Of a DNA stretch of 64,000 nt, positions 1 to 64,000 are shown one piece after another. The stretch is from Marchantia polymorpha subsp. ruderalis (taxonomy: Eukaryota; Streptophyta; Marchantiopsida; Marchantiales; Marchantiaceae), in contig AP031356.1 of the NCBI GenBank assembly GCA_037833965.1, positions 4,176,501 to 4,240,500 on the forward strand, read 5' to 3'. Below the pieces are notes generated by a model. That model made no database searches, had not been told where the DNA came from, and saw nothing but the letters and a program-made list of their open reading frames with translations. Position 1 is the stretch's first letter, and each line of letters starts with the position of its first letter. The position numbers were made by a program, and so were the translations under genes.

Positions 1-470
1 TGACATTGATGTCTTTGATAGTATATTGAAAGAATCACAAAAAAATTTCAAAATAATGCTCAATAATCTACTTGTTTGATATTTTACAAGAGACTTTTTT
101 TTATGCAAACAAACATCAAATTGAAAGCTAGATGACATAAATATATATTCAACGGTTTATCTCTGTAAAAATAAGTTACATAGAAATTATCATTTGTTAT
201 TATTGTAACTTCTCAATTAGTATATATGAAGAGTTGGAGAAAAGCATTTCAAGCAAGTTTGAAGAATTAATGTGTAGATGCTTGTTTCACCAATGAAAGA
301 GCGAGGCTTTGAGTATCTTGGAGTGTCAATTTTGAAGATGAATGAAGAGAATGTGTGAGATGGTTTTTGACACATGAGCACGAGAAGAAATCCTAAACAT
401 CTAGAACCAAGATGAAGAATTGCAATGCCATCTGAAAAAAACCTGAATGAGAATCAGTATGGAGATTACA
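1..470 (+). repeat. Partial copy of ~770-bp LTR-like repeat
   Basis: The stretch from about 130 to 470 matches, diverged, the end of the ~770-bp repeat whose complete copies are at 5970-6735 and 21325-22095. It carries the TATA-like region, the block AAGTTTGAAGAATT and the terminal GGAGATTACA at 470. Positions 1-130 should also belong to it by length, but the match there is too weak to see. The upstream end lies outside the window. Confidence 0.45.
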
Positions 471-1320
471 ACTCCACTTGTATCATGATCATATCTCGAG
501 CTTACTCCAACTTCATCAAATGTTGCTTGCAAGACTAAAAGATTTTCACTCCATTTGTGTTCTTCAATTTTTGTTGGATTGTCATGAAGGTGATCAAATC
601 AAATTATATGGGAAGTATAATTGGAACTTTAGTCAAAGGAGTGAGTTTTCATGAATTTTTTAACAAAAACTCAAAACACATCACAACTCTTGTAAAATTG
701 CATATAATCTAAGAAAATTTTCTTTCAAATGATAACCAACATCAAGGATCTTAAAGACAATTAACTTACTTGAAAAATGTCCTCCACACACTAAACCTTC
801 ATGAAACTTGTGGTGCGAATATGTATCGCCATACACTCTACATCGCTGACATGCTACTCACATACACGTACGCACACATACACACATATAAAACGCAAGA
901 GCATACACACTCAAATGTAACACAACTCGCCCCCGAACTGGCGGTCAGGTCCCTCTGACTCATAGGTAGCCCTATCTACAACTACATGGTATACATCTTC
1001 ATGGGTGAGCAAAAAAGTAGGTCGCGTGCTATGTCGCCCCATTTTTAGTCGCCTATCTGCAATTCATAACATATGAAGTTATCTATCCCTCTCAAGTACA
1101 TCGAGGACAAAACCATCGTCCAACTAGAATAACATCGATAGATGAAGTTTGACACAACATGTGCCATCCCCTAGAACACCTATCACACACAAACATACGG
1201 GCTGCATGATTAGTTGACATCGATTCGTCATGAGTCTAGCAAGGTGGTGAACCTTGATGACCCCGAACATGCCGGTGAGAGTATGTTCTTAAATGCCGCA
1301 AACATAACTCTCCAAAAGAG
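471..1320. other. Unassigned stretch
   Basis: No coding frame longer than about 60 codons and no recognisable transposon domain are visible. Positions 850-910 contain a CA-rich simple-sequence patch. Base composition changes near 950 from A/T-rich to more mixed sequence, suggesting a junction between two repeats. Confidence 0.4.
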
Positions 1321-2190
1321 CTATACACATTGAGGGGTAGAATAAGATTTGAAGCGGATTGTGATTGATTGCAAGGGCGGTTAAAGTTAGTTTCGGAGCA
1401 GTTGAAGTAGTCGCAAGCGAGAACAAAACAGGCAGAGGCGGCGTAGAGTCAGCTCAGAGAAGAGACAACTGACAATTTGCGTTTGCGTGTAGATAAGTGA
1501 CTGCGCGGAGTTGTGATGTGGGAAGTCCAAACGCTCAAATGATTGAAGTTAGACGCGCTAGAGCGGCGATTGATGGGCATGAAGATTAACGGAGCCGTTG
1601 AGCACAAGCAATTAGTTATGCTAGTAAATTATTTCTCTTCCGAATTGGAAGAGTCACGAGAGAATTTAAAGTTATAGATTCTACGCGTGTTGCGTAGGTT
1701 ATGAGCCGATTGCTGTAACGTTGTAACTGCTGCGTCAGATGGCACCGCACTTGAGAGTAGTTCGCCTTGGACGGTTGAGATGTCTAGGAGTTAGGAATGA
1801 ATAATTAGACCCAAGGCTCTTTTCCTTTGGGGGCTTTTTCGTCAATTGACTTGTGTTGATTGTCAATCTGTATCTACTGTGCACGTTTGTGAGCTTGTGT
1901 GTTTTGTCACCGTGCATGATGCGCTTCGGTTTGTCAAAGTTATCAAATATAGAGCTACGATTGCCCAATTCGGATGTTATGAGTAAGCCCGAGACTATTT
2001 GAGATTTAAGCAAATTCAAGTGAGGGCATTCGGGTGAGTAAGCTGAGAATGTGCAGTTCTAGGAATGCTTGAGTACACTCACTCACACGTCCAACGCTAC
2101 AGGTTCGATTCAAAGAACTCAACGTTTCTCGAGTCGCCGGTGACTCTATATTCTCCCGCGAGCGTTAACTCTAAGCTCGACATCCAAATA
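1321..2190 (+). repeat. 3' fragment of a CC-family element
   Basis: This matches the 3' third of the complete CC elements at 19859-23950 and 32119-41668. Broken frames around 1440-1680 keep pieces of the coiled-coil C-terminus (LRLRVDK, LERRLMGMK, HKQLVMLV). They are followed at 1795-1850 by the conserved AATAA/CCAAGGCTCTTTTCCTTTGGGGG block and then by the conserved tail with AGATTTAAGCAAATTC. The 5' part and the ATTACA terminus are missing, so it is truncated at both ends. Confidence 0.7.
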
Positions 2191-2289
2191 TAGTAGGAGA
2201 CAAAACTACATGACACTAGCCTCAATGATGTATTCAAACTCAGCTAACAAGATTTTTCATATAGTTATACTACTTTTAGTATTAGGCTT

Positions 2290-4115
2290 GTTGAAATATA
2301 TTTCAAGGTATTGTGATCAATCACCATAGTGAATCTTTCACCCAAAATATAATATCAAAACTTCTTAAGTGAAAAGATTATTATTGAAGACTCTTTTGAT
2401 ATCACTAAGTAATTCTTCTTTACTTGCATCATCTGCCTACTAGCATAAGCAATTGGATGATCATGATTTTTTTCATCAAACTAACCAAAGTGCAAACTAC
2501 ATCGATATTTGATAAATCCGTGTAAAGAAAAAAAATGTTCAACCTAATATGGTTTTGCCAAAATTAGAATCGTCACCAAAGCCTTCTTGAAAATCTAAAA
2601 TGCAGATTTTTCTTATTCATATTTGAAAATTAGCTCTTATTTTGTCTTCTTTTTCATGTAGCTCATCACGTCATGAGCTTTGTTGAACAAGAACGATATG
2701 AACCCCACCAGTATCAAGTAGTATCCAATACAATAACAATATGAACCACACCAGTATCAAGTACCCCATCATATCAAGAAATTGCATCATCTTAGTCAAA
2801 GCCACTAAAAAAGATAACTCTATGATCCTTGTCATCTTCTTTAGATCCACCATTAAACCGTTTTTGCATATGATGAGCCCCATCAACAAGACTTCTTCAC
2901 ATCCAAAATTCAGTATTATTAATTGAATAAAGCTTTAACTTCAAATGTTGAAGAAATTTGATCAAATGATCAAAATAATACTTCTTTCTCTTGTAGACAC
3001 AAAAGTCATTTGTGAAATCTCTCACAAGATTTTCAATGAAAGTTTCAAACATCCCATTCATGAACTTTGAAAGTTGACTAGTGCATTACATAGATCAAAT
3101 GTCATCACTCTAAAGTCAAAGGTTCTCCATGATGTGATGAAGATAGTTTTGAATTGATTTTTTATGACAATTTGAATTTGGTTATAGCCAGTATAATCGT
3201 GTACAAAATTATAACATTCATGGCTAGCAAACTCTTCTTAAATTCCATTTATAGAAGTTAAAGAATAGTTACATTTCTTTGTGGCATCATTCACTTTTTT
3301 GTAATCTATACATACGGAGCTTACCATTCTTTTTCACTATCACAATTAAGAACAACCATTTTGAATTGCTTACCTCTTCGATGAGGCCAACTTTTTTTTA
3401 CTTGTCAATATTCTCCTTCATCACCACAACCATAGGTAGATTTATTTGGAGTTGCTTCTTCCAAATAGGACGAGCTTTTTTCTCCAACTTGATGTGATGA
3501 GTCTTAAGTGTCATATGTTTCAAATCCTTGTAACCAAAGTCAAAAACATGGATATATTTACAAAATACTTAAAAAAATCTTCTCTTCTTCTCCGCAGTAA
3601 CATTTAGATCAAGCTTCAAGTAGAAAGTCTTTGATATATCTCCTACTTGATAATTTTCACCTTGTAAAATTTTTTTCTTCATCCTTGATCTAGGAAGCAA
3701 CTTCACGGCAACAATCACTTGAACTTTTACTTCATAATTTGAGAAGTACTTCAATGATGGTTCTTGATCAAAAGTTGACATGTTAGTGTCGACTCCCAAA
3801 AAACTTTCACATTTCTCGCTCTTGGATTCTCAAAATTCGTTGATAATGTAATCTCCTTCTCATTTCAATGGTTCTTACATTTGATGATTCTTTGGACCTA
3901 TACAAATGTAGATTTTGTGACACTAATAAGTACGTTTCAACAGCAAATCATAGCTAGCTTCTTTTAACACTTGGAAAAAAGCAAGGTTTGAATCCCCTTC
4001 AAAATCACCACAATCTTGTCTACCACACAAAGTGTTATAGCCTTTTGTTTTTTGCCCATATCAATAATGATACTAGAAGGTATAAAAAGACTCATGCCAA
4101 CTTTAACAAAAGTTT
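2290..4115 (-). pseudogene. Decayed Ty3/gypsy pol (RT-RNase H), minus strand
   Basis: On the minus strand, broken reading frames retain reverse transcriptase landmarks: FQ..MNGMFETFIENL and the stretch FDHLIKFLQHLK near 2950-3090. Further on is an RNase H end reading DHPIAYASRQMMQVKKNYL at about 2400-2465, preceded by a decayed YTD motif. These are hallmarks of Ty3/gypsy pol (family knowledge). There are many frameshifts and stops, and the sequence is strongly A/T-rich, as expected for an old methylated copy. It lies next to a CC-family insertion at 4116. The + strand fragment at 9486-10440 is a sister copy with nearly the same RT peptide. Confidence 0.7.
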
Positions 4116-5784
4116 CGTGGTAATGTAGTTTTTCATTTTTTTGAAAAGAGTAAGTTTGAGAAGTAGAAGACTAGGAATTTCAAACTTTGGGATAAGAATA
4201 GTAGAAGTATACTAAATAGTGGACTCTATGGTAAAAGACAAGTTAGGAATAGTTGAAATCCATGTTGGATATCCCTCTTTTGGAGTTAGTATTTTTATTT
4301 GCAATCAATAAAGTTAAATTGGATGAGTTATGATCTCATAGAGCAAATACCTTATAACTTCTTCAATTAGTGGCGACTTGACTAAGGAAGTATTTTGAAA
4401 GAAAGAGCTTGGCATTTTTTTAGTAACTAGCCTAAGAACTCTTGAAATGGATAAGACGTCACTGAGTTATGGGTGTTGGAAGTGGTTGATATGGATTGAA
4501 GTAGTAACTTCGGCCGTAACAACTTCAACCTTAGAAATCTCCGGGTTTTGAACGTCAGCTTAAACACCTTCGGTTTTGAAGAAAAAGGACCTTTGGGTTG
4601 AGGTTTGCATTGTGAAGAAGGAGAGGGAAGAAACTTTGGGACAAATTGCAATTGTTTAAGAAGAGATTTGAGAGGATTTTCAAGCAAGCGGAGGAGATAA
4701 CACAACAACTCTCAAGGCAAGAGATCAATTGCATGTTGTTGAATTGACACTGAAGGCGAAGGAATTGCATGATTGCAAAGCTGCCCGGACTTGGAAGTTG
4801 AAGGGTAGGAAAGAATTAGACGTGGATTGCAGCAGATTGCGTCTTTCAATTGTCAGCAGCTGAGGAGCAGTGGGTCGCGGCTCAAGCAAAGTTGACGGAG
4901 ACGAAGGCAATAGTCTTGTTGTTGAAATGGCGGACGGATGTTGTGTTATGCGCAAGAGTAGAGCAATGTCTTTGCGATTATGTGGATAGGGAGATCGAGA
5001 CCCTGAAGTGAATGAAATTGGATGAGCTGGAGCGTCGGGTGAAGAAATAAGAAGCAAGGAGAGCCGTAGGACATTGGTAGTTAGGTAAACATATCAATTT
5101 GTTAATTTTTAGTTGAAGGAGATAAAGGAGACCCTAGAATTAGAATTTGTCAGCCGTTTTGAGTATGATAGAAGTAGACAAGAGCTCAGCGAGTGTGGGA
5201 ACTACCACATCTGCTTACGTCGCACTTGATGGGGTCTCACAACTAGCTCACACAACTAGCTCACAATGCTTTGGATGGTTCTTGTGAATAAAGAGGTCCA
5301 AGGCTCGGCCTTAGAAGGGCTTTTCCATGAGTCAATTTTCAGTCTCTAGTCTGCATTACTCCGCATATTAATGAGTTGTGCGTTTGGTTACCGTGCGCAA
5401 GTTGCTTCAGTTTGTCAAAGATATCGCATCTGAAGTAGAAAGTCCAAGTCAGATTTTCTGAATGATGCAAATATGTACATTGGGAGCTCGGTGCAACCGA
5501 CTGAGTGTGTAATCTTAAGAAATTTTCCTCCTCAATATCAATTGTGGTTTTGTTTGCGGCTTTTGTGAAAATTTATTAGATGAATTTCAAGATACGTGTG
5601 TGATTTCATCCTACATTGTGTCGCCTTTGGCCGGAGCAATTGCAATCGCTCTTTGGAGTGACATGTGCCTAAGAAGTAAAACTACTCAATAGAATGTTAA
5701 TTTGTGACACTACTTGATTCTTTAGTGTTGTTTTCGTACTCTTGGGATCAAATTTTTACCATTATGCATGATTTTGTTATTACA
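4116..5784 (+). mobile_element. CC-family element, short form (copy S1)
   Basis: A 1.67-kb unit begins CGTGGTAATG (TGTGG in sister copies) and ends GTTATTACA. It is flanked by AGTTT (4111-4115) and AGTGT (5785-5789), a 5-bp TSD with one mutation. The middle encodes broken pieces of the same coiled-coil C-terminus as the long form (around 4600-5050), followed by the GAATAAAG-AGGTCCAAGGC block at 5287. No reverse transcriptase or integrase is seen. The 5' ~250 bp differ from the long form but match the minus-strand copies at 12210-13854 and 14266-15508. Confidence 0.7.
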
Positions 5785-5969
5785 AGTGTTTTAAACATTA
5801 CATTGACATCAAAATCATCATTTACCATGCGAGACATCATGCTCATTGATTCTTACTTTAATCTTTGAAGCATGTGTATTGATCTTCAAAGCAACATACA
5901 TCACACTCATTTTCACATTTGTCATGTGAGGTTTGTCATTGGATATTTGCTTCTTGGTTCTTGTGAAAC

Positions 5970-6735
5970 TCTAAGACCAATTTTTGTATATATGTATTAG
6001 AATTAGTCAAAGAGTTGATACTGATTAACTTATGTATAACTAAGTCTAGCTAGTTATGACCAAGTTTATATAGTGATAAGTAAGTTTAGCTATAATGTAT
6101 ATACTTGGCAGAATAATAAGTAGAGTTTTAAAAGATTTGAGTGCGCAGTTTTATTTTATCTCTAACAAAAGTCTAGATTTTAAGGATGAGATACTTTGAT
6201 TACTTGATTAGTTTTGATTGATTTTACTAAGTAATGGAAAATTCATTTGTTAGACTAAGTCTAATGTTGATATAGTGACAAGTGGAGGTTCTATATGTTA
6301 GAAAATTTCAAATAGTACGGCGTCACCTCAAACTACAAATTGGAAAACATCAAGAGTGTTTAGGAAACCAATGGCATGTTGCCACGTATAAATACCTAGT
6401 CAAATCCACTAGGTTTATCTTTGTAAAATTAGATTAAACAAGAACTATCGTTTGTTACTATGATAATTTTTCAAGAAGTATATAGAAAGAGGTAGTAAAG
6501 AGAGACTCAAACAAGTTTGAAGAATTCATGTGTGGAGACTTTGTTTTATAAATGAAAGAATGAGGTTTTAAATATTTTGGCATGTCGATGTATGTGTAAA
6601 CTTGAATGATGAAAGGAGAAAATGTGTCAGAGAATGTTTGGCTCATGAAGAGTAATCCAAGCCTTCTAGAACCATGATGATTATCCGCAAAGCCATCTAA
6701 GTTAAACCTAAGTGAGAATCAGCCTAAAGATTTTA
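5970..6735 (+). mobile_element. ~770-bp LTR-like repeat, complete copy
   Basis: This 766-bp copy matches the reverse complement of 21325-22095 over its whole length. It is flanked by a perfect 4-bp TSD, AAAC at 5966-5969 and at 6736-6739. A TATA-like AGTATATAGAAAGAGG lies near 6475, in the same orientation as in other copies, so the unit is read as a solo LTR on the + strand. The terminal TG and CA have decayed (TCTAAGACC at the start, GATTTTA at the end). Confidence 0.7.
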
Positions 6736-8757
6736 AAACTAAGGCTATCTTTGAAACTTCTTTTGTATGGCTAAATTCAAGTTAATGAGTTGTCAAACTG
6801 TTATATTGGCTTTGAGACTTACTACATACTTCAACACATCATATTCAACTTGAGAATACAAAGTCATCAATTCCTATATTTTTTCTTGTTATTCTTGGTT
6901 GACTCACTCAACTATACCGTCTACACTAACTGGACATGTCTTCCATGGAGATGTACTCTTCCTCAAATCTTGCATTCTTCATCTTTTCCATTTTCAAAAA
7001 TGCATTGATGAAATAATACATCAATAGATGCTTCTTCCTTATCCTTAGATTGATGTATTGTCGAGATATTGTTGTTGTGTCAAACTCCATCATGTTGTTG
7101 AGAGTTAGAACAATTTCGCTAAAAATGAAAAACACAATAAGTAAAGCAATAAACAACTATATTTTTTGAGTTGGATTTACTCTTGAAGGACAATTTTCAT
7201 ATCTATAGCCTACTCCTACATTCTGATTTGTCTTATTCCACAAATATATTGAGTTAATCTTGAGATCAATTAGAGTGTCTATCAAATCAAGTTGATAATT
7301 TAACTAAATCTATCAACTTGATTAATAGATTTTAACTCACAATGCAAATCTACATTAGTAATAATCATTCTAAAGAACTAGCAAAATTATGAGCAATGAA
7401 TATTACTATAACAAATGAAGTTACTTATCTAGCCATCAAGCTAGAATCGTCATCTTTTAAGCTTTATTCCAATCTAATGGTAATTTGAATGTCTTCAATC
7501 TTAAAAGAGGATTTTGAGTATTTCATCTTGTTTCAAATATTGAGTTTTAATACTTCAAAAAAATGTTTTATGAGCATCACACTTATCGTCCCCATTGTTA
7601 ATTCAACTTTGTTTTCATCCATCTCCAGCGTTTTGATACTTTCAACATAGGAACTCACCTTCTCATAGTTTACTTTTTTTTAGAAGCTAACTTCAGACAT
7701 CAGATGTAACTTTCATTTAGAAGAAATTTCTCAATGAGATTTTCCATAAAAGCTTTTTCTAGCTATACTCCTTCACATGCTTACTCTAATATTTCTTGTA
7801 TCACTTGATAGCTCAATCCTCCAATAAGTCTTGCAAAAGCATAGCTCATTTGTCCTTGTTCTTGTGATTATTTCCTATGCAAGCACATTTGAAGTTACTA
7901 ACAAAAGATTTTACATTTTCATCCATCTAACTATAAAACAGTATAAGTTTTTTCATTTTTGACTACCTTGTTTTTGTTTTTTCCTATTGGAAATTTATAT
8001 GTAATTTCCTAATACAACACAACCAACACTAATTCCATCATTGAGTAGATCATCAATGTGAACACAAAAGAAATTGGTTGCTTGAAGATAGCCATAGTTT
8101 TGACTCTTCTAAACACATGACAAATCTTATTTTCACCAAAATCTTTTCAATCATCCTAATGATGATTTTCATCTTCAGTTTGAACTTGAGTCAGGCAAGG
8201 TCAATTTCTCCATCTTCTTACTGAGTTTCCTATCAAAACTTTCCACAAGTAATTGAAGAAGTGCCTTGACATCGCTACATTTGAATTCCATCGGTGGTTG
8301 TATCACTCCACCATTGTCAATGTACGTTGCAATTTGAAAATTGCGTGAATACAATGGTCTCAAATTAAGTTTAACATTTCTCAAACTCAGGGGAAAGCTT
8401 TGGCACATATGAGCAAGTTTCTGAGCTACATGAACAAGAGGAGCATGTTCTTGTTGGTGAGTCTCAAGTATCTACACGATATGATAAAGTGTCTAGAATC
8501 TTTCACATGGAGATAATCAAATGAGGCTAGTAGAGTTCTTATGATATATGATTAATAGGTTCATTCATCTAATATTTGAAAATTGTGACATAGATATTGA
8601 GAAAGATGATCACACTCTGTTGGTATTGGAAGAAGTAAACATTTTTCTTATAGTGAAACTCAAATTTTTGTCAAAAAGCTTGAGTGAAATGCTATTTAAG
8701 AGTGTGAGATGCAGTTGTTGTTTGATAACAAAACTTGAAAGCTAGTAAGCTTTCTAC
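6736..8757 (-). pseudogene. Decayed gypsy-like gag/pro region, minus strand
   Basis: Only traces are visible. A minus-strand frame at 6926-7156 ends in ARFEEEYISMEDM, close to a peptide in the + strand element at 9640-9680 (ARFAG, stop, YISMKDM), so the two are copies of one retroelement. A 77-codon minus frame at 8175-8408 and broken frames near 7850-7990 could be gag, but no zinc knuckle is readable. Heavy A/T decay limits the call. Confidence 0.4.
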
Positions 8758-8761
8758 GGAT

Positions 8762-9485
8762 TGCAACCTTCGGGCTGCCTCTTAAGGTTTATCTCATATG
8801 ACTTTGCGGTAGCTCATCATGATTCTAGAAGGCTATAATATTTTCTCATACTCAAATCCTAAACATCATCTCATAGATTTACTCAATTCATGACTCAAAT
8901 TAATACACACATAGACACTCAAAGATGCTAAAAAATGTCATTCTTTCATATATAAAACAAGCCTCTACAAATGAACACTCTAAACTTGCTTGAAATACGC
9001 TTCCTTACCTCTATATATATATACAACTTTGAAAAAGATAAACCATTGTAGATTTGACTAGTTTCAAGTATGTGGCAACATGCCATTAGTCTATCTAACC
9101 TTCTAGAAGTTTTATGATTACTAAGTTGAAGTGTCAATATGTCATTTGAAACTTTCAAACTTTTGGAACATCCACTTTGCACTAAGTCAATTTTAGACTT
9201 GATCCAAGTGAATAACATTTTATAGTTAGTCAAACCAATCAAAATCAATCATTTAACTGAAAATTGTTTTTCTTAAAATGTAGATTGTTGTAAGAAACAA
9301 AATAAAAATGATCACTAAAATCTTGTTAAATTTCATAACTTATTTCCTCTAGTATAAACATTATAGCAAAAAAATATTATAAAATTAGTTATATCATTAC
9401 TGGTTAGATCTAGTTAGATATGAGCTAACCATGATTTTTTTATTACTTCTTATCCTACTTTTTTCATACAAAAACTTATTTTACA
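8762..9485 (-). mobile_element. ~770-bp LTR-like repeat, degenerate copy
   Basis: It starts TGCAACCTTCGGGCTG and follows the 21325-22095 copy in order: GCGGTAGCTCATCATGATTC, the ATATATATA patch near 9020, TGGCAACATGCCATTA, and ACATTATAGC. It ends near TTATTTTACA. No convincing TSD is left (GGAT against ATTT). Confidence 0.65.
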
Positions 9486-10440
9486 ATTTGGTTGATCACA
9501 TCGCAAAGCCCATACATCAAATCAATGATAGAAAAGACTTGTTTATTGACAAATTTTTTCATCATTGCACTTTTGAGAAGAGAGAAAGGTTTACAAAGTC
9601 TAAAGTGTACAATCTTGCACATGAAAAGAAGCGTGCACGATTTGCGGGGTAGTATATCTCCATGAAAGACATGCCAAATTGGAGTAGACGATCAAGTGGA
9701 ATCATTCAACCAAGAGTATCAAGAAATAAGTAATGAATGGATGAATTTTTCATTTTGTTTTTTCAAGTTAAGTACAATTTGATAGAGGATGTAGAAAATC
9801 AGAAGACTATAATATAATAGTTAGCAAACTGATTGTTTTGAAGTTGACATAAGGAAAGAGTTTAGAGAAGTACTGATCATCACAAGGAGCAAGAAGCGAG
9901 GATCTAAAGATAAAGCTCACATGACAAATATGGAAATTGATGTCATGTATGCTTCTTCTTTAAAGTTATGTACACATGCCTCATAAATTGAAGTAAATAT
10001 TGACTTACATGATGCTTAAGACGTGTTGGTAGATGACAACTCTCTAGTTACTAGCCTTTATTTTTTATAGATGAGATTCTAAAGGAGTTTGCAGGTCATG
10101 AATTGTATAGTTTATGAGATGGTAATAGTGGCTCTAATGAGCTTCAAATTTCTTCAAAATATCAACTCAAACTACCTTTAAGACATCATGGAAAACTATT
10201 GTCTTTAGAGTGATGACATTTTGTCTATGTAATACTCTAGTCACTTTTCAAAGGTTCATAAATAGCGTGCTTGAACTTTTCATTGAAAAGTTAATGAATA
10301 ATTTTATAAATGATTTTTGTGTGTACGGAATGAAGAAGTATCATTTTGATCATTTGATAAAAATCTTTCAATGTTTGAAAGACTTCAACTTTATTCAATC
10401 CAAAAAATGCACTTTTGGTTGTGAATAAGTTTGAAGTTGG
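9486..10440 (+). pseudogene. Decayed Ty3/gypsy fragment with reverse transcriptase
   Basis: The clearest part is the 72-codon frame at 10210-10428. It reads MTFCLCNTLVTFQRFIN, then NNFINDFCVYGMKKYHFDHL, then KKCTFGCE. This is the gypsy RT order: MPFGL.NAPATFQ, the catalytic DD motif (here FINDF, first Asp lost), H..HL, and KC.F. Upstream (10095-10200) a frameshifted piece fits DGYSG.NE..I, the region before it. It lacks the rest of pol and its LTRs, and abuts a CC-family fragment. Confidence 0.75.
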
Positions 10441-10544
10441 AGATCATCTGCAATAAAAAATATTGAGATGAATCTAGAAAAGATGATACAAATCATATAT
10501 ATGTATATATATATATTAATATTCAACAAACCTCATGTTTTAAC

Positions 10545-11760
10545 AACCTACATGAAGATTGAGATTGAGAACAAGAATTACACGATCAAAGAAGAAAGCC
10601 AACCGCAAGGTGGTAGTATCTGAGTACTCGGAGGGTAGTGTAGCCATGTTAGAGGTGGCTGCATCTGCAACGGACGAAGATACGATAGAGGAGCCGAATC
10701 TTTGGACAGAAGGGGCAGGACTTTTTGGAGAACAAAATGAGGATCCGATGGAGGAAGAAGTGGAAACTTCCGAGAAGAAGACGACAATGATAAGTTCTTG
10801 TCTTTCGTCTTTGGAGAGGATGCATCTTTTGGAGAAACAGTATGCACTCTAGCCAAATATAAGCAAAGAGCAGGTGAATGAGCTTACTATGAGCAAAGAG
10901 AAAGTAACGTAGGTTGGTGGGACCGTGGTGAAATTCCCTAAAATTCCCTCGCCACAACCACCTGAGGAAGCGGTAAGACCCGAAGTTGAGGTGAAGGCTT
11001 CGGAGGAAGAGCCTAAGGAGTTAGTAGTTACAAATCCGGACTTACTACAGGATTACATGATTTCCTTTCTAAAGTATTTGGATGAGCGGCAGAAAAAATA
11101 TGTGGTCTCAAAGGAGGTAGGATTCTATGTACAATTGGTGAGGAATAGGACTTGCATTAAGCGAGCGGTGGCAATGAAGAGAGAGTGGAAGGCAACAACT
11201 ACGAAGGCAATAGAAAGAATTGCGAGCTTGTCTTATGAATGCACAACCATGAAGGTTACTTTGTAGGAGCAAGAAGATCACCTTCGGGCAAAGGTTATGA
11301 AGTGTGAAGTTCTTCCACTGAACCTTGTTAAGGAGAAAGAGTGTAGAGTCGAAGAGGAACGCAGGACCAAAGACCTTAGGCGACAAAATGTCGCGATGAA
11401 TACCGAACGGATGGAGCTTTGGGAAAGGATTGTGGCACGCCTTGAGGCCCACAACAGAAAGTAGCAACGCGCGAAAGAGCTCATGGCGAGTTTGATGGAA
11501 AAGATGATGAAGCACAAAGTTGAATTAGCCGATTGGGCAAAAAAATTGACGGATTGCAAATCGAGCAAGACTTCGGAGGCCAAACGTTGAATAAAGTTGA
11601 AAGCAAATTGCGATTGGTTGCAAAATCAATTGAAAGCAGTTACGGAGCAATTGAACCTGTTGCGGATGAGAGCAGAAGAAGCAAAATTGGCGTTTTGTCA
11701 TCTGAAGGAGAAGATGACTGACAGATTGCGTTTGCGGGTGGAAAAGTGTACTTGATAGAG
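10545..11760 (+). pseudogene. CC-family coiled-coil gene, truncated copy
   Basis: Three consecutive frames (10559-10852, 10925-11266 and on to about 11750) retain the CC-family protein from its basic linker (TRITRSKKKANRKVVVSE) through the signature LLQDYMISFLKYLDERQKKY and VVSKEVGFYVQLVRNRT into the heptad-rich coiled coil, ending LRLRVEKCT. Stops interrupt it at about 10853, 11265, 11463 and 11588. The element's 5' leader, N-terminal domain and 3' tail are absent. It is less decayed than the gypsy DNA beside it. Its function is unknown. Confidence 0.75.
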
Positions 11761-12209
11761 TTTTTTGTCATGTCATAATTCCATTAGAAGTGAAATTAAT
11801 AATAGAAATAAAATCTTTTCTCTTTGTACTTGTAAGTAAGATTTATGCAAAAGAGAGAAATCATTCTATGTATCTTTCATCCTTAATATTACATTTTTGC
11901 TTTGTAAAACTTCATGGATGTCATATTGTTTCATTGGATGATTCAAAATGATGGAGTAAATTTTTTTTTTTCCACTTATATGTTTCTTTCAAAACTTCAT
12001 TTTGGCTTTTGAGTTTGGCTTGTAGCACATATTAAAGATGAAGACAATTCTAAACCATGTCTTAGGGTTATTTCATTTCAAAATGAATCATAAATCATAA
12101 ATTAGCCAACTTGATTTAAAAATAAAATTTAAGCTATTGGCTCGGATTTGTTTGTTTCCAACATTTATGATTTTTTTGACTTTAGTCTATAAGGTTGTTG
12201 AAAATCTCT
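11761..12209. other. Unassigned A/T-rich stretch
   Basis: No frame, terminal repeat or transposon motif is recognised. It lies between a truncated CC fragment and a complete short CC element, and is probably the older DNA into which they inserted. Confidence 0.4.
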
Positions 12210-13854
12210 TGTAATATTATTACCAAAATGTAGCATAATTGTAAAGATAAGATCCCACGAGGATAGAAACAACATCAAAGATTCAAATATCACAAATTAA
12301 CAATCTATTGAAAGTTTTTACTTCTTAGTCACATATCACTGCTAGAAGCATCTGCAATTGTTAAGGCTGAAGATGACTCAATGCATGGTGAAATCACACT
12401 CAAATCCTGAAATTTATCAAACAGATCCCCACAAAATCCGCAAACGGCTCTGCATTTGATATTCAGGGGAAAAGTTTACCAAGTTTACACATTCAACCGG
12501 CTGCACCAAGCTTCAAATGTACAGATTTGATTAAATCATGAGCTACACTATGCACCACTCAAAACATCCGAATTGGACTCTCTACTTGAGATGTGGTATC
12601 TTCAACAAACTAAAACAACTCGCGGACGGAAACAAAACACACAACTCACAAACGCGCAGAGAAATGCAAACTTAAGACCTAAAATTGATTCATGAAAAAG
12701 CCCTCCAAACATAGAGCCTTGGACATCTTTATTCACAACAAACATCGAGAGACATCACCCATTAGCTGCGAGCCCCCATCATGCGCGACTTCTGCAGATG
12801 CGGCAGTTGCCAATCCTGTAGATCACTTGTCTACTTCTTTTCTATTCAAAACTATTGACAACTCTAACTCTAGATTCTCCTTTGTCTCCTCTAAATCGGA
12901 AATGAACAAAATTGATCTTTCTACCTAACTATCGATGTCTTACAGCTTTGATGGCTCCCAATTTCTTCACTCGACGCTCCAACTCGTCCAATTTCATCCA
13001 CTTTGTGCTCTAAATCCCCCATTCCACGTAATCACGAAAACATCGCTCTACTGTTGCACGCAACGCACCATTCGTCTGCCGTTTCAACTAATGTACTATA
13101 GCTTCCGTCTCCACCAATTTTGCTTGAGCCGCGACCAACAGCTCCTCAACTGCCGAAAGTTGAAATCGCAATCTACTACAATACGCTTCCAATTCCTTTC
13201 CCTGCTCTAATTCCGAAGTTCGGACCGCTTTGCAATCAGTCAATTCCTTTGCCTTAAGTGTCAATTCGGCAGCATCCCATTGATGTTGTGCCGCTAGAGT
13301 TGTAGTCAGCTCCTCTGCGCGCTTGAATTCTCTCTCAAATTCCTTCCAAGACAATTCCAATTTGTCTCGAAGCACTTCCTTCTCCCTCTTCACAATGCAA
13401 ATCTCAACCGGAATGTCCTTCTTCTTCAAAGCTGAAGGCATCTAAGCTAAATTTTGAAGCTCTCTAAGGCCGAAGGTCCATCTGTGACTTCTCATATCCA
13501 TACCAACCACTTCCAACACTCATAAGTCAGTAATTCCTTATCCGTTTAAGTAGAATGCGCATGTTGAGTTCTATCTATCAACATCATTCCTAAGTCAAGT
13601 GGCCACTAATTGAAAAAGTTTTGAGGTATTTACTCTATGAGATCATAACCCATCTTATTTAACTTTATTGTCGACAAGTAAAAACTCTAACTCCAACAAA
13701 GGGTTATCAAACATGGATTTCATCTAGTTTTAACTTGTCATCTAATACAAAACCTTTATTTCATCCAATTCTAATTATTTACATACTAAAGTGTACATCA
13801 TGTACTCTTCGAACTCCAACTTTTCAAAAAAATATTTAAAACTGCGTTACCACA
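12210..13854 (-). mobile_element. CC-family element, short form (copy S2)
   Basis: Read on the minus strand, the unit starts TGTGGTAACGCAG (at 13854) and ends AATATTACA (at 12210), giving 1,645 bp with the same layout as S1. The minus frame 13088-13441 encodes 117 residues of coiled coil beginning MPSALKKKDIPVEIC, with E/K/L/A-rich heptads. A CCAAGGCTC block with an upstream GAATAAAG lies near 12705-12735 (minus). Flanks TCTCT and AGGGT do not match, so any TSD is lost. The right end falls exactly at the start of copia coding sequence at 13855. Confidence 0.65.
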
Positions 13855-14265
13855 AGGGTACCTACCAAGTGTTTGTTTCTTGGCTATTGTGAAAGAACTA
13901 AGGCCTATTGCCTTATGTGCATTGAAACTAGTAAAATCACCAAGAGTCGTGATGTTGTGTTTGATGAGAAGAGCACAAGTATTGGTGATGGTTTGAAGAT
14001 GAGTCCAAGTGGGAGTAGTGTGGCACCTTTGTTGATGTTGGTGGACGAATCTTCCAAACCAACTTCTTTTACTTATCATGAAGATGCCAAGAAGAGTTAA
14101 ACGTAGAATGAGAAGAAGTCGAGTTAAAAAGCAACACGCATTCACCAACATCATCATCTAGAGAAGGTGAAGGAGAAGAAGACACTAGCTATCCAAGACG
14201 AGTACGACGTACACCTAGAGATTGATGGTTGAATCACATCTTGCCGCAACAAGAAGTGAAATGGG
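13855..14265 (+). pseudogene. Ty1/copia pol, integrase-RT junction part
   Basis: The + frame beginning at 13855 reads RVPTKCLFLGYCERTKAYCL and then SRDVVFDEK. This is the copia motif between integrase and reverse transcriptase (F.GY....KAYR...SRDV.FDE). Pieces resembling the R-rich R.R..P..W linker follow near 14170-14230. The gene is cut at 14265 by a short CC element and resumes at 15509. Confidence 0.8.
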
Positions 14266-15508
14266 TGTAATGACAAATAAATACCAAAATGGAGCACAAT
14301 GGTAAAGATCCGATCCCACGAGGACATGAACAACACAAAGAGTACAAATTGTCACGTATTTAACAGTCTATTGAGGAGTTTGAATTCTCAGGCTACTGTC
14401 ACTCCCAAAAATACAGCAAAGGTTCGACTCGGAGGTCACTCAGAGGACACGCAATGCATCGTAAATCACACACAAACTCCTGAAATTATCAATTGCAGCA
14501 ACACAAAGGTCGATCGCGACCTTGTCTTAGTATTCAAGGGGGAAAATTCCCAAGGAGTACACTCATGAATTCTGCACACAGCTACCAATTGCAAATTTGC
14601 TTAAATCCTGATTCTAGCCAATCACTCCTCAGAACATTCAAATTGGGGCTACAAACCAAAGTACCTCTCACGCGGTGACCAACACACTCAACTCACAAAT
14701 GCGCGAGTTCAAAACTAAGAAAACTAAATTGAGAAAAGACCCCTAAGGCCAATGTCTTGGACTACTTTATTCCTAACTACCAAAACTGTCACTCGGTCCG
14801 ACGCAAGCTCCAAACAGATCATAATCTTGCGAAGTCGGTGGCTGCCTTCCTCTCTAACTTACGACCTAAATCTAAACCTAACCCTAAATCTACAGCATTG
14901 AGCCGCGAGCTTCTCTATTAGCTCTAGGTCCGAGGTCTGAGGCTGAAATTTTGCAGTATTAAGCGGCCGTCTAAGACTAACAACCCCCATCAAATTTCAG
15001 CTCCAGCCAACACTCCTGCACGAAGATATGGCTCCCGCAAGATCCATGCTCTAAGGCCAAAATTCTTCTCCGAAGTCCAAAGTCCGAGGTTCCTTTCGAA
15101 GTCTGAGGTCTGAGGTCTGAGATTCCTTCCGACGAAGGACCCTTCCGCAATCTGAAGTCTAAGGTCCCTTCCAAAGTCTGAAGTCTGAGGTCTGAGGTTT
15201 CTTCCAACGAAGCCTCCTTCCGCAGGCCGAAGTCCGAATACCTTTTGGCCGAAGTCCAAATACCTTCGGCTAAAGACCCTTCTGCGCCTATGACTATTCA
15301 TATTAGCCACTTCCGACATTCATAACTCAGTGATTCCTTATCCGTTTCAAGACTTCTTGGGCTCGTTATAACCAGCGTGCCAAGTTTTATCTATCAAGAT
15401 TCAAACTAAGTCAAATAGGTACTAATCAAAAACATTATGAGCTATTTATTCTATTAGATCTCTCAATCTTCTCATTTTGAGAAAGAAAAGAAAAACTAGG
15501 TTACCACA
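14266..15508 (-). mobile_element. CC-family element, short form with minisatellite (copy S3)
   Basis: On the minus strand it starts TGTGGTAACCTAG (15508) and ends GTCATTACA (14266), 1,243 bp. The 3' tail is nearly that of the complete long copy at 19859-23950: the GGAATAAAGTAG block, CCAAG...CTTAGGGGTC, and TCGTGGGATCGGATCTTTAC. Most of the coiled-coil region is missing, and the centre is an irregular repeat (15070-15290). It splits the copia pol gene. Flanks ATGGG and ACAGG agree at 3 of 5 bases, perhaps an eroded TSD. Confidence 0.7.
15070..15290 (-). repeat. Irregular minisatellite in S3
   Basis: About 78-bp units built from shorter AAGTCTGAGGTCTGAGGT motifs. On the minus strand they stay open and encode FVGRNLRPQTSDF at least twice within the frame 14990-15319. 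Nothing comparable is seen in the other CC copies. Confidence 0.6.
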
Positions 15509-16641
15509 ACAGGCCAACAAGATCCATTGAGTTTGTGTGAGGCTTTGCAATCCAAGGATCAATAGTTACAAAATATCATAAGGTTTGAATAATGGTTGGT
15601 GTCCGAAGTCCTTGTACATCATACAAACTAGTTAGTTCATGTTGATGATGCTTTTGTGTGTGGATGATTTGATCATTTTGGCTAGTATTTTTGCTAAGTT
15701 AGGATGTCTAAAGGCAAGGCTCACGGAAAAGTTGCAAATGAGTGACCTTGAAGAGTAGAAGTATTGTCTTAGAGTGGAATTTGAAAGGAACCGCAAGGCA
15801 CACATCATCACCATGTGCCAAAGAAAGTACATAAAGGAGATGCTCAAGTGCTTCAACATGGAGGATTGCAAGCCCATTGGCACTCCATTTGATGTAAATG
15901 TGAATTATATGAAGCTTTTGTTGAAGTAGGTTGAGGCCATTGAATGTGAGATGGAGGATATTTCATACAAAACGAGTGTTGGATCATTGATGTATGTTTG
16001 GTTGTCACACTTGCGGATCTTGCATTTGCGGTGAGCATGGTGAGTCAATTCATGTTTAGGGCTAGTCCATCACATTAGGATGTGGTCAAGCGCATCATGC
16101 GGTATTTGCAAGGTAACTTGGTTTATAAATTATGCCTTGGTGGCACCAACATCAAGTTGACAGGCTATTGCAATGCGGATTGGGCGGGAGACACAAACGA
16201 TCGCTGTTCAACAACATAGTATGTATTCTTTCTTGGAGATGATGCCATTTTGTGGAATTGCAAGGATCAACCAACAATTGCTTTGTTTACAACGGAGGCA
16301 AAGTACATGACCATTAGTTAAAGCACCAAGAAAGCCATTTGGCTTTGCAAGCTCTTAGGAGATGTGAAGTATGTTCAAGTTGATACAACGACCATCATGT
16401 GTGATAACCAAGGATGCATTGCATTAGCAAAAAATCTCACACACCATTCACACACAAAGCACATTGATGTTCAACATCACTTCATTTGTGAAAAGTTGGA
16501 GAGCGGCGAGATTAACTTGAGATATTGTCCAACAGTAGACATGATGTTAGATGTGTTGACAAAGTCACTTGCAAAGAAGAGTCATAATCGATTAGCATAT
16601 GCCATGGAAGTGCGAGAAGCTAACAATTGCCAAAGTGGGAG
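15509..16641 (+). pseudogene. Ty1/copia reverse transcriptase-RNase H, decayed
   Basis: After the CC insertion, the copia frame resumes with DPLSLCEALQSKD, then FVCVDDLIILASIF-like sequence (the copia Y.DD box, around 15645-15690, frameshifted). Next come LKCFNMEDCKPIGTPFD and SYKTSVGSLMY. The RNase H part has YCNADWAGD, an SE.EYM-type motif (TTEAKYM), then DNQGCIALAKN and HTKHIDVQHHFI in the open frame 16364-16654. Stops near 15750, 15930, 16220 and 16320 show it is dead. The N-terminal half of RT is largely missing. Confidence 0.85.
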
Positions 16642-17001
16642 TGTTGGAGTTTAGGTAGCTTGTAGTTAATGTTGAAATTTAGATAGCTTGTAGTTGAGGC
16701 ATTGAAAATAGTGTTTGCAATGAGGTAGAATTAGAATGGGGGAGTTGAAAGGGAAGAAAAAGGGACAGTGTTGAATTACCACATGATGCACATGTGGCAT
16801 GAGTAGAATAAGAGATACGGACCAGTTCACTTACACACTCATGTTTGCATTTAAGAACCAACCAAATGATGAAAGCTACGACAATGCACCATGATGCGAT
16901 TACAACAGGGAAGAAACTAATCATTGTAGCATTAGTGAACATGTGCGCCTTTGACATGAGTCCATTTCATATTGTGAAGAGCATCCATTTCAAGAATTAC
17001 A
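16642..17001 (+). mobile_element. Candidate copia 3' LTR
   Basis: Immediately after the copia stop region is a purine tract (AAAGTGGGAG, 16632-16641), followed by TGTTGGAGTTTAGG, a typical copia LTR start. The 3' end is uncertain. A TTACA at 16997-17001 would give about 360 bp. No second LTR copy is in the window. Confidence 0.5.
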
Positions 17002-17119
17002 CGCTAACCGTCCTCTAGTCTTCTTGTCTTGTGGTTCTCTTCGAGTTGGACTTTGATGGCCACCAAGTTGGACTAGATGTCCTTCATCATTCGCTTGTCG
17101 TCCGACACCTCCTCCTTAA

Positions 17120-17700
17120 GTCTAACTACCGTCCAATCGCGTTTCACATTATAGCATCTGAATCCGAAGGCTTTTCGCGGTAGGTGATCTTCCTCCAAAT
17201 CCACATCTTCGCTGGATCAATTGTCGGTGCTCCTTCTAGAGCTCCATCCTCATTTTGCGAAGTTTTCCCATCATTCTGGCTTTTCCACCTAATTCTCAAA
17301 ATGTTTGGAGAAATGTAGTTGTAAGCTAGTCCCAACCTTTCCGGACTTGTGCCGCCACATCTAAGAAACATTGAAGAACTTCCTTCTTTAATAATCCTTG
17401 AAAGAGGCAAAGCTTCGTGGCGTCATCCTCGTGGTTTTCTGCAGCAGTGGAGTTAAACTCGCGTAGTCACTCGTCCACGTCCTTCCTTCCTTCAACTTTG
17501 AACTTCCGATACTTCAGGCAAGAAGTGCTCTTGGCCATGCTATGAACTTTGTCTGAAGAACTCTTGAAATCCGATTTTGAAGGTTGACCATCTTCAAGTG
17601 GAGCTACCACTCCTCCGGTTGTGATCAATTCTTCAGGTTTGGCTCCATCAGGTTCTTCTCTGACGAAAACAAAAGACAAATCCTTCGGTTCTTTGTCACT
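17120..17700 (-). pseudogene. Gypsy gag fragment, minus strand
   Basis: Minus frames 17467-17679 and 17144-17410, joined across stops, read KYRKFKVEGRKDVDE, then LREF, then DDATKLCLFQGLL, then W..LTTTFLQTF. The order fits the retrotransposon gag core (P.F.G.....W...F......D...K...F...L......W..L...F). It sits directly downstream, on the minus strand, of the primer-binding site at 17840-17857, the right place for gag. The rest of the element is missing, cut near the copia LTR. Confidence 0.65.
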
Positions 17701-17839
17701 TCTCTTCTTCCGATTGGATCTTTGTAAATTGTCACTCCTCTTTTAATATTGTTTCATGAAGTTGTGAATACAAGTCACCTCTGCAATACAAGTATTTCAC
17801 ACATGTTACTAAAAGATCTTAGAAAGAAATCAAATATAT

Positions 17840-17857
17840 CCTTGGCAACGGCGCCAA
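17840..17857 (-). other. Primer-binding site of minus-strand gypsy element
   Basis: Read on the minus strand this is TGGCGCCGTTGCCAAGGA, which I recall as the TGGCGCCGTTGCC primer-binding core seen in plant Athila/Tat-type gypsy elements. It lies 8-9 bp inside the LTR end at 17866. Confidence 0.75.
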
Positions 17858-17865
17858 AAATCACA

Positions 17866-19387
17866 TGTAGCAATCTTGGAGATTAGTATTCCTCCAGATT
17901 GCACCTGATTTGCATTGAATGCGCTCTAGAGAAAACCGATCCCATTTCGTTCTCACATAGACCTATTGTTTCCTTCTAAAACTAATAGAAATTTCTCCTA
18001 CACTTTTGAAAGCTATACCTTCTGGACGTTACATTCATCCAAATTGCTTTGGATCCGGATGATTGAACCTTCTCATCAGAGTAATAAACTAGTGGCAGGG
18101 ACCACTAAGAGGTTGATTTAGAGTGGCCGGTTTCACCATTGACTCCGATATTTTAAGAGACCGGACCGTCATAACCCTGTATGTTTTAAGTGACTCCACA
18201 TCCACTATCTCCTAACCCATTACCGAGTAGTTTGGTAGTTGCGCCTAACCTACTCTCACATCGCCCAAGTGGTACTCCAATCTAGACGCGGCCACAAAGA
18301 GTCTTTCCAAATTACAACCACATTTTTGCTAAGTTGTACTTAATCTCCTAAGTGATTTCAAAGAAATTTTTCCACGATTACTTTCAAGACCTACTCAAAG
18401 GCTTTTGTACCTTCAAAGGAAAAATTTTGACCTTAGCTTAGAATCCAAAACATGACCAATTGTGCTCTAGAGACCAACAAGAACAATTTGCAATGCGTTT
18501 CCTCCCCTCCATGCTACTTTGGACTCAAATCAAACAAGATTCTCCCGCATGCATCCGCATTCTGTAGCTCCGACGATCTCTTGCTACTGATCGCAACCAC
18601 TTGTACTCCATAGTTATCTACAAGGGAATAAGCAAAGTAGAAGAAATACAACATGCAACCTCAATGGACCTTGCCGCTTGACTCATGTCTTGCATCATGT
18701 CACAAAAGAAACACTTATCTTTGCTAGTTGGAAAGTACACAAACTCCACACTGAAAACAAGATACTATACCACTAAGCCGCTTGGCTCTAAATACTTTTT
18801 TCTATCTCACCTTAGCCGCAAAGACTCACTGGAAAATCACCGAGATCTAGAACCTGAGCTCGTGATATTTGGATACTTTCGGATCAACTGCCAGACAAAA
18901 TCCTAATTCTACCTAATCTTATCCGCAAAGCCTCGCTGAAAATTTTTAGAGATCTGGGACCTAAGCCCGTGATTTTAAGATACTTCTGAACTAAATGCCG
19001 GAGAAAATACTAGTTTAATCTAACCTTAGCTAGTAACGGGCTACAACATTGGGCCCCATCGTTAATCGCTTACTAGACTAAGGCACATCAAAAACATTCT
19101 TATCATTAAGCTTAATTACACATATCGGAGTTCCACTAAGTTTCTTGAGTCGATGGCTACGGTGCTTAGGTGATTCGTTCATTGGGCTAACCGGAGAAGT
19201 CAACTCTAACACCCCTTTGATAGCTCGCTCTGCATTCTCCCCCAGGATGTCACCTTTTTGGCTACTTCCGCCGAAGCCGCCCTATTCATTGGTATCGTCC
19301 TTTAGCCGCTATTTGAGTTTAAGAAACTCCGCGGAACACCTAACTGCTAATTGTAATGTACTAAACAAATTCTAGCCTAATACTACA
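17866..19387 (-). mobile_element. 5' LTR of minus-strand gypsy element
   Basis: The start TGTAGCAATC at 17866, next to the primer-binding site, and the end ATACTACA at 19387 give TG...CA with 5-bp inverted ends (TGTAG/CTACA), 1,522 bp. The outer end is inferred from this symmetry only, since there is no second LTR or TSD to confirm it. Inside are no convincing coding frames. Confidence 0.5.
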
Positions 19388-19440
19388 TAGTCTAATACTA
19401 CTTTATCTCTTTTGTTTGATATACGGGTACAAGTACCGGA

Positions 19441-19858
19441 ACTATGTGGCAACCAATTTTCACAAACATCAACAAGATTTTTTTCCTATCAATCACTACG
19501 CGTCTCATCAATGACGAGTTTACTCTACATCACTGCACGCTTGCATGCAGTCCGTTTCCTGCGCCGCAGCACGGATTCAAAATCTTGGAAAAATACAAGA
19601 ATGTTTTATAGAAATTTGGCATCAATAGCTACGATGAGCTCACAGTTGTCACCAACCAAGGTTCTAAAATGCATTGTGTAGATGGCATTCCTGGTCTCTA
19701 TGATTGGATCTTGTGTCATGATCACATCATTGGTACCATCGTCACGATAATTAATAACAAAAGTACTTGTATAGTAGAAGGCAAGAAATCCGCTCCATTC
19801 TATGAGTTTGACGATCTAGCCCTTGAATTGTATAATACTATTGATCAATGTGATAGGT
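19441..19858 (+). pseudogene. hAT transposase pseudogene, part 1 (catalytic core)
   Basis: One frame from 19441 has hAT landmarks in order: FFLSITTRLINDEF (hAT S.T.H.I...W), HGFKILEKY (HTG..I), VVTNQGSKMHC, equivalent to the catalytic VTDNGSNM box with Asp changed to Asn, then WILCHDHIIGTIVTI (I.C..H..N). There is a stop at about 19609. The frame is cut at codon TIDQ by the CC element at 19859. Removing that element and one TSD copy (ATCAA) rejoins the frame to part 2. The N-terminal BED finger is not seen. Confidence 0.75.
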
Positions 19859-20358
19859 TAGTTTTTTTGTTTTTTTGGAATTAGAATAGAAGGTTAGGAA
19901 ATTGCGCTCGGTTTTAACCTTTGAGAGTAGAAGTAATTAGATTAGAGTAGAATAGCAACGTACTGGTGTAGATGAGGTAGTAGTAGTAGTACTCTGAAGG
20001 GAACCTCAGACGTTGCGTTGGTCCTCAAGAGGGCGGTGAGGTCCGAACCTATGTGTACATGTGAAGAACTATCTCACTTGAGTATTCAGACAGGTACTCG
20101 GAGAAGGGGTACTCAGCCGGTGTACGGGAGGACATCGAAGCTTCTCGGTCACAAAGCGGTGAAGGGTACCGGATACGCAAAAGATAGTGCCGCCCGCGAA
20201 AGAATTCGAATGGCGGCACCTTCAATTTGCACGGATGGGAGATCGTTGCGACGGCGGGGATTACCCAAGGAGTCGGGCACTCGTCGCTCGCATTTCACAA
20301 ACACATTGAGAAATCGACGCGGGACAGAGGCGCGCGGACGAGAAGAGCAAAAATTAGC

Positions 20359-21324
20359 GATGGCGCGTCCGATCAAACTCCACGCTCTACAAGTGCCCGA
20401 GGTTGAAAACTTTTTCTTCACCAGGATCAAATCATGAAGATGGAATTCTTATTGTGGGGATGGAATTGGACAAGCGACGCGATCATACAAGAATGGAACA
20501 ACGATGGATTACCGAAACCGTCGGGCTATCGAGGCCATCCCGACACCTGGGAAATTTGAGACTGGAAGAAGGTCTTGGGACGATGCGGAAGTGACGACGG
20601 CGATCTCACATTCGATAGCGAGAGTGTTCAAGTGACGAGAGAAGAGGAAAGAGCTTACGTCGACTTGTTCAAGCATCCCCGCACAAGGAAGAATGGATAC
20701 CGCAGAGTATGGTATCGAGATCGAATGCGGCGAAACATCGCGATGGCTTTGATGCAAATCCTTTGGCCGCAGCGACCCACCTACATGATGACTTGGCAGG
20801 TCGGGTTCATCGAGAGAGCTTTGCGCGGAGATCGTATACACTAGGCGCGAATTTTCAAGACTGTAATCCGACAGCACATTAGGTTACTCGTAGGAGGGTC
20901 ACCTAGTAACTTGTCCCCGTTTTTGATCAATTTCTATCAGGGCATGAACTTGTTGATAGTTGAAGAGAGCAGAGTGTTTCCGATGCGGAATGTTGAGTAG
21001 GAAGGAGAGGTGGTAGTGTTAGCCAACGAGGTCAATTCAGACCTGGAAGGCAAACCACGAAGCTCTCCTCAGCAGAGAAGGAAGCGAACTCAAGGTCGGC
21101 AGGACTCGCAGCTGAGGAAGATGCGTCGAATCGACGAGACTGCAGTACAAGAGGAGCGGTTACAGCGCACCGCCCTCATTGCGATGCGAACACCCGACTT
21201 TAGGGCCCTGTCGAAGATGAAGGCCAGGAGGTTGGTCTTAACCGACGATAGCAGTCCCGAGAGTAGGAGGACACTAAGGAAGGATTGTCCTAGTCAAGAA
21301 GCAAGGTCAGTGGAGAAAGCGGCC
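20359..21324 (+). pseudogene. CC-family gene in C2, N-terminal part
   Basis: The start ATGGCG corresponds to the ATGGCGCCG start of the other long copies. After a frameshift near 20430 the protein reads FLLWGWNWTSDAI, GYRGHPDTW, CGSDDGDLTF, then RNIAMALMQILWPQRPTYMM and TWQVGFIERALRG, then LSPFLINFYQGMNLL. The family signatures are ILRP.RT.Y.TAWQVGF.ERVL and L.PFLVNFYRGM.LL. A basic, R/K-rich linker (21010-21320) follows. Stops at 20559, 20842 and 20998 break it. The domain is not one I can assign to a known fold. Confidence 0.75.
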
Positions 21325-22095
21325 TGCAACCTCCGGGCTGACTCTCACTCAGGTTTACCTCAGATGGCTTTTCGGTAGCTCATCATGATTCTAGAAGACT
21401 AGGATTCCGCATCATACTCATAAGCTAAACACCCTCTCACACAATCTCTCAAGGTATCACTCCAACTCATACACTCATCGACACTCCAAGGTACTGAAAA
21501 TTCGTCACTCTTTCATATATGAAACAAGTCTCTACATATGAACTCTCCAAACTTGCTTGAGAGGCTCTTCCCTACCTCTCTATATATACTACTTGAGAAT
21601 TTACCATAGTAACAAATGGTAATTTCTATCTAACCTACTTTTACGAAGATAAACCATAGTAAGGTTGACTAGTTATCAATATGTGGCAACATGCCATTGG
21701 CCCCCTAAAACTTCTAGATGTTTACTAATCCCTAGATTGAGGTGGCGACATGCCATTTGTGCCTTTCCAACTTCTAGAACTTCCACTTTCCACTAAGTCA
21801 ACATAAGACTTAGTCTAACCAATGGAATACTCCTTACTTTAGTCAAACCAATCAAAACTAAACATGAAGTTCAAAAGTCTTTTCTCTTGGAATCTAGACT
21901 TTTGTACAAGACAAAATAGAAGTGCTCACTCAAATCTTCTAGAACTTCTCTAGTTATTCTGCCAAGTATAGACATTATAGCTAAACTAGCTAGACTTAGT
22001 CATAACTAGCTAGATTTACTCATAACTATCCTAACCATGATTAATTCCTTGGCTAATTCTAGTTTTATTTCACACATGCAATATCTGGTCTTACA
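21325..22095 (-). mobile_element. ~770-bp solo LTR inserted in C2
   Basis: The 771-bp unit TGCAACCTCC...GGTCTTACA has flanking GGCC at 21321-21324 and 22096-22099 (4-bp TSD). Deleting the unit and one GGCC puts both halves of the host CC frame back in the same phase (GCG GCC then AGG GGA AAG), independent evidence for the ends. On the minus strand an AGTATATATAGAGAGG TATA box (about 21580-21595) fits an LTR promoter. No coding capacity. Confidence 0.85.
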
Positions 22096-22099
22096 GGCC

Positions 22100-23288
22100 A
22101 GGGGAAAGTAAGAGCCGATATGGAAGAAGTCTTGCTCTGAGAAAGACCGGTCGACCATTGTCGAGAAGTCGCAGGCTTCAAGGAGGAAAAAAGGGACTTA
22201 CATCTTGACTGAGGATGTTCCCTTGAAGCGGAGAGATGTCCTTGAGGAGAAAACCCGACGGGAGGAACCTCGGGACCAGGCCGCTGAGGTCTTAACGGTG
22301 TCCTCGGAAACTAAGCAGGACCTGCTGGCGTTAAAAGAAGTCGCGGCAAAGGCCGTGGAAGACGTGGCAGCAGCCGAGAGTGAACCGCAGAAGGTGACTT
22401 CACCTCGGACCTATCATATTGAAGAAGGGTGAGGAACCCTCAGCAGAGGAGACACAGTCGCCAGCCTTGGGTGCCGTCGATGTGTTGAGTGTGCAGGTAC
22501 TACCGTTGCTCCAGTACCTCGACCGGAAGCGGAAGAAGTACGCAGAGGGCAACCCCAGCGAATCCTACGTGGAGATAGTGCGCAATCGAACGCGAATTAA
22601 GCAAGAGTTGGCTGTTGAGGTTGCTGCTAAGGAACGGAGAAGTCAGCCGACGGAAGCAAAGTACCACGCACTTCAGAGGAAGCTAACTAAGGAAGTTGAG
22701 AAGCGACGGAAGGTGGAGCAAGCAAGTGACAGTCTTCCTAAATATGTGGAGAGAGCTAAGTGCGCCTGCGTGGACCTACTGAAGAGATTGGAAGCTTGCA
22801 GAACCGCGTACGACGCTGAGGCCTTAAAGGTAGATGAGTTGCAGACTGACGCGGAGGAAGCGAAGCGAGAGTACCAAACCGCGTTGGAGGTAAAGGCGAA
22901 GAAGCTATTCGAGTACAAAGCTGCGCGGATTGCGGATCTGGAGTTAATTGAGAAATTGGAGACGCAATGTGGCGAGTTGAGGACGCAGCGGTCGCAAGCC
23001 AAAGAGCAGTTATGCGAGGTGGAAGCGAAATTGACGGAGGCCGAAGGGAAGAATCGGCAGTTATCGGAAGAGACGCGTGAAGGCTTAACTGTGCAAGTGG
23101 AGCGATGTTTTCGCGGGTACGCGTTGTGGCAGATCAAATCTCACAACGGGCTTCAGTTACTTAAGATTGAACATCGTGGTGCCGAGTTGATCAAGAAAAG
23201 CAGACGCAGGCACCATCAACAATCGAAAAAGCTAGAATCGTATCTTACCACATCGCGCGACGCGGTAGCGAAGTTAGAGGTAGAATGA
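22100..23288 (+). pseudogene. CC-family gene in C2, coiled-coil part
   Basis: The longest open frame in the window (22419-23288, 289 codons) lies here, and the frame 22205-22432 precedes it with a one-base shift. The signature VLPLLQYLDRKRKKY, then SYVEIVRNRTRIKQ, is followed by about 200 residues rich in E, K, A, L and Q in heptads, ending with LTVQVERCFRGYALWQIKSH, the family's C-terminal LRVEKCLRGFAMW motif. It has only about one stop (TAA near 22109) plus a frameshift, so it is among the best-preserved copies. No enzymatic motif. A role as a structural or gag-like protein is speculation. Confidence 0.75.
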
Positions 23289-23955
23289 GTAGGCATTTTG
23301 AAAAGATTAGGTTTAGAGAGGAGGTTAGAGGGAGCGGCAACTGTTGACTCCGAAGGCGTAAGACCTGTTCGGTGCTCGCACCGCAGCAGATGACAGTTTT
23401 TGGAAGTTAGGAATAAAGTAGTTCAAGGCGTTGCCTTGGGGGTCTTTTCTCAATTTAGTTTCTTAGTTTCGGACTTCTGTATTCTCTGCGCGTTTTGTGA
23501 GTTGAGTGTGTTGTTCACCGCGTAAGAGCGACTTCAGTTTGACGAAGGTACCGCATCCGAAATAGGAGCCTCAATTCGAGTGTTCTAAAATAGCGTCTTG
23601 CTAGTGACAGGATTTAAGCAAATTTGTACTTGGCCGCTAGCTACAGGTCCTCTGAGTTTACTTCTTGAGAAATTTCCCCCATGAATCTTAAGTTGAGGTC
23701 TTGATCGACCTCTGAGTTTTGCATTTACTTGTTTTAGGTGTGTTGGTGTGTATTACGCTGCCTTGTGTGTCCTCCGAGTGACCTCCGAGTCGAACACCTG
23801 CAGTATTTTTGGGAGTGACAGTAGCCTGAGAATTCAAACTCCTCAATAGACTGTTAAGAACGTGACAATTGGGACTCTTTGTGTTGATCCTGTCCTCGTG
23901 GGATCGGATCTTTACCATTATGCTCCATTTTAGTATTATCTATCATTACAATCAA

Positions 23956-24260
23956 GTCAAAGCTCTCGTGACAAAGGTTAAACAAGCAAATCTTCAAGAT
24001 GAGATTATAAAGAGCATCAAGCAAAAAAATGCGACGTGATGAAATTCTACTTTCTGTTACATGATTAGCATCAACGAGACACTCCCGAAGTTGATCAAGA
24101 TTTTACGTGCACAAGGTCACGGACTGCTTTCCAAGGTCATCAAGATTGATCACGAGCTTCTTAATGACTTAATCGCTTTTCTAGTGCCCTTTTAGAAGGC
24201 CACCCTAGCTCAAAAGGTGTTTGTAGAATCTACACTACAACATGACATCTACTTCCGACC
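23956..24260 (+). pseudogene. hAT transposase pseudogene, part 2
   Basis: In phase with part 1 after removal of C2, the frame continues VKALVTKVKQANLQDEIIKS. After two stops it gives INETLPKLIKILRAQG and HELLNDLIAFLVPF, stop, KATLAQKVF. The last piece fits the hAT helical stretch L..L...L.PF..AT. It is cut at 24260 by the LTR-like repeat. Removing that rejoins it near part 3. Confidence 0.65.
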
Positions 24261-24776
24261 TCCAACCTCAGGGCTGATTCTTATTCAAGTTTAACTCAAA
24301 TGGCTTTGCGGTAGCTCATCATGGTTCTAAAATTATCCCTCATGTCCATGTTCCAAACACCCTATCACATAATCCCTCAATGTATCACTCTAATTCACAC
24401 ACACATAGACATTACAGGGTATTGAAAATTGTCACTTTTTCATATATGAAAACAAGTCTCTACACATGAACTTTACAAACTTGCTTGAGAATCTATTGCC
24501 TACCTCTTTATATAAACTACTAGAGAGTTATTTTTATTTTTACTATGGTAAAAATAATAACTATTATTTAACTTACTTTTACAACAATAAACCATAGTAA
24601 GTTTGACTAATTATCAATATGTGGCAACATGCCATTAATCTCCTAAGACTTCTAGATGTTTACAAACCCTTATATTGGAATGTTGACATGCCATTTGGAC
24701 CTTTTTTAATTTTTAGATCCTCCATTTATCACTAAGTCAACATTAGATTTAGTATAACCAATCTAATTTCCATTAC

Positions 24777-27700
24777 TGTAATGACAAACAAATACCAAAA
24801 TGGAGCATAATGGTACAGATCCGATCCCACGAGGACAAAAATAACCACAAAAGTCACGATTTGTCACAGATTAGCATTATATTAAGGAGTTTTACTTCTT
24901 AGGCCAATGCCACTCCCATAAGACACTACCCAACTTGGGCAGAAGACCCGCAGAGTAGCGCATAACCACACTCACAGCCTGAAATATTTCCAATCGACGC
25001 TTGTGGGAATCGCTTGCAACTCCACGCTCATATTTCAGGGGGAAAACTTCCCAGCATTGCATACATTCCGACACACTGACCCGAATACCTAGACTTGAAT
25101 TTGCTTAAATTCCAAGGAACACCCGGCTACCCTAAACATTCAGGCTAAATACTCACAACTCCCGATGCGGTAACTTCGACAAACAGGAGCGCACTGTGCT
25201 TGAAGTCTGGATCACACACCAGCACACAAACACACTGTGGATACAGGTTTACAGTCAGGACAAGCCAATTGACAGAAAAGTCCCATAAGGAAAGAGCCTT
25301 GGGTCCTTTATTGACAATGGCAACTCTGGAATGTCAATCGCCTGAGGCGAATCGGTCTAAGGGGCTGTGCCGTCCGACGGAGCCTTTACGGCGTCGTCTG
25401 AACTACTCTCTGCTCCTAGCTAATGCAAAACGTTTAAAATCTCTAACTCCACATTCTGGAGCGCCTCATCGAATCCATCCGAAAATGTCTTAACTATCTC
25501 TACAATTTGTTTGTGTCGTGCGGATCCGCTGGCCTTAGTGCTGATCAACCGTCGCTCAAGCGAATCTAACTTCAGCCACTTCATCGTTTTCAATCCCCAC
25601 ATCGTGAATCCGCGTAGGCACTTCTCTACACGCAATCTCAACTCATCGATTGTCTCGTCCCGTAGATGACGGTAGGCCTCCTCTGGCTTCTCCATTCTCC
25701 GTCGCGACTCTTGCAATCTCATGTCCGCCTTACCTAATTGCTCCCGCAACCGTCGACATTCCGATTCAACCTTTAATCTACATTCGACCTCCAAAGATTT
25801 GGTCGATTTGCAATCTACCAATTTCTTGGCCCAATTCGTTAACTCTTCTTCGTGCTTTCGGACTCCCTCCGACAGACTCGCTGATAAATCCTTCGCGCGT
25901 CGGAATTCTGCGTCACACTTACCTGCAATCTCCCTATCTTGCTACGAAGATCTTCTTCCGCCGTCTTCGCCTCTGCAATCTTCCCCCGAAGTTCTTCGGC
26001 GATGCGAATCTCTTCGGCTCTTCGGGCCTCCACCTTAGCAAGTTTTTTGACATGCATGTTCTCTCGTCTTTCTGCAGTCGTGATCAACCACTCCAATCGT
26101 TTGACTGCCTCATCATAAGCTTCTTTGGATTTCTCCAATCTCGCAAGCAAATCCACTATCATCTTTTGCCCGTTCTCCTTAGAGATACGAAGCCCGCCAC
26201 ATGTTTCCTCTAACTCTGCACACCGTCCCGATTCCTTCGTTAGACTCAGTTGCAGTACTTTGCACTCAATCTCCTTCTCCCAAAGCGGGTCTTCTTGCTC
26301 CTTCAATGCAGCCTTCGCTGCTGCGCATTTGGTTGACAAGATTGCAACTCGCTCCCGTGTCATCTTAATCGCAGAATCTCACTTCCTCTTCACTGCTACT
26401 ACTCTCTTGAGCTGGGTTCTATTCCTTACCAACTCTACATAGAACCCTACCTCCTTGGACACAACATACTTCTCTCTCTTCCCGTCCAAATACTTCAATA
26501 GTGGAACCACACTATCCTGTAAGAAATCGGGGAAGGTAATCTTCAATGTCTTCAACTCTTCGCCCGTGGTCTTTTTCTCTCCTTCGGGTCTTACATCTTC
26601 CACAGGGGATGGAGACAATGGAATATTAGTAGCATCTATCACCGTCCCTCCAACCTGCGCAACCACTTGCTTAAGTATTTTGTCACTTAGAGTGAGCTAC
26701 TTCGCTAGCTCTTCACTTGTCTTCGATTAAGGTACTTCCTCACTCCCCAGACCGTGTCCCCTCCGAAGAAAGAGAATTTGAACTAACCATCTATGTTACC
26801 TCCTTCGAAGGTTCCACTGTCCTGTCTATTGGAACTTCAATTAGTACCACCGAAGGTCCTTAAATCACCACAGGCTATGTCGTCTTGCCAGCTACTACTT
26901 CGAGTGTGTCGATAATTGGGGCAAGTGTCTTCTCCACGCTGCTGTCCGAAACTTCGGTTACCACCAACCCTCTACTCGCCTTCCTCTTCCGTCTCGCGCA
27001 AGTTCTTGACTGCCTGATTCCTTCTACCTTTGTTTCCGCTCTTCTGATCCCTAGCGTCAAATCTTCCTCATCATCATTCACCACTTTTCTTCTCTTCGCC
27101 AATCGCCGTTCTGGCCTCTCACGATTCGGTAGAACGTTCACCTCAACGGGTCCTCGGGCTGTCGTCTGCGTTGAAATTGAGGATCGACTGTTATCATCTT
27201 TGGTCTCTTCACTAGACTCAACACCCAAGATTTCCCACTCCCTCAAAAAACGTCCTCCTCCTCGCTTGTGAGCAATCCCATGCCTCGATAGAAATTCACA
27301 AGGAAAGGAGTCAAATGATTGATCAACGGTCCCGTCCACCAGAAGCTCGCATTCACCCAGACAAGATCATAAAAGATTCTTGTCCAGTGTACCCTCGGTC
27401 CCTTCAAGACTCGTTCGAAGAATCCTACTTGCCAAGCAGTGACATACATCGTGCGCGCCGGTCGCACGATGTGCATAATGCCCAACGCAATCGCCCGTCT
27501 CTTCAGATCGTGGTAGTCAGCGGTCTTTCATCCATTCGTCCCCTGCCTCCCAGAACTCAAGAGTGGCCCGTAAGAAAATTCTTCTATGCGTGAGTCCCAC
27601 GCTACTCTTCTCGAACAAGAGATCCCCGTCGTTGCTTGCGCACGGCACCATCACCTTCGCCCAATGCTCAATCGTCCACAGCATGGGATTACCTCAGAGA

Positions 27701-28322
27701 TCCTCGCCCTCGGTCTTGTTCTTATCCATAATTTCCTTGTAGATACTCGCCGAGATGCAATTTCAATTCCACAAGAGTAAATCAAGACGCAATTTGCTGA
27801 GCTCGCGACTGAAGAGTCGTAATTTCTCGTAGGGTACCTTCAAGAGAACCAATTTCCGCACCTTGTCACTCTTCTTGGGCGGCGCCATGTCTCCAATTCG
27901 CGTCGTCGTGGAATCGATGTCGATCAATCTCTCCGCTTCCGTACTCGCTTGCTCTCGTTCAAAATCGCAATGTCGGCACACTCGCTTCTGCCTTTGCCCT
28001 TCCCTCGATGCCCTAACATTGGCTCCTCCCGCGCTTGGTAGAATTCTCAACGCGTGCGAACTTTGTTTGGCCCATTGCGCAATTTGAATTGATTTCGATG
28101 TCTTCGCCGAAGGATGTACCTTCTTCGCCGAATACACAGATCTTGCATTGTCCAGAAAAGGCTGCGCCGAAGATCCGAAGATCTTCGACCATAAGTAAAT
28201 TCTAACTAATTCTATCATAACTCCTCTAAATCTACTCCTTCTAACTCAAATGTCTATCTTCTACACAAATATGTTTAAGTTTTGTTGATTTTTGAAGAAA
28301 AACAAAAAAACTAAGCATCACA
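24777..28322 (-). mobile_element. CC-family element, long form (copy C1)
   Basis: 3,546 bp, the most complete and uninterrupted long form. On the minus strand it starts TGTGATGCTTAG (28322) and ends TTGTCATTACA (24777). A perfect 5-bp TSD ATTAC lies at 24772-24776 and 28323-28327. It interrupts the LTR-like repeat at 24261-28615. The leader (28322-27889) precedes one gene. The tail carries the AATAAAGGA/CCAAGGCTCTTTCCTTA block (minus, about 25290-25325). No LTRs, RT, integrase or transposase were found. Confidence 0.92.
25330..27888 (-). pseudogene. CC-family gene in C1, minus strand
   Basis: The minus-strand start ATGGCGCCGCCCAAGAAG at 27888 opens a gene of about 800 codons. The order is: N-terminal globular domain with DLLLWNWNCISAS (to about 27240); RARTMYVTAWQVGFFERVL at about 27430-27485; INHLTPFLVNFYRGMGLL; a basic linker with GPVEVNVLPN and RKRKASRGLVVTE; the signature FLQDSVVPLLKYLDGKREKY, then VELVRNRTQLKR; then a long coiled coil ending LRDETIDELRLRVEKCLRGF and LERRLISTKASG. 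Stops and frameshifts interrupt it near 27280, 26880, 26700, 26380 and 25840, so it is not functional as it stands. Antisense frames here (such as 25650-26213, +) are shadows. No homologue of known function is recognised. Confidence 0.8.
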
Positions 28323-28615
28323 ATTACTTAATCAAACCAATCTAAACGAAACATAAAGTCAAAAGTATTTTCTCTTTAAATCTAAACTTTTGTACAAGAC
28401 AAAATAGAATTGTTCACCAAAAATGTTCTTGACCTTCTATAATAATTCCGCCAAGTATAGACATTATAGCTAAACATAGTTATAACTTGATAAATCTTAT
28501 TATAACTAACTAGATTTTGTTGGAACTAGCTAAACTTAGTCATAACTAAGCTAACCATGATTAACTCCTTGACTACTTCTAATTCTATTTCAAACATACA
28601 ACATCTGGTCTTACA

Positions 28616-29371
28616 GGCCAAATCTGTTTAAACATTGCTCGATTGTTACGATGATATCAGCATCAAGTAGAAAGATGTTATGATAATAATATTGAAGAAT
28701 GACTCTCCCGCATTCATTGCTTTGAAGCCAAATTTGCTGAATTGATCGAGGAGAAGTTTTTTTGGAGCGTCATTCATGTTATTGCCGTCGTTTTCAATCC
28801 TAAAACCAAATGTTGTCTTGACAAATTTGGCATCAACTTCGCCAATGTTAAGTTTGGCAAAAAAAATCTAGAAAATATGATGAAAGATTACATGATTCGC
28901 TCTGGAATCAGCAACAATAGTGTGCAATATCATACAAAATAAAAACATGACAACTGACGTATTGCGCATTGTCTTGTAGAGTATGGTTCAAAACGCAATA
29001 GCGTCATCGACAAGAAATCTTTTGTCGATGACATGCAGCTTGATTTTGCTTCAATGACGAATCTTAACAACTATATTTTTTTGAAAGTTTATCAACGTGT
29101 AAGTGGACTTTTATACAAATACAGAAGTTTATTTTGGTAGAAGATACATCAAAACACTTTTTCCGTACTTTCTTGACTAGCTCGCCCTATGTTGGCCATT
29201 TCAGCATCTAGCGCAAAATCGGAGAATAAACTCTCGGACGCAAGGAACATAATGAACAAAAAATGCAACAAGCTTCCACTTCCAAGCTCAACGACTTCAT
29301 GTTTGACTTTTCTTTCTGCGCTTGATGCTATTGTCGTCTACTATTCATGTTACGATTCCACCAAAAATTGA
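28616..29371 (+). pseudogene. hAT transposase pseudogene, part 3 (dimerisation domain)
   Basis: The frame 28742-28942 has IHVIAVVFNPKTKCCLDKFG, the hAT motif H.IA..L.P..K. After stops, 29180-29320 reads LARPMLAISASSAKSENKLS and then NKKCNKLPLPS. This is the hAT C-terminal dimerisation motif (LA..LL.IP.SSA.SER.FS...I...KR..L), with the conserved E kept and R replaced by N. With parts 1 and 2 it gives one transposase cut twice by later insertions. Confidence 0.8.
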
Positions 29372-29794
29372 AAGCTAAATAGAAAATTGATCAATTTTTT
29401 GCATCTATTTATGTAACGGTTCCACCATTTTCATCTATTCGGGTCCAAATCGGATATCATCTCGAAGGTGACTTGTATATGGATCGGATATTGGATTGTC
29501 TGGTCGGGTATGGATTAGGTATGGATACCACAAGCACACAATTGAGGTACATGGGATCTGGTTCAGTTTTGATTTTTAGGTGTGATGCATGTGTTATCTA
29601 CTCCCATATTTTTTTAAACTTATGAAGCTCAAAATAAAGCCGCATACGATTTCTCTTCGGCTCTCTTTACCTTGACACTCTCACTGTCAAAGGTAGGGTC
29701 GCCGTCTTTGCCTTTGCAAATCCCCATGACATAATTCCCACTTGCCAGTGCGCACTGGCAAGAACGGCTATCAAACCATAGGGTATCGGGATAG
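29372..29794. other. Possible hAT subterminal region with palindrome
   Basis: There is no gene. 29440-29540 contains repeated CGGATAT and GGTATGGAT-like motifs of the kind found near hAT ends, but no terminal inverted repeat or 8-bp TSD could be recognised. At 29741-29762 there is a perfect 22-bp palindrome without a loop (each half CTTGCCAGTGC). Confidence 0.4.
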
Positions 29795-30381
29795 TTTCAG
29801 ACAAAATGTAGCAATGGCGTTGATGAAGATCCTTCGACCTTCTCGGACAATGTACATGATTACTTGGCAGGTTGGGTTCGTGGAACGAGCGCTACGGGGG
29901 GATTCTCGATAGTTTTGAGCCTGCATTCTCCGCACGTCTGTGTATTGAGAGTTTTGTCACCGCGCGAGAGGTACTTCGATTTGTCGAAGATACAGGATCC
30001 GAAGTAGTAGCCCAATTTGGATGTTTTGAGTAGCAATTGGCAAAATCATGACTTAAGCAAATTTGTAGTTGGAAGCTTCGTGCAGATACTAAGTGTATCA
30101 TTCAAGAATTTTCCCCCTTGAATACTAAGACAGGGTCGCGATCCACCTCTGTGATGCTTGATTGGAGAAGTTTAAGGATTGTTGTGTGACTAACGCTGCA
30201 TTGTGCCTTCTTTGGACTTAGCACATGCTGTATTTCTAGAAGTGACAACCGCTTGAGAATTCAAACTTTTCAATAGATTGTTAATACCTGACACTTATTG
30301 CTCTTTGTGTTGTTTCTGTACTCATGGGATCGGATCTTTACCATTATGCTTTATTTTGGTACTTATACTTTGAACATTACA
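29795..30381 (+). repeat. Internally deleted CC-family element
   Basis: The N-terminal gene piece (ALMKILRPSRTMYM, then TWQVGFVERALRG, 29815-29910) is joined directly to the family tail, which runs to TTGAACATTACA at 30381. The whole linker, coiled coil and AATAAA block are absent. The 5' end is also missing, so no TSD can be tested. Confidence 0.7.
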
Positions 30382-30499
30382 ATTATACAATGAATGCAAT
30401 GTCCAAAATGTGTTTTTGAAATTAAAAATAAGGTTTTTAGATTTTATATAACAATTTTGGTTATGACTAATAAACATAAATAAAATTTTACAAAGTTTG

Positions 30500-30864
30500 A
30501 ATTAGTCAACGGCATGTTGTCACGTACTGAAAATTAGTCAAACAGATTAAAAAAATTATTAAAATAAGTTAGAAGATAATTGTTGTATGTTATCATCATA
30601 AAAAAATTTTAATTAATGTAATCAAAGAAATTGAAAAAAATCTCTTAAGCAACTTTGATGGTTCATTGTGTGACAACTTATTTCATCAATAGAAGCTTGA
30701 GTTATATTATTATCTTGTTGTGTTGATGATGAGTGACGAATGTGTGAAATTGATGATGAATGAAGAGATTGTTTGAAATGATGTTTGAAACTATAGAAGA
30801 AACATGTCTTGTAGAATCATGATGATGAAGTTTAAACTTAGTAAGAATCAATCGAAAGTTCACA
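30500..30864 (+). repeat. Partial ~770-bp LTR-like repeat, decayed
   Basis: GGCATGTTGTCACGTACTG near 30530 corresponds to GGCATGTTGCCACATATTG of the intact copies on the reverse strand. The end GAAAGTTCACA at 30864 corresponds to GGAGGTTGCA. The TATA region and most C/G positions have decayed to A/T. Confidence 0.5.
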
Positions 30865-32113
30865 ATTTTTACTTAAAAAAATACAACTAACTTAGTAAAA
30901 GAGACATAAATTGGTTAATTTCATCAAAATTGGACATCGACATTCAATCAATGTTGGTTATGGATCCAAAAAACCAAGTGAAAATAATCAATGACTCTGA
31001 ATTTCCTCTATTTCAAATGTCAACCATACTTTCATCTATCTTATTTTGGAAGAATTTCTCCTCGTGTCTACAATTGTTTTGCATCAAGTCTATATGAACT
31101 TTGCAAAAAATGGGAATTTGTTCATCGTTATGAGCAGATGCAATCAACTTATTTGTTATAAATTCTCTGTGCTCTGTTTATATTTCCAATACAAAACTTG
31201 ATATTCACGTCATCCTTGCAAGCAGCAACCCGTGTGCATCACTTGCATGCATGCTCTTCAACTACTCTACGAGACTTCACTTCCAATTGTAATATTAAAT
31301 GTACAAATTCCATTATATATTCACAAATAGAAATAAAACATCAACAAAAATATAAGTGGTTCACATATTTGAATTATGTACACAAAACAATAACATATTT
31401 ATTGAAAAAACCTCCAAAATGTTCAATGAAAGCTATGGTTGTTTCTACTTTATATAAGAGGTAGCAAAACTCCTATGTCTAATACTAATGGAATTAAGTT
31501 TAGTCATAACTTTAACTCAAGAAAGGTTTCATAATAAAGTTATCAATACTTGAATTATTATCAACAATTTTAATATTTAAAATATCAATTTTTAATGATG
31601 ATAAATATTGTTAATATGTTGTATCTAAATAAATTTAGTTACTTATTTTACTAAATCAATCAATGTGAATTCACCTTATATTCATTTTTTATCAAATTAA
31701 ATAAAATATTATTACTATTTATACATATAAGATACATATTTTGATGATACAAAAAGATAATTTGAAGTACATCTTCAATACATGTGATGAGTACAATAAA
31801 TTGCTGATTGTGTGATATTTTATATTCAAAAATAATCATTGCCAGATGTTTACAATGAAATATGTTAATACTTATCAATTATATACATATATATTACCCT
31901 TCATGTTTTTAAATGAAAGGAAGTAGAATATTTTTGATGAATTATTTCTATTTTATTTATAGCATATTCATATTTTCTTTGGTTTAAAAAATTATAACGT
32001 AAAAATTATATCTATTTTATATATACAAAATACGGGGAAAATAAATTTCATGTCAAAATAACAATAGAGCTAGATTAGCTCGACATCTTAGTCTCTATAT
32101 ATTTAGCGTGAAG
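30865..32113. other. Unassigned A/T-rich stretch
   Basis: No coding frame above about 90 codons and no element ends. Very A/T-rich, with ATATATATA runs near 31885. It is the target DNA of the CC element starting at 32119. Confidence 0.4.
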
Positions 32114-32526
32114 ATAATTGTGGGGCCTAGTTTTTAGTTTTTCTTCAAAAATAAACAAAAACTTAAACAAAATTGTGTAGAATGAAGACATGTGAGTAAG
32201 AAGTGATAGAGATAGAAGATTTATGATAGAATTAGTTAGAATTTGTCTTCGGCCAAAGATCTTCAGATCTTTGGCGTAGCCTTTCTGGATAGTGCAAGAG
32301 CTAAGTCTTTGGCGAAGACATAAAGGTCAATTTGAAATGCGCAACGGGCCGGACAATGTTTGCATGCGTCGAGAATCCTACTGGGCGCGGGAGGAGGAAA
32401 TGCTAGAGCATCGAGGGAAAAGCAGGACCAGAAGCAAGCGCGCCGACATTGCTATACCGACGGAAATGAACGAGGAGAGAGAGAGATTAATCGACATCGT
32501 TATCCGAGACGACGCGAATTGGAGAC

Positions 32527-33783
32527 ATGGCGCCGCATGAGATGAATGACAAAGTGCGGAAATTGGTTCCATTGAAGGTGCCTTATGAGGAATTGCGATC
32601 CTTCAGGCGCGAGCTCAGCAAATTGCATCTTGATTTCCTCCTATGGAATTGGAACTGCATCTCGGCGAGCCTTTGCAAGGAGATTATGGACAAGAACCGG
32701 ACTAAGGGCGAGGATCTCCGAGGCAATTCAATGTTGTGGACAATGGAGCATTGGGCGAGACTGATGGGGCCGTGTGCAGTTAGCGACGGAGATCTCCTGT
32801 TTGAGAAAAGTAGCATGAACCTTACTCGCATGGAAGAATTCTACTTCGGTCCACTCTTCAATAACGGAAGGTCGAGGACGAATGGATGAAAGACCGCCAA
32901 CTACAAGGATCCGAAGAGACGAGCAATTGCGCTGGGCATTATGCATATTCTGCGACTAGCGCGAACAACTTATATTACGGCTTGGCAGGTGGGATTCTTC
33001 GAGCGAGTTATTACGGACAACGGATGCACTAGGCAAGAATCTTTTACGATCTTGTCTAGGTGACTGCGAGCTCTCGATGGCTAGGGCCGTTGGCGAATCA
33101 CTTAACTCCATTCCTTGTGAATTTCTATCGAGGCATGGGATTACTTACGGAGGAGGAGGAGAAGCGATTTCCGAAGGAGCGGAAAATCTTAGCAGTCGAG
33201 TCTAGTGAAGGAACCGAAGAAGAGGATAACAATCAACCTCGAATTCCACAATCAGACGACAGCACGCGGACCTGTTAAGGTGGATGTTCTGCCAAATCAA
33301 GAGAAGTCACCTTTCGCCTCAAAGAGGCGAAAGGTGGTGACTGATGACGAGGAGTACTTAATGTTTGAGGAAAGAAGAGCGGAAAAGAAGATAGAGGGAG
33401 TCAGGCAATCAAGAACTCGGGCTCGATCGAAGAGGAAGGCGAGTCGAGGGTTGGTAGTAATCGAAGCTTCTGTTAGCAATGTGGAGAAGACGGTTGCTCC
33501 AACCAACGCCTCAGCCAAAGTAGCAAGGGACGAGCCGATACAGCCTATGGTGATAGAACGATCTTCGGCGGTACCAGTTGAAGTTCCAGTAGACGCGACA
33601 GTGGAACCATCGAAGAAGAGAACAGAGATAGTAAGTCCAAATTCTTTGTCTTCGGAGCTGACGCAGTCTGTTGGGAGTGAGGACGTGCCTCAATTGAAGA
33701 TGGGAGGAGAAGTAGCAACGGAGTTTACGTTGAGCGAAGCAATCTTGAAACAGATTGTGTGGCAGAGATTGGTGGGACTGTGG
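32527..33783 (+). pseudogene. CC-family gene in C3, N-terminal part
   Basis: ATGGCGCCGCATGAG at 32527 opens a 120-codon frame with VPYEELRSFRRELSKL, LDFLLWNWNCIS, GNSMLWTMEHWARLMGP, and GDLLFEKSSM. After frameshifts come RAIALGIMHILRLARTTYI, then TAWQVGFFERVI, then LTPFLVNFYRGMGLL (33060-33278). The basic linker follows in the frame 33205-33807 (GPVKVDVLPNQEK, RKRKASRGLVVIE). The chromovirus cuts the gene at 33788, and the rest is at 39820-40960. Confidence 0.75.
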
Positions 33784-33788
33784 GGAAT
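33784..33788. repeat. Target-site duplication of the chromovirus, left
   Basis: GGAAT directly before the 5' LTR. The identical GGAAT follows the 3' LTR at 39815-39819. Confidence 0.9.
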
Positions 33789-33872
33789 TGTAACCATCTT
33801 TAGTTAGTTAGAATTAAAGTAGAGGTTACTTTAAATATTGATGTAGATACTTTAGTGTACACTAGTCATAGC

Positions 33873-34012
33873 TGCCACGTCAGCGATCCGCGCACTTGGT
33901 AGGTACACGGTGGATGTGTTAGTTGACAGTGCCACGTCAGCAATCCGTGTGCTTGTAAATAAGGATTGAGTGTGTTAGTTGGGTGCGCCACGTCAACTAT
34001 CTGTGTGCTTGT
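33873..34012 (+). promoter_or_regulatory. Tandem bZIP-like sites in the LTR
   Basis: Units start at about 33873, 33930 and 33986, each opening with GCCACGTCA, the reverse of TGACGTGGC, a known plant bZIP (ACGT-core) binding motif. They precede the TATA box by about 90-230 bp. The 3' LTR has the same three units at about 39491-39630. An enhancer role is inference. Confidence 0.6.
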
Positions 34013-34099
34013 TAGAGTTATCCGCCATGTCATCCATCCACTAGGGGTGGGATGGATGGTGGGAATTAGATCTTATCTCCTTGTACTTGTTGGTGAGAG

Positions 34100-34109
34100 C
34101 TATATAAGG
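34100..34109 (+). promoter_or_regulatory. LTR TATA box
   Basis: CTATATAAGG, about 90 bp before the LTR end, conserved in the 3' LTR (about 39719-39728). Confidence 0.75.
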
Positions 34110-34197
34110 GAGAGTAGAACCATTGTTGGTATCTCTCATCTTCAGAGTTTACGTTTCTATCTTTGAGTGAGCTTCTCTCTAAACCCTAGTGTTACAA

Positions 34198-34215
34198 TGG
34201 TATCAGAGCGACCTT
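34198..34215 (+). other. Primer-binding site (tRNA-iMet type)
   Basis: TGGTATCAGAGCGACCTT starts one base after the LTR. TGGTATCAGAGC is the usual plant initiator tRNA-Met primer site. Confidence 0.92.
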
Positions 34216-34810
34216 GCTCTTTCCTTGAGTGTGGATTACCCCTCATGGAATAGCAAGTGAGTGATGATGGAGTGTAGTCTTGAGAGTGTATAGAGGATGG
34301 CAGAGGTCATTCATCTGCATGTAGAGAGAGGTGGAAAAGGGAAATTGTGGTTTTGCACATATAGACGGGATTGACAGGAATCCAGTACCGCACTGGCCAA
34401 TTCCTAACCTATTCGATATTCACCTTCATTGCATGGAGAAACATCATTTTTGGATGTAACTTGTGGCTTGTTGGGGTGCAAATTTTATGACTAGAGTGAT
34501 GGAGTTAAGAGTGCCACTGATTCTTCCAATAGTTACTTATGGAGAGACTTGGAATTGTATTATATACATTCTATACTTAATGTTTCATGCATTTGAATCG
34601 CGAACCACCTGTCCCGGTTCGATTCAGCACTTATGTAGAGATTAGAACAGTATATAGACAAAAGAGTATATGGAGAGAATTTCTTGTGAGGAATTATGGA
34701 GAGTAGTACTATAGAGCTGTGATAGAATCACCTGCACCTTTTGTGACTCCTTTGTTGAGAGGTCACAGAGTCATTATACTCACTTTGTATTAGAGGGAGT
34801 GTGAGAAAGC

Positions 34811-35920
34811 ATGGGGACATCAATTGATATGGGTGAGGTTCTCAATGCAATCATGGCGGAGTTGAGGGAGTTGAGAAAAGCAAAAGTAGATGTGCATACC
34901 AAGCAGCAAGCCATGGAAGATAAAATCTTCGCATTGGAGAGTGAGAAAGTAGAGAGAGAGTTGGAGAGATGGAAGTTGAACCTCAAGTTCAAGCTTCCCA
35001 AGTTCAGCCAGAACCAACTCCTATTGATGCAACAGAGTCAAATAGGAGACGTCTTCAAGAGATTGAAGATCAAGCAAATCTTTTGCTTCGAATGAGAAAA
35101 TCTTGTAAGGTGGAAGCTTACAAAGGGAGTAGAGCAATGGGAGTGTTAGAGGGATGGATTATGAGGATGAATATTCATTTATCCCATTTTCATGTTTCTG
35201 ATTATATTGCAGGAATGTTCATGAGATCTTATATTACGGAAAAGGCTCTCACATGGTACACAACATGGGAGAGAATGCTTTCAGAACGAGGTGCTATCAT
35301 TTCGTGGAGTGGAATGCAAGAAGGATTTCTGCAAAATTTTCAAGCAGTGGATTCTTTTCAAACGGCAAGAATGAAATTGTGGGATGTGAAGCAAAAAGGA
35401 GGTATTCATGAGTACATTGAAGAATTTTGTGATCTTCAAGTATCTATCATGTATATGATTGGAGCTGAAGCCTTGGACGTGTTCAAATGAGGCTTGAAGG
35501 ATCGAATTCGAAAGGAGGTGATGGTAAGCAATCCATCTACTGTGAATGAAGCAATCGCAATTGCTCAACGAATTTCGGGTGCTTTTGGTGTCACACACGG
35601 TGAACCAGTGAGCAATTTTTGAGATCCATCTGGTCCAACACCAATAGAGTTGGGAAACCTTCGACGTAGAGAAGATTTTGCACCAACAAGAGGACCACCA
35701 CCAAGATTTGGAGGTGAGATTCGGCGACCAGGAGTTTCAAATTTGCAAGAAGGTTATGCAAATAACGCAATGGTTCGAGGAGGAGCTGGAGTTCGTGACA
35801 ATTGTCAATGCTATGCATGTGGACGAATGGGTCACAGTCAAGTTTTGTTGAGTTCGGCAAACATAACAAGCAGTACGGCCCATGCAGCGACGACCGTTCA
35901 ACAATATGGAGGGGATAGAG
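34811..35920 (+). pseudogene. Chromovirus gag
   Basis: Two overlapping frames (34811-35095 and 34969-35490) and further pieces to 35925. A coiled-coil start (ELRELRKAKVD, LESEKVERELERW) is followed by the gag core: KVEAYKGSRAMGVLEGWI, ALTWYTTWERML, and W.GMQEGFLQNFQ. There is a stop after ALDVFK. Near 35805-35845 the zinc knuckle reads CYACGRMGHSQV, so the first two Cys and the His are kept but the last Cys is lost. Non-functional. Confidence 0.85.
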
Positions 35921-36016
35921 TATGAAGAGGTGAAGGAAGCAGTTTCGGGAAACAAAGATCACCAATAATCTTGCTTCGCGGCCTTACTGGTTCTACAAAG
36001 CAAAGAAAAGGCGAGG

Positions 36017-38629
36017 TTGGAAGAAGACAATGGTTGGGAGCTCATGGAAGGAGTAAGAAGCAAGCTCAACTCATTGTCACTGATGGTTTCATGGAAGGAC
36101 ACAAGAGTTTTAATTGATCCTGGAGCAACTGAGAATTTTCTATCAAGTAGTGTTGCTATGAAGTTAGGTTTGATGTTAATGAAGGACGTGAGTGAAAAAG
36201 TTGAATTGCCAAACGGGCAAACTAAAGTGATAGAAACACTACCACGGAGTGTAGAATTATCCATAGGTAGATACAAGGAGAGCATTGAATGGAGAGTAAT
36301 TCGTTTAGCTCAATATGATGTCATACTTGGAATGCCATGGATGGAGCAATATAATCTGAAGGTAGATTGGAGAAGAAAAGTGATTACAAGTAGTGGATGG
36401 AAGATCTATGGAGATAGAATTAGATCTCAGAATAGGAATTTACCCCTCTTTGTGATGGGTACAGCATCCATTTCTAGAGATGATGTATGTTTCCTTGGAC
36501 TTATTAGAGATATTGGGTCCACGGACAAACCTTACATCCCGGAGTCCTTGAATGACATTTTTATGGAATATAAAGATGTTTTTCCAGATGATCTACTTGC
36601 AGGATTACCACCAAAGAGTCGAGTAGATCACAAGATTGAGGTGATACCTGGAAGTACACCAACTTGCAAAGCTCCATATCGTTTGGCTCCAAACGAATTG
36701 GAAAAATGCAAAGCTCAAGTGGAGGAAATGTTGAGCAAGGGATTCATTCAACCAAGTGTTTCATCTTATGGAGCTCTAGTACTCTTTGTGAAGAAGAATG
36801 ATGGATCCATGAAACTATGTATTGATTATCGCGAGTTGAATCAGCAAACGGTGAAAAACAAATATCTATTACCTCGTATGGATGATTTGTTTGATTAACT
36901 TCAAGGAGCGAAGTACTTCACCAAGCTAGATTTGAGAAGCGACTACAATCAAATTCAAACTGTAGATAAAGATGTTCACAAGACAGCTTTTTGTACTAGG
37001 TATGGACACTTAGAGTATCTAGTGATGTCTTTTGGTCTCACTAATGCATCAGCTACATTCATGAGATTAATGAACGATATCTTTCGCCCGTATCTAGATA
37101 AATTTGTCATTGTTTTTCTAGATGATATATTGGTGTATAGCAAAACTTTGAGTGATCATAGAAGTCATTTACGAGAGGTACTTCAAGTTTTAAGACACAA
37201 TCAATTGTATGGCCAAGCTTCAAAATGTGAATTTGGCAAGTCAAAAGTAGATTACTTGGATCATAGAGTTACAACTACATGAATCCAAGTGATGAGTGAG
37301 AAGATAGATGCCATTCAAAAATGGATAGCTCCTGAGGATCAAACTCAATTGAAGAGTTTTCTAGGCCTCACAGGATTCTATTGTAGATTTGTGAAAGGTT
37401 TTGCTCGCCTAGCTCAGGCCTTGACTTCCATGTTAGGGAAAGGCCAAAAATGGAGATGGGGAACAGCTCAAGAGTTAGCTTTTCAAGCATTGAAAGATGT
37501 TTTGTTACACGCATCTATTCTCAAGTGATATGATTCTAACCGTTCTATCAAGTTGGCCACTGACGCATCAAGTACAACAGTAGGTGGCATACTTCAACAA
37601 GAATGGGAGGATGGATGGCATCAAGTTGCATTCTAATCCCGAGAGTTGGTGGCGGCGGAACAAAATTATCACACGACAGAACGGAAGGAGTTAGCCATCG
37701 TGTTGGCAACCAAACATTGGAAGCATTACTTATGTGATAAGGAGTTTGTGGTGGAGACTGATCATAAACCCTTGGTTTATTTGGAAACTCAGAAGAATCT
37801 GTCCAAACGACAAATTTGATGGACAGAGTGGCGTCAACGCTTCAACATGAAGTTTGTGTACGTGGAGGGAAAGAAGCAACTTGCAGATGCTCTCACACGC
37901 ATGCCTTGTTTGAATCATGTTGCAGAAGTGAAAATTCAGGCGGATTGGTGGAGCAAGATGTCACAAGCCACAAAGGAGGATGAAGAGATCACTCGGGCAC
38001 TACAAACTGGAAAGGCAGAGAAATCTTGAGGTTTGGCGTTTTACAATCAGCGTATATGGATTTCACAAGATCACGATTTGCGCACAATGATTTTGGCAGA
38101 AAGTCATGATACAGCCATTGCAGGTCATGTGGGAGTGGAGAAAACCGTGGAGAGTATACAACGAGTGTACTATTGGCCCAAAATACGTGAGGATGTGGAA
38201 TCTTATGTTCGAAGTTGTGTTGCTTGTCCACAAAACAAGGCAAGTAATCAAAAACCAGCGGGTTTATTACAACCTCTTCCTATTCCCGAACAACGGTGGG
38301 AACATGTCACCATGGATCTTGTATGTGAGTTACCAAGGACTTCGTTAGTACATGATTCAGTGGTGGTTTTTGTGGACAAATTGAGCAAGATGATTCACAT
38401 CAGGCCAACCACAAAAATAGGATCAGCTCCACAACTAGCTCAATTGTATCTAGATGCAGTTTTTGTGAATCATGGCTTAAGCAAAGTGTTAATCATGGAT
38501 AGAGGTAATCACTTCACTAGTTTATTTTGGAAAACTTTGTTTAGTTTTTTCAAAACAAAATTAGCAATGTCAACTGTCTATCACCCTCAAACTGATGGAC
38601 AAACTGAGAGGGCAAATAGAACTATATAG
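36017..38629 (+). pseudogene. Chromovirus pol: protease, RT, RNase H, integrase start
   Basis: Protease: [14 protein letters not shown] near residue 32 of the frame at 36017 (the usual D-S/T-G is D-P-G). [42 protein letters not shown], and FLDDILVYS with both catalytic Asp kept (36932-37282). RNase H: LATDASSTTVGGILQQ near 37552, and VETDHKPLVYL. Integrase: HHCC finger from HDTAIAGHVG to CVACPQNK, core Asp in MDLVCELP, MDRGNHFTS, and Glu in TDGQTERANRT (38033-38629). Stops near 36896, 37280, 37526, 37637, 37817, 38027 and 38627. Confidence 0.92.
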
Positions 38630-38632
38630 GAT

Positions 38633-39391
38633 ATGCTAAGATCATTCACATTTGAAGAGCAAGAAGAGTGGTACAACCTTTTGCAACTTGTGGAATTTGC
38701 ATATAACAATTCTGTTAATGCATCCACAAAAGTGTCTTCATTTTTTCTTATGTATGGAGCTCATCCTATAACTCCTTCAAGTTTGATGAGACTTCCCAAA
38801 GGAGAGGAGTTTTTGATCAAAGTTGCAGCAGTCAACGAATTTGTGGAGCATATTCACCGAGGACTACATCGGGCCAAGGAGAAGTTGGTAATAGCTCAAA
38901 ATCGGCAAAAGCAGCATGCCGATGCTCATCGTAGAGAAGTGGTTTTTGAGGTTGGAGATCATGTTTGGTTATCTACAAAGAATTTGTCTCTTGTAGGAAC
39001 ACCAAACTTGAACCGTAGGTTCATTGGTCCATTTTTGGTTTTGAAGCGTGTTGGTGAAGTGTCATACAAGTTGGAACTTCCGTCACATATGAAAATACAT
39101 CCAGTATTTCATGTGTCACAATTGCGAAAACATGTACCACGACCAAAACAATTCACCAACCAACCAGCACCACCTCCTCTTCCAACCTTGATAACATATC
39201 ATGAAGAGTTTGAGGTAGAAAAGATACTCAAGAAACGTATTGAGGTCATAAATATCCCAAAGTAGAGTATTTGATTCAATAAAAAGGCTATCCATCGTAT
39301 GAATCAACTTGGGAACGAGCTAAAAATTTAGCAAATGCACCTTTGATAGTTCAGGAGTTTGAACGTATGTGCAACGATGACGTTGCATCTT
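38633..39391 (+). pseudogene. Chromovirus integrase C-terminus and chromodomain
   Basis: The frame 38633-39265 carries the integrase end: WYNLLQLVEFAYNNS, GDHVWLSTKNLSL, IGPFLVLKRVGEVSYKLELP, and IHPVFHVSQLRKH. It leads into a chromodomain: FEVEKILKKRIEV. After a frameshift near 39260 come EYLIQ, stop, KGYPSYESTWERAKNLANAP (tryptophan codon lost), and a C-terminal EFER. A C-terminal chromodomain targets chromovirus integration to marked chromatin (family knowledge). Confidence 0.88.
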
Positions 39392-39406
39392 AAAAGTAGG
39401 GAGGTT
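39392..39406 (+). other. Chromovirus polypurine tract
   Basis: AAAAGTAGGGAGGTT directly before the 3' LTR, the expected plus-strand primer. Confidence 0.85.
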
Positions 39407-39814
39407 TGTAACCATCTTTAGTTAGTTAGAACTAAAGTAGTGGTTACTCTAAATATTGATCTAGATACTTTAGTGTACACTAGTCATAGCTGCCACGTCA
39501 GCGATCCGCGCACTTGGTAGGTACACAGTGTATGTGTTAGTTGACAGTGCCACGTCAGCAATCCGTGTGCTTGTAGGTAAGGATTGAGTGTGTTAGTTCG
39601 GTGCGCCACGTCAACTATCCGTGTGCTTGTTAGGGTTATCCGCCACATCATATATCCACTAGGAATGGGATGGATGGTGGGGATTAGATCTTATCTCCTT
39701 GTACTTGTTGGTGAGAGCTATATAAGGGAGAGTAGAACCATTGTTGGTATCTCTCATCTTCAGAGTTTACGTTTCTATCTTCGAGTGAGCTTCTCTCTAA
39801 ACCCTAGTGTTAAA
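39407..39814 (+). repeat. Chromovirus 3' LTR
   Basis: 408 bp, collinear with the 5' LTR without a gap. The last bases are AAA instead of ACA. Followed by the GGAAT target duplication at 39815-39819. Confidence 0.95.
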
Positions 39815-39819
39815 GGAAT

Positions 39820-40960
39820 CTTGCAAAAGAACCAGGGCCGCCACCACCAGAGGAGGAAGTAAGATCTGAGATTAAGACGAAGACTTCGGGCCAATAGGTG
39901 AAGCCATTGGAAATTACCTTCCCGAACTTCTTGCATGATAACGTAGTACCTTTACTAAAGTACCTAGACACGAAGAGGGAAAAGTATATTGTGAGGAAGG
40001 AGTACGGATCCTATGTTGAGCTGATTAGGAATAGGACGAAGCTCAAGAGTGCAGTAGCAGTGAAGAGGGAGTGGGATTCCGCAATGGCAATGGCTAAGGA
40101 ACGCGCGGCAAGCTTGGCTGATGAGTGCGTAGAGGCGAAGGCAACATTGCAGGAGAGAGAGGACCAACTTCAAGCGAAGGAGATGGAGTGCGAACTACTG
40201 CAGTTGAGCCTGGCGAAGGAATCCGGGCAATGTGTCGAGCTAGAGGAAACTTGCAGCGGACTTTGTGTCTCTAACGAGAATGCGCAGAAGATGATAGTGG
40301 ACCTGCTCGAGAGATTGGAGAAATTTAAGGAGGCGTACGAGGTGGTAGTCCGACGTTTGGATCAACTGATCACAACTACCGAGAGGCGGGAGAAAATACA
40401 TGCTGAGCCGCTCGCTAAAGCCGAAGCCCGAATAGTCGAAGAAGTTCAGATCTTCGAAGAACTTCAAGGGAAGATTGCTAAGTCAAAGACGGCGGAAGAG
40501 GAACTTCGCAGTACGATTGCGGAGATTGCAAGTAAGTGTGACAAGGAATTCCAACGCGCGGAGGAGGTATCGGCGAGTCTGTCGGAGGGAATCCAGAAGC
40601 ACGAAGAGGAGTTGACGAATTGGGCCAAGAAATTGGCAAATTGTGAATTGGCCAGATCTTCGGCGGTCGAATGTAAAGGTCAAATTGGAACGTTGACGGT
40701 TACAAGAGCAATTAGGGAAGATGTCCATGAGATCGGAAGAGTCGCGAAGGAGAATGGCGAAAACAGAGAAGACCTACCGTCATCTGCGAGATGAGACGAC
40801 CGACGAGTTGAAATTATGTGTAGAGAAGTGCCTGCGTGGATTCGCAATGTGGGGATTGCAATCGATGAAGTGGCTGAAGTTAGATTCGCTAGAGCGACGG
40901 TTGATGAGTACTTAGGCCAGCAGATCCGCGGAAGCAGATTGTAGAGATAGTTAAGACATT
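39820..40960 (+). pseudogene. CC-family gene in C3, coiled-coil part
   Basis: The frame 39898-40794 (298 codons) starts KPLEITFPNFLHDNVVPLLK and continues YLDTKREKY, VELIRNRTKLKS. A continuous coiled coil follows (about residues 45-260, E/K/A/L heptads). A frameshift near 40720 moves it to the frame 40721-40915, ending LRDETTDELKLCVEKCLRGF, then AMWGLQSMKWLKLDSLERRL. A TAG before the LEITF signature (about 39896) and the chromovirus break the gene. It is the least decayed coiled-coil copy in C/G content. Confidence 0.75.
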
Positions 40961-41118
40961 TTCTTAGGGATTAGATGAGGCGCGACAAAATGTAGAGATA
41001 GAGATTGTAAACGTTTTGCGTAGGCTAGGAGCATATGTAAGTTCATACGACGCCGTAATTGCTACATCGGACGGCACCACACCTAAGAGTAGCTTGCCTC
41101 AGGCGGTTGAGATTCCAG

Positions 41119-41160
41119 AGTTGCCATTGTGAGTAAAGAGACCCAATGCTCTTTCCTTGG
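41119..41160 (+). terminator. Conserved 3'-end block of CC elements
   Basis: AGTAAAGAGACCCAATGCTC, then TTTCCTTGGGGGGCCTTTTC. All CC elements with this region carry the same block just after the gene: about 1795 (+), 5287 (+), 23411 (+), and on the minus strand near 12730, 14765 and 25325. The consensus is AATAAAG, a short gap, a CCAAGG...CCTTGG stem, then a T-rich run. AATAAA is a poly(A)-type signal. A 3'-end role is inferred from position and conservation. Confidence 0.5.
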
Positions 41161-41673
41161 GGGGCCTTTTCTATCAATTGGCTTGTCTTGACTGTAAACA
41201 TGTATCCACTGTGTGTCCGTGTGCCGGTGTGTGATCTAGACATCGAGCACGGTGCGCTCCTGTTTGACGAAATTACCGCATCGGGAGTTGTGAGTGTCGA
41301 GCCTGAATAATTTGATTAGCCAGGGACTCTTTGGGATTTAAGCAAATTCGGGTCTGGGTTTCGGGTCAGTAAGTCGGGATGTATGCAATGCTGGGAAGTT
41401 TTCCCCCTGAAATCTAAGTGTGGGGTCACAGGCGATTCCCATAGGCGTCGATTGGAAAAGTTTCAGGTTGTGAGTGTGATTATACTCTACTCTGCAAGTC
41501 TTCAGCCGTAGCGGGGTAGGGTCTTCTGGGAGTGACACCGGCCTAAGAAGTAAAACTCATCAATAGAATGTTAATAAGTGACAAATCGTGACTTTTGTGG
41601 TTGTTTCTGTCCTCGTGGGATCGGATCTGTACCATTATGCTCCATTTTGGTATTTATCTGTCATTACAATAAT

Positions 41674-43440
41674 ACATAAGTCTAGTTAAAATAAAACATC
41701 CAATGCATATAATCAATTCCATTAATTAAAATTAAAATTAAGAAAATCATTCAGCATGAGAAGAAAATATTATTATACATTTATCAATATTTTAGACTTT
41801 TAAGTGAAATATATCAGTATATATGCTAAAAATACAATGATTTGAGAATTATGTAATTAATGATTTGCAAAAATTATTTTCATCTTTTTTATTTGCATGA
41901 GATTGGTTATAATGATGTAAAGCAGTGTGTAATGCACGTTTGAAACCAACCGATGAGTCTTGAAGTAAAATGTATGAAATTACATTTGAAAATCAATCAT
42001 TTATAAAATTGTTTAAAATTATAATCATATCAATATTGATAATTAAAAAAATTTTGAATTTTCAATTAGGCACATACTTAAGATTTAATTGTAAAACCCA
42101 ACTAATTTGAATTACAAGATTAAATTCTATGTATACAAAATTTGATTAAATTTCAAGATATTGTGCAAGCATTGATTTTATTATTAAATTTCCTAGATTG
42201 AAATAAATATGTGTGTGATCTAAAATATTTCATTTATAAATTAAATTAAATTTTATATAATTGGAATTTACATTTTTACTTCTGAATATTCTTATTTAAT
42301 TTTATTTATGAGATATTTAACCCAATTGTATTGTGTGCGCATAATTGATCAAATTGATTGTTGATTTCAAAAGTTTTCACTTTTGAAGTTTTGAAGAGGA
42401 ATATTACTGATTTTTGAGAAATTTTTAAATTTGAAATACAAGTAATCAGCTGCGTTGTTGCTGAAGACAATTTTAGTTTTAAAATTAAAAGTGTCTTACT
42501 TTGTGTCCTTAGAATGATGTAATTGATAACTTTTTGAAATTCCTTTTAAAATATAGGAGTAAATCTTTTATATGCTGCATGCGTTAATGAACAATAAATT
42601 TTTATATTGCATGCATATTATGTTCTTACAGGCATTTATAAGTTTAACTTTTTATCAACAATCTTATATTTACTCATAGTTGTAATGTATGATAAGTGAA
42701 CATATAAATGACACATTCTTTTAAGATACTTGATAAAATTTGAAAGAAGGATATTCACATGAAATTTATCTTCATTCATACATTAGGATTATGGAGGAAA
42801 GTCAAAATGGATTGATTATCTTCTTCTCAATATTATTCAACATCCGAATATATGATGTGGAATGCAATAATTATAAAGATTTTTCGCATTACATTCTTTC
42901 ACTCTGCAATGCATCTGAAATACATAAAAAAAATGTACCAATCAAATGATTAAAAAACAATATACTACGGTGAAAGAGTAATATCATCCAATTTTACATC
43001 ACTATAATAGCAGATGCATCCCTAGAATTCACCATATCCATGAAAAGAAGTTGTCATAATGGTCTATGTGATGATTGTACCATTCAATGAATAAGAACAC
43101 TTGTTGGTGTACACCATTCAATCGTATAATATCCAGAACTTTCACTAACAAGTCTCAACATATAATAATAACAGAGTAAACATATTGCAATAAATTACAA
43201 GAAATAATATGTCAAGATAAACTGCAAAAGTAATGCCAAACAATCAGTTATCATCGTCAAGTTTATCGAATGGTTTTATCATCGGGTTGATAACGTTTGG
43301 AGTAAGTGCGACCATAGTTTAAGAAATAGTTCAAAGCCATCCTTGTACAACTGAAAAGATCTCGTTAGTACAATATACTCGGAAATAATGTCCCTTACAC
43401 ACATTCAACCTAGTCACTATCGAGCAATGTGGTGAACAAA
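41674..43440. other. A/T-rich spacer
   Basis: No gene, element end or sizeable frame is seen. It separates the transposon block from the promoter region of the EBS/SHL-type gene. Confidence 0.5.
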
Positions 43441-43464
43441 CATAAATCATGATGTTTATATACA

Positions 43465-43517
43465 CTTTACACCCACCGATATCACGGTGGGTGTAAAGTT
43501 TATCCGTGATATCGGTG
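43465..43517. repeat. Two overlapping perfect hairpins
   Basis: Hairpin A: CTTTACACCCACC (43465-43477) with its exact complement at 43486-43498, loop of 8. Hairpin B: CACCGATATCACGG (43474-43487) with its complement at 43504-43517, loop of 16. They share 43474-43487, so only one can form at a time. They lie about 1.5 kb upstream of the EBS/SHL start codon. Confidence 0.85.
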
Positions 43518-43559
43518 CACCACCGAACTAATATAAGTCCGTTATTCAGCTGGAAATCA

Positions 43560-44640
43560 GGTTAGGGTTTATACATGTTACTCTTTATGCTGCATTGACA
43601 TTCAGTGTGTGCAATTTATTCTTTGAGAAGCAAATAACTTGGAGCAAAGGGGAAACTTAGAAGAATCCAACTTCCACAATTCAAACGAGACTCATATTCC
43701 ATGGAGAGCACAACAGTGGACAGGTGGCAGTGAAGATGCTCGTATTAAATCTTCGTCACAGTTACCGCAGCGTTGTCGTTGCCGGTCAAGGGGGGACGGG
43801 GGCGCACTTCAAATTCTGCTCTCCACCCGTTGCCGCGCCCGGTGTACTTACTGTGGGGGGGAGAGTGCCTGTTGCAGAGTGATTAGCGAAGAAAAGTCGA
43901 GGTCAAGGAGTAATTGGGGAAAAGGAGAAAATAGCATATGCGATTCGCTGCGCTGCGCTCCCTGGCTATGGACTGGACGGGGTCGGGGGCTGGGGCTGGG
44001 GCTGCATGTCCGAGAGCGTAGCGACGGAGGGAGGGCAGGGGGAGGGGGGAAGGAGGAAGAGAATTTACGAAGGGAGAGAGGGGGAATGACGCCCAGGAGG
44101 AGTGAGGCAGTGGAGGTCGTCTTGTCCGTGCAGCCATGCCTGCTGGTGCTAGTTGTCCGGCGCAGGGTCAGAAACTTCTAAGGGAGGTAATGAGAGCAGA
44201 GACGAAAGCCCGCCATCGCCAAGAAAGAATGAGTTAAAATGTCGAGGGAATACGGAGGATTGACAGGCAGTAAGAGGCGCAGACGGAAGGGTTGTGAGGC
44301 GAGGGGAGCAGTCGAGGGTTGACATCTGATGGAGGAACTTGCAGGTGGTCGTAACTGAGTGGGGGAAATTTCGGACGAGGAGTGGAGTCCTCGATCGGGG
44401 GAATCTTTTCCGAAGAAGCTCCACGAGCTCGAGTTTCGTGCAGCACAGGTGTTCGAGGTCGCGGTGTATCGGGATTAATGTGGGGGAAATTCCATGTCGG
44501 GAACATGAACATCCTTGGAGCTGAAAGAGGAGGCGGAAGACTTGTCAGGGTATTTCAGAGTGAGATTTGGGGAGAGGCAGGAGCGTGCGAGAGAGCTGGC
44601 CTAAGGAAGTGAGCGAGGGTTTAGGTACTTCCCGCAATAA
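43560..44640 (+). promoter_or_regulatory. GC-rich promoter / 5' leader of EBS/SHL gene
   Basis: Base composition jumps to G/C-rich (most clearly 43,780-44,600) between A/T-rich spacer and the gene, as in a plant promoter and leader. A telo-box in reverse (TAGGGTTT, 43563-43570) opens it. Long frames here (for example 43639-44181, +, and others on both strands) have compositional rather than domain content. The transcription start cannot be placed. Confidence 0.45.
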
Positions 44641-45047
44641 ATTATGAGTCTTTATGTAGGTTTCGCCTTTAGAACAAAGAACAGCTGCGTCGTTGGGCGG
44701 CAGAGTAGATGTGCACAGCTCAGTAGCGAAGCTGGAGTTGATTTCAAAAGTCGTGACTCGAAGGCGTAGTATCACCTGGAGCCGCGAGGGTAAGAGTCAT
44801 CTAAACGAAATCTTGCACACTTGCTGTGCTATACTTCTTCACTGCAAGGAACCCGAGCTTAGATACAGAGATATGGGGAAACTTAGAAGTTATAAGCCGG
44901 CTGATAATTGCAGTTTCTTATATCCTTTATTAAGAGAGTTCTTGCGATTTTGCACATGCTGAAGTCTAACTCTACCGGCCTGGGTTTAATCAGACCGGCG
45001 ACTGAGCTAGCAGATTATAAGTTCTTTAAAATTATTACGGCGTGGAA
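44641..45047 (+). other. Putative 5' UTR of EBS/SHL gene
   Basis: No coding signal. An in-frame TAA at 45027-45029 sits 18 bases before the ATG at 45048, which fixes the start of the protein. The ATG context is GAAATGG (purine at -3, G at +4). Confidence 0.5.
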
Positions 45048-45120
45048 ATGGCGAAATCGAAGAACGCAAAGAAAGTTCTGGATTCGTATACTGTGAAGGG
45101 TACCCACAAGATTGTAAAAG
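45048..45120 (+). other. EBS/SHL: EBS/SHL exon 1 (coding part)
   Basis: Encodes [20 protein letters not shown] and then KIVK plus one base. Donor AAAG|GTAAGG. It matches the conserved basic N-terminus with LDSYT.KGT. Intron 1 is 45121-45649. Confidence 0.92.
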
Positions 45121-48100
45121 GTAAGGAACGCTTGACCGTCAGCGTTCAAACTCAAAGAAGTCAGTTTTGCACGTAGAAGCTAAAGCTTATCCGAGAGTTA
45201 CGTCGATTGACGGACAGTCTTGTCTCATATGGGAAGAAAGAAAACTGTTCAGTCGCTTGGATATGTGTAATATCAGCCGAAATATTTTTTTTGGAATTTA
45301 AATGAAAGATTATGCTCAACTCATTTTTTGTGTTTTTCGCTGGGATCACTTTCCATCTTAGCTAGATTTGCCAACTTCTAGCCCAATATGAATGAATCGG
45401 TAAGAAGATAGTGGATGGAGTACATTCTACGCAAGTTTATGTTGATGTTATAACAGGTTTATCTGCTGTCCTGGCCAAGTGACATAGAGAATACAGTGGA
45501 CTTAGTTGGGGTACACCTCATCCGGTCCTGTCGTGCGGCGATTTTAGTCTACTCATATCTTTCTCTCCTGTGGCTATTGAAGTGAAAGTGAACCCATGAT
45601 GCAACAGAAATCTAAACGAGTGGTAACATTTGGCTCTTGTTGAATGCAGCGGGTGATTGTGTATTGATGCGTGCGCAAGATTCAGATAAACCCCCTTATG
45701 TCGCAAAGATTGAGAAAATTGAATCCGATAGTCGGAGTAATGTGAAAGTGAGGGTTCGTTGGTATTATCGTCCCGAAGAGTCAATGGGCGGTCGTCGTCA
45801 ATTTCATGGTGCAAAGGAGTTGTTTCTCTCGGATCATTATGATATCCAGAGTGCCGATACTATCGAAGGGAAGTGTATAGTGCACACTTTTAAGAATTAC
45901 ACCAAGTTGGAAAGCGTGGGTACTGACGATTACTTCTGCCGGTTTGAATATAAGGCTTCCACGGGAGGTTTTACACCTGACAGGGTGGCTGTGTAAGTCT
46001 ACTTCACTTTCCCTTGTTTACTTCTGGTGTGATCCATATCATTCTTTTATCCTTCGTCGCTCAATTCTGTTGATGCAAAATATCTCGAGGATGGTAGTCT
46101 ATTTGTGCTGTAAGTTTGTTCATCTTTTCAAAACCAGGATTGTAATGCAGAGATTATCTGTTTGAACTTGAGGTTAGAAGATGTATGATGTGGTGAATAC
46201 CATAATTGTTTCTATGTGGTTGTATGTCTTCCTTTTCTATAATGTCTCATACCACAAGATTTGAGAGTTTCATACGAGTCTACTAGAAAAATGATAGCAG
46301 CTTACAAAAAGTAATGAGCAGCATATGTGGAAATAACGTCATGTTAATCGTATAGCTTTGTGGGATAATATTATGTGAATAATTTTGTCTGTCGACAGTT
46401 GTTTTGAAAAAGCAATTGTTTGAAAATAGTTCTAAACGGGAAGACTTCATGTAAATGAAAACCTCTCATATAGTCTAATGATCATACAAGGAATGATCAC
46501 ATCTATCATGATATGATTTATTGTCTATACATGGTTGATAAACAACTGCATATTTAGGTTCTTTGTTAATCTCAGAGAACCTAATTCCAAACCATCTAAT
46601 TAGTTAGAGGGGCCAAGCATCCATGATTTCACACTCTCACTGAATACCTATATTTCTGTCGGATGTTTGATGACAGTAGTCCTTTACGTAGCAATGAAGA
46701 CAAGATTAACTTTTTATTAGTCAAACTAACACCATTTACTATCTAAACAACATTTTTTATAATGTATTCATCCCACATACCATCGTTCTTTTCATGATGA
46801 GATACAGTTTCCTTTCAAGCTTTACGATTTCTAGAGCACATCAATGTTTAATTTTAATAAAACATGATGGATTCTTATACTATATGTGATCATCAATGTA
46901 GGTTTTCTCTTCGTACAGTTCAAAGCTAGAGTAATTCTTTTACTGAATTCTGATAGAATATGATGTATATTTACAATTCAAAGCTAATGTTGATTGCGAT
47001 GATAAAGACTGCGATGAAAGACTATTATGATGCGAAGCTAACTATTTCTCCCCACAGTCTACCATGTTGTGCTAAACGCAAGATTTAGCGATATTTTTTT
47101 TCAATATATTGATTACATGTCCAGTTTTGACTTCTCATCATGATGTCCTTACAAAATCACGTTTACCGATCCTAATTCAAATACTTGTTGGAATCATAGC
47201 TGACTACCAATCTGTTGTATCTCATACTCCATATTGATCAAGAGATAATGCAGTAAGCACATAGCTTCTAGTCCACTGATACAGTAGTTTGTATATGATT
47301 ATTCAGCTCTTTTGTTATACGGAAAGTAACGTATGAAGTAGATGTTTTAGATAGCGGAGGAGAAATTACATAGTGAACTTTGCTACTTTAGCTTCAATTA
47401 CTCGAAGTACAATTTATCAGTCATTGTTAGACACGGTTCAAACTACGTAGGACTCGTCACTAGACTTAAAATTATTCTGTAGTTATTATTAGAATGGAGA
47501 CTCAAATCACTTTGGTTTGAGTCATTTTAAGACTTAAGAGTCAAATCACGTTGGTATCGCGTTCTCAACGTAGCAGTACCAACTCATATAATCATATTCT
47601 CTCCTCACAATAAAGGTCTTATTTTAGAATGTATGATCTCTCCTACGTTAATCTCCATATATCTCACCCAACTATTATGTTTTAGTTTCTTCTTGTTAGT
47701 CTTTTGTTGTTAGTTGCTAGGTAGGTGTACCGATGAGTTATTATGTAACTGTTAGTGAAGAAAAATGTTTGGAAGTGTTTGTTAATTTAAGGGTAATCTA
47801 ACGGATCAAATCTGCATCGAAGCTTTGGGTGTTAAAAGAGTTCTCGTCAAATTGATGAATTCCTACATATCATCGCATACTCGAGGTTTTACGGTAAGAA
47901 ATCGGTGGAGATATACATATATATATAGTAGGAATTTTTGAAGGGTATCTAACATAATGTATCTTTGGTTTTCTGTGCAGATATTGCAAGTGTGAGATGC
48001 CATACAATCCGGACGATTTGATGGTTCAGTGCGAGGCGTGTAAGGACTGGTGAGCGATCTATTTTTTCCATTTATTTAGTATGGTCCGTCTACTTCCTTT

Positions 48101-51100
48101 TTTTAAGATAAATTTCAATATCATATCTAGGAATTCGATCTCCAACAATCATGATCAAATTTGTTGATGTAAATGAAGAAAATGAAGAAATGAAGAAATC
48201 CACTTTTGGAAATTTATCTTTGATACGAAGTATTGTATATACATACAAACATCGTTCTTAACTGCTGATGAAGATAAGTTGAAATCGAAATGTGACAAGG
48301 TTGGTTGGAAAATCTTATTCCTATTGATTACAAGATTTTTACACATCTTACTTCCAATGTGTAAAAAGGCTGATTGAGAATGGGAATGAATGTGTAGGAA
48401 AAGAAATTTAATGTGTATAATCATCTCAATTCTTTTAAACCCAACTTGCGAGGTTAGATGACATCTCTATTCAAAGTGATCCAACTCGTTTGTTTTTCCG
48501 GTGTCAGTCTCGTAATGACTTTTACTGTATACACACGAACTCAACTTCATCCTACTTTTACCATGATCTCCAAACTTAATTTTGGTTAAGGTTACCCAAC
48601 CATAAATATCCTCACCTGGAAATAGACAGGGACCTGACGAGTACAATAAACCACACCACTTTATAATCCTTCCCTCATCCCTCCTTTCCAGCATCGCTAT
48701 TTTAGAATATGTAGCTCACAATAACATCAAGCTATAGCTATCTTCAGTAGGAATGATGATAATACTAATAACGTCTTCACTACAAGTACAGAATATCTAA
48801 TGCCTAGTATATTTTACTTACGTTCTGTTCTGCGCCGAAAGTGGTTCCTTCTAGTGTTTTATACTTTAAATTGATTTAGTGTCAATGGAGATTCCCTCCG
48901 ATCTCTGAGTGATATGTCTGCTAAATGGTTGCTTGGTACTGATTGATGTTCCTGCTTGAGACTAACTACTTTTAGTTTCTTGCTGTAGGAGTTATTTTTT
49001 GATTTGAGAGAATCAAATTAAATCAAATTTGAACTTGGCTAGGGAGAATTTGACACAGCAATAACCTCGAATCTACTTGTTGGATTGTGCTTGGAATTGT
49101 GGACCTACGAGTTGCTGCATAGAAATCTATGCAACTATGTATCTACAAACGCTACCTCCTTCCTAATTTCAAATATGGGTATTATCTCGAAGGTCTTTCA
49201 TCATGTTGACATAAATTTTATCAGCGAGATTCATTGATATATGGACTGCTTGTGTCCATATTCCATGGTGGTTATGTTGCTTGTTTTTAGTTGCATGCAA
49301 TTCACTTGTTTTCATTGAGGCTCATTTCTGTTTTTATCACTCGCATGTTGTCGTGCTTATTCTGTAATGACTTATCTCATTGGCACCTTCGATATCCACC
49401 ACTAGAAATTCTGGAATGCTTTGATCCTTTACCACTCTAAGCTACTGATGGCGATGTATACTATGTTATCTATATTGTTCAAATGTTTTATACTCAACCT
49501 CACTCTTAGGCTTAAACGTAACTATTTAATTCGTTTATGTGATATTTGACTACATCATTATATAGTCCATCATGTCATACAATAAGGAACTACTTTTTTA
49601 TATATTTTTTATGTTTCTAACAAGCAAGGTTTCTATCTCACTTCACTCACCTCCTATTTTTTTAGAGATACAAATGCCTCCTATCACCTCGATCCCCTCA
49701 TTACTCGTTTGGATCCCTACTATGGATCCCTGCTACGTATTCTATATGAGAACGCTATCCACGTCCACATTTATATGGAATCCTGCTAAGTCCATCGGAG
49801 TTCTACCTACCTTACCTTGTGATATACTGACTCACTTAAAAGAGTTTAAGCTCTCCCAATCTTTTTTACTTTGAATACTTTGAAGGAGTATGTGACCTGG
49901 AATCCTTCTTGAAAGTCTGGAAAAGGCTTCTACAATCAACCTGCGTCAGACTTTGAAACTACCAAACTTGGAAATGCACATATATGATATGTGAGTTTAG
50001 ACCACATCAGTTTATAATCCTCTAGAACAAGGATTAGGGTATGCAAACTCCCGGTGTCTTTCAATAACCAATCGAAATAGAGCTGAATAGAGGTGCGGCT
50101 CTTAGCGTCTGTGTACCTCCAGCGCCCTCAGCCAGCAGAAACTAACAATCTACCTAGAAGTACATGGATCAAGCATACCTTCCTCATTCATTCAGGTTTT
50201 GGAATGCTTAAGGGCTCGTCTATGGTCTATGGTCTATGGTCTATGGTCATTTCGATGCATATTGCAGGTTTTTTATGTCTTCAGTCCATACTCCTTGGTT
50301 TGTTACTCATCTTATCAACATATTTTCAGTCCCTATGATCAATTATGGATACAGAAGTATGTTACAGCTGTTGTTACGGATTTAGGTTTCAGGATTTCAC
50401 ATGTAACGTATACATACGTTTCACTTGGGTTTATATGCACCTCAGTTTTTACTTTGTCTAGCGGCAGCTACAGTTTTTCTGGTTCAAGGTGTATTATGCA
50501 AGTTTGTTAGTCGATCTTATGTTATCTTTTATTCGAGCCAGCTCATCCAGAATATATCCCAACCATTGTAAAAAACTTGGTATTGTTCTCGCTCTGAGGT
50601 CGTAGGTGTACACATTCATGCAGTGTGCGTTAATTTTGTATGTGTGGTTTCAAGTGCTAGTCTATATTATGGCGTAGACTCTGAAGTTTCCTTGCTGTTT
50701 GTATGCTTTTTACTCTGCATGTTTGTATGGTGTTTCCAATGGGTGACACTCCACTTGAATTTCCAATTATACTATACATTCCCTTTTTTTCTACATAGGT
50801 AGATGTTGGCAATGTCTGACATAGTTGCGTGCTTGGAGTTATTTTCATCCTCACGCGGTGCAGGACTCAAATCTATTTATCTCGGTTTGTAGATGAAGCA
50901 GATCTATGAGGGAGAGTTCCGCTTCTCATTTCAATATGGTTGACGATACTTTCTTGTGTCTGAATAACATTGCCTTAATCATTTGTCATGAGTCAATGTC
51001 ATGCTTGTTCTTTTGCCGGTTTTGTGGTCTTCTTCTTAATTCTTATTATTCTCCAACATCATTTCTTCGTCACAGTTGGTACTTACCCTCCAGTCCTGAC

Positions 51101-54100
51101 GTTTTTGTTCACTAACATATTACACAATCTGGTTGATTGTGTAACGAAGGTTGAAAGCGATCGCCCGGATAAGACTCCTAACCTAAAGCGGACCGAATTT
51201 ATTCATCAAAAAATCGTTTATCAAAAAAAAGGGAAGGACTTGGTATAACCATCTTATCCACTTCAAAGGGACCGGACATAAAATGAAAACTCTGGTTCCT
51301 ATCTTTGACCCTGTTTCTATCTTTAGCATTTAATTCCTGGAAACATTATTCTCCCTGCGTGTGTCAAAATATTATGGTAGAGAAACTCCTGATCTGTTTT
51401 AACAACTATAGTAATGCTTTCTTGTAGTTTAGAGGGTTGACAGGTTCTTAATGTTCCTGCCTGCGGGAAATTAGCAAAAACTTCATTAGAACCTCGTTTT
51501 AATCACCCACTTTACCATCTGATCCTTGCTGTAACCTAAATTTTTAGGGAGACATTACATTTTACTATAATTGTACCTCGTCAAAATTTTGTAGATATTT
51601 CTCATCCAACCAGCTATATGCGATTTCAGAAAAACTCAGCAAGCTTTGTCTATCGAAAGAAATATTTGTCAATCTCAGAATTGAAACGGCTCGGAAGCAG
51701 TAAATAAATGAATAGAAACAAGTTTGTGATACAGAAATGGTAATAGTAATAGAAACAGAAATAGCTTTCCGGTAGTACAAACTATTTTTCTGCAATGGGT
51801 GAATGTATCTGCTGATACTGAAAATGTCCAAGAGGGGAAGACTCAACACCTCAAGTGACAAGGTTAGAGAGTGGTGTACACAGGTTGAGAAATGATTCGA
51901 AGTCAGGAGCAGCAGGTCGATTCTTATAAGTAGGAACAGTTAGAGAGTTTTTAAATGGGTTCTGCATTCTTATCAATGAGCGAAGTCAAGCGTCAAGGAA
52001 TGATCATCTAATTCTCCAAGTTACTAGTAATAATCAACGTTAGGTTAGCCTTTTTTTTCTTATCAAGTTCATAAAATAGCAACATATGAAAGGTATGTTA
52101 TGAGCCTTTCATATGTTGCTGTGAGACTAAATGTATAATCTCAATGGGTTTTAATTATAACTTTGTACACTACCAACTGTGTGTTACATATAGGGATTAT
52201 AATCTATGCCTAGGTCCCCTTGATGGAATACATATTCGATGTCAATTGAAAGTGTGTATATCAATCGTTGTACCATAAATTTATATCTGGAGATGCCCGT
52301 CACAATCCATCTTCTTTGGATGGTGTTTTCAGTAAGAGTATTTATCCCTCTTATTCATGTTAAATACTACGCTAAATACGGACGTAGAGTTCTTGACATA
52401 CCATTTTCTCATAGCTTCGAAAGTGTAAGTGAGTATCTTCACTTAGCTACGCTCACTATTGTTTTTGTTGGTGTGTTCGGCTGAGTGTCATATCTTATAT
52501 TTCGATAATTTGGAATCGTTGTGCAAAATGTTTGGATTCCCGAAGGCTGAGAATGTAGCTATGACGCTAACTTGCAATTAGCGAGAATGTAGCCATGAAG
52601 TTTTCACTCTATAGAATATACTCACAGCAACCACTGTGGAATGCACAGTGGTTGCTGTGGTTATGTAACATCGTCACCACACCATGGTCTTATTTTGTAA
52701 TTTTATGGTCACCATTAAAGTTACAAAGGTCCTGGAGGACATATTTTTGCTAGATTTGCAGGAATACACTTATTGCCTGCTTTGCTTTTCAGGAACTATG
52801 GCACAAACTCCTTTCTGACCAGATCGCATCTTCAGATGGAAACTTACAATTGGTACGATCGGATTAAGAGTATTTAAAAGTGACATTGATGCCTAAAGAT
52901 CTGAGTATCCCATATTCTGAAGGTGCTTGGACATGGTTTGAATGCTGTAAATAAGTAGAGCAACCTTATTAGGCAATGAGACATCAGGAACTCAAAGAGA
53001 CAAAGGATGGCTTCAGCTTAGTCGTTATTTGTGTAAAAATGAGTTATTATATCAAATTCTGAGAGATAAGAAATACAAAGAGGTTCTTACTTTTCATATT
53101 TTATTCTCAAGATCCTTTCCCATCATGGTTTTCTCTAGTTATGAGATAATTGGATTTGATTATCAACTACCAATCTCAAGATGAAGTTAGGGTAGATATG
53201 TGACTTGCTTCTTCTTGTTCAGAAAATATTTGAATGAACTCAAATGTCTTACTTTCTCCTACCGAAATTTCATCTTCTCACTGTGGCCCTCATAGCGGGC
53301 CACAGTGAGATAAAACATTCCCTTGAGCCTTGGTAATATGAGTTTGTATATGATACAGTAGTTCCCTGAGAGCAACAATGTATGACAGCGAGTCTGGTAA
53401 GTGCTGATATTCCCATACACGAGCAGCACAAACTGCTTGTCACGGTATTGTTATGGTTGATATTAACTTCAATCACTTCTTTTCTAACGTAGTTTATAGT
53501 AAGATCTTGTAGTTTGAAACCACATCTGGTTTCTGGCTTATGGAACAATAGTTTCTTACGCAATATAATTGATATTTGTAACACTTTGGAATACCTAACA
53601 TGTAAACAACCTGATAAGGCCATACTTTCATGAGCCCTATATGGAAGGAGTTCCTCAGTTGTCCCTAACCACCTTCAAACATGACAGTTGACCTATAAAA
53701 TTATAAAATCCTCGTCTTACAGAAGTGAGAAGCAGCAAATAGTCCGGTGAACTTTACCAAAGTTTTTTATTGCTCTTAGTTCCTCCCTGCACTGTACCGT
53801 CTGGACACCCCTGTTCCGCTGCTACAATTACTCCACTCATTGTTCGTTTTTATAAACCCTAAGTTTTCACGCGCACTTGTTACACGAAACCTGAATTCCG
53901 AATTCATTGAGTTAAGTTCTTCGTATTATCCTTGAGCATGGGAATTATTTGATGTAAGAGCCGAGGCCAAAAAAAATTTTATGAGTCTATCACTGAAAAT
54001 ACATGTACATATGCTAGGGAAGATAATTATCTACATGAAGAAATTCATTCATGTGGGAAATCCATCAACTGAAATATACATCACATGCAATGTTGGGTTA

Positions 54101-56682
54101 GACTATATGGAGGCGTACATTCAACTTGAGTTCCTTGATAAACAACTGCAATGAGAAATCTACCATGTAGTCTAGATTTCTCAGGACGCAGTATATTGAG
54201 GTTGAGAATGCAACCACGCGATACGTTAGATTCGTCGTAGATTCTGACGATGTTTTGTAGTTGTTAAACCTCAAATGGAACAAGGGAAATATCTTCCAGA
54301 GTTCTGCGTAAGCCCGACACTGCTTGGGAGCACGATGTTGTATTAATGACGATCTCCTGATTGATTATTTACACACATCCTAGCCTGGCTATTGAGGTCA
54401 TGTCTTATTTTCTTTTCCTGGATCCAAGAGTGACTTAGCGTGATCGTTAGCAATTGAAATGTACAGAAGGGTTGCCTTGATTCTGGTTTCCCATACTGAT
54501 ACCAGAGTAGTTCCCGGATGTAGCATAGAACTATTCTGCTGAGAGGTGAGTTTTGACAGATCTAAAGAACTTCGCTATCGCCATATTGCTGGCATATAGC
54601 AGTGGTATTCACTGCCCTATTCGGAGAGAAACGAGGAATTCATATCTCATTTTCCTAGGTTCATACTTAAGTAATCTAGATTCAGAGGTCTTCTTATTTT
54701 CACAGTTGCCCGTAGTAATACATCCCTCATTTGGAAAGCCTATGAGGCTGTCATTGTGCTGCAAACTGGTTCACAGAGCATGTGGCGGCCGGCTCGAACT
54801 TCCCAGTTCCTTAATTCCAAGGGCCTTAACACTTTTATGTAGACAAATAAATAATGCTGATAAGCTTAAATGTTTTGCGAATGCAGGTTTCACTCCTACT
54901 GTGTGGAACTGAGCACAGAGCAGGTAACCAACCTGGACAAATACTTCTGTGCAGGCTGTTCTCCTGACAACCACAAAAGGGGGAATGCATCATTTAAGTC
55001 AACCCACCCTGAAGCTAAGGTATGCTTTCAGATACGGATTGCTAATTCATATATTTCTCTTCTGCAGGTTCCACCCCACATGTATGAATTTTACTGCAGA
55101 GCAGGTAAAAAAGATGGAACAGTTTTATTGTCCTGATTGCTCCTCCCAACTTGGTCAAGGTGACAAGAAATCGCGCAACACGCATAAATCGTCCCCACAG
55201 CATGAACTAAAGGTATGCATCATGTTTTGCTGCTCCTCTTGCAGCTGCAGCAACACTGTTTGCTGTATCTCTAAATTGAGGACATTTGGGTTTCGTAGAA
55301 ACTTGAATGCAATCAACTCACTACCCTTCCGTGAATCTTCTTGGTTCATCTTAGCCTTCTCTGCAATTCAACCCATTTAGTCCAGCTTGATGGGTTGAGT
55401 TTGCAGTATGCCACTTTGTCTCCACAAGTTGCTCTTCACACACGCGGCTCATGTGGTTTGTTGGCCTGATTGCCTGATTGAGGACCTTGTAGACTGAGCA
55501 GTCTCCTTCTGTACCATCAAAAGCATCCCGCATCAAGTTTGACAGATGCCATCCTGCATTTCATGCACATTGCTCGGCTCATCTTGCCAACCAGACATAT
55601 TAGCTTCATCACGCCTGATTCCACGTTGCGTGGACAACTGTGGTCTCATATTTTGCTGTATTTTTTGATAATTCATGGTACCGAGTTACAGACATATGTA
55701 TCATGGTACATTGCTCCATTGATACACTCAGTTCTATCGATGAGATGATGCCTCTTTCTTTATCAACATAATGTGCGAAAAGCGCTACAGCAACTGATGA
55801 ATTCTATTCAACACACAATACTCGCAGTCATGGGTGCAAAAGTTGCATTCATCATTTTCTTGCAATCCCTTTTTATCTTCTGCCAATTCAGAGAACCTCA
55901 GAAAATACCTCAAAACTCCTTACGTGTGTCTTCTTGGTCTCTTTATCAATTCCATCTAATCCGAACTTCTAAGGGAGGAAAAATGTTCAAAAGGGTCTTG
56001 ATGGATAGCACATGCAAGAGTGAGTGTCACTACAGTATCCTGATAAATGTTCCTTTTGAGGAACATCAATGATTCTCTTCTTTGTGCGTGGATCTGAACA
56101 TCGCATTGTGTCCACAAATAATGAATTTGGAAAGATAGATTTAATGAAATCTGCACTTACGGGAATATCACTTTATGGACAAAGCAATACCAATTCTAAC
56201 GCCTCACGCATGAATAAATTCTCGCGTGAGGCGTTAGAATTGGGAATGCTTATTATGTTCCGTGATCATTCTTTTCTCATCTAAGTTCACCTGAAAAAAA
56301 GCATGCATGGACTAGTTGCTGGAAAGCGAAATGGAGTCACTTGATGTAGTTTGGTCAAATTGTGTAAACGTGGGATCTGTACTCCAGATTGCAATACGAC
56401 TAGTGTCCATTTGTTATGTGCTTTGATTGTTCTTGTTTCATAAACGTTATTGACCCTAGAAAAAACGATGCACCTATTTTTTGCTGGAATGGAGCTTTTT
56501 TGTTCTGAACTTTGCTTATCGCTTTGAGATAGTGAATATGAGTATCTTGATTCCGAGTCACCTGTTTGAAATGGTCCGTTTGTGTACTCCCATGAAGCAT
56601 CAATGTTCAGCCAGATTTGAGGGCTGAGTTTCTATTTATTTTGTCTCTTGTGCAGCCTGAATCTAAACGGCGGAAGAGGTGA
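45048..56682 (+). CDS. EBS/SHL: EBS/SHL-type BAH-PHD histone reader
   Basis: Exons: 45048-45120, 45650-45992, 47981-48049, then either 54887-55019 (4a) or 55068-55212 (4b), then 56656-56682. All joints are GT-AG and keep frame. The products are 214 (4a) or 218 (4b) residues, close to the usual ~225-235 for the family. Residues 1-24 are basic. A BAH domain (about 25-138) has [20 protein letters not shown] and ELFLSDHYD, with the aromatic WYY of the H3K27me3 pocket. A PHD finger (about 139-168) has four Cys in exon 3 and His-Cys plus Cys-x2-Cys in exon 4. The tail ends ESKRRKR, a likely nuclear signal. In Arabidopsis, EBS and SHL read H3K27me3 and H3K4me2/3 and repress flowering genes (established). 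Here the role is inferred from homology. EBS and SHL cannot be told apart. Introns 2 and 3 (2.0 and 6.8 kb) are long. Confidence 0.93.
45650..45992 (+). other. EBS/SHL: EBS/SHL exon 2 (BAH domain)
   Basis: Acceptor GAATGCAG|CGGG, donor GGCTGT|GTAAGT. The whole BAH domain lies in one 343-nt exon, from [20 protein letters not shown] to [11 protein letters not shown], with no stop or frameshift. Very strongly conserved for the family. Confidence 0.95.
45993..47980 (+). other. EBS/SHL intron 2
   Basis: 1,988 bp, GT...AG (TTTTCTGTGCAG at the acceptor), A/T-rich. No embedded element or second gene is recognised. Confidence 0.85.
47981..48049 (+). other. EBS/SHL: EBS/SHL exon 3 (first half of PHD finger)
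   Basis: 69 nt encoding [20 protein letters not shown] and then KDW (W split by the splice). It holds zinc ligands Cys1-Cys4 and the aromatic and acidic residues that in EBS/SHL contact methylated H3K4. Ends in phase 2 (TG|G), so the next exon must begin with one base of the Trp codon. Confidence 0.95.
50221..50248 (+). repeat. TATGGTC x4 microsatellite
   Basis: Four exact tandem copies of a 7-bp unit within intron 3. Confidence 0.9.
52078..52120. repeat. Hairpin, 16-bp stem
   Basis: AGCAACATATGAAAGG (52078-52093) with its exact complement at 52105-52120, loop of 11. Also in the right arm at 60206-60248. Confidence 0.9.
52623..52659. repeat. Hairpin, 16-bp stem
   Basis: CACAGCAACCACTGTG (52623-52638) with its exact complement at 52644-52659, loop of 5. 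Also in the right arm at 59665-59701. Confidence 0.9.
53276..53310. repeat. Hairpin, 14-bp stem
   Basis: TCTCACTGTGGCCC (53276-53289) with its exact complement at 53297-53310, loop of 7. The right-arm copy (about 59010-59046) has lost perfect pairing. Confidence 0.9.
54887..55019 (+). other. EBS/SHL: EBS/SHL exon 4a (alternative second half of PHD)
   Basis: 133 nt, acceptor GAATGCAG|GTTTC, donor GCTAAG|GTATGC. It completes W and encodes [24 protein letters not shown], and a tail [19 protein letters not shown]. All four remaining zinc ligands (His, Cys, Cys, Cys) are kept at the spacing of 4b, although the rest is only about 40% identical to 4b. It starts in phase 2 and ends in phase 0, like 4b. 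Preservation of ligands, splice sites and frame argues that it is used rather than a dead duplicate. Confidence 0.85.
55020..55067 (+). other. 48-bp spacer/intron between exons 4a and 4b
   Basis: Starts GTATGC and ends CTTCTGCAG, with a branch-like GCTAATTC whose A is about 22 bases from the acceptor and 25 from the donor. That is shorter than plant introns normally tolerate, so 4a-to-4b splicing should be sterically blocked (inference from known minimum intron size). Confidence 0.75.
55068..55212 (+). other. EBS/SHL: EBS/SHL exon 4b (alternative second half of PHD)
   Basis: 145 nt, acceptor TTCTGCAG|GTTCC, donor CTAAAG|GTATGC. Encodes [24 protein letters not shown], and a tail [28 protein letters not shown] is the usual sequence of the family, so 4b looks like the ancestral exon. 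The tail after the last Cys differs completely from 4a in sequence and is 4 residues longer. Confidence 0.92.
55213..56655 (+). other. EBS/SHL intron 4
   Basis: 1,443 bp. Contains the 20-bp hairpin at 56190-56243. Small frames inside have no recognised domain. Acceptor CTTGTGCAG|CCTGAA. Confidence 0.85.
56190..56243. repeat. Hairpin, 20-bp perfect stem
   Basis: CCAATTCTAACGCCTCACGC (56190-56209) with its exact complement at 56224-56243, loop of 14 (A/T-rich). It lies in intron 4 and would form in the pre-mRNA. Confidence 0.92.
56656..56682 (+). other. EBS/SHL: EBS/SHL terminal coding exon
   Basis: Encodes PESKRRKR and TGA, joined in phase 0 to either 4a or 4b. The basic end is a likely nuclear localisation signal and is typical of the family. 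Confidence 0.88.
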
Positions 56683-58490
56683 GCAAGGTGGAGCCGTTCT
56701 TGGACCAAGCACTTCCAGTCTTTTGATATCCCATCTGACAACATCGGAGTTCATATTCTATCTAAATGGATTGATGAGACGACAACGTAAGGAGAATTCA
56801 TCTCCTGCATGATCCTAAGCGAGGGTGGTATATCTACCCTTATGGTAGATATACCCGCAGTCTTAGTCTTTTGTACCTTTGGGTCCAAAGATAGTGAATC
56901 GGAAGACACTAGCTTATAATGATGGGGCTGATCAAACCTGTGTTGGTGTTTCTGAAATACATTGGCAACTACTGCCAAGGACTGCACAAACTCTTGCCAC
57001 ATTGATGCAGAGTTTGTATTAGGAGGTGGAGTTAATCCTGTAGAACTCTGCAAAATGGCTGTTTTGTATGAGATCAAGAGATTGATTACTTATTTCCAAG
57101 TGTACAACAATCCTCAAGGTTCATAGCTCCTCCGAGCCTTGCATGCAAGCCTGTTCGGACCTTGCCTGTGAGGAATATGCCTGCTAACTGGAACTTCACC
57201 GGGTCGACATGGACATGTTGCAAATCTTGTTGTCAATAGTTTGTACCCAGGGGTTGATCTGATGTGTTTTGACATTTTGTAAGAAACCAAGTCAAGGACA
57301 TCTAGAAGCAATCTAGTTCTAAAGGGGCAATCCAATTTTGCCAATATTGTGCATAATTGTAGAGCTCTGATACAGAGGACTGCTCTATGGCGAGCAGACA
57401 TAGTTGATGGGTGTATGAGATGCGCAGTGTAGTTGACTGGATGGTTGGGTAAATTTCCCGTCATCCAAAGATAAGTGATGTGGAATGGACAAAGTTTTAG
57501 CTGTGTATAAGTTGATTCTCGGAATAATTTGCACTGTGGATGGTTTCTTTCGCGTTCTTTCTATCAAGCTGGCCAGATTACTGTAGTGTTCTTTCGATTA
57601 TAACTGAGTTAGGTATGCGGTCTTGTAGTTTATAGCATGAGCACGTCAAGTCGGGATAATACTAGAGATCTTTCGGGAAATATTCCCACGTAGAAAGTCG
57701 TAAATCTTTCGCAATGTTCATGTTTTACTTGGGCATCGGACAGGAGTGTCTGACTCCCTAGTGAACTATAATACAAGTGTGAGATGTCGAGTCCCATTGA
57801 ACATCTGGATCCTCTCCACGATCCGGAATAGCATTTCAGGTGGAGATCCCATGTGTCGGAGTATGTTGAGGACTTGAGGAATAACGATTAACTAAAGTAA
57901 CAAGGCGTTCTTATTTCTGTTTGTGTCATGAAGCGGTAATTTTGACGACGAGGGAATTTATGACTTTCCAAACCTGTTGATTCTAGGGATGCTTGTGAGG
58001 ATCCCTTGAACCCCAAGGCGTGCTGTGAGATTTACATGCACGCCTTGGGGCAGCTGTCAACAGAGCACAAGTTGTATGCTAATTAATGGATTTTACGCAA
58101 CATGCCAAACGCAGAAGAAAGGGAGCACTTGACTAGTTCCCGTTAAATACAAACAAGGCGAAGAGGGTTTGTATGCGGCTAGAACGAAGCAAAGTACGAA
58201 GGATCCGACATACTGGATGGCTGGGATATGACATTCGGTCAACCGGTTAATTAGAAGAGAAACGGGTAATTACCTGTTTCTCATTGAACTCAATCTCAAT
58301 GACAGAAAGATAAATCTTTCAACGACTAGTAGACGACTCGTGTAGGACGAGTATGTTTATTGCAAACTAATCTAATGATTTTCATATTTCTATTTGCTTT
58401 TGTAAACTCATGGCGTCCCTGTTCGTAAAAAGAAAACTTTTTCGTTGGTGTCCATACATTCGAGTAGGCCCTAATCCTGCTCAGATAAGT
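56683..58490 (+). other. 3' UTR and downstream spacer
   Basis: No gene recognised. Minus frames at 56751-57077 and 57114-57464 have no domain. Hairpins: 56827-56855 (12-bp stem GGTATATCTACC, loop 5), 58011-58050 (13-bp stem CCCCAAGGCGTGC), and 58257-58282 (13-bp stem with one G-T pair, no loop). The poly(A) site was not placed. Confidence 0.5.
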
Positions 58491-58494
58491 TAAT

Positions 58495-58563
58495 AAATGA
58501 CCATAGAGTCAAGCACAAATGAGCATAGAGTCAAGCAAAAATAAATGACCATAGAGTCAAGCA
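58495..58563 (+). repeat. Tandem 22-bp repeat at inner edge of right arm
   Basis: Three units of AAATGACCATAGAGTCAAGC (variants GAGCATAG and AAATAAATG) run up to the base at which the inverted-repeat homology begins (58564). No counterpart at the left arm's inner end. Confidence 0.85.
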
Positions 58564-61066
58564 TGGTAAAGTTCTCCGGACTATTTGCTGATTCTCACTT
58601 CTGTAAGACGAGGATTTTATAATTTTATAGGTCAACTGTCATGTTTGAAGGTGGTTAGGGACAACTGAGGAACTCCTTCCATATAGGGCACATGAAAGTA
58701 TGGCCTTATCAGGTTGTTTACATGTTAGGTATTCCAAAGTGTTACAAATATCAATTATATTGCGTAAGAAACTACTGTTCCATAAGCCAGAAACCAGATG
58801 TGGTTTCAAACTACAAGATCTTACTAGAAACTACGTTAAAAAAAGAAGTGATTGAAGTTAATATCAACCATAACAATACCGTGAGAAGCAGTTTGTGCTG
58901 CTCGCGTATGGGAATATCAGCACTTACCAGACTCGCTTTGATACATTGTTACTCTCAGGGAACTACTGTATCATATACAAACTCATATTACCCAGGCTCA
59001 AGGGAATGTTTTATCTCACTATGGCCCGCTATGCGCGCCACAGTGAGAAGATGAAATTTCGGTAGGAGAAAGTAAGACATTTGAGTTCATTCAAATATTT
59101 TCTGAACAAGAAGAAGCAAGTCACATATCTACCCTAACTTCATCTTGAGATTGGTAGTTGATAATCAAATCCAATTATCTCATAACTAGAGAAAACCATG
59201 ATGGGAAAGGATCTTGAGAATAAAACATGAAAAATAAGAACCTCTTTGTATTCCTCATCTCTCAGAATTTGATATAATAACTCATTTTTACACAAATAAC
59301 GACTAAGCTGAAGCCATCCTTTGTCTCTTTGAGTTCCTGATGTCTCATTGCCTAATAAGGTTGCTCAACTTATTTACAGCATTCAAACCATGTCCAAGCA
59401 TCTTCAGAATATGGGATACTCAGATCTTTAGGCATCAATGTCACTTTTAAATACTCTTAATCCGATCGTACCAATTGTAAGTTTCCATCTGAAGATGCGA
59501 TCTGGTCAGAAAGGAGTTTGTGCCATAGTTCCTGAAAAGCAAAGCAGGCAATAAATGTATTCCTGCAAATCTAGCAAAAATATGTCCTCCAGGACCTTTG
59601 TAACTTTAATGGTGACCATGAAATTACAAAATAAGACCATGGTGTGGTGACGATGTTACATAACCACAGCAACCACTGTGCATTCCACAGTGGTTGCTGT
59701 GAGTATATTCTATAGAGTGAAAACTTCATGGCTACATTCTCGCTAATTGCAAGTTAGCGTCATAGCTACATTCTCAGCCTTCGGGAATCCAAACATTTTG
59801 CACAACGATTCCAAATTATCGAAATATAAGATATGACACTCAGCCGAACACACCCAACAAAAACAATAGTGAGCGTAGCTAAGTGAAGATACTCACTTAC
59901 ACTTTCGAAGCTATGAGAAAATGGTATGTCAAGAACTCTACGTCCGTATTTAGCGTAGTATTTAACATGAATAAGAGGGATAAATACTCTTACTGAAAAC
60001 ACCATCCAAAGAAGATGGATTGTGACGGGCATCTCCAGATATAAATTTTATGGTACAACGATTGATATACACACTTTCAATTGACATCGAATATGTATTC
60101 CATCAAGGGGACCAAGGCACAGATTATAATCCCTGTATGTAACACACAGTTGGTAGTGTACAAAGTTATAGTTAAAACCCATTGAGATTATACATTTAGT
60201 CTCACAGCAACATATGAAAGGCTCATAACATACCTTTCATATGTTGCTATTTTATGAACTTGATAAGAAAAAAAAGGCTAACCTAACGTTGATTATTACT
60301 AGTAACTTGGAGAATTAGATGATCATTCCTTGACGCTTGACTTCGCTCATTGATAAGAATGCAGAACCCATTTAAAAGCTCTCTAACTGTTCCTACTTAT
60401 AAGAATCGACCTGCTGCTCCTGACTTCGAATCATTTCTCAACCTGTGTACACCACTCTCTAACCTTGTCACTTGAGGTGTTGAGTCTTTCCCTCTTGGAC
60501 ATTTTCAGTATCAGCAGATACATTCACCCATAGCAGAAAAATAGTTTGTACTACCGGAAAGCTATTTCTATTTCTATTACTAATACCATTTCTGTATCAC
60601 AAACTTGTTTCTATTCATTTATTTACTGCTTCCGAGCCGTTTCAATTTTGAGATTGACAAATATTTCTTTCGATAGACAAAGCTTGCTGAGTTTTTCTAA
60701 AATCGCATGTAGCTGGTTGGATGAGAAATATCTACAAAATTTTGACGAGGTACAATTATAGTAAAATGTAAGGTCTCCCTAAAGGTTACAGCAAGGATCA
60801 GATGGTAAAGTGGGTGATTAAAACGAGGTTCTAATGCAATTTCTGCTAATTTCCCGCAGGGAGGAACATTAAGAACCTGTCAACCCTCTAAACTACAACA
60901 AAGCATTACTATAGTTGTTAAAACAGATCAGGAGTTTCTCTACCATAATATGTTACACAATCAACCACAGTTGTTTAAACATATCAGGAGTTTCTCTACC
61001 ATAACATGTTACACAATCAACCAGATTGTGTAATATGTTAGTGAACAAAAACGTCAGGACTAGAGG
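58564..61066 (-). repeat. Large inverted repeat, right arm
   Basis: Reverse-complement partner of 51087-53759, from TGGTAAAGTTCTCCGG to CGTCAGGACTAGAGGGC. It has its own ~55-bp duplication (AGGAGTTTCTCTACCATAA at about 60932 and 60984) and lacks about 190 bp of the left arm. It encodes no recognised protein. The 120-codon frame 58692-59054 corresponds to 53270-53623 in the left arm. Confidence 0.92.
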
Positions 61067-61202
61067 GCAAGGGTTTAGGGGAGCCGGTATCACCCGCTCT
61101 CCAGCACAATGACTTAAAAAACTTTGAGCAAAAATATCAGTTATTTATTGAAAAAATTAAAAAAGGAACAAAAAGATAGCTTTTTAGTTGTAACTAGTAT
61201 TA

Positions 61203-61395
61203 ATCCAGAAAATGATTTTTCTTCTGGATCCAGATGTTCTGCATGTGAAAAATATAATTTTCACACGAAAGTCTTATAACTGGATTTATTCTAAAATAAA
61301 TCCAGAAAATGACTTTTCTTCTGGATCCAGATGTTCTGCATGTGAAAAATATAATTTTCACACGAAAATCTTATAACTGGATTTATTCTAAAATA
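61203..61395 (+). repeat. 97-bp tandem duplication
   Basis: TCCAGAAAATGA at 61204 and TCCAGAAAATGAC at 61301 open two copies nearly identical across 97 bp. Each contains small palindromes (TGTGAAAA/TTTTCACA, and ATCCAGAA/TTCTGGAT). Confidence 0.9.
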
Positions 61396-61522
61396 CATAC
61401 TATATGACTTTTCTTCAACCCATTCTAATTTAAATATCTATTAACTGAACTCTATGTCTTCAAAGGGAATATATTCGTCTTTATAATCCCATCGCCACTC
61501 AGGTATTACTCTGCTGCTAGTC

Positions 61523-61563
61523 TGTGGTTCTTCGTCAGCAATTTTTGCTGATGAAGAACCACA
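61523..61563. repeat. Hairpin, 18-bp stem
   Basis: TGTGGTTCTTCGTCAGCA (61523-61540) pairs with 61546-61563 with one G-T pair, loop of 5. Confidence 0.88.
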
Positions 61564-61583
61564 AGAAAAAAACTTAATACTAG

Positions 61584-61614
61584 CCCAAACCCTCGATAAA
61601 ATTGAGGGTTTGGG
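61584..61614. repeat. Hairpin, 11-bp stem
   Basis: CCCAAACCCTC (61584-61594) with its exact complement at 61604-61614, loop of 9. Followed by a second TTTGGG. Confidence 0.85.
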
Positions 61615-61649
61615 TTTGGGCGTCTTCTTCTCTGTCTTCATCTGGATAT

Positions 61650-62775
61650 TCACCTGAGGCTTCGGTAATTTTGCTCGGAGCAACGAATGAACTTCAGACT
61701 CCTGCTTCCTTAACCCCTCGACCTGAGATCTTACAGATTTCCGTCACGACACGAATAGATTCACGTGAGTCACCTGTGGATACAGTTTTTTTCCTCGGAG
61801 CAACGAATGAACTTCAGACTCCTGCTTCCTGAACCCCTCGAACTGAGATCTTACAGATTTCCGTCACGACACGAATAGATTCACGTGAGTCACCTGTGGC
61901 TTCAGGAATTTTCCTCGGAGCAACGAATGAACTTCAGACTCCTGCTTCCTCCACCCTCGACCTGAGATCTTACAGATTTCCGTCACGACACGAATAGATT
62001 CACGTGAGTCACCTGTGGATACAGTTTTTTTCCTGGGAGCAACGAATGAACTTCAGACTCCTGCTTCCTTAACCCCTCGACCTGAGATCTTACAGATTTC
62101 GTCACGACACGAATAGATTTACGTGAGTCACCTGTGGCTTCAGGAATTTTCCTCGGAGCAACGAATGAACTTCAGACTCCTGCTTCCTTAACCCCTCGAC
62201 CTGAGATCTTACAGATTTCCGTCACGACACGAATAGATTCACGTGAGTCACCTGTGGATACAGTAATTTTGCTCGGAGCAACGAATGAACTTCAGACTCC
62301 TGCTTCCTGAACCCCTCGAACTGAGATCTTACAGATTTCCGTCACGACACGAATAGATTCACGTGAGTCACTTGTGGCTTCAGTAATTTTGCTCGGAGCA
62401 ACGAATGAACTTCAGACTCCTGCTTCCTGAACCCCTCGAACTGAGATCTTACAGATTTCCGTCACGACACGAATAGATTCACGTGAGTCACCTGTGGCTT
62501 CAGTAATTTTGCTCGGAGCAACGAATGAACTTCAGACTCCTGCTTCCTGAACCCCTCGAACTGAGATCTTACAGATTTCCGTCACGACACGAATAGATTC
62601 ACGTGAGTCACCTGTGGCTTCAGTAATTTTGCTCGGAGCAACGAATGAACTTCAGACTCCTGCTTCCTGAACCCCTCGACCTGAGATCTTACAGATTTCC
62701 GTCACGACACGAATAGATTCACGTGAGTCACCTGTGGCTTCAGGAATTTTCCTCGGAGCAACGAATGAACTTCAG
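61650..62775 (+). repeat. 120-bp tandem array, nine full units
   Basis: GCAACGAATGAACTTCAG occurs at 61680, 61800, 61920, 62039, 62158, 62278, 62398, 62518, 62638 and 62758. Seven of the nine periods are exactly 120 bp and two are 119. Units differ at few positions: CTTCCTTAACC against CTTCCTGAACC, and GTGGATACAG against GTGGCTTCAG. Each unit has CACGTG and an overlapping TGAGTCA. On the + strand one frame is open through units with TTA and encodes GATNELQTPAS, then PEILQISVTTRIDSRESPV. Units with TGA stop. It may be a decayed protein repeat or a non-coding satellite. Confidence 0.92.
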
Positions 62776-64000
62776 TGACATTGTTATCCTCACAAGCAAC
62801 TCAAGCCCATCTTCCTTGACAGTGTATGCAAACCTGAGATCCATATTTGAAAAGCAGTTCATTATCTCTTGAACATCTCAGTGACACCTTAGTATGTCCA
62901 CGATTCCATACTTGTAAATTATACCAGGAGAGAAGATTAAACAAATCTAATCAAGATATGTTTTTGAAGTGATTCAACAGTTGTAAATCACAAATCTCAA
63001 TTTCACGTTGATGGAGAAAAGCTTTGCATGGTGGCCGATGAATTCAAGCGGGGAGTGGATAACTGAAATATCCATTACCGTATACCACCTAGTTCGTTCA
63101 TGCGTGCCCTGGGAGGCGTAAAGAAAGCATTCGATCCTCAAAGTGCAGTGAAGGTTTAACCACTTCAACTTTCACTGCCCATTATCGGAACCCAGCAGGG
63201 CATTTGGAAGATCCAATGTTGTGGTCTGAACAATATTATCTGAGCTGATGCTAATCAGAGGCCAAGAGCTGGTTTAAGGTTGGGGAGCCAATACGTGATT
63301 TCATCCATTGTCTGGCGTCGATCAAAACAGTGCGAAGTTGACGCAACGCTCTCAGACGTTTCGAACGGCAGTAGCTTTTTCGAAGCAAAAGTTACCGTAA
63401 TCGTTTCTGACTAATGGCAGTTCTCCTTCGGCCAGCCACCTTAACGTTGCGTCGTGCATGGTTTCTGATCTGACAGCGGTAACTGGATCCATGAGTCACA
63501 GTATCTACTTGACACGAATCCTCGGCTCCCTTCAAATGTAGTGGCGGTAGGTACCACCTCCAGAGTATATCACAGAACTTGCGGTTGAAGCAGTTGGTGA
63601 ATACAAATGCGACTCAAAAAAAAATTCGATCATCCAAATCTGCATGACCGTTTGAAACATTTACATGCCTCAACGGACACCTAACCCTGCCAACAACACG
63701 TACGATCTAGGAGCCATTATCCAGAACTACCAGTGAAGGATGGAGCGAAATTGGGCAGTGATCTTCATCCTGTTTCCAAAACAGAGCACTATATACATAA
63801 ATGGCAGCTGCTTTCTATGGGGAAAGAACTCAGGACAACCAATTACACAACCAAGCTCATACAAAATCGTCAGAGACTACGCGGGATGCTCAATTTGTCC
63901 TTTCATTTAAAATGGTTTCAAAACCCAGTAAAATTGTACAGAATGTACAGGGCAGTAACCCACAAATCCGGTCATGCAGCCTTTGCATGTAGGGGCCATA
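62776..64000. other. Unassigned right end
   Basis: No gene recognised. A minus frame at 62974-63168 (LYASQGTHERTRWY, VMDISVIHSPLEFIGHHAK) and a short minus stretch at about 62765-62860 (DVQEIMNCFSNMDLRFAYTV) look more protein-like than the surroundings and could be exons of a minus-strand gene, but no domain or clear splice pair supports this. Confidence 0.3.

Follow-up and report, generated by a model that had tools for sequence, protein, structure and literature searches.

Can a single histone-reader gene offer two alternative second halves for the same PHD finger and, if so, can one mRNA carry both? This question is raised by a gene on the plus strand of the 64,000-nt stretch of Marchantia polymorpha subsp. 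ruderalis DNA analyzed here (the window), in which two similar exons, 4a and 4b, lie side by side. We consider it likely that 4a and 4b are an old homologous pair, alternatively used, in one EBS/SHL-type histone reader.

Anatomy of an EBS/SHL-type gene with two versions of exon 4

Matches to solved structures and Pfam domains agreed with the first-pass annotation, which had called the gene an EBS/SHL histone reader. The best solved relatives were EBS (5z8l) and SHL (5znp), with E ~1e-103, and the 4a isoform aligned end to end with Populus SHL 5znp (E 8e-103). Pfam recognized an N-terminal BAH domain (90.6 bits, above the cut-off) and a C-terminal PHD finger, which scored 34.1 bits in the 4a isoform and 36.7 bits in the 4b isoform (both above the cut-off of 24). 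The protein has 214 aa with 4a and 218 aa with 4b; EBS/SHL readers have about 220 aa. Binding to H3K27me3 and H3K4me2/3 is expected of EBS/SHL readers and is predicted for the Marchantia protein.

Exon 1 (45048..45120), with the start codon, matches the annotated protein P0042, and exon 2 (45650..45992) encodes most of the BAH domain. Exon 3 (47981..48049) encodes the first half of the PHD finger, including Y140, Y147 and, apart from its third base, the W162 codon. A branch-point-like CTGAT (54857..54861, identified by motif match) lies upstream of exon 4a (54887..55019, 133 nt), 26 nt separating its A from the acceptor. A gap of 48 nt (55020..55067) then separates the 4a donor from the acceptor of exon 4b (55068..55212, 145 nt), and exon 5 (56656..56682) encodes PESKRRKR and the stop codon. 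By translation, both versions of exon 4 encode a second PHD half and a tail, of the HSYC type in 4a and of the HPxC type, like that of other land plants, in 4b.

Each version is preceded by a TGCAG acceptor and followed by the same AAG/GTATGC donor. The Trp codon, split TG/G, can be finished by either exon 4 after exon 3, both end in phase 0, and the zinc ligands (His, Cys, Cys-x2-Cys) are kept in 4a as in 4b. When 4a and 4b are included together, 4b is read in another frame and reaches a TGA (55134..55136) 76 nt before the junction of 4b with exon 5. Retention of the 48-nt gap leads to the same TGA, and omission of both exons also shifts the frame. Within the 64-kb window, 4a and 4b matched each other with E ~1e-4, the next-best other match had E 0.34, and no third exon 4 was seen. 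The coordinates, lengths, phases, splice sites, zinc ligands and frame shifts described by the first-pass annotation all held when checked against the sequence and its translation. 4a and 4b are homologous neighbors at the same place and in the same phase, with a full reading frame from either but not from both or none. Mutually exclusive use, as predicted from this arrangement, is the best reading.

It had also been claimed that only about 25 bases lie between the donor and the branch point, and that the gap is too short for ordinary plant splicing. Of the two branch-point motif matches located in the gap, CTAAT (55042..55046) is the better one; its A lies 26 nt from the donor, in line with that estimate, and the acceptor follows 22 nt later. 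In the cited part of an Arabidopsis study, the smallest verified introns were 59 bp long, two introns of this length being confirmed out of 30 predictions of 31-59 bp put to the test (PMC6161759). For the vertebrate OGDH exons 4a/4b, the cited passages place the branch points at donor distances of 25-41 nt and propose a minimum of ~50 nt (PMC7969005). The Marchantia gap of 48 nt, with its motif-based donor-to-branch-point distance of 26 nt, falls below both 59 bp (Arabidopsis) and ~50 nt (animals), although these limits may not be those of Marchantia. Joint inclusion of 4a and 4b would thus be blocked sterically, as a 48-nt gap with a branch point ~26 nt from the donor would be too short for the spliceosome, and both exons in one transcript are probably not possible. 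Any leaked joining of 4a to 4b would lead to the early stop.

Predicted effect of the swap on the PHD finger

The H3K4me3 cage of PtSHL is described in the cited passage as Tyr141, Tyr148 and Trp163 (PMC6013494). In the alignment to 5znp, these residues correspond to Marchantia Y140, Y147 and W162, which are encoded by exon 3 except for the last base of the W162 codon, a G in both versions of exon 4. The swap therefore spares the methyl-lysine cage, and the changes fall in the second zinc half, in the helix and in the tail. Of the earlier proposal that the swap alters the edge of the PHD pocket and the whole tail, the part concerning the second PHD half and the tail stands, but the methyl-lysine pocket has to be taken out. 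With the pocket still in place, the expected effect of the swap is a tuning of the second PHD half and the tail. The second half of a PHD finger anchors H3A1. For EBS, the part of the source cited reports that H3K4me3 binding is inhibited by a proline-rich region at the C terminus (PMC13361950), so a swap of the tail could matter.

Structure models of two relatives, P0015 (4a type) and P0002 (4b type), had mean pLDDT values of 72.6 and 74.7 and disordered tails, and their best matches were EBS and SHL structures. These models, which are of relatives and not of Marchantia's own proteins and are of modest confidence, suggest that the 4a-type half is compatible with the PHD fold.

We propose that 4a or 4b would supply the second zinc half and the tail, and that both isoforms would share the same BAH domain, H3K4me3 cage and basic C-terminal end. 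Exon 4b is probably the default version, with a better polypyrimidine tract (13 of 17 positions at -20..-4) and the ordinary land-plant sequence. Exon 4a, with a weak tract (8 of 17), is probably regulated and would depend on activation by some factor or condition. In the 4a isoform, binding to H3K27me3 and methylated H3K4 would be retained, but peptide anchoring, the surface for partners and the tail would be different.

Relatives and age of the exon pair

Relatives were collected from three protein searches (the best 120 of 756, of 367 and of 846 matches), giving 190 distinct proteins. An FHxxC-x15-CxxC core is present in 189 of the 190 listed, the exception being P0042. Four of these 189 have a 4a-type core: P0015 (Sphagnum troendelagicum), P0033 (S. 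fallax) and the JGI proteins P0121 and P0170. The first-pass annotation had suggested a search of related genomes for a second exon 4; a 4a-type exon was found in four of the 190 proteins listed. The 4b type is represented by P0080 (S. fallax) and by proteins from Ceratodon, Physcomitrium, Calypogeia and M. paleacea. Pro follows the His ligand in 184 of the 185 other proteins listed and in none of the four 4a-type proteins, and Lys is found in the helix of 173/185 vs 0/4. Lys before Tyr/Phe shows the reverse (3/185 vs 4/4). The Marchantia 4a peptide is 60% identical over 45 aa to a Sphagnum protein (E 4e-18, 182 proteins searched). The occurrence of 4a-type exons in Sphagnum points to long-term constraint on 4a.

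In S. fallax, the 4a-type and 4b-type proteins found are products of two separate genes (locus tags 08G058400 and 03G061900, respectively), and the tandem pair was seen here in Marchantia alone. M. paleacea (P0001) and Calypogeia (P0002) were represented only by the 4b type among the matches listed. The P0001 model reads DCGFHP instead of the expected DWFHP and loses the cage Trp, probably through a misplaced splice site. P0121 has a complete reading frame on a 1019-base contig and is probably a spliced transcript, an intronless gene being the alternative.

In the exon-4 tree (54 columns), Marchantia 4a joined the four 4a-type relatives in a clade of 5 rows with support of 96/84. A reduced tree (46 columns), which omits the exon 5 part and four long or short rows (P0170, one Diphasiastrum row and two rows from paralogues on contig C5), supported the 4a-type clade (4 rows) with 100/99. 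The tree of the BAH domain and exon 3 put the Marchantia BAH among liverworts (99/98) and recovered the Sphagnum 4a-type proteins in a group with mosses (92/83). Because Marchantia 4a groups with the Sphagnum 4a type in the exon tree, and the Sphagnum BAH groups with mosses, the pair probably predates the liverwort-moss split, and 4a is not a local duplicate. That split took place over 400 million years ago. The simplest account would be that the exon was duplicated in tandem before mosses and liverworts diverged.

Topology tests rejected an exon-4 duplication limited to Marchantia (p 0.006 in the full tree and 0.023 in the reduced tree) and one limited to liverworts (p 0.006 and 0.023). A single BAH clade of Marchantia and the Sphagnum 4a-type proteins was also rejected (p 0.007). 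Grouping every moss exon 4 in one clade was not rejected (p 0.076 in the full tree and 0.060 in the reduced tree). The proposed dN/dS comparison of 4a with 4b gave dN 0.38 over 26 codons and an undefined dS, and it is unusable because dS is saturated.

Further BAH-PHD sequences were found in the genome searched (9 contigs, 241 Mb). Two adjacent intronless genes on the 24.57-Mb contig C5, L004 (1321-2058) and L005 (1324-2064), encode proteins of 245 and 246 aa that stop directly after the PHD finger and have long branches in the BAH tree. Considered as retrocopies of a 4a mRNA, their PHD half grouped with the 4a type at only 87/77, and its grouping with liverwort 4b was not rejected (p 0.125); as evidence for such an mRNA, they would prove nothing. 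Two more diverged intronless BAH-PHD-like ORFs, L006 (1465-2061) and L007 (1435-2298, minus strand), encode 198 and 287 aa. The intron that leads from 4b to exon 5 contains a hairpin (56190..56243, plus strand) with a perfect 20-bp stem and a 14-nt loop. A 121-nt stretch around it folds with -52.7 kcal/mol (z -10.2, 0/200 shuffles as good), and at up to 2 mismatches the only genome matches of the hairpin are its own two arms. No Rfam match was found within 44000..58000. The hairpin is possibly a young miRNA-like precursor or a mobile-element remnant. ORFs at 36017..39265 are presumably parts of an LTR retrotransposon polyprotein, which they resemble.

Exon use and competing explanations

The only protein named M. 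polymorpha among the matches listed is P0042 (subsp. ruderalis, 213 aa), which is identical letter for letter to exons 1-2-3-5, contains neither 4a nor 4b, and has no PHD finger in Pfam. It speaks against exclusive use, and thus against the expectation of the first-pass annotation that each mRNA should hold one of the two exons and no other number. Neither a 4a- nor a 4b-containing M. polymorpha protein was among these matches (190 distinct proteins). The tail of P0042 is an out-of-frame reading of exon 5 and the 3' UTR, with its stop codon (56810..56812) in the last exon, a position from which nonsense-mediated decay is not expected. A predictor would hardly choose such a path without transcript evidence, so a BAH-only form produced by the double skip may be real. 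In any case, a public M. polymorpha protein without the PHD finger would mislead domain surveys and knock-out design.

One could go further and take this BAH-only protein, reading H3K27me3 without a PHD finger, as the main product, with 4a and 4b rare or particular to certain tissues. The exact identity of P0042, the position of its stop codon and the frame-shifted path itself argue for this, but a gene model is no proof of abundance, the tail reads exon 5 and the 3' UTR out of frame, and close relatives have a whole PHD finger; we find it quite improbable. It also seems unlikely that 4b is the sole working exon 4 in Marchantia and that 4a, although old, is no longer spliced in and is decaying. 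The weak polypyrimidine tract of 4a, the 4b type of the M. paleacea and Calypogeia proteins found and the lack of a 4a-containing M. polymorpha protein among the matches listed would fit such a decay. However, 4a has an intact frame, all its zinc ligands, good splice-site cores and clear identity to Sphagnum, which so long a decay would have erased, and 4b is missing from the listed M. polymorpha matches as well.

A different origin for the pair would be a whole-gene duplication before the moss-liverwort split that made both types, followed in Marchantia by recombination of a 4a-type exon into the 4b gene. The two S. fallax types do sit in two genes, and a BAH clade of liverworts and the Sphagnum 4a-type proteins was not rejected (p 0.148). 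Against this, the Sphagnum 4a-type BAH groups with mosses and not with the Marchantia BAH alone, and the matching phases and 48-nt spacing are explained more simply by tandem exon duplication, which leaves this origin very improbable. We therefore keep to an old tandem pair of alternatively used exons. More tentatively, and with considerable doubt, three states set by splicing (PHD with 4a, PHD with 4b and BAH-only) may have been kept since before mosses and liverworts parted. The BAH-only state would read H3K27me3 without H3K4 methylation, and splicing rather than gene duplication would set the reading of Polycomb chromatin by tissue or life phase, some mosses having later split the versions between two genes.

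Comparison with known systems

The first-pass annotation knew of no isoform switch of this kind in the EBS/SHL family, and our literature searches likewise found no account of such an exon pair there. Mutually exclusive tandem exons as such are known; what is new is a 4a-type exon common to Marchantia and Sphagnum. Either-or exons are rare in plants: the cited passages count 11 of them among 2442 splicing events with peptide support in Arabidopsis proteome data (PMC13136898) and give 0.0% of splicing events for one moss (PMC10464054). A pair common to a liverwort and a moss, if true, would count as very old for plants, and it would affect a chromatin reader in a genetically easy model plant.

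With Arabidopsis EBS (5z8l/5z8n) and Populus SHL (5znp/5znr), the Marchantia protein shares the BAH-PHD architecture, length and cage residues. It differs in that two exon versions of the second PHD half and tail are present, whereas the cited passages describe one PHD finger per gene for EBS/SHL. In alpha-tropomyosin, mutually exclusive use of tandem exons is enforced by a short intron or an early branch point. Vertebrate OGDH 4a/4b are also homologous neighbors with an early branch point (25-41 nt in the passages cited, compared with 26 nt by motif in Marchantia) (PMC7969005). Unlike OGDH and alpha-tropomyosin, the Marchantia case concerns a plant gene, has a whole gap of 48 nt, and its exclusive exon use is a prediction. 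Arabidopsis FLM/MAF1, likewise a regulator of plant development, has two exons of which one or the other is used, which changes an interaction surface, and the cited part of that study describes the MAF1 3' exon as recent and limited to MAF1-3 (PMC3266260). In contrast to that recent pair, the Marchantia pair appears older than the moss-liverwort split and would swap half a zinc finger.
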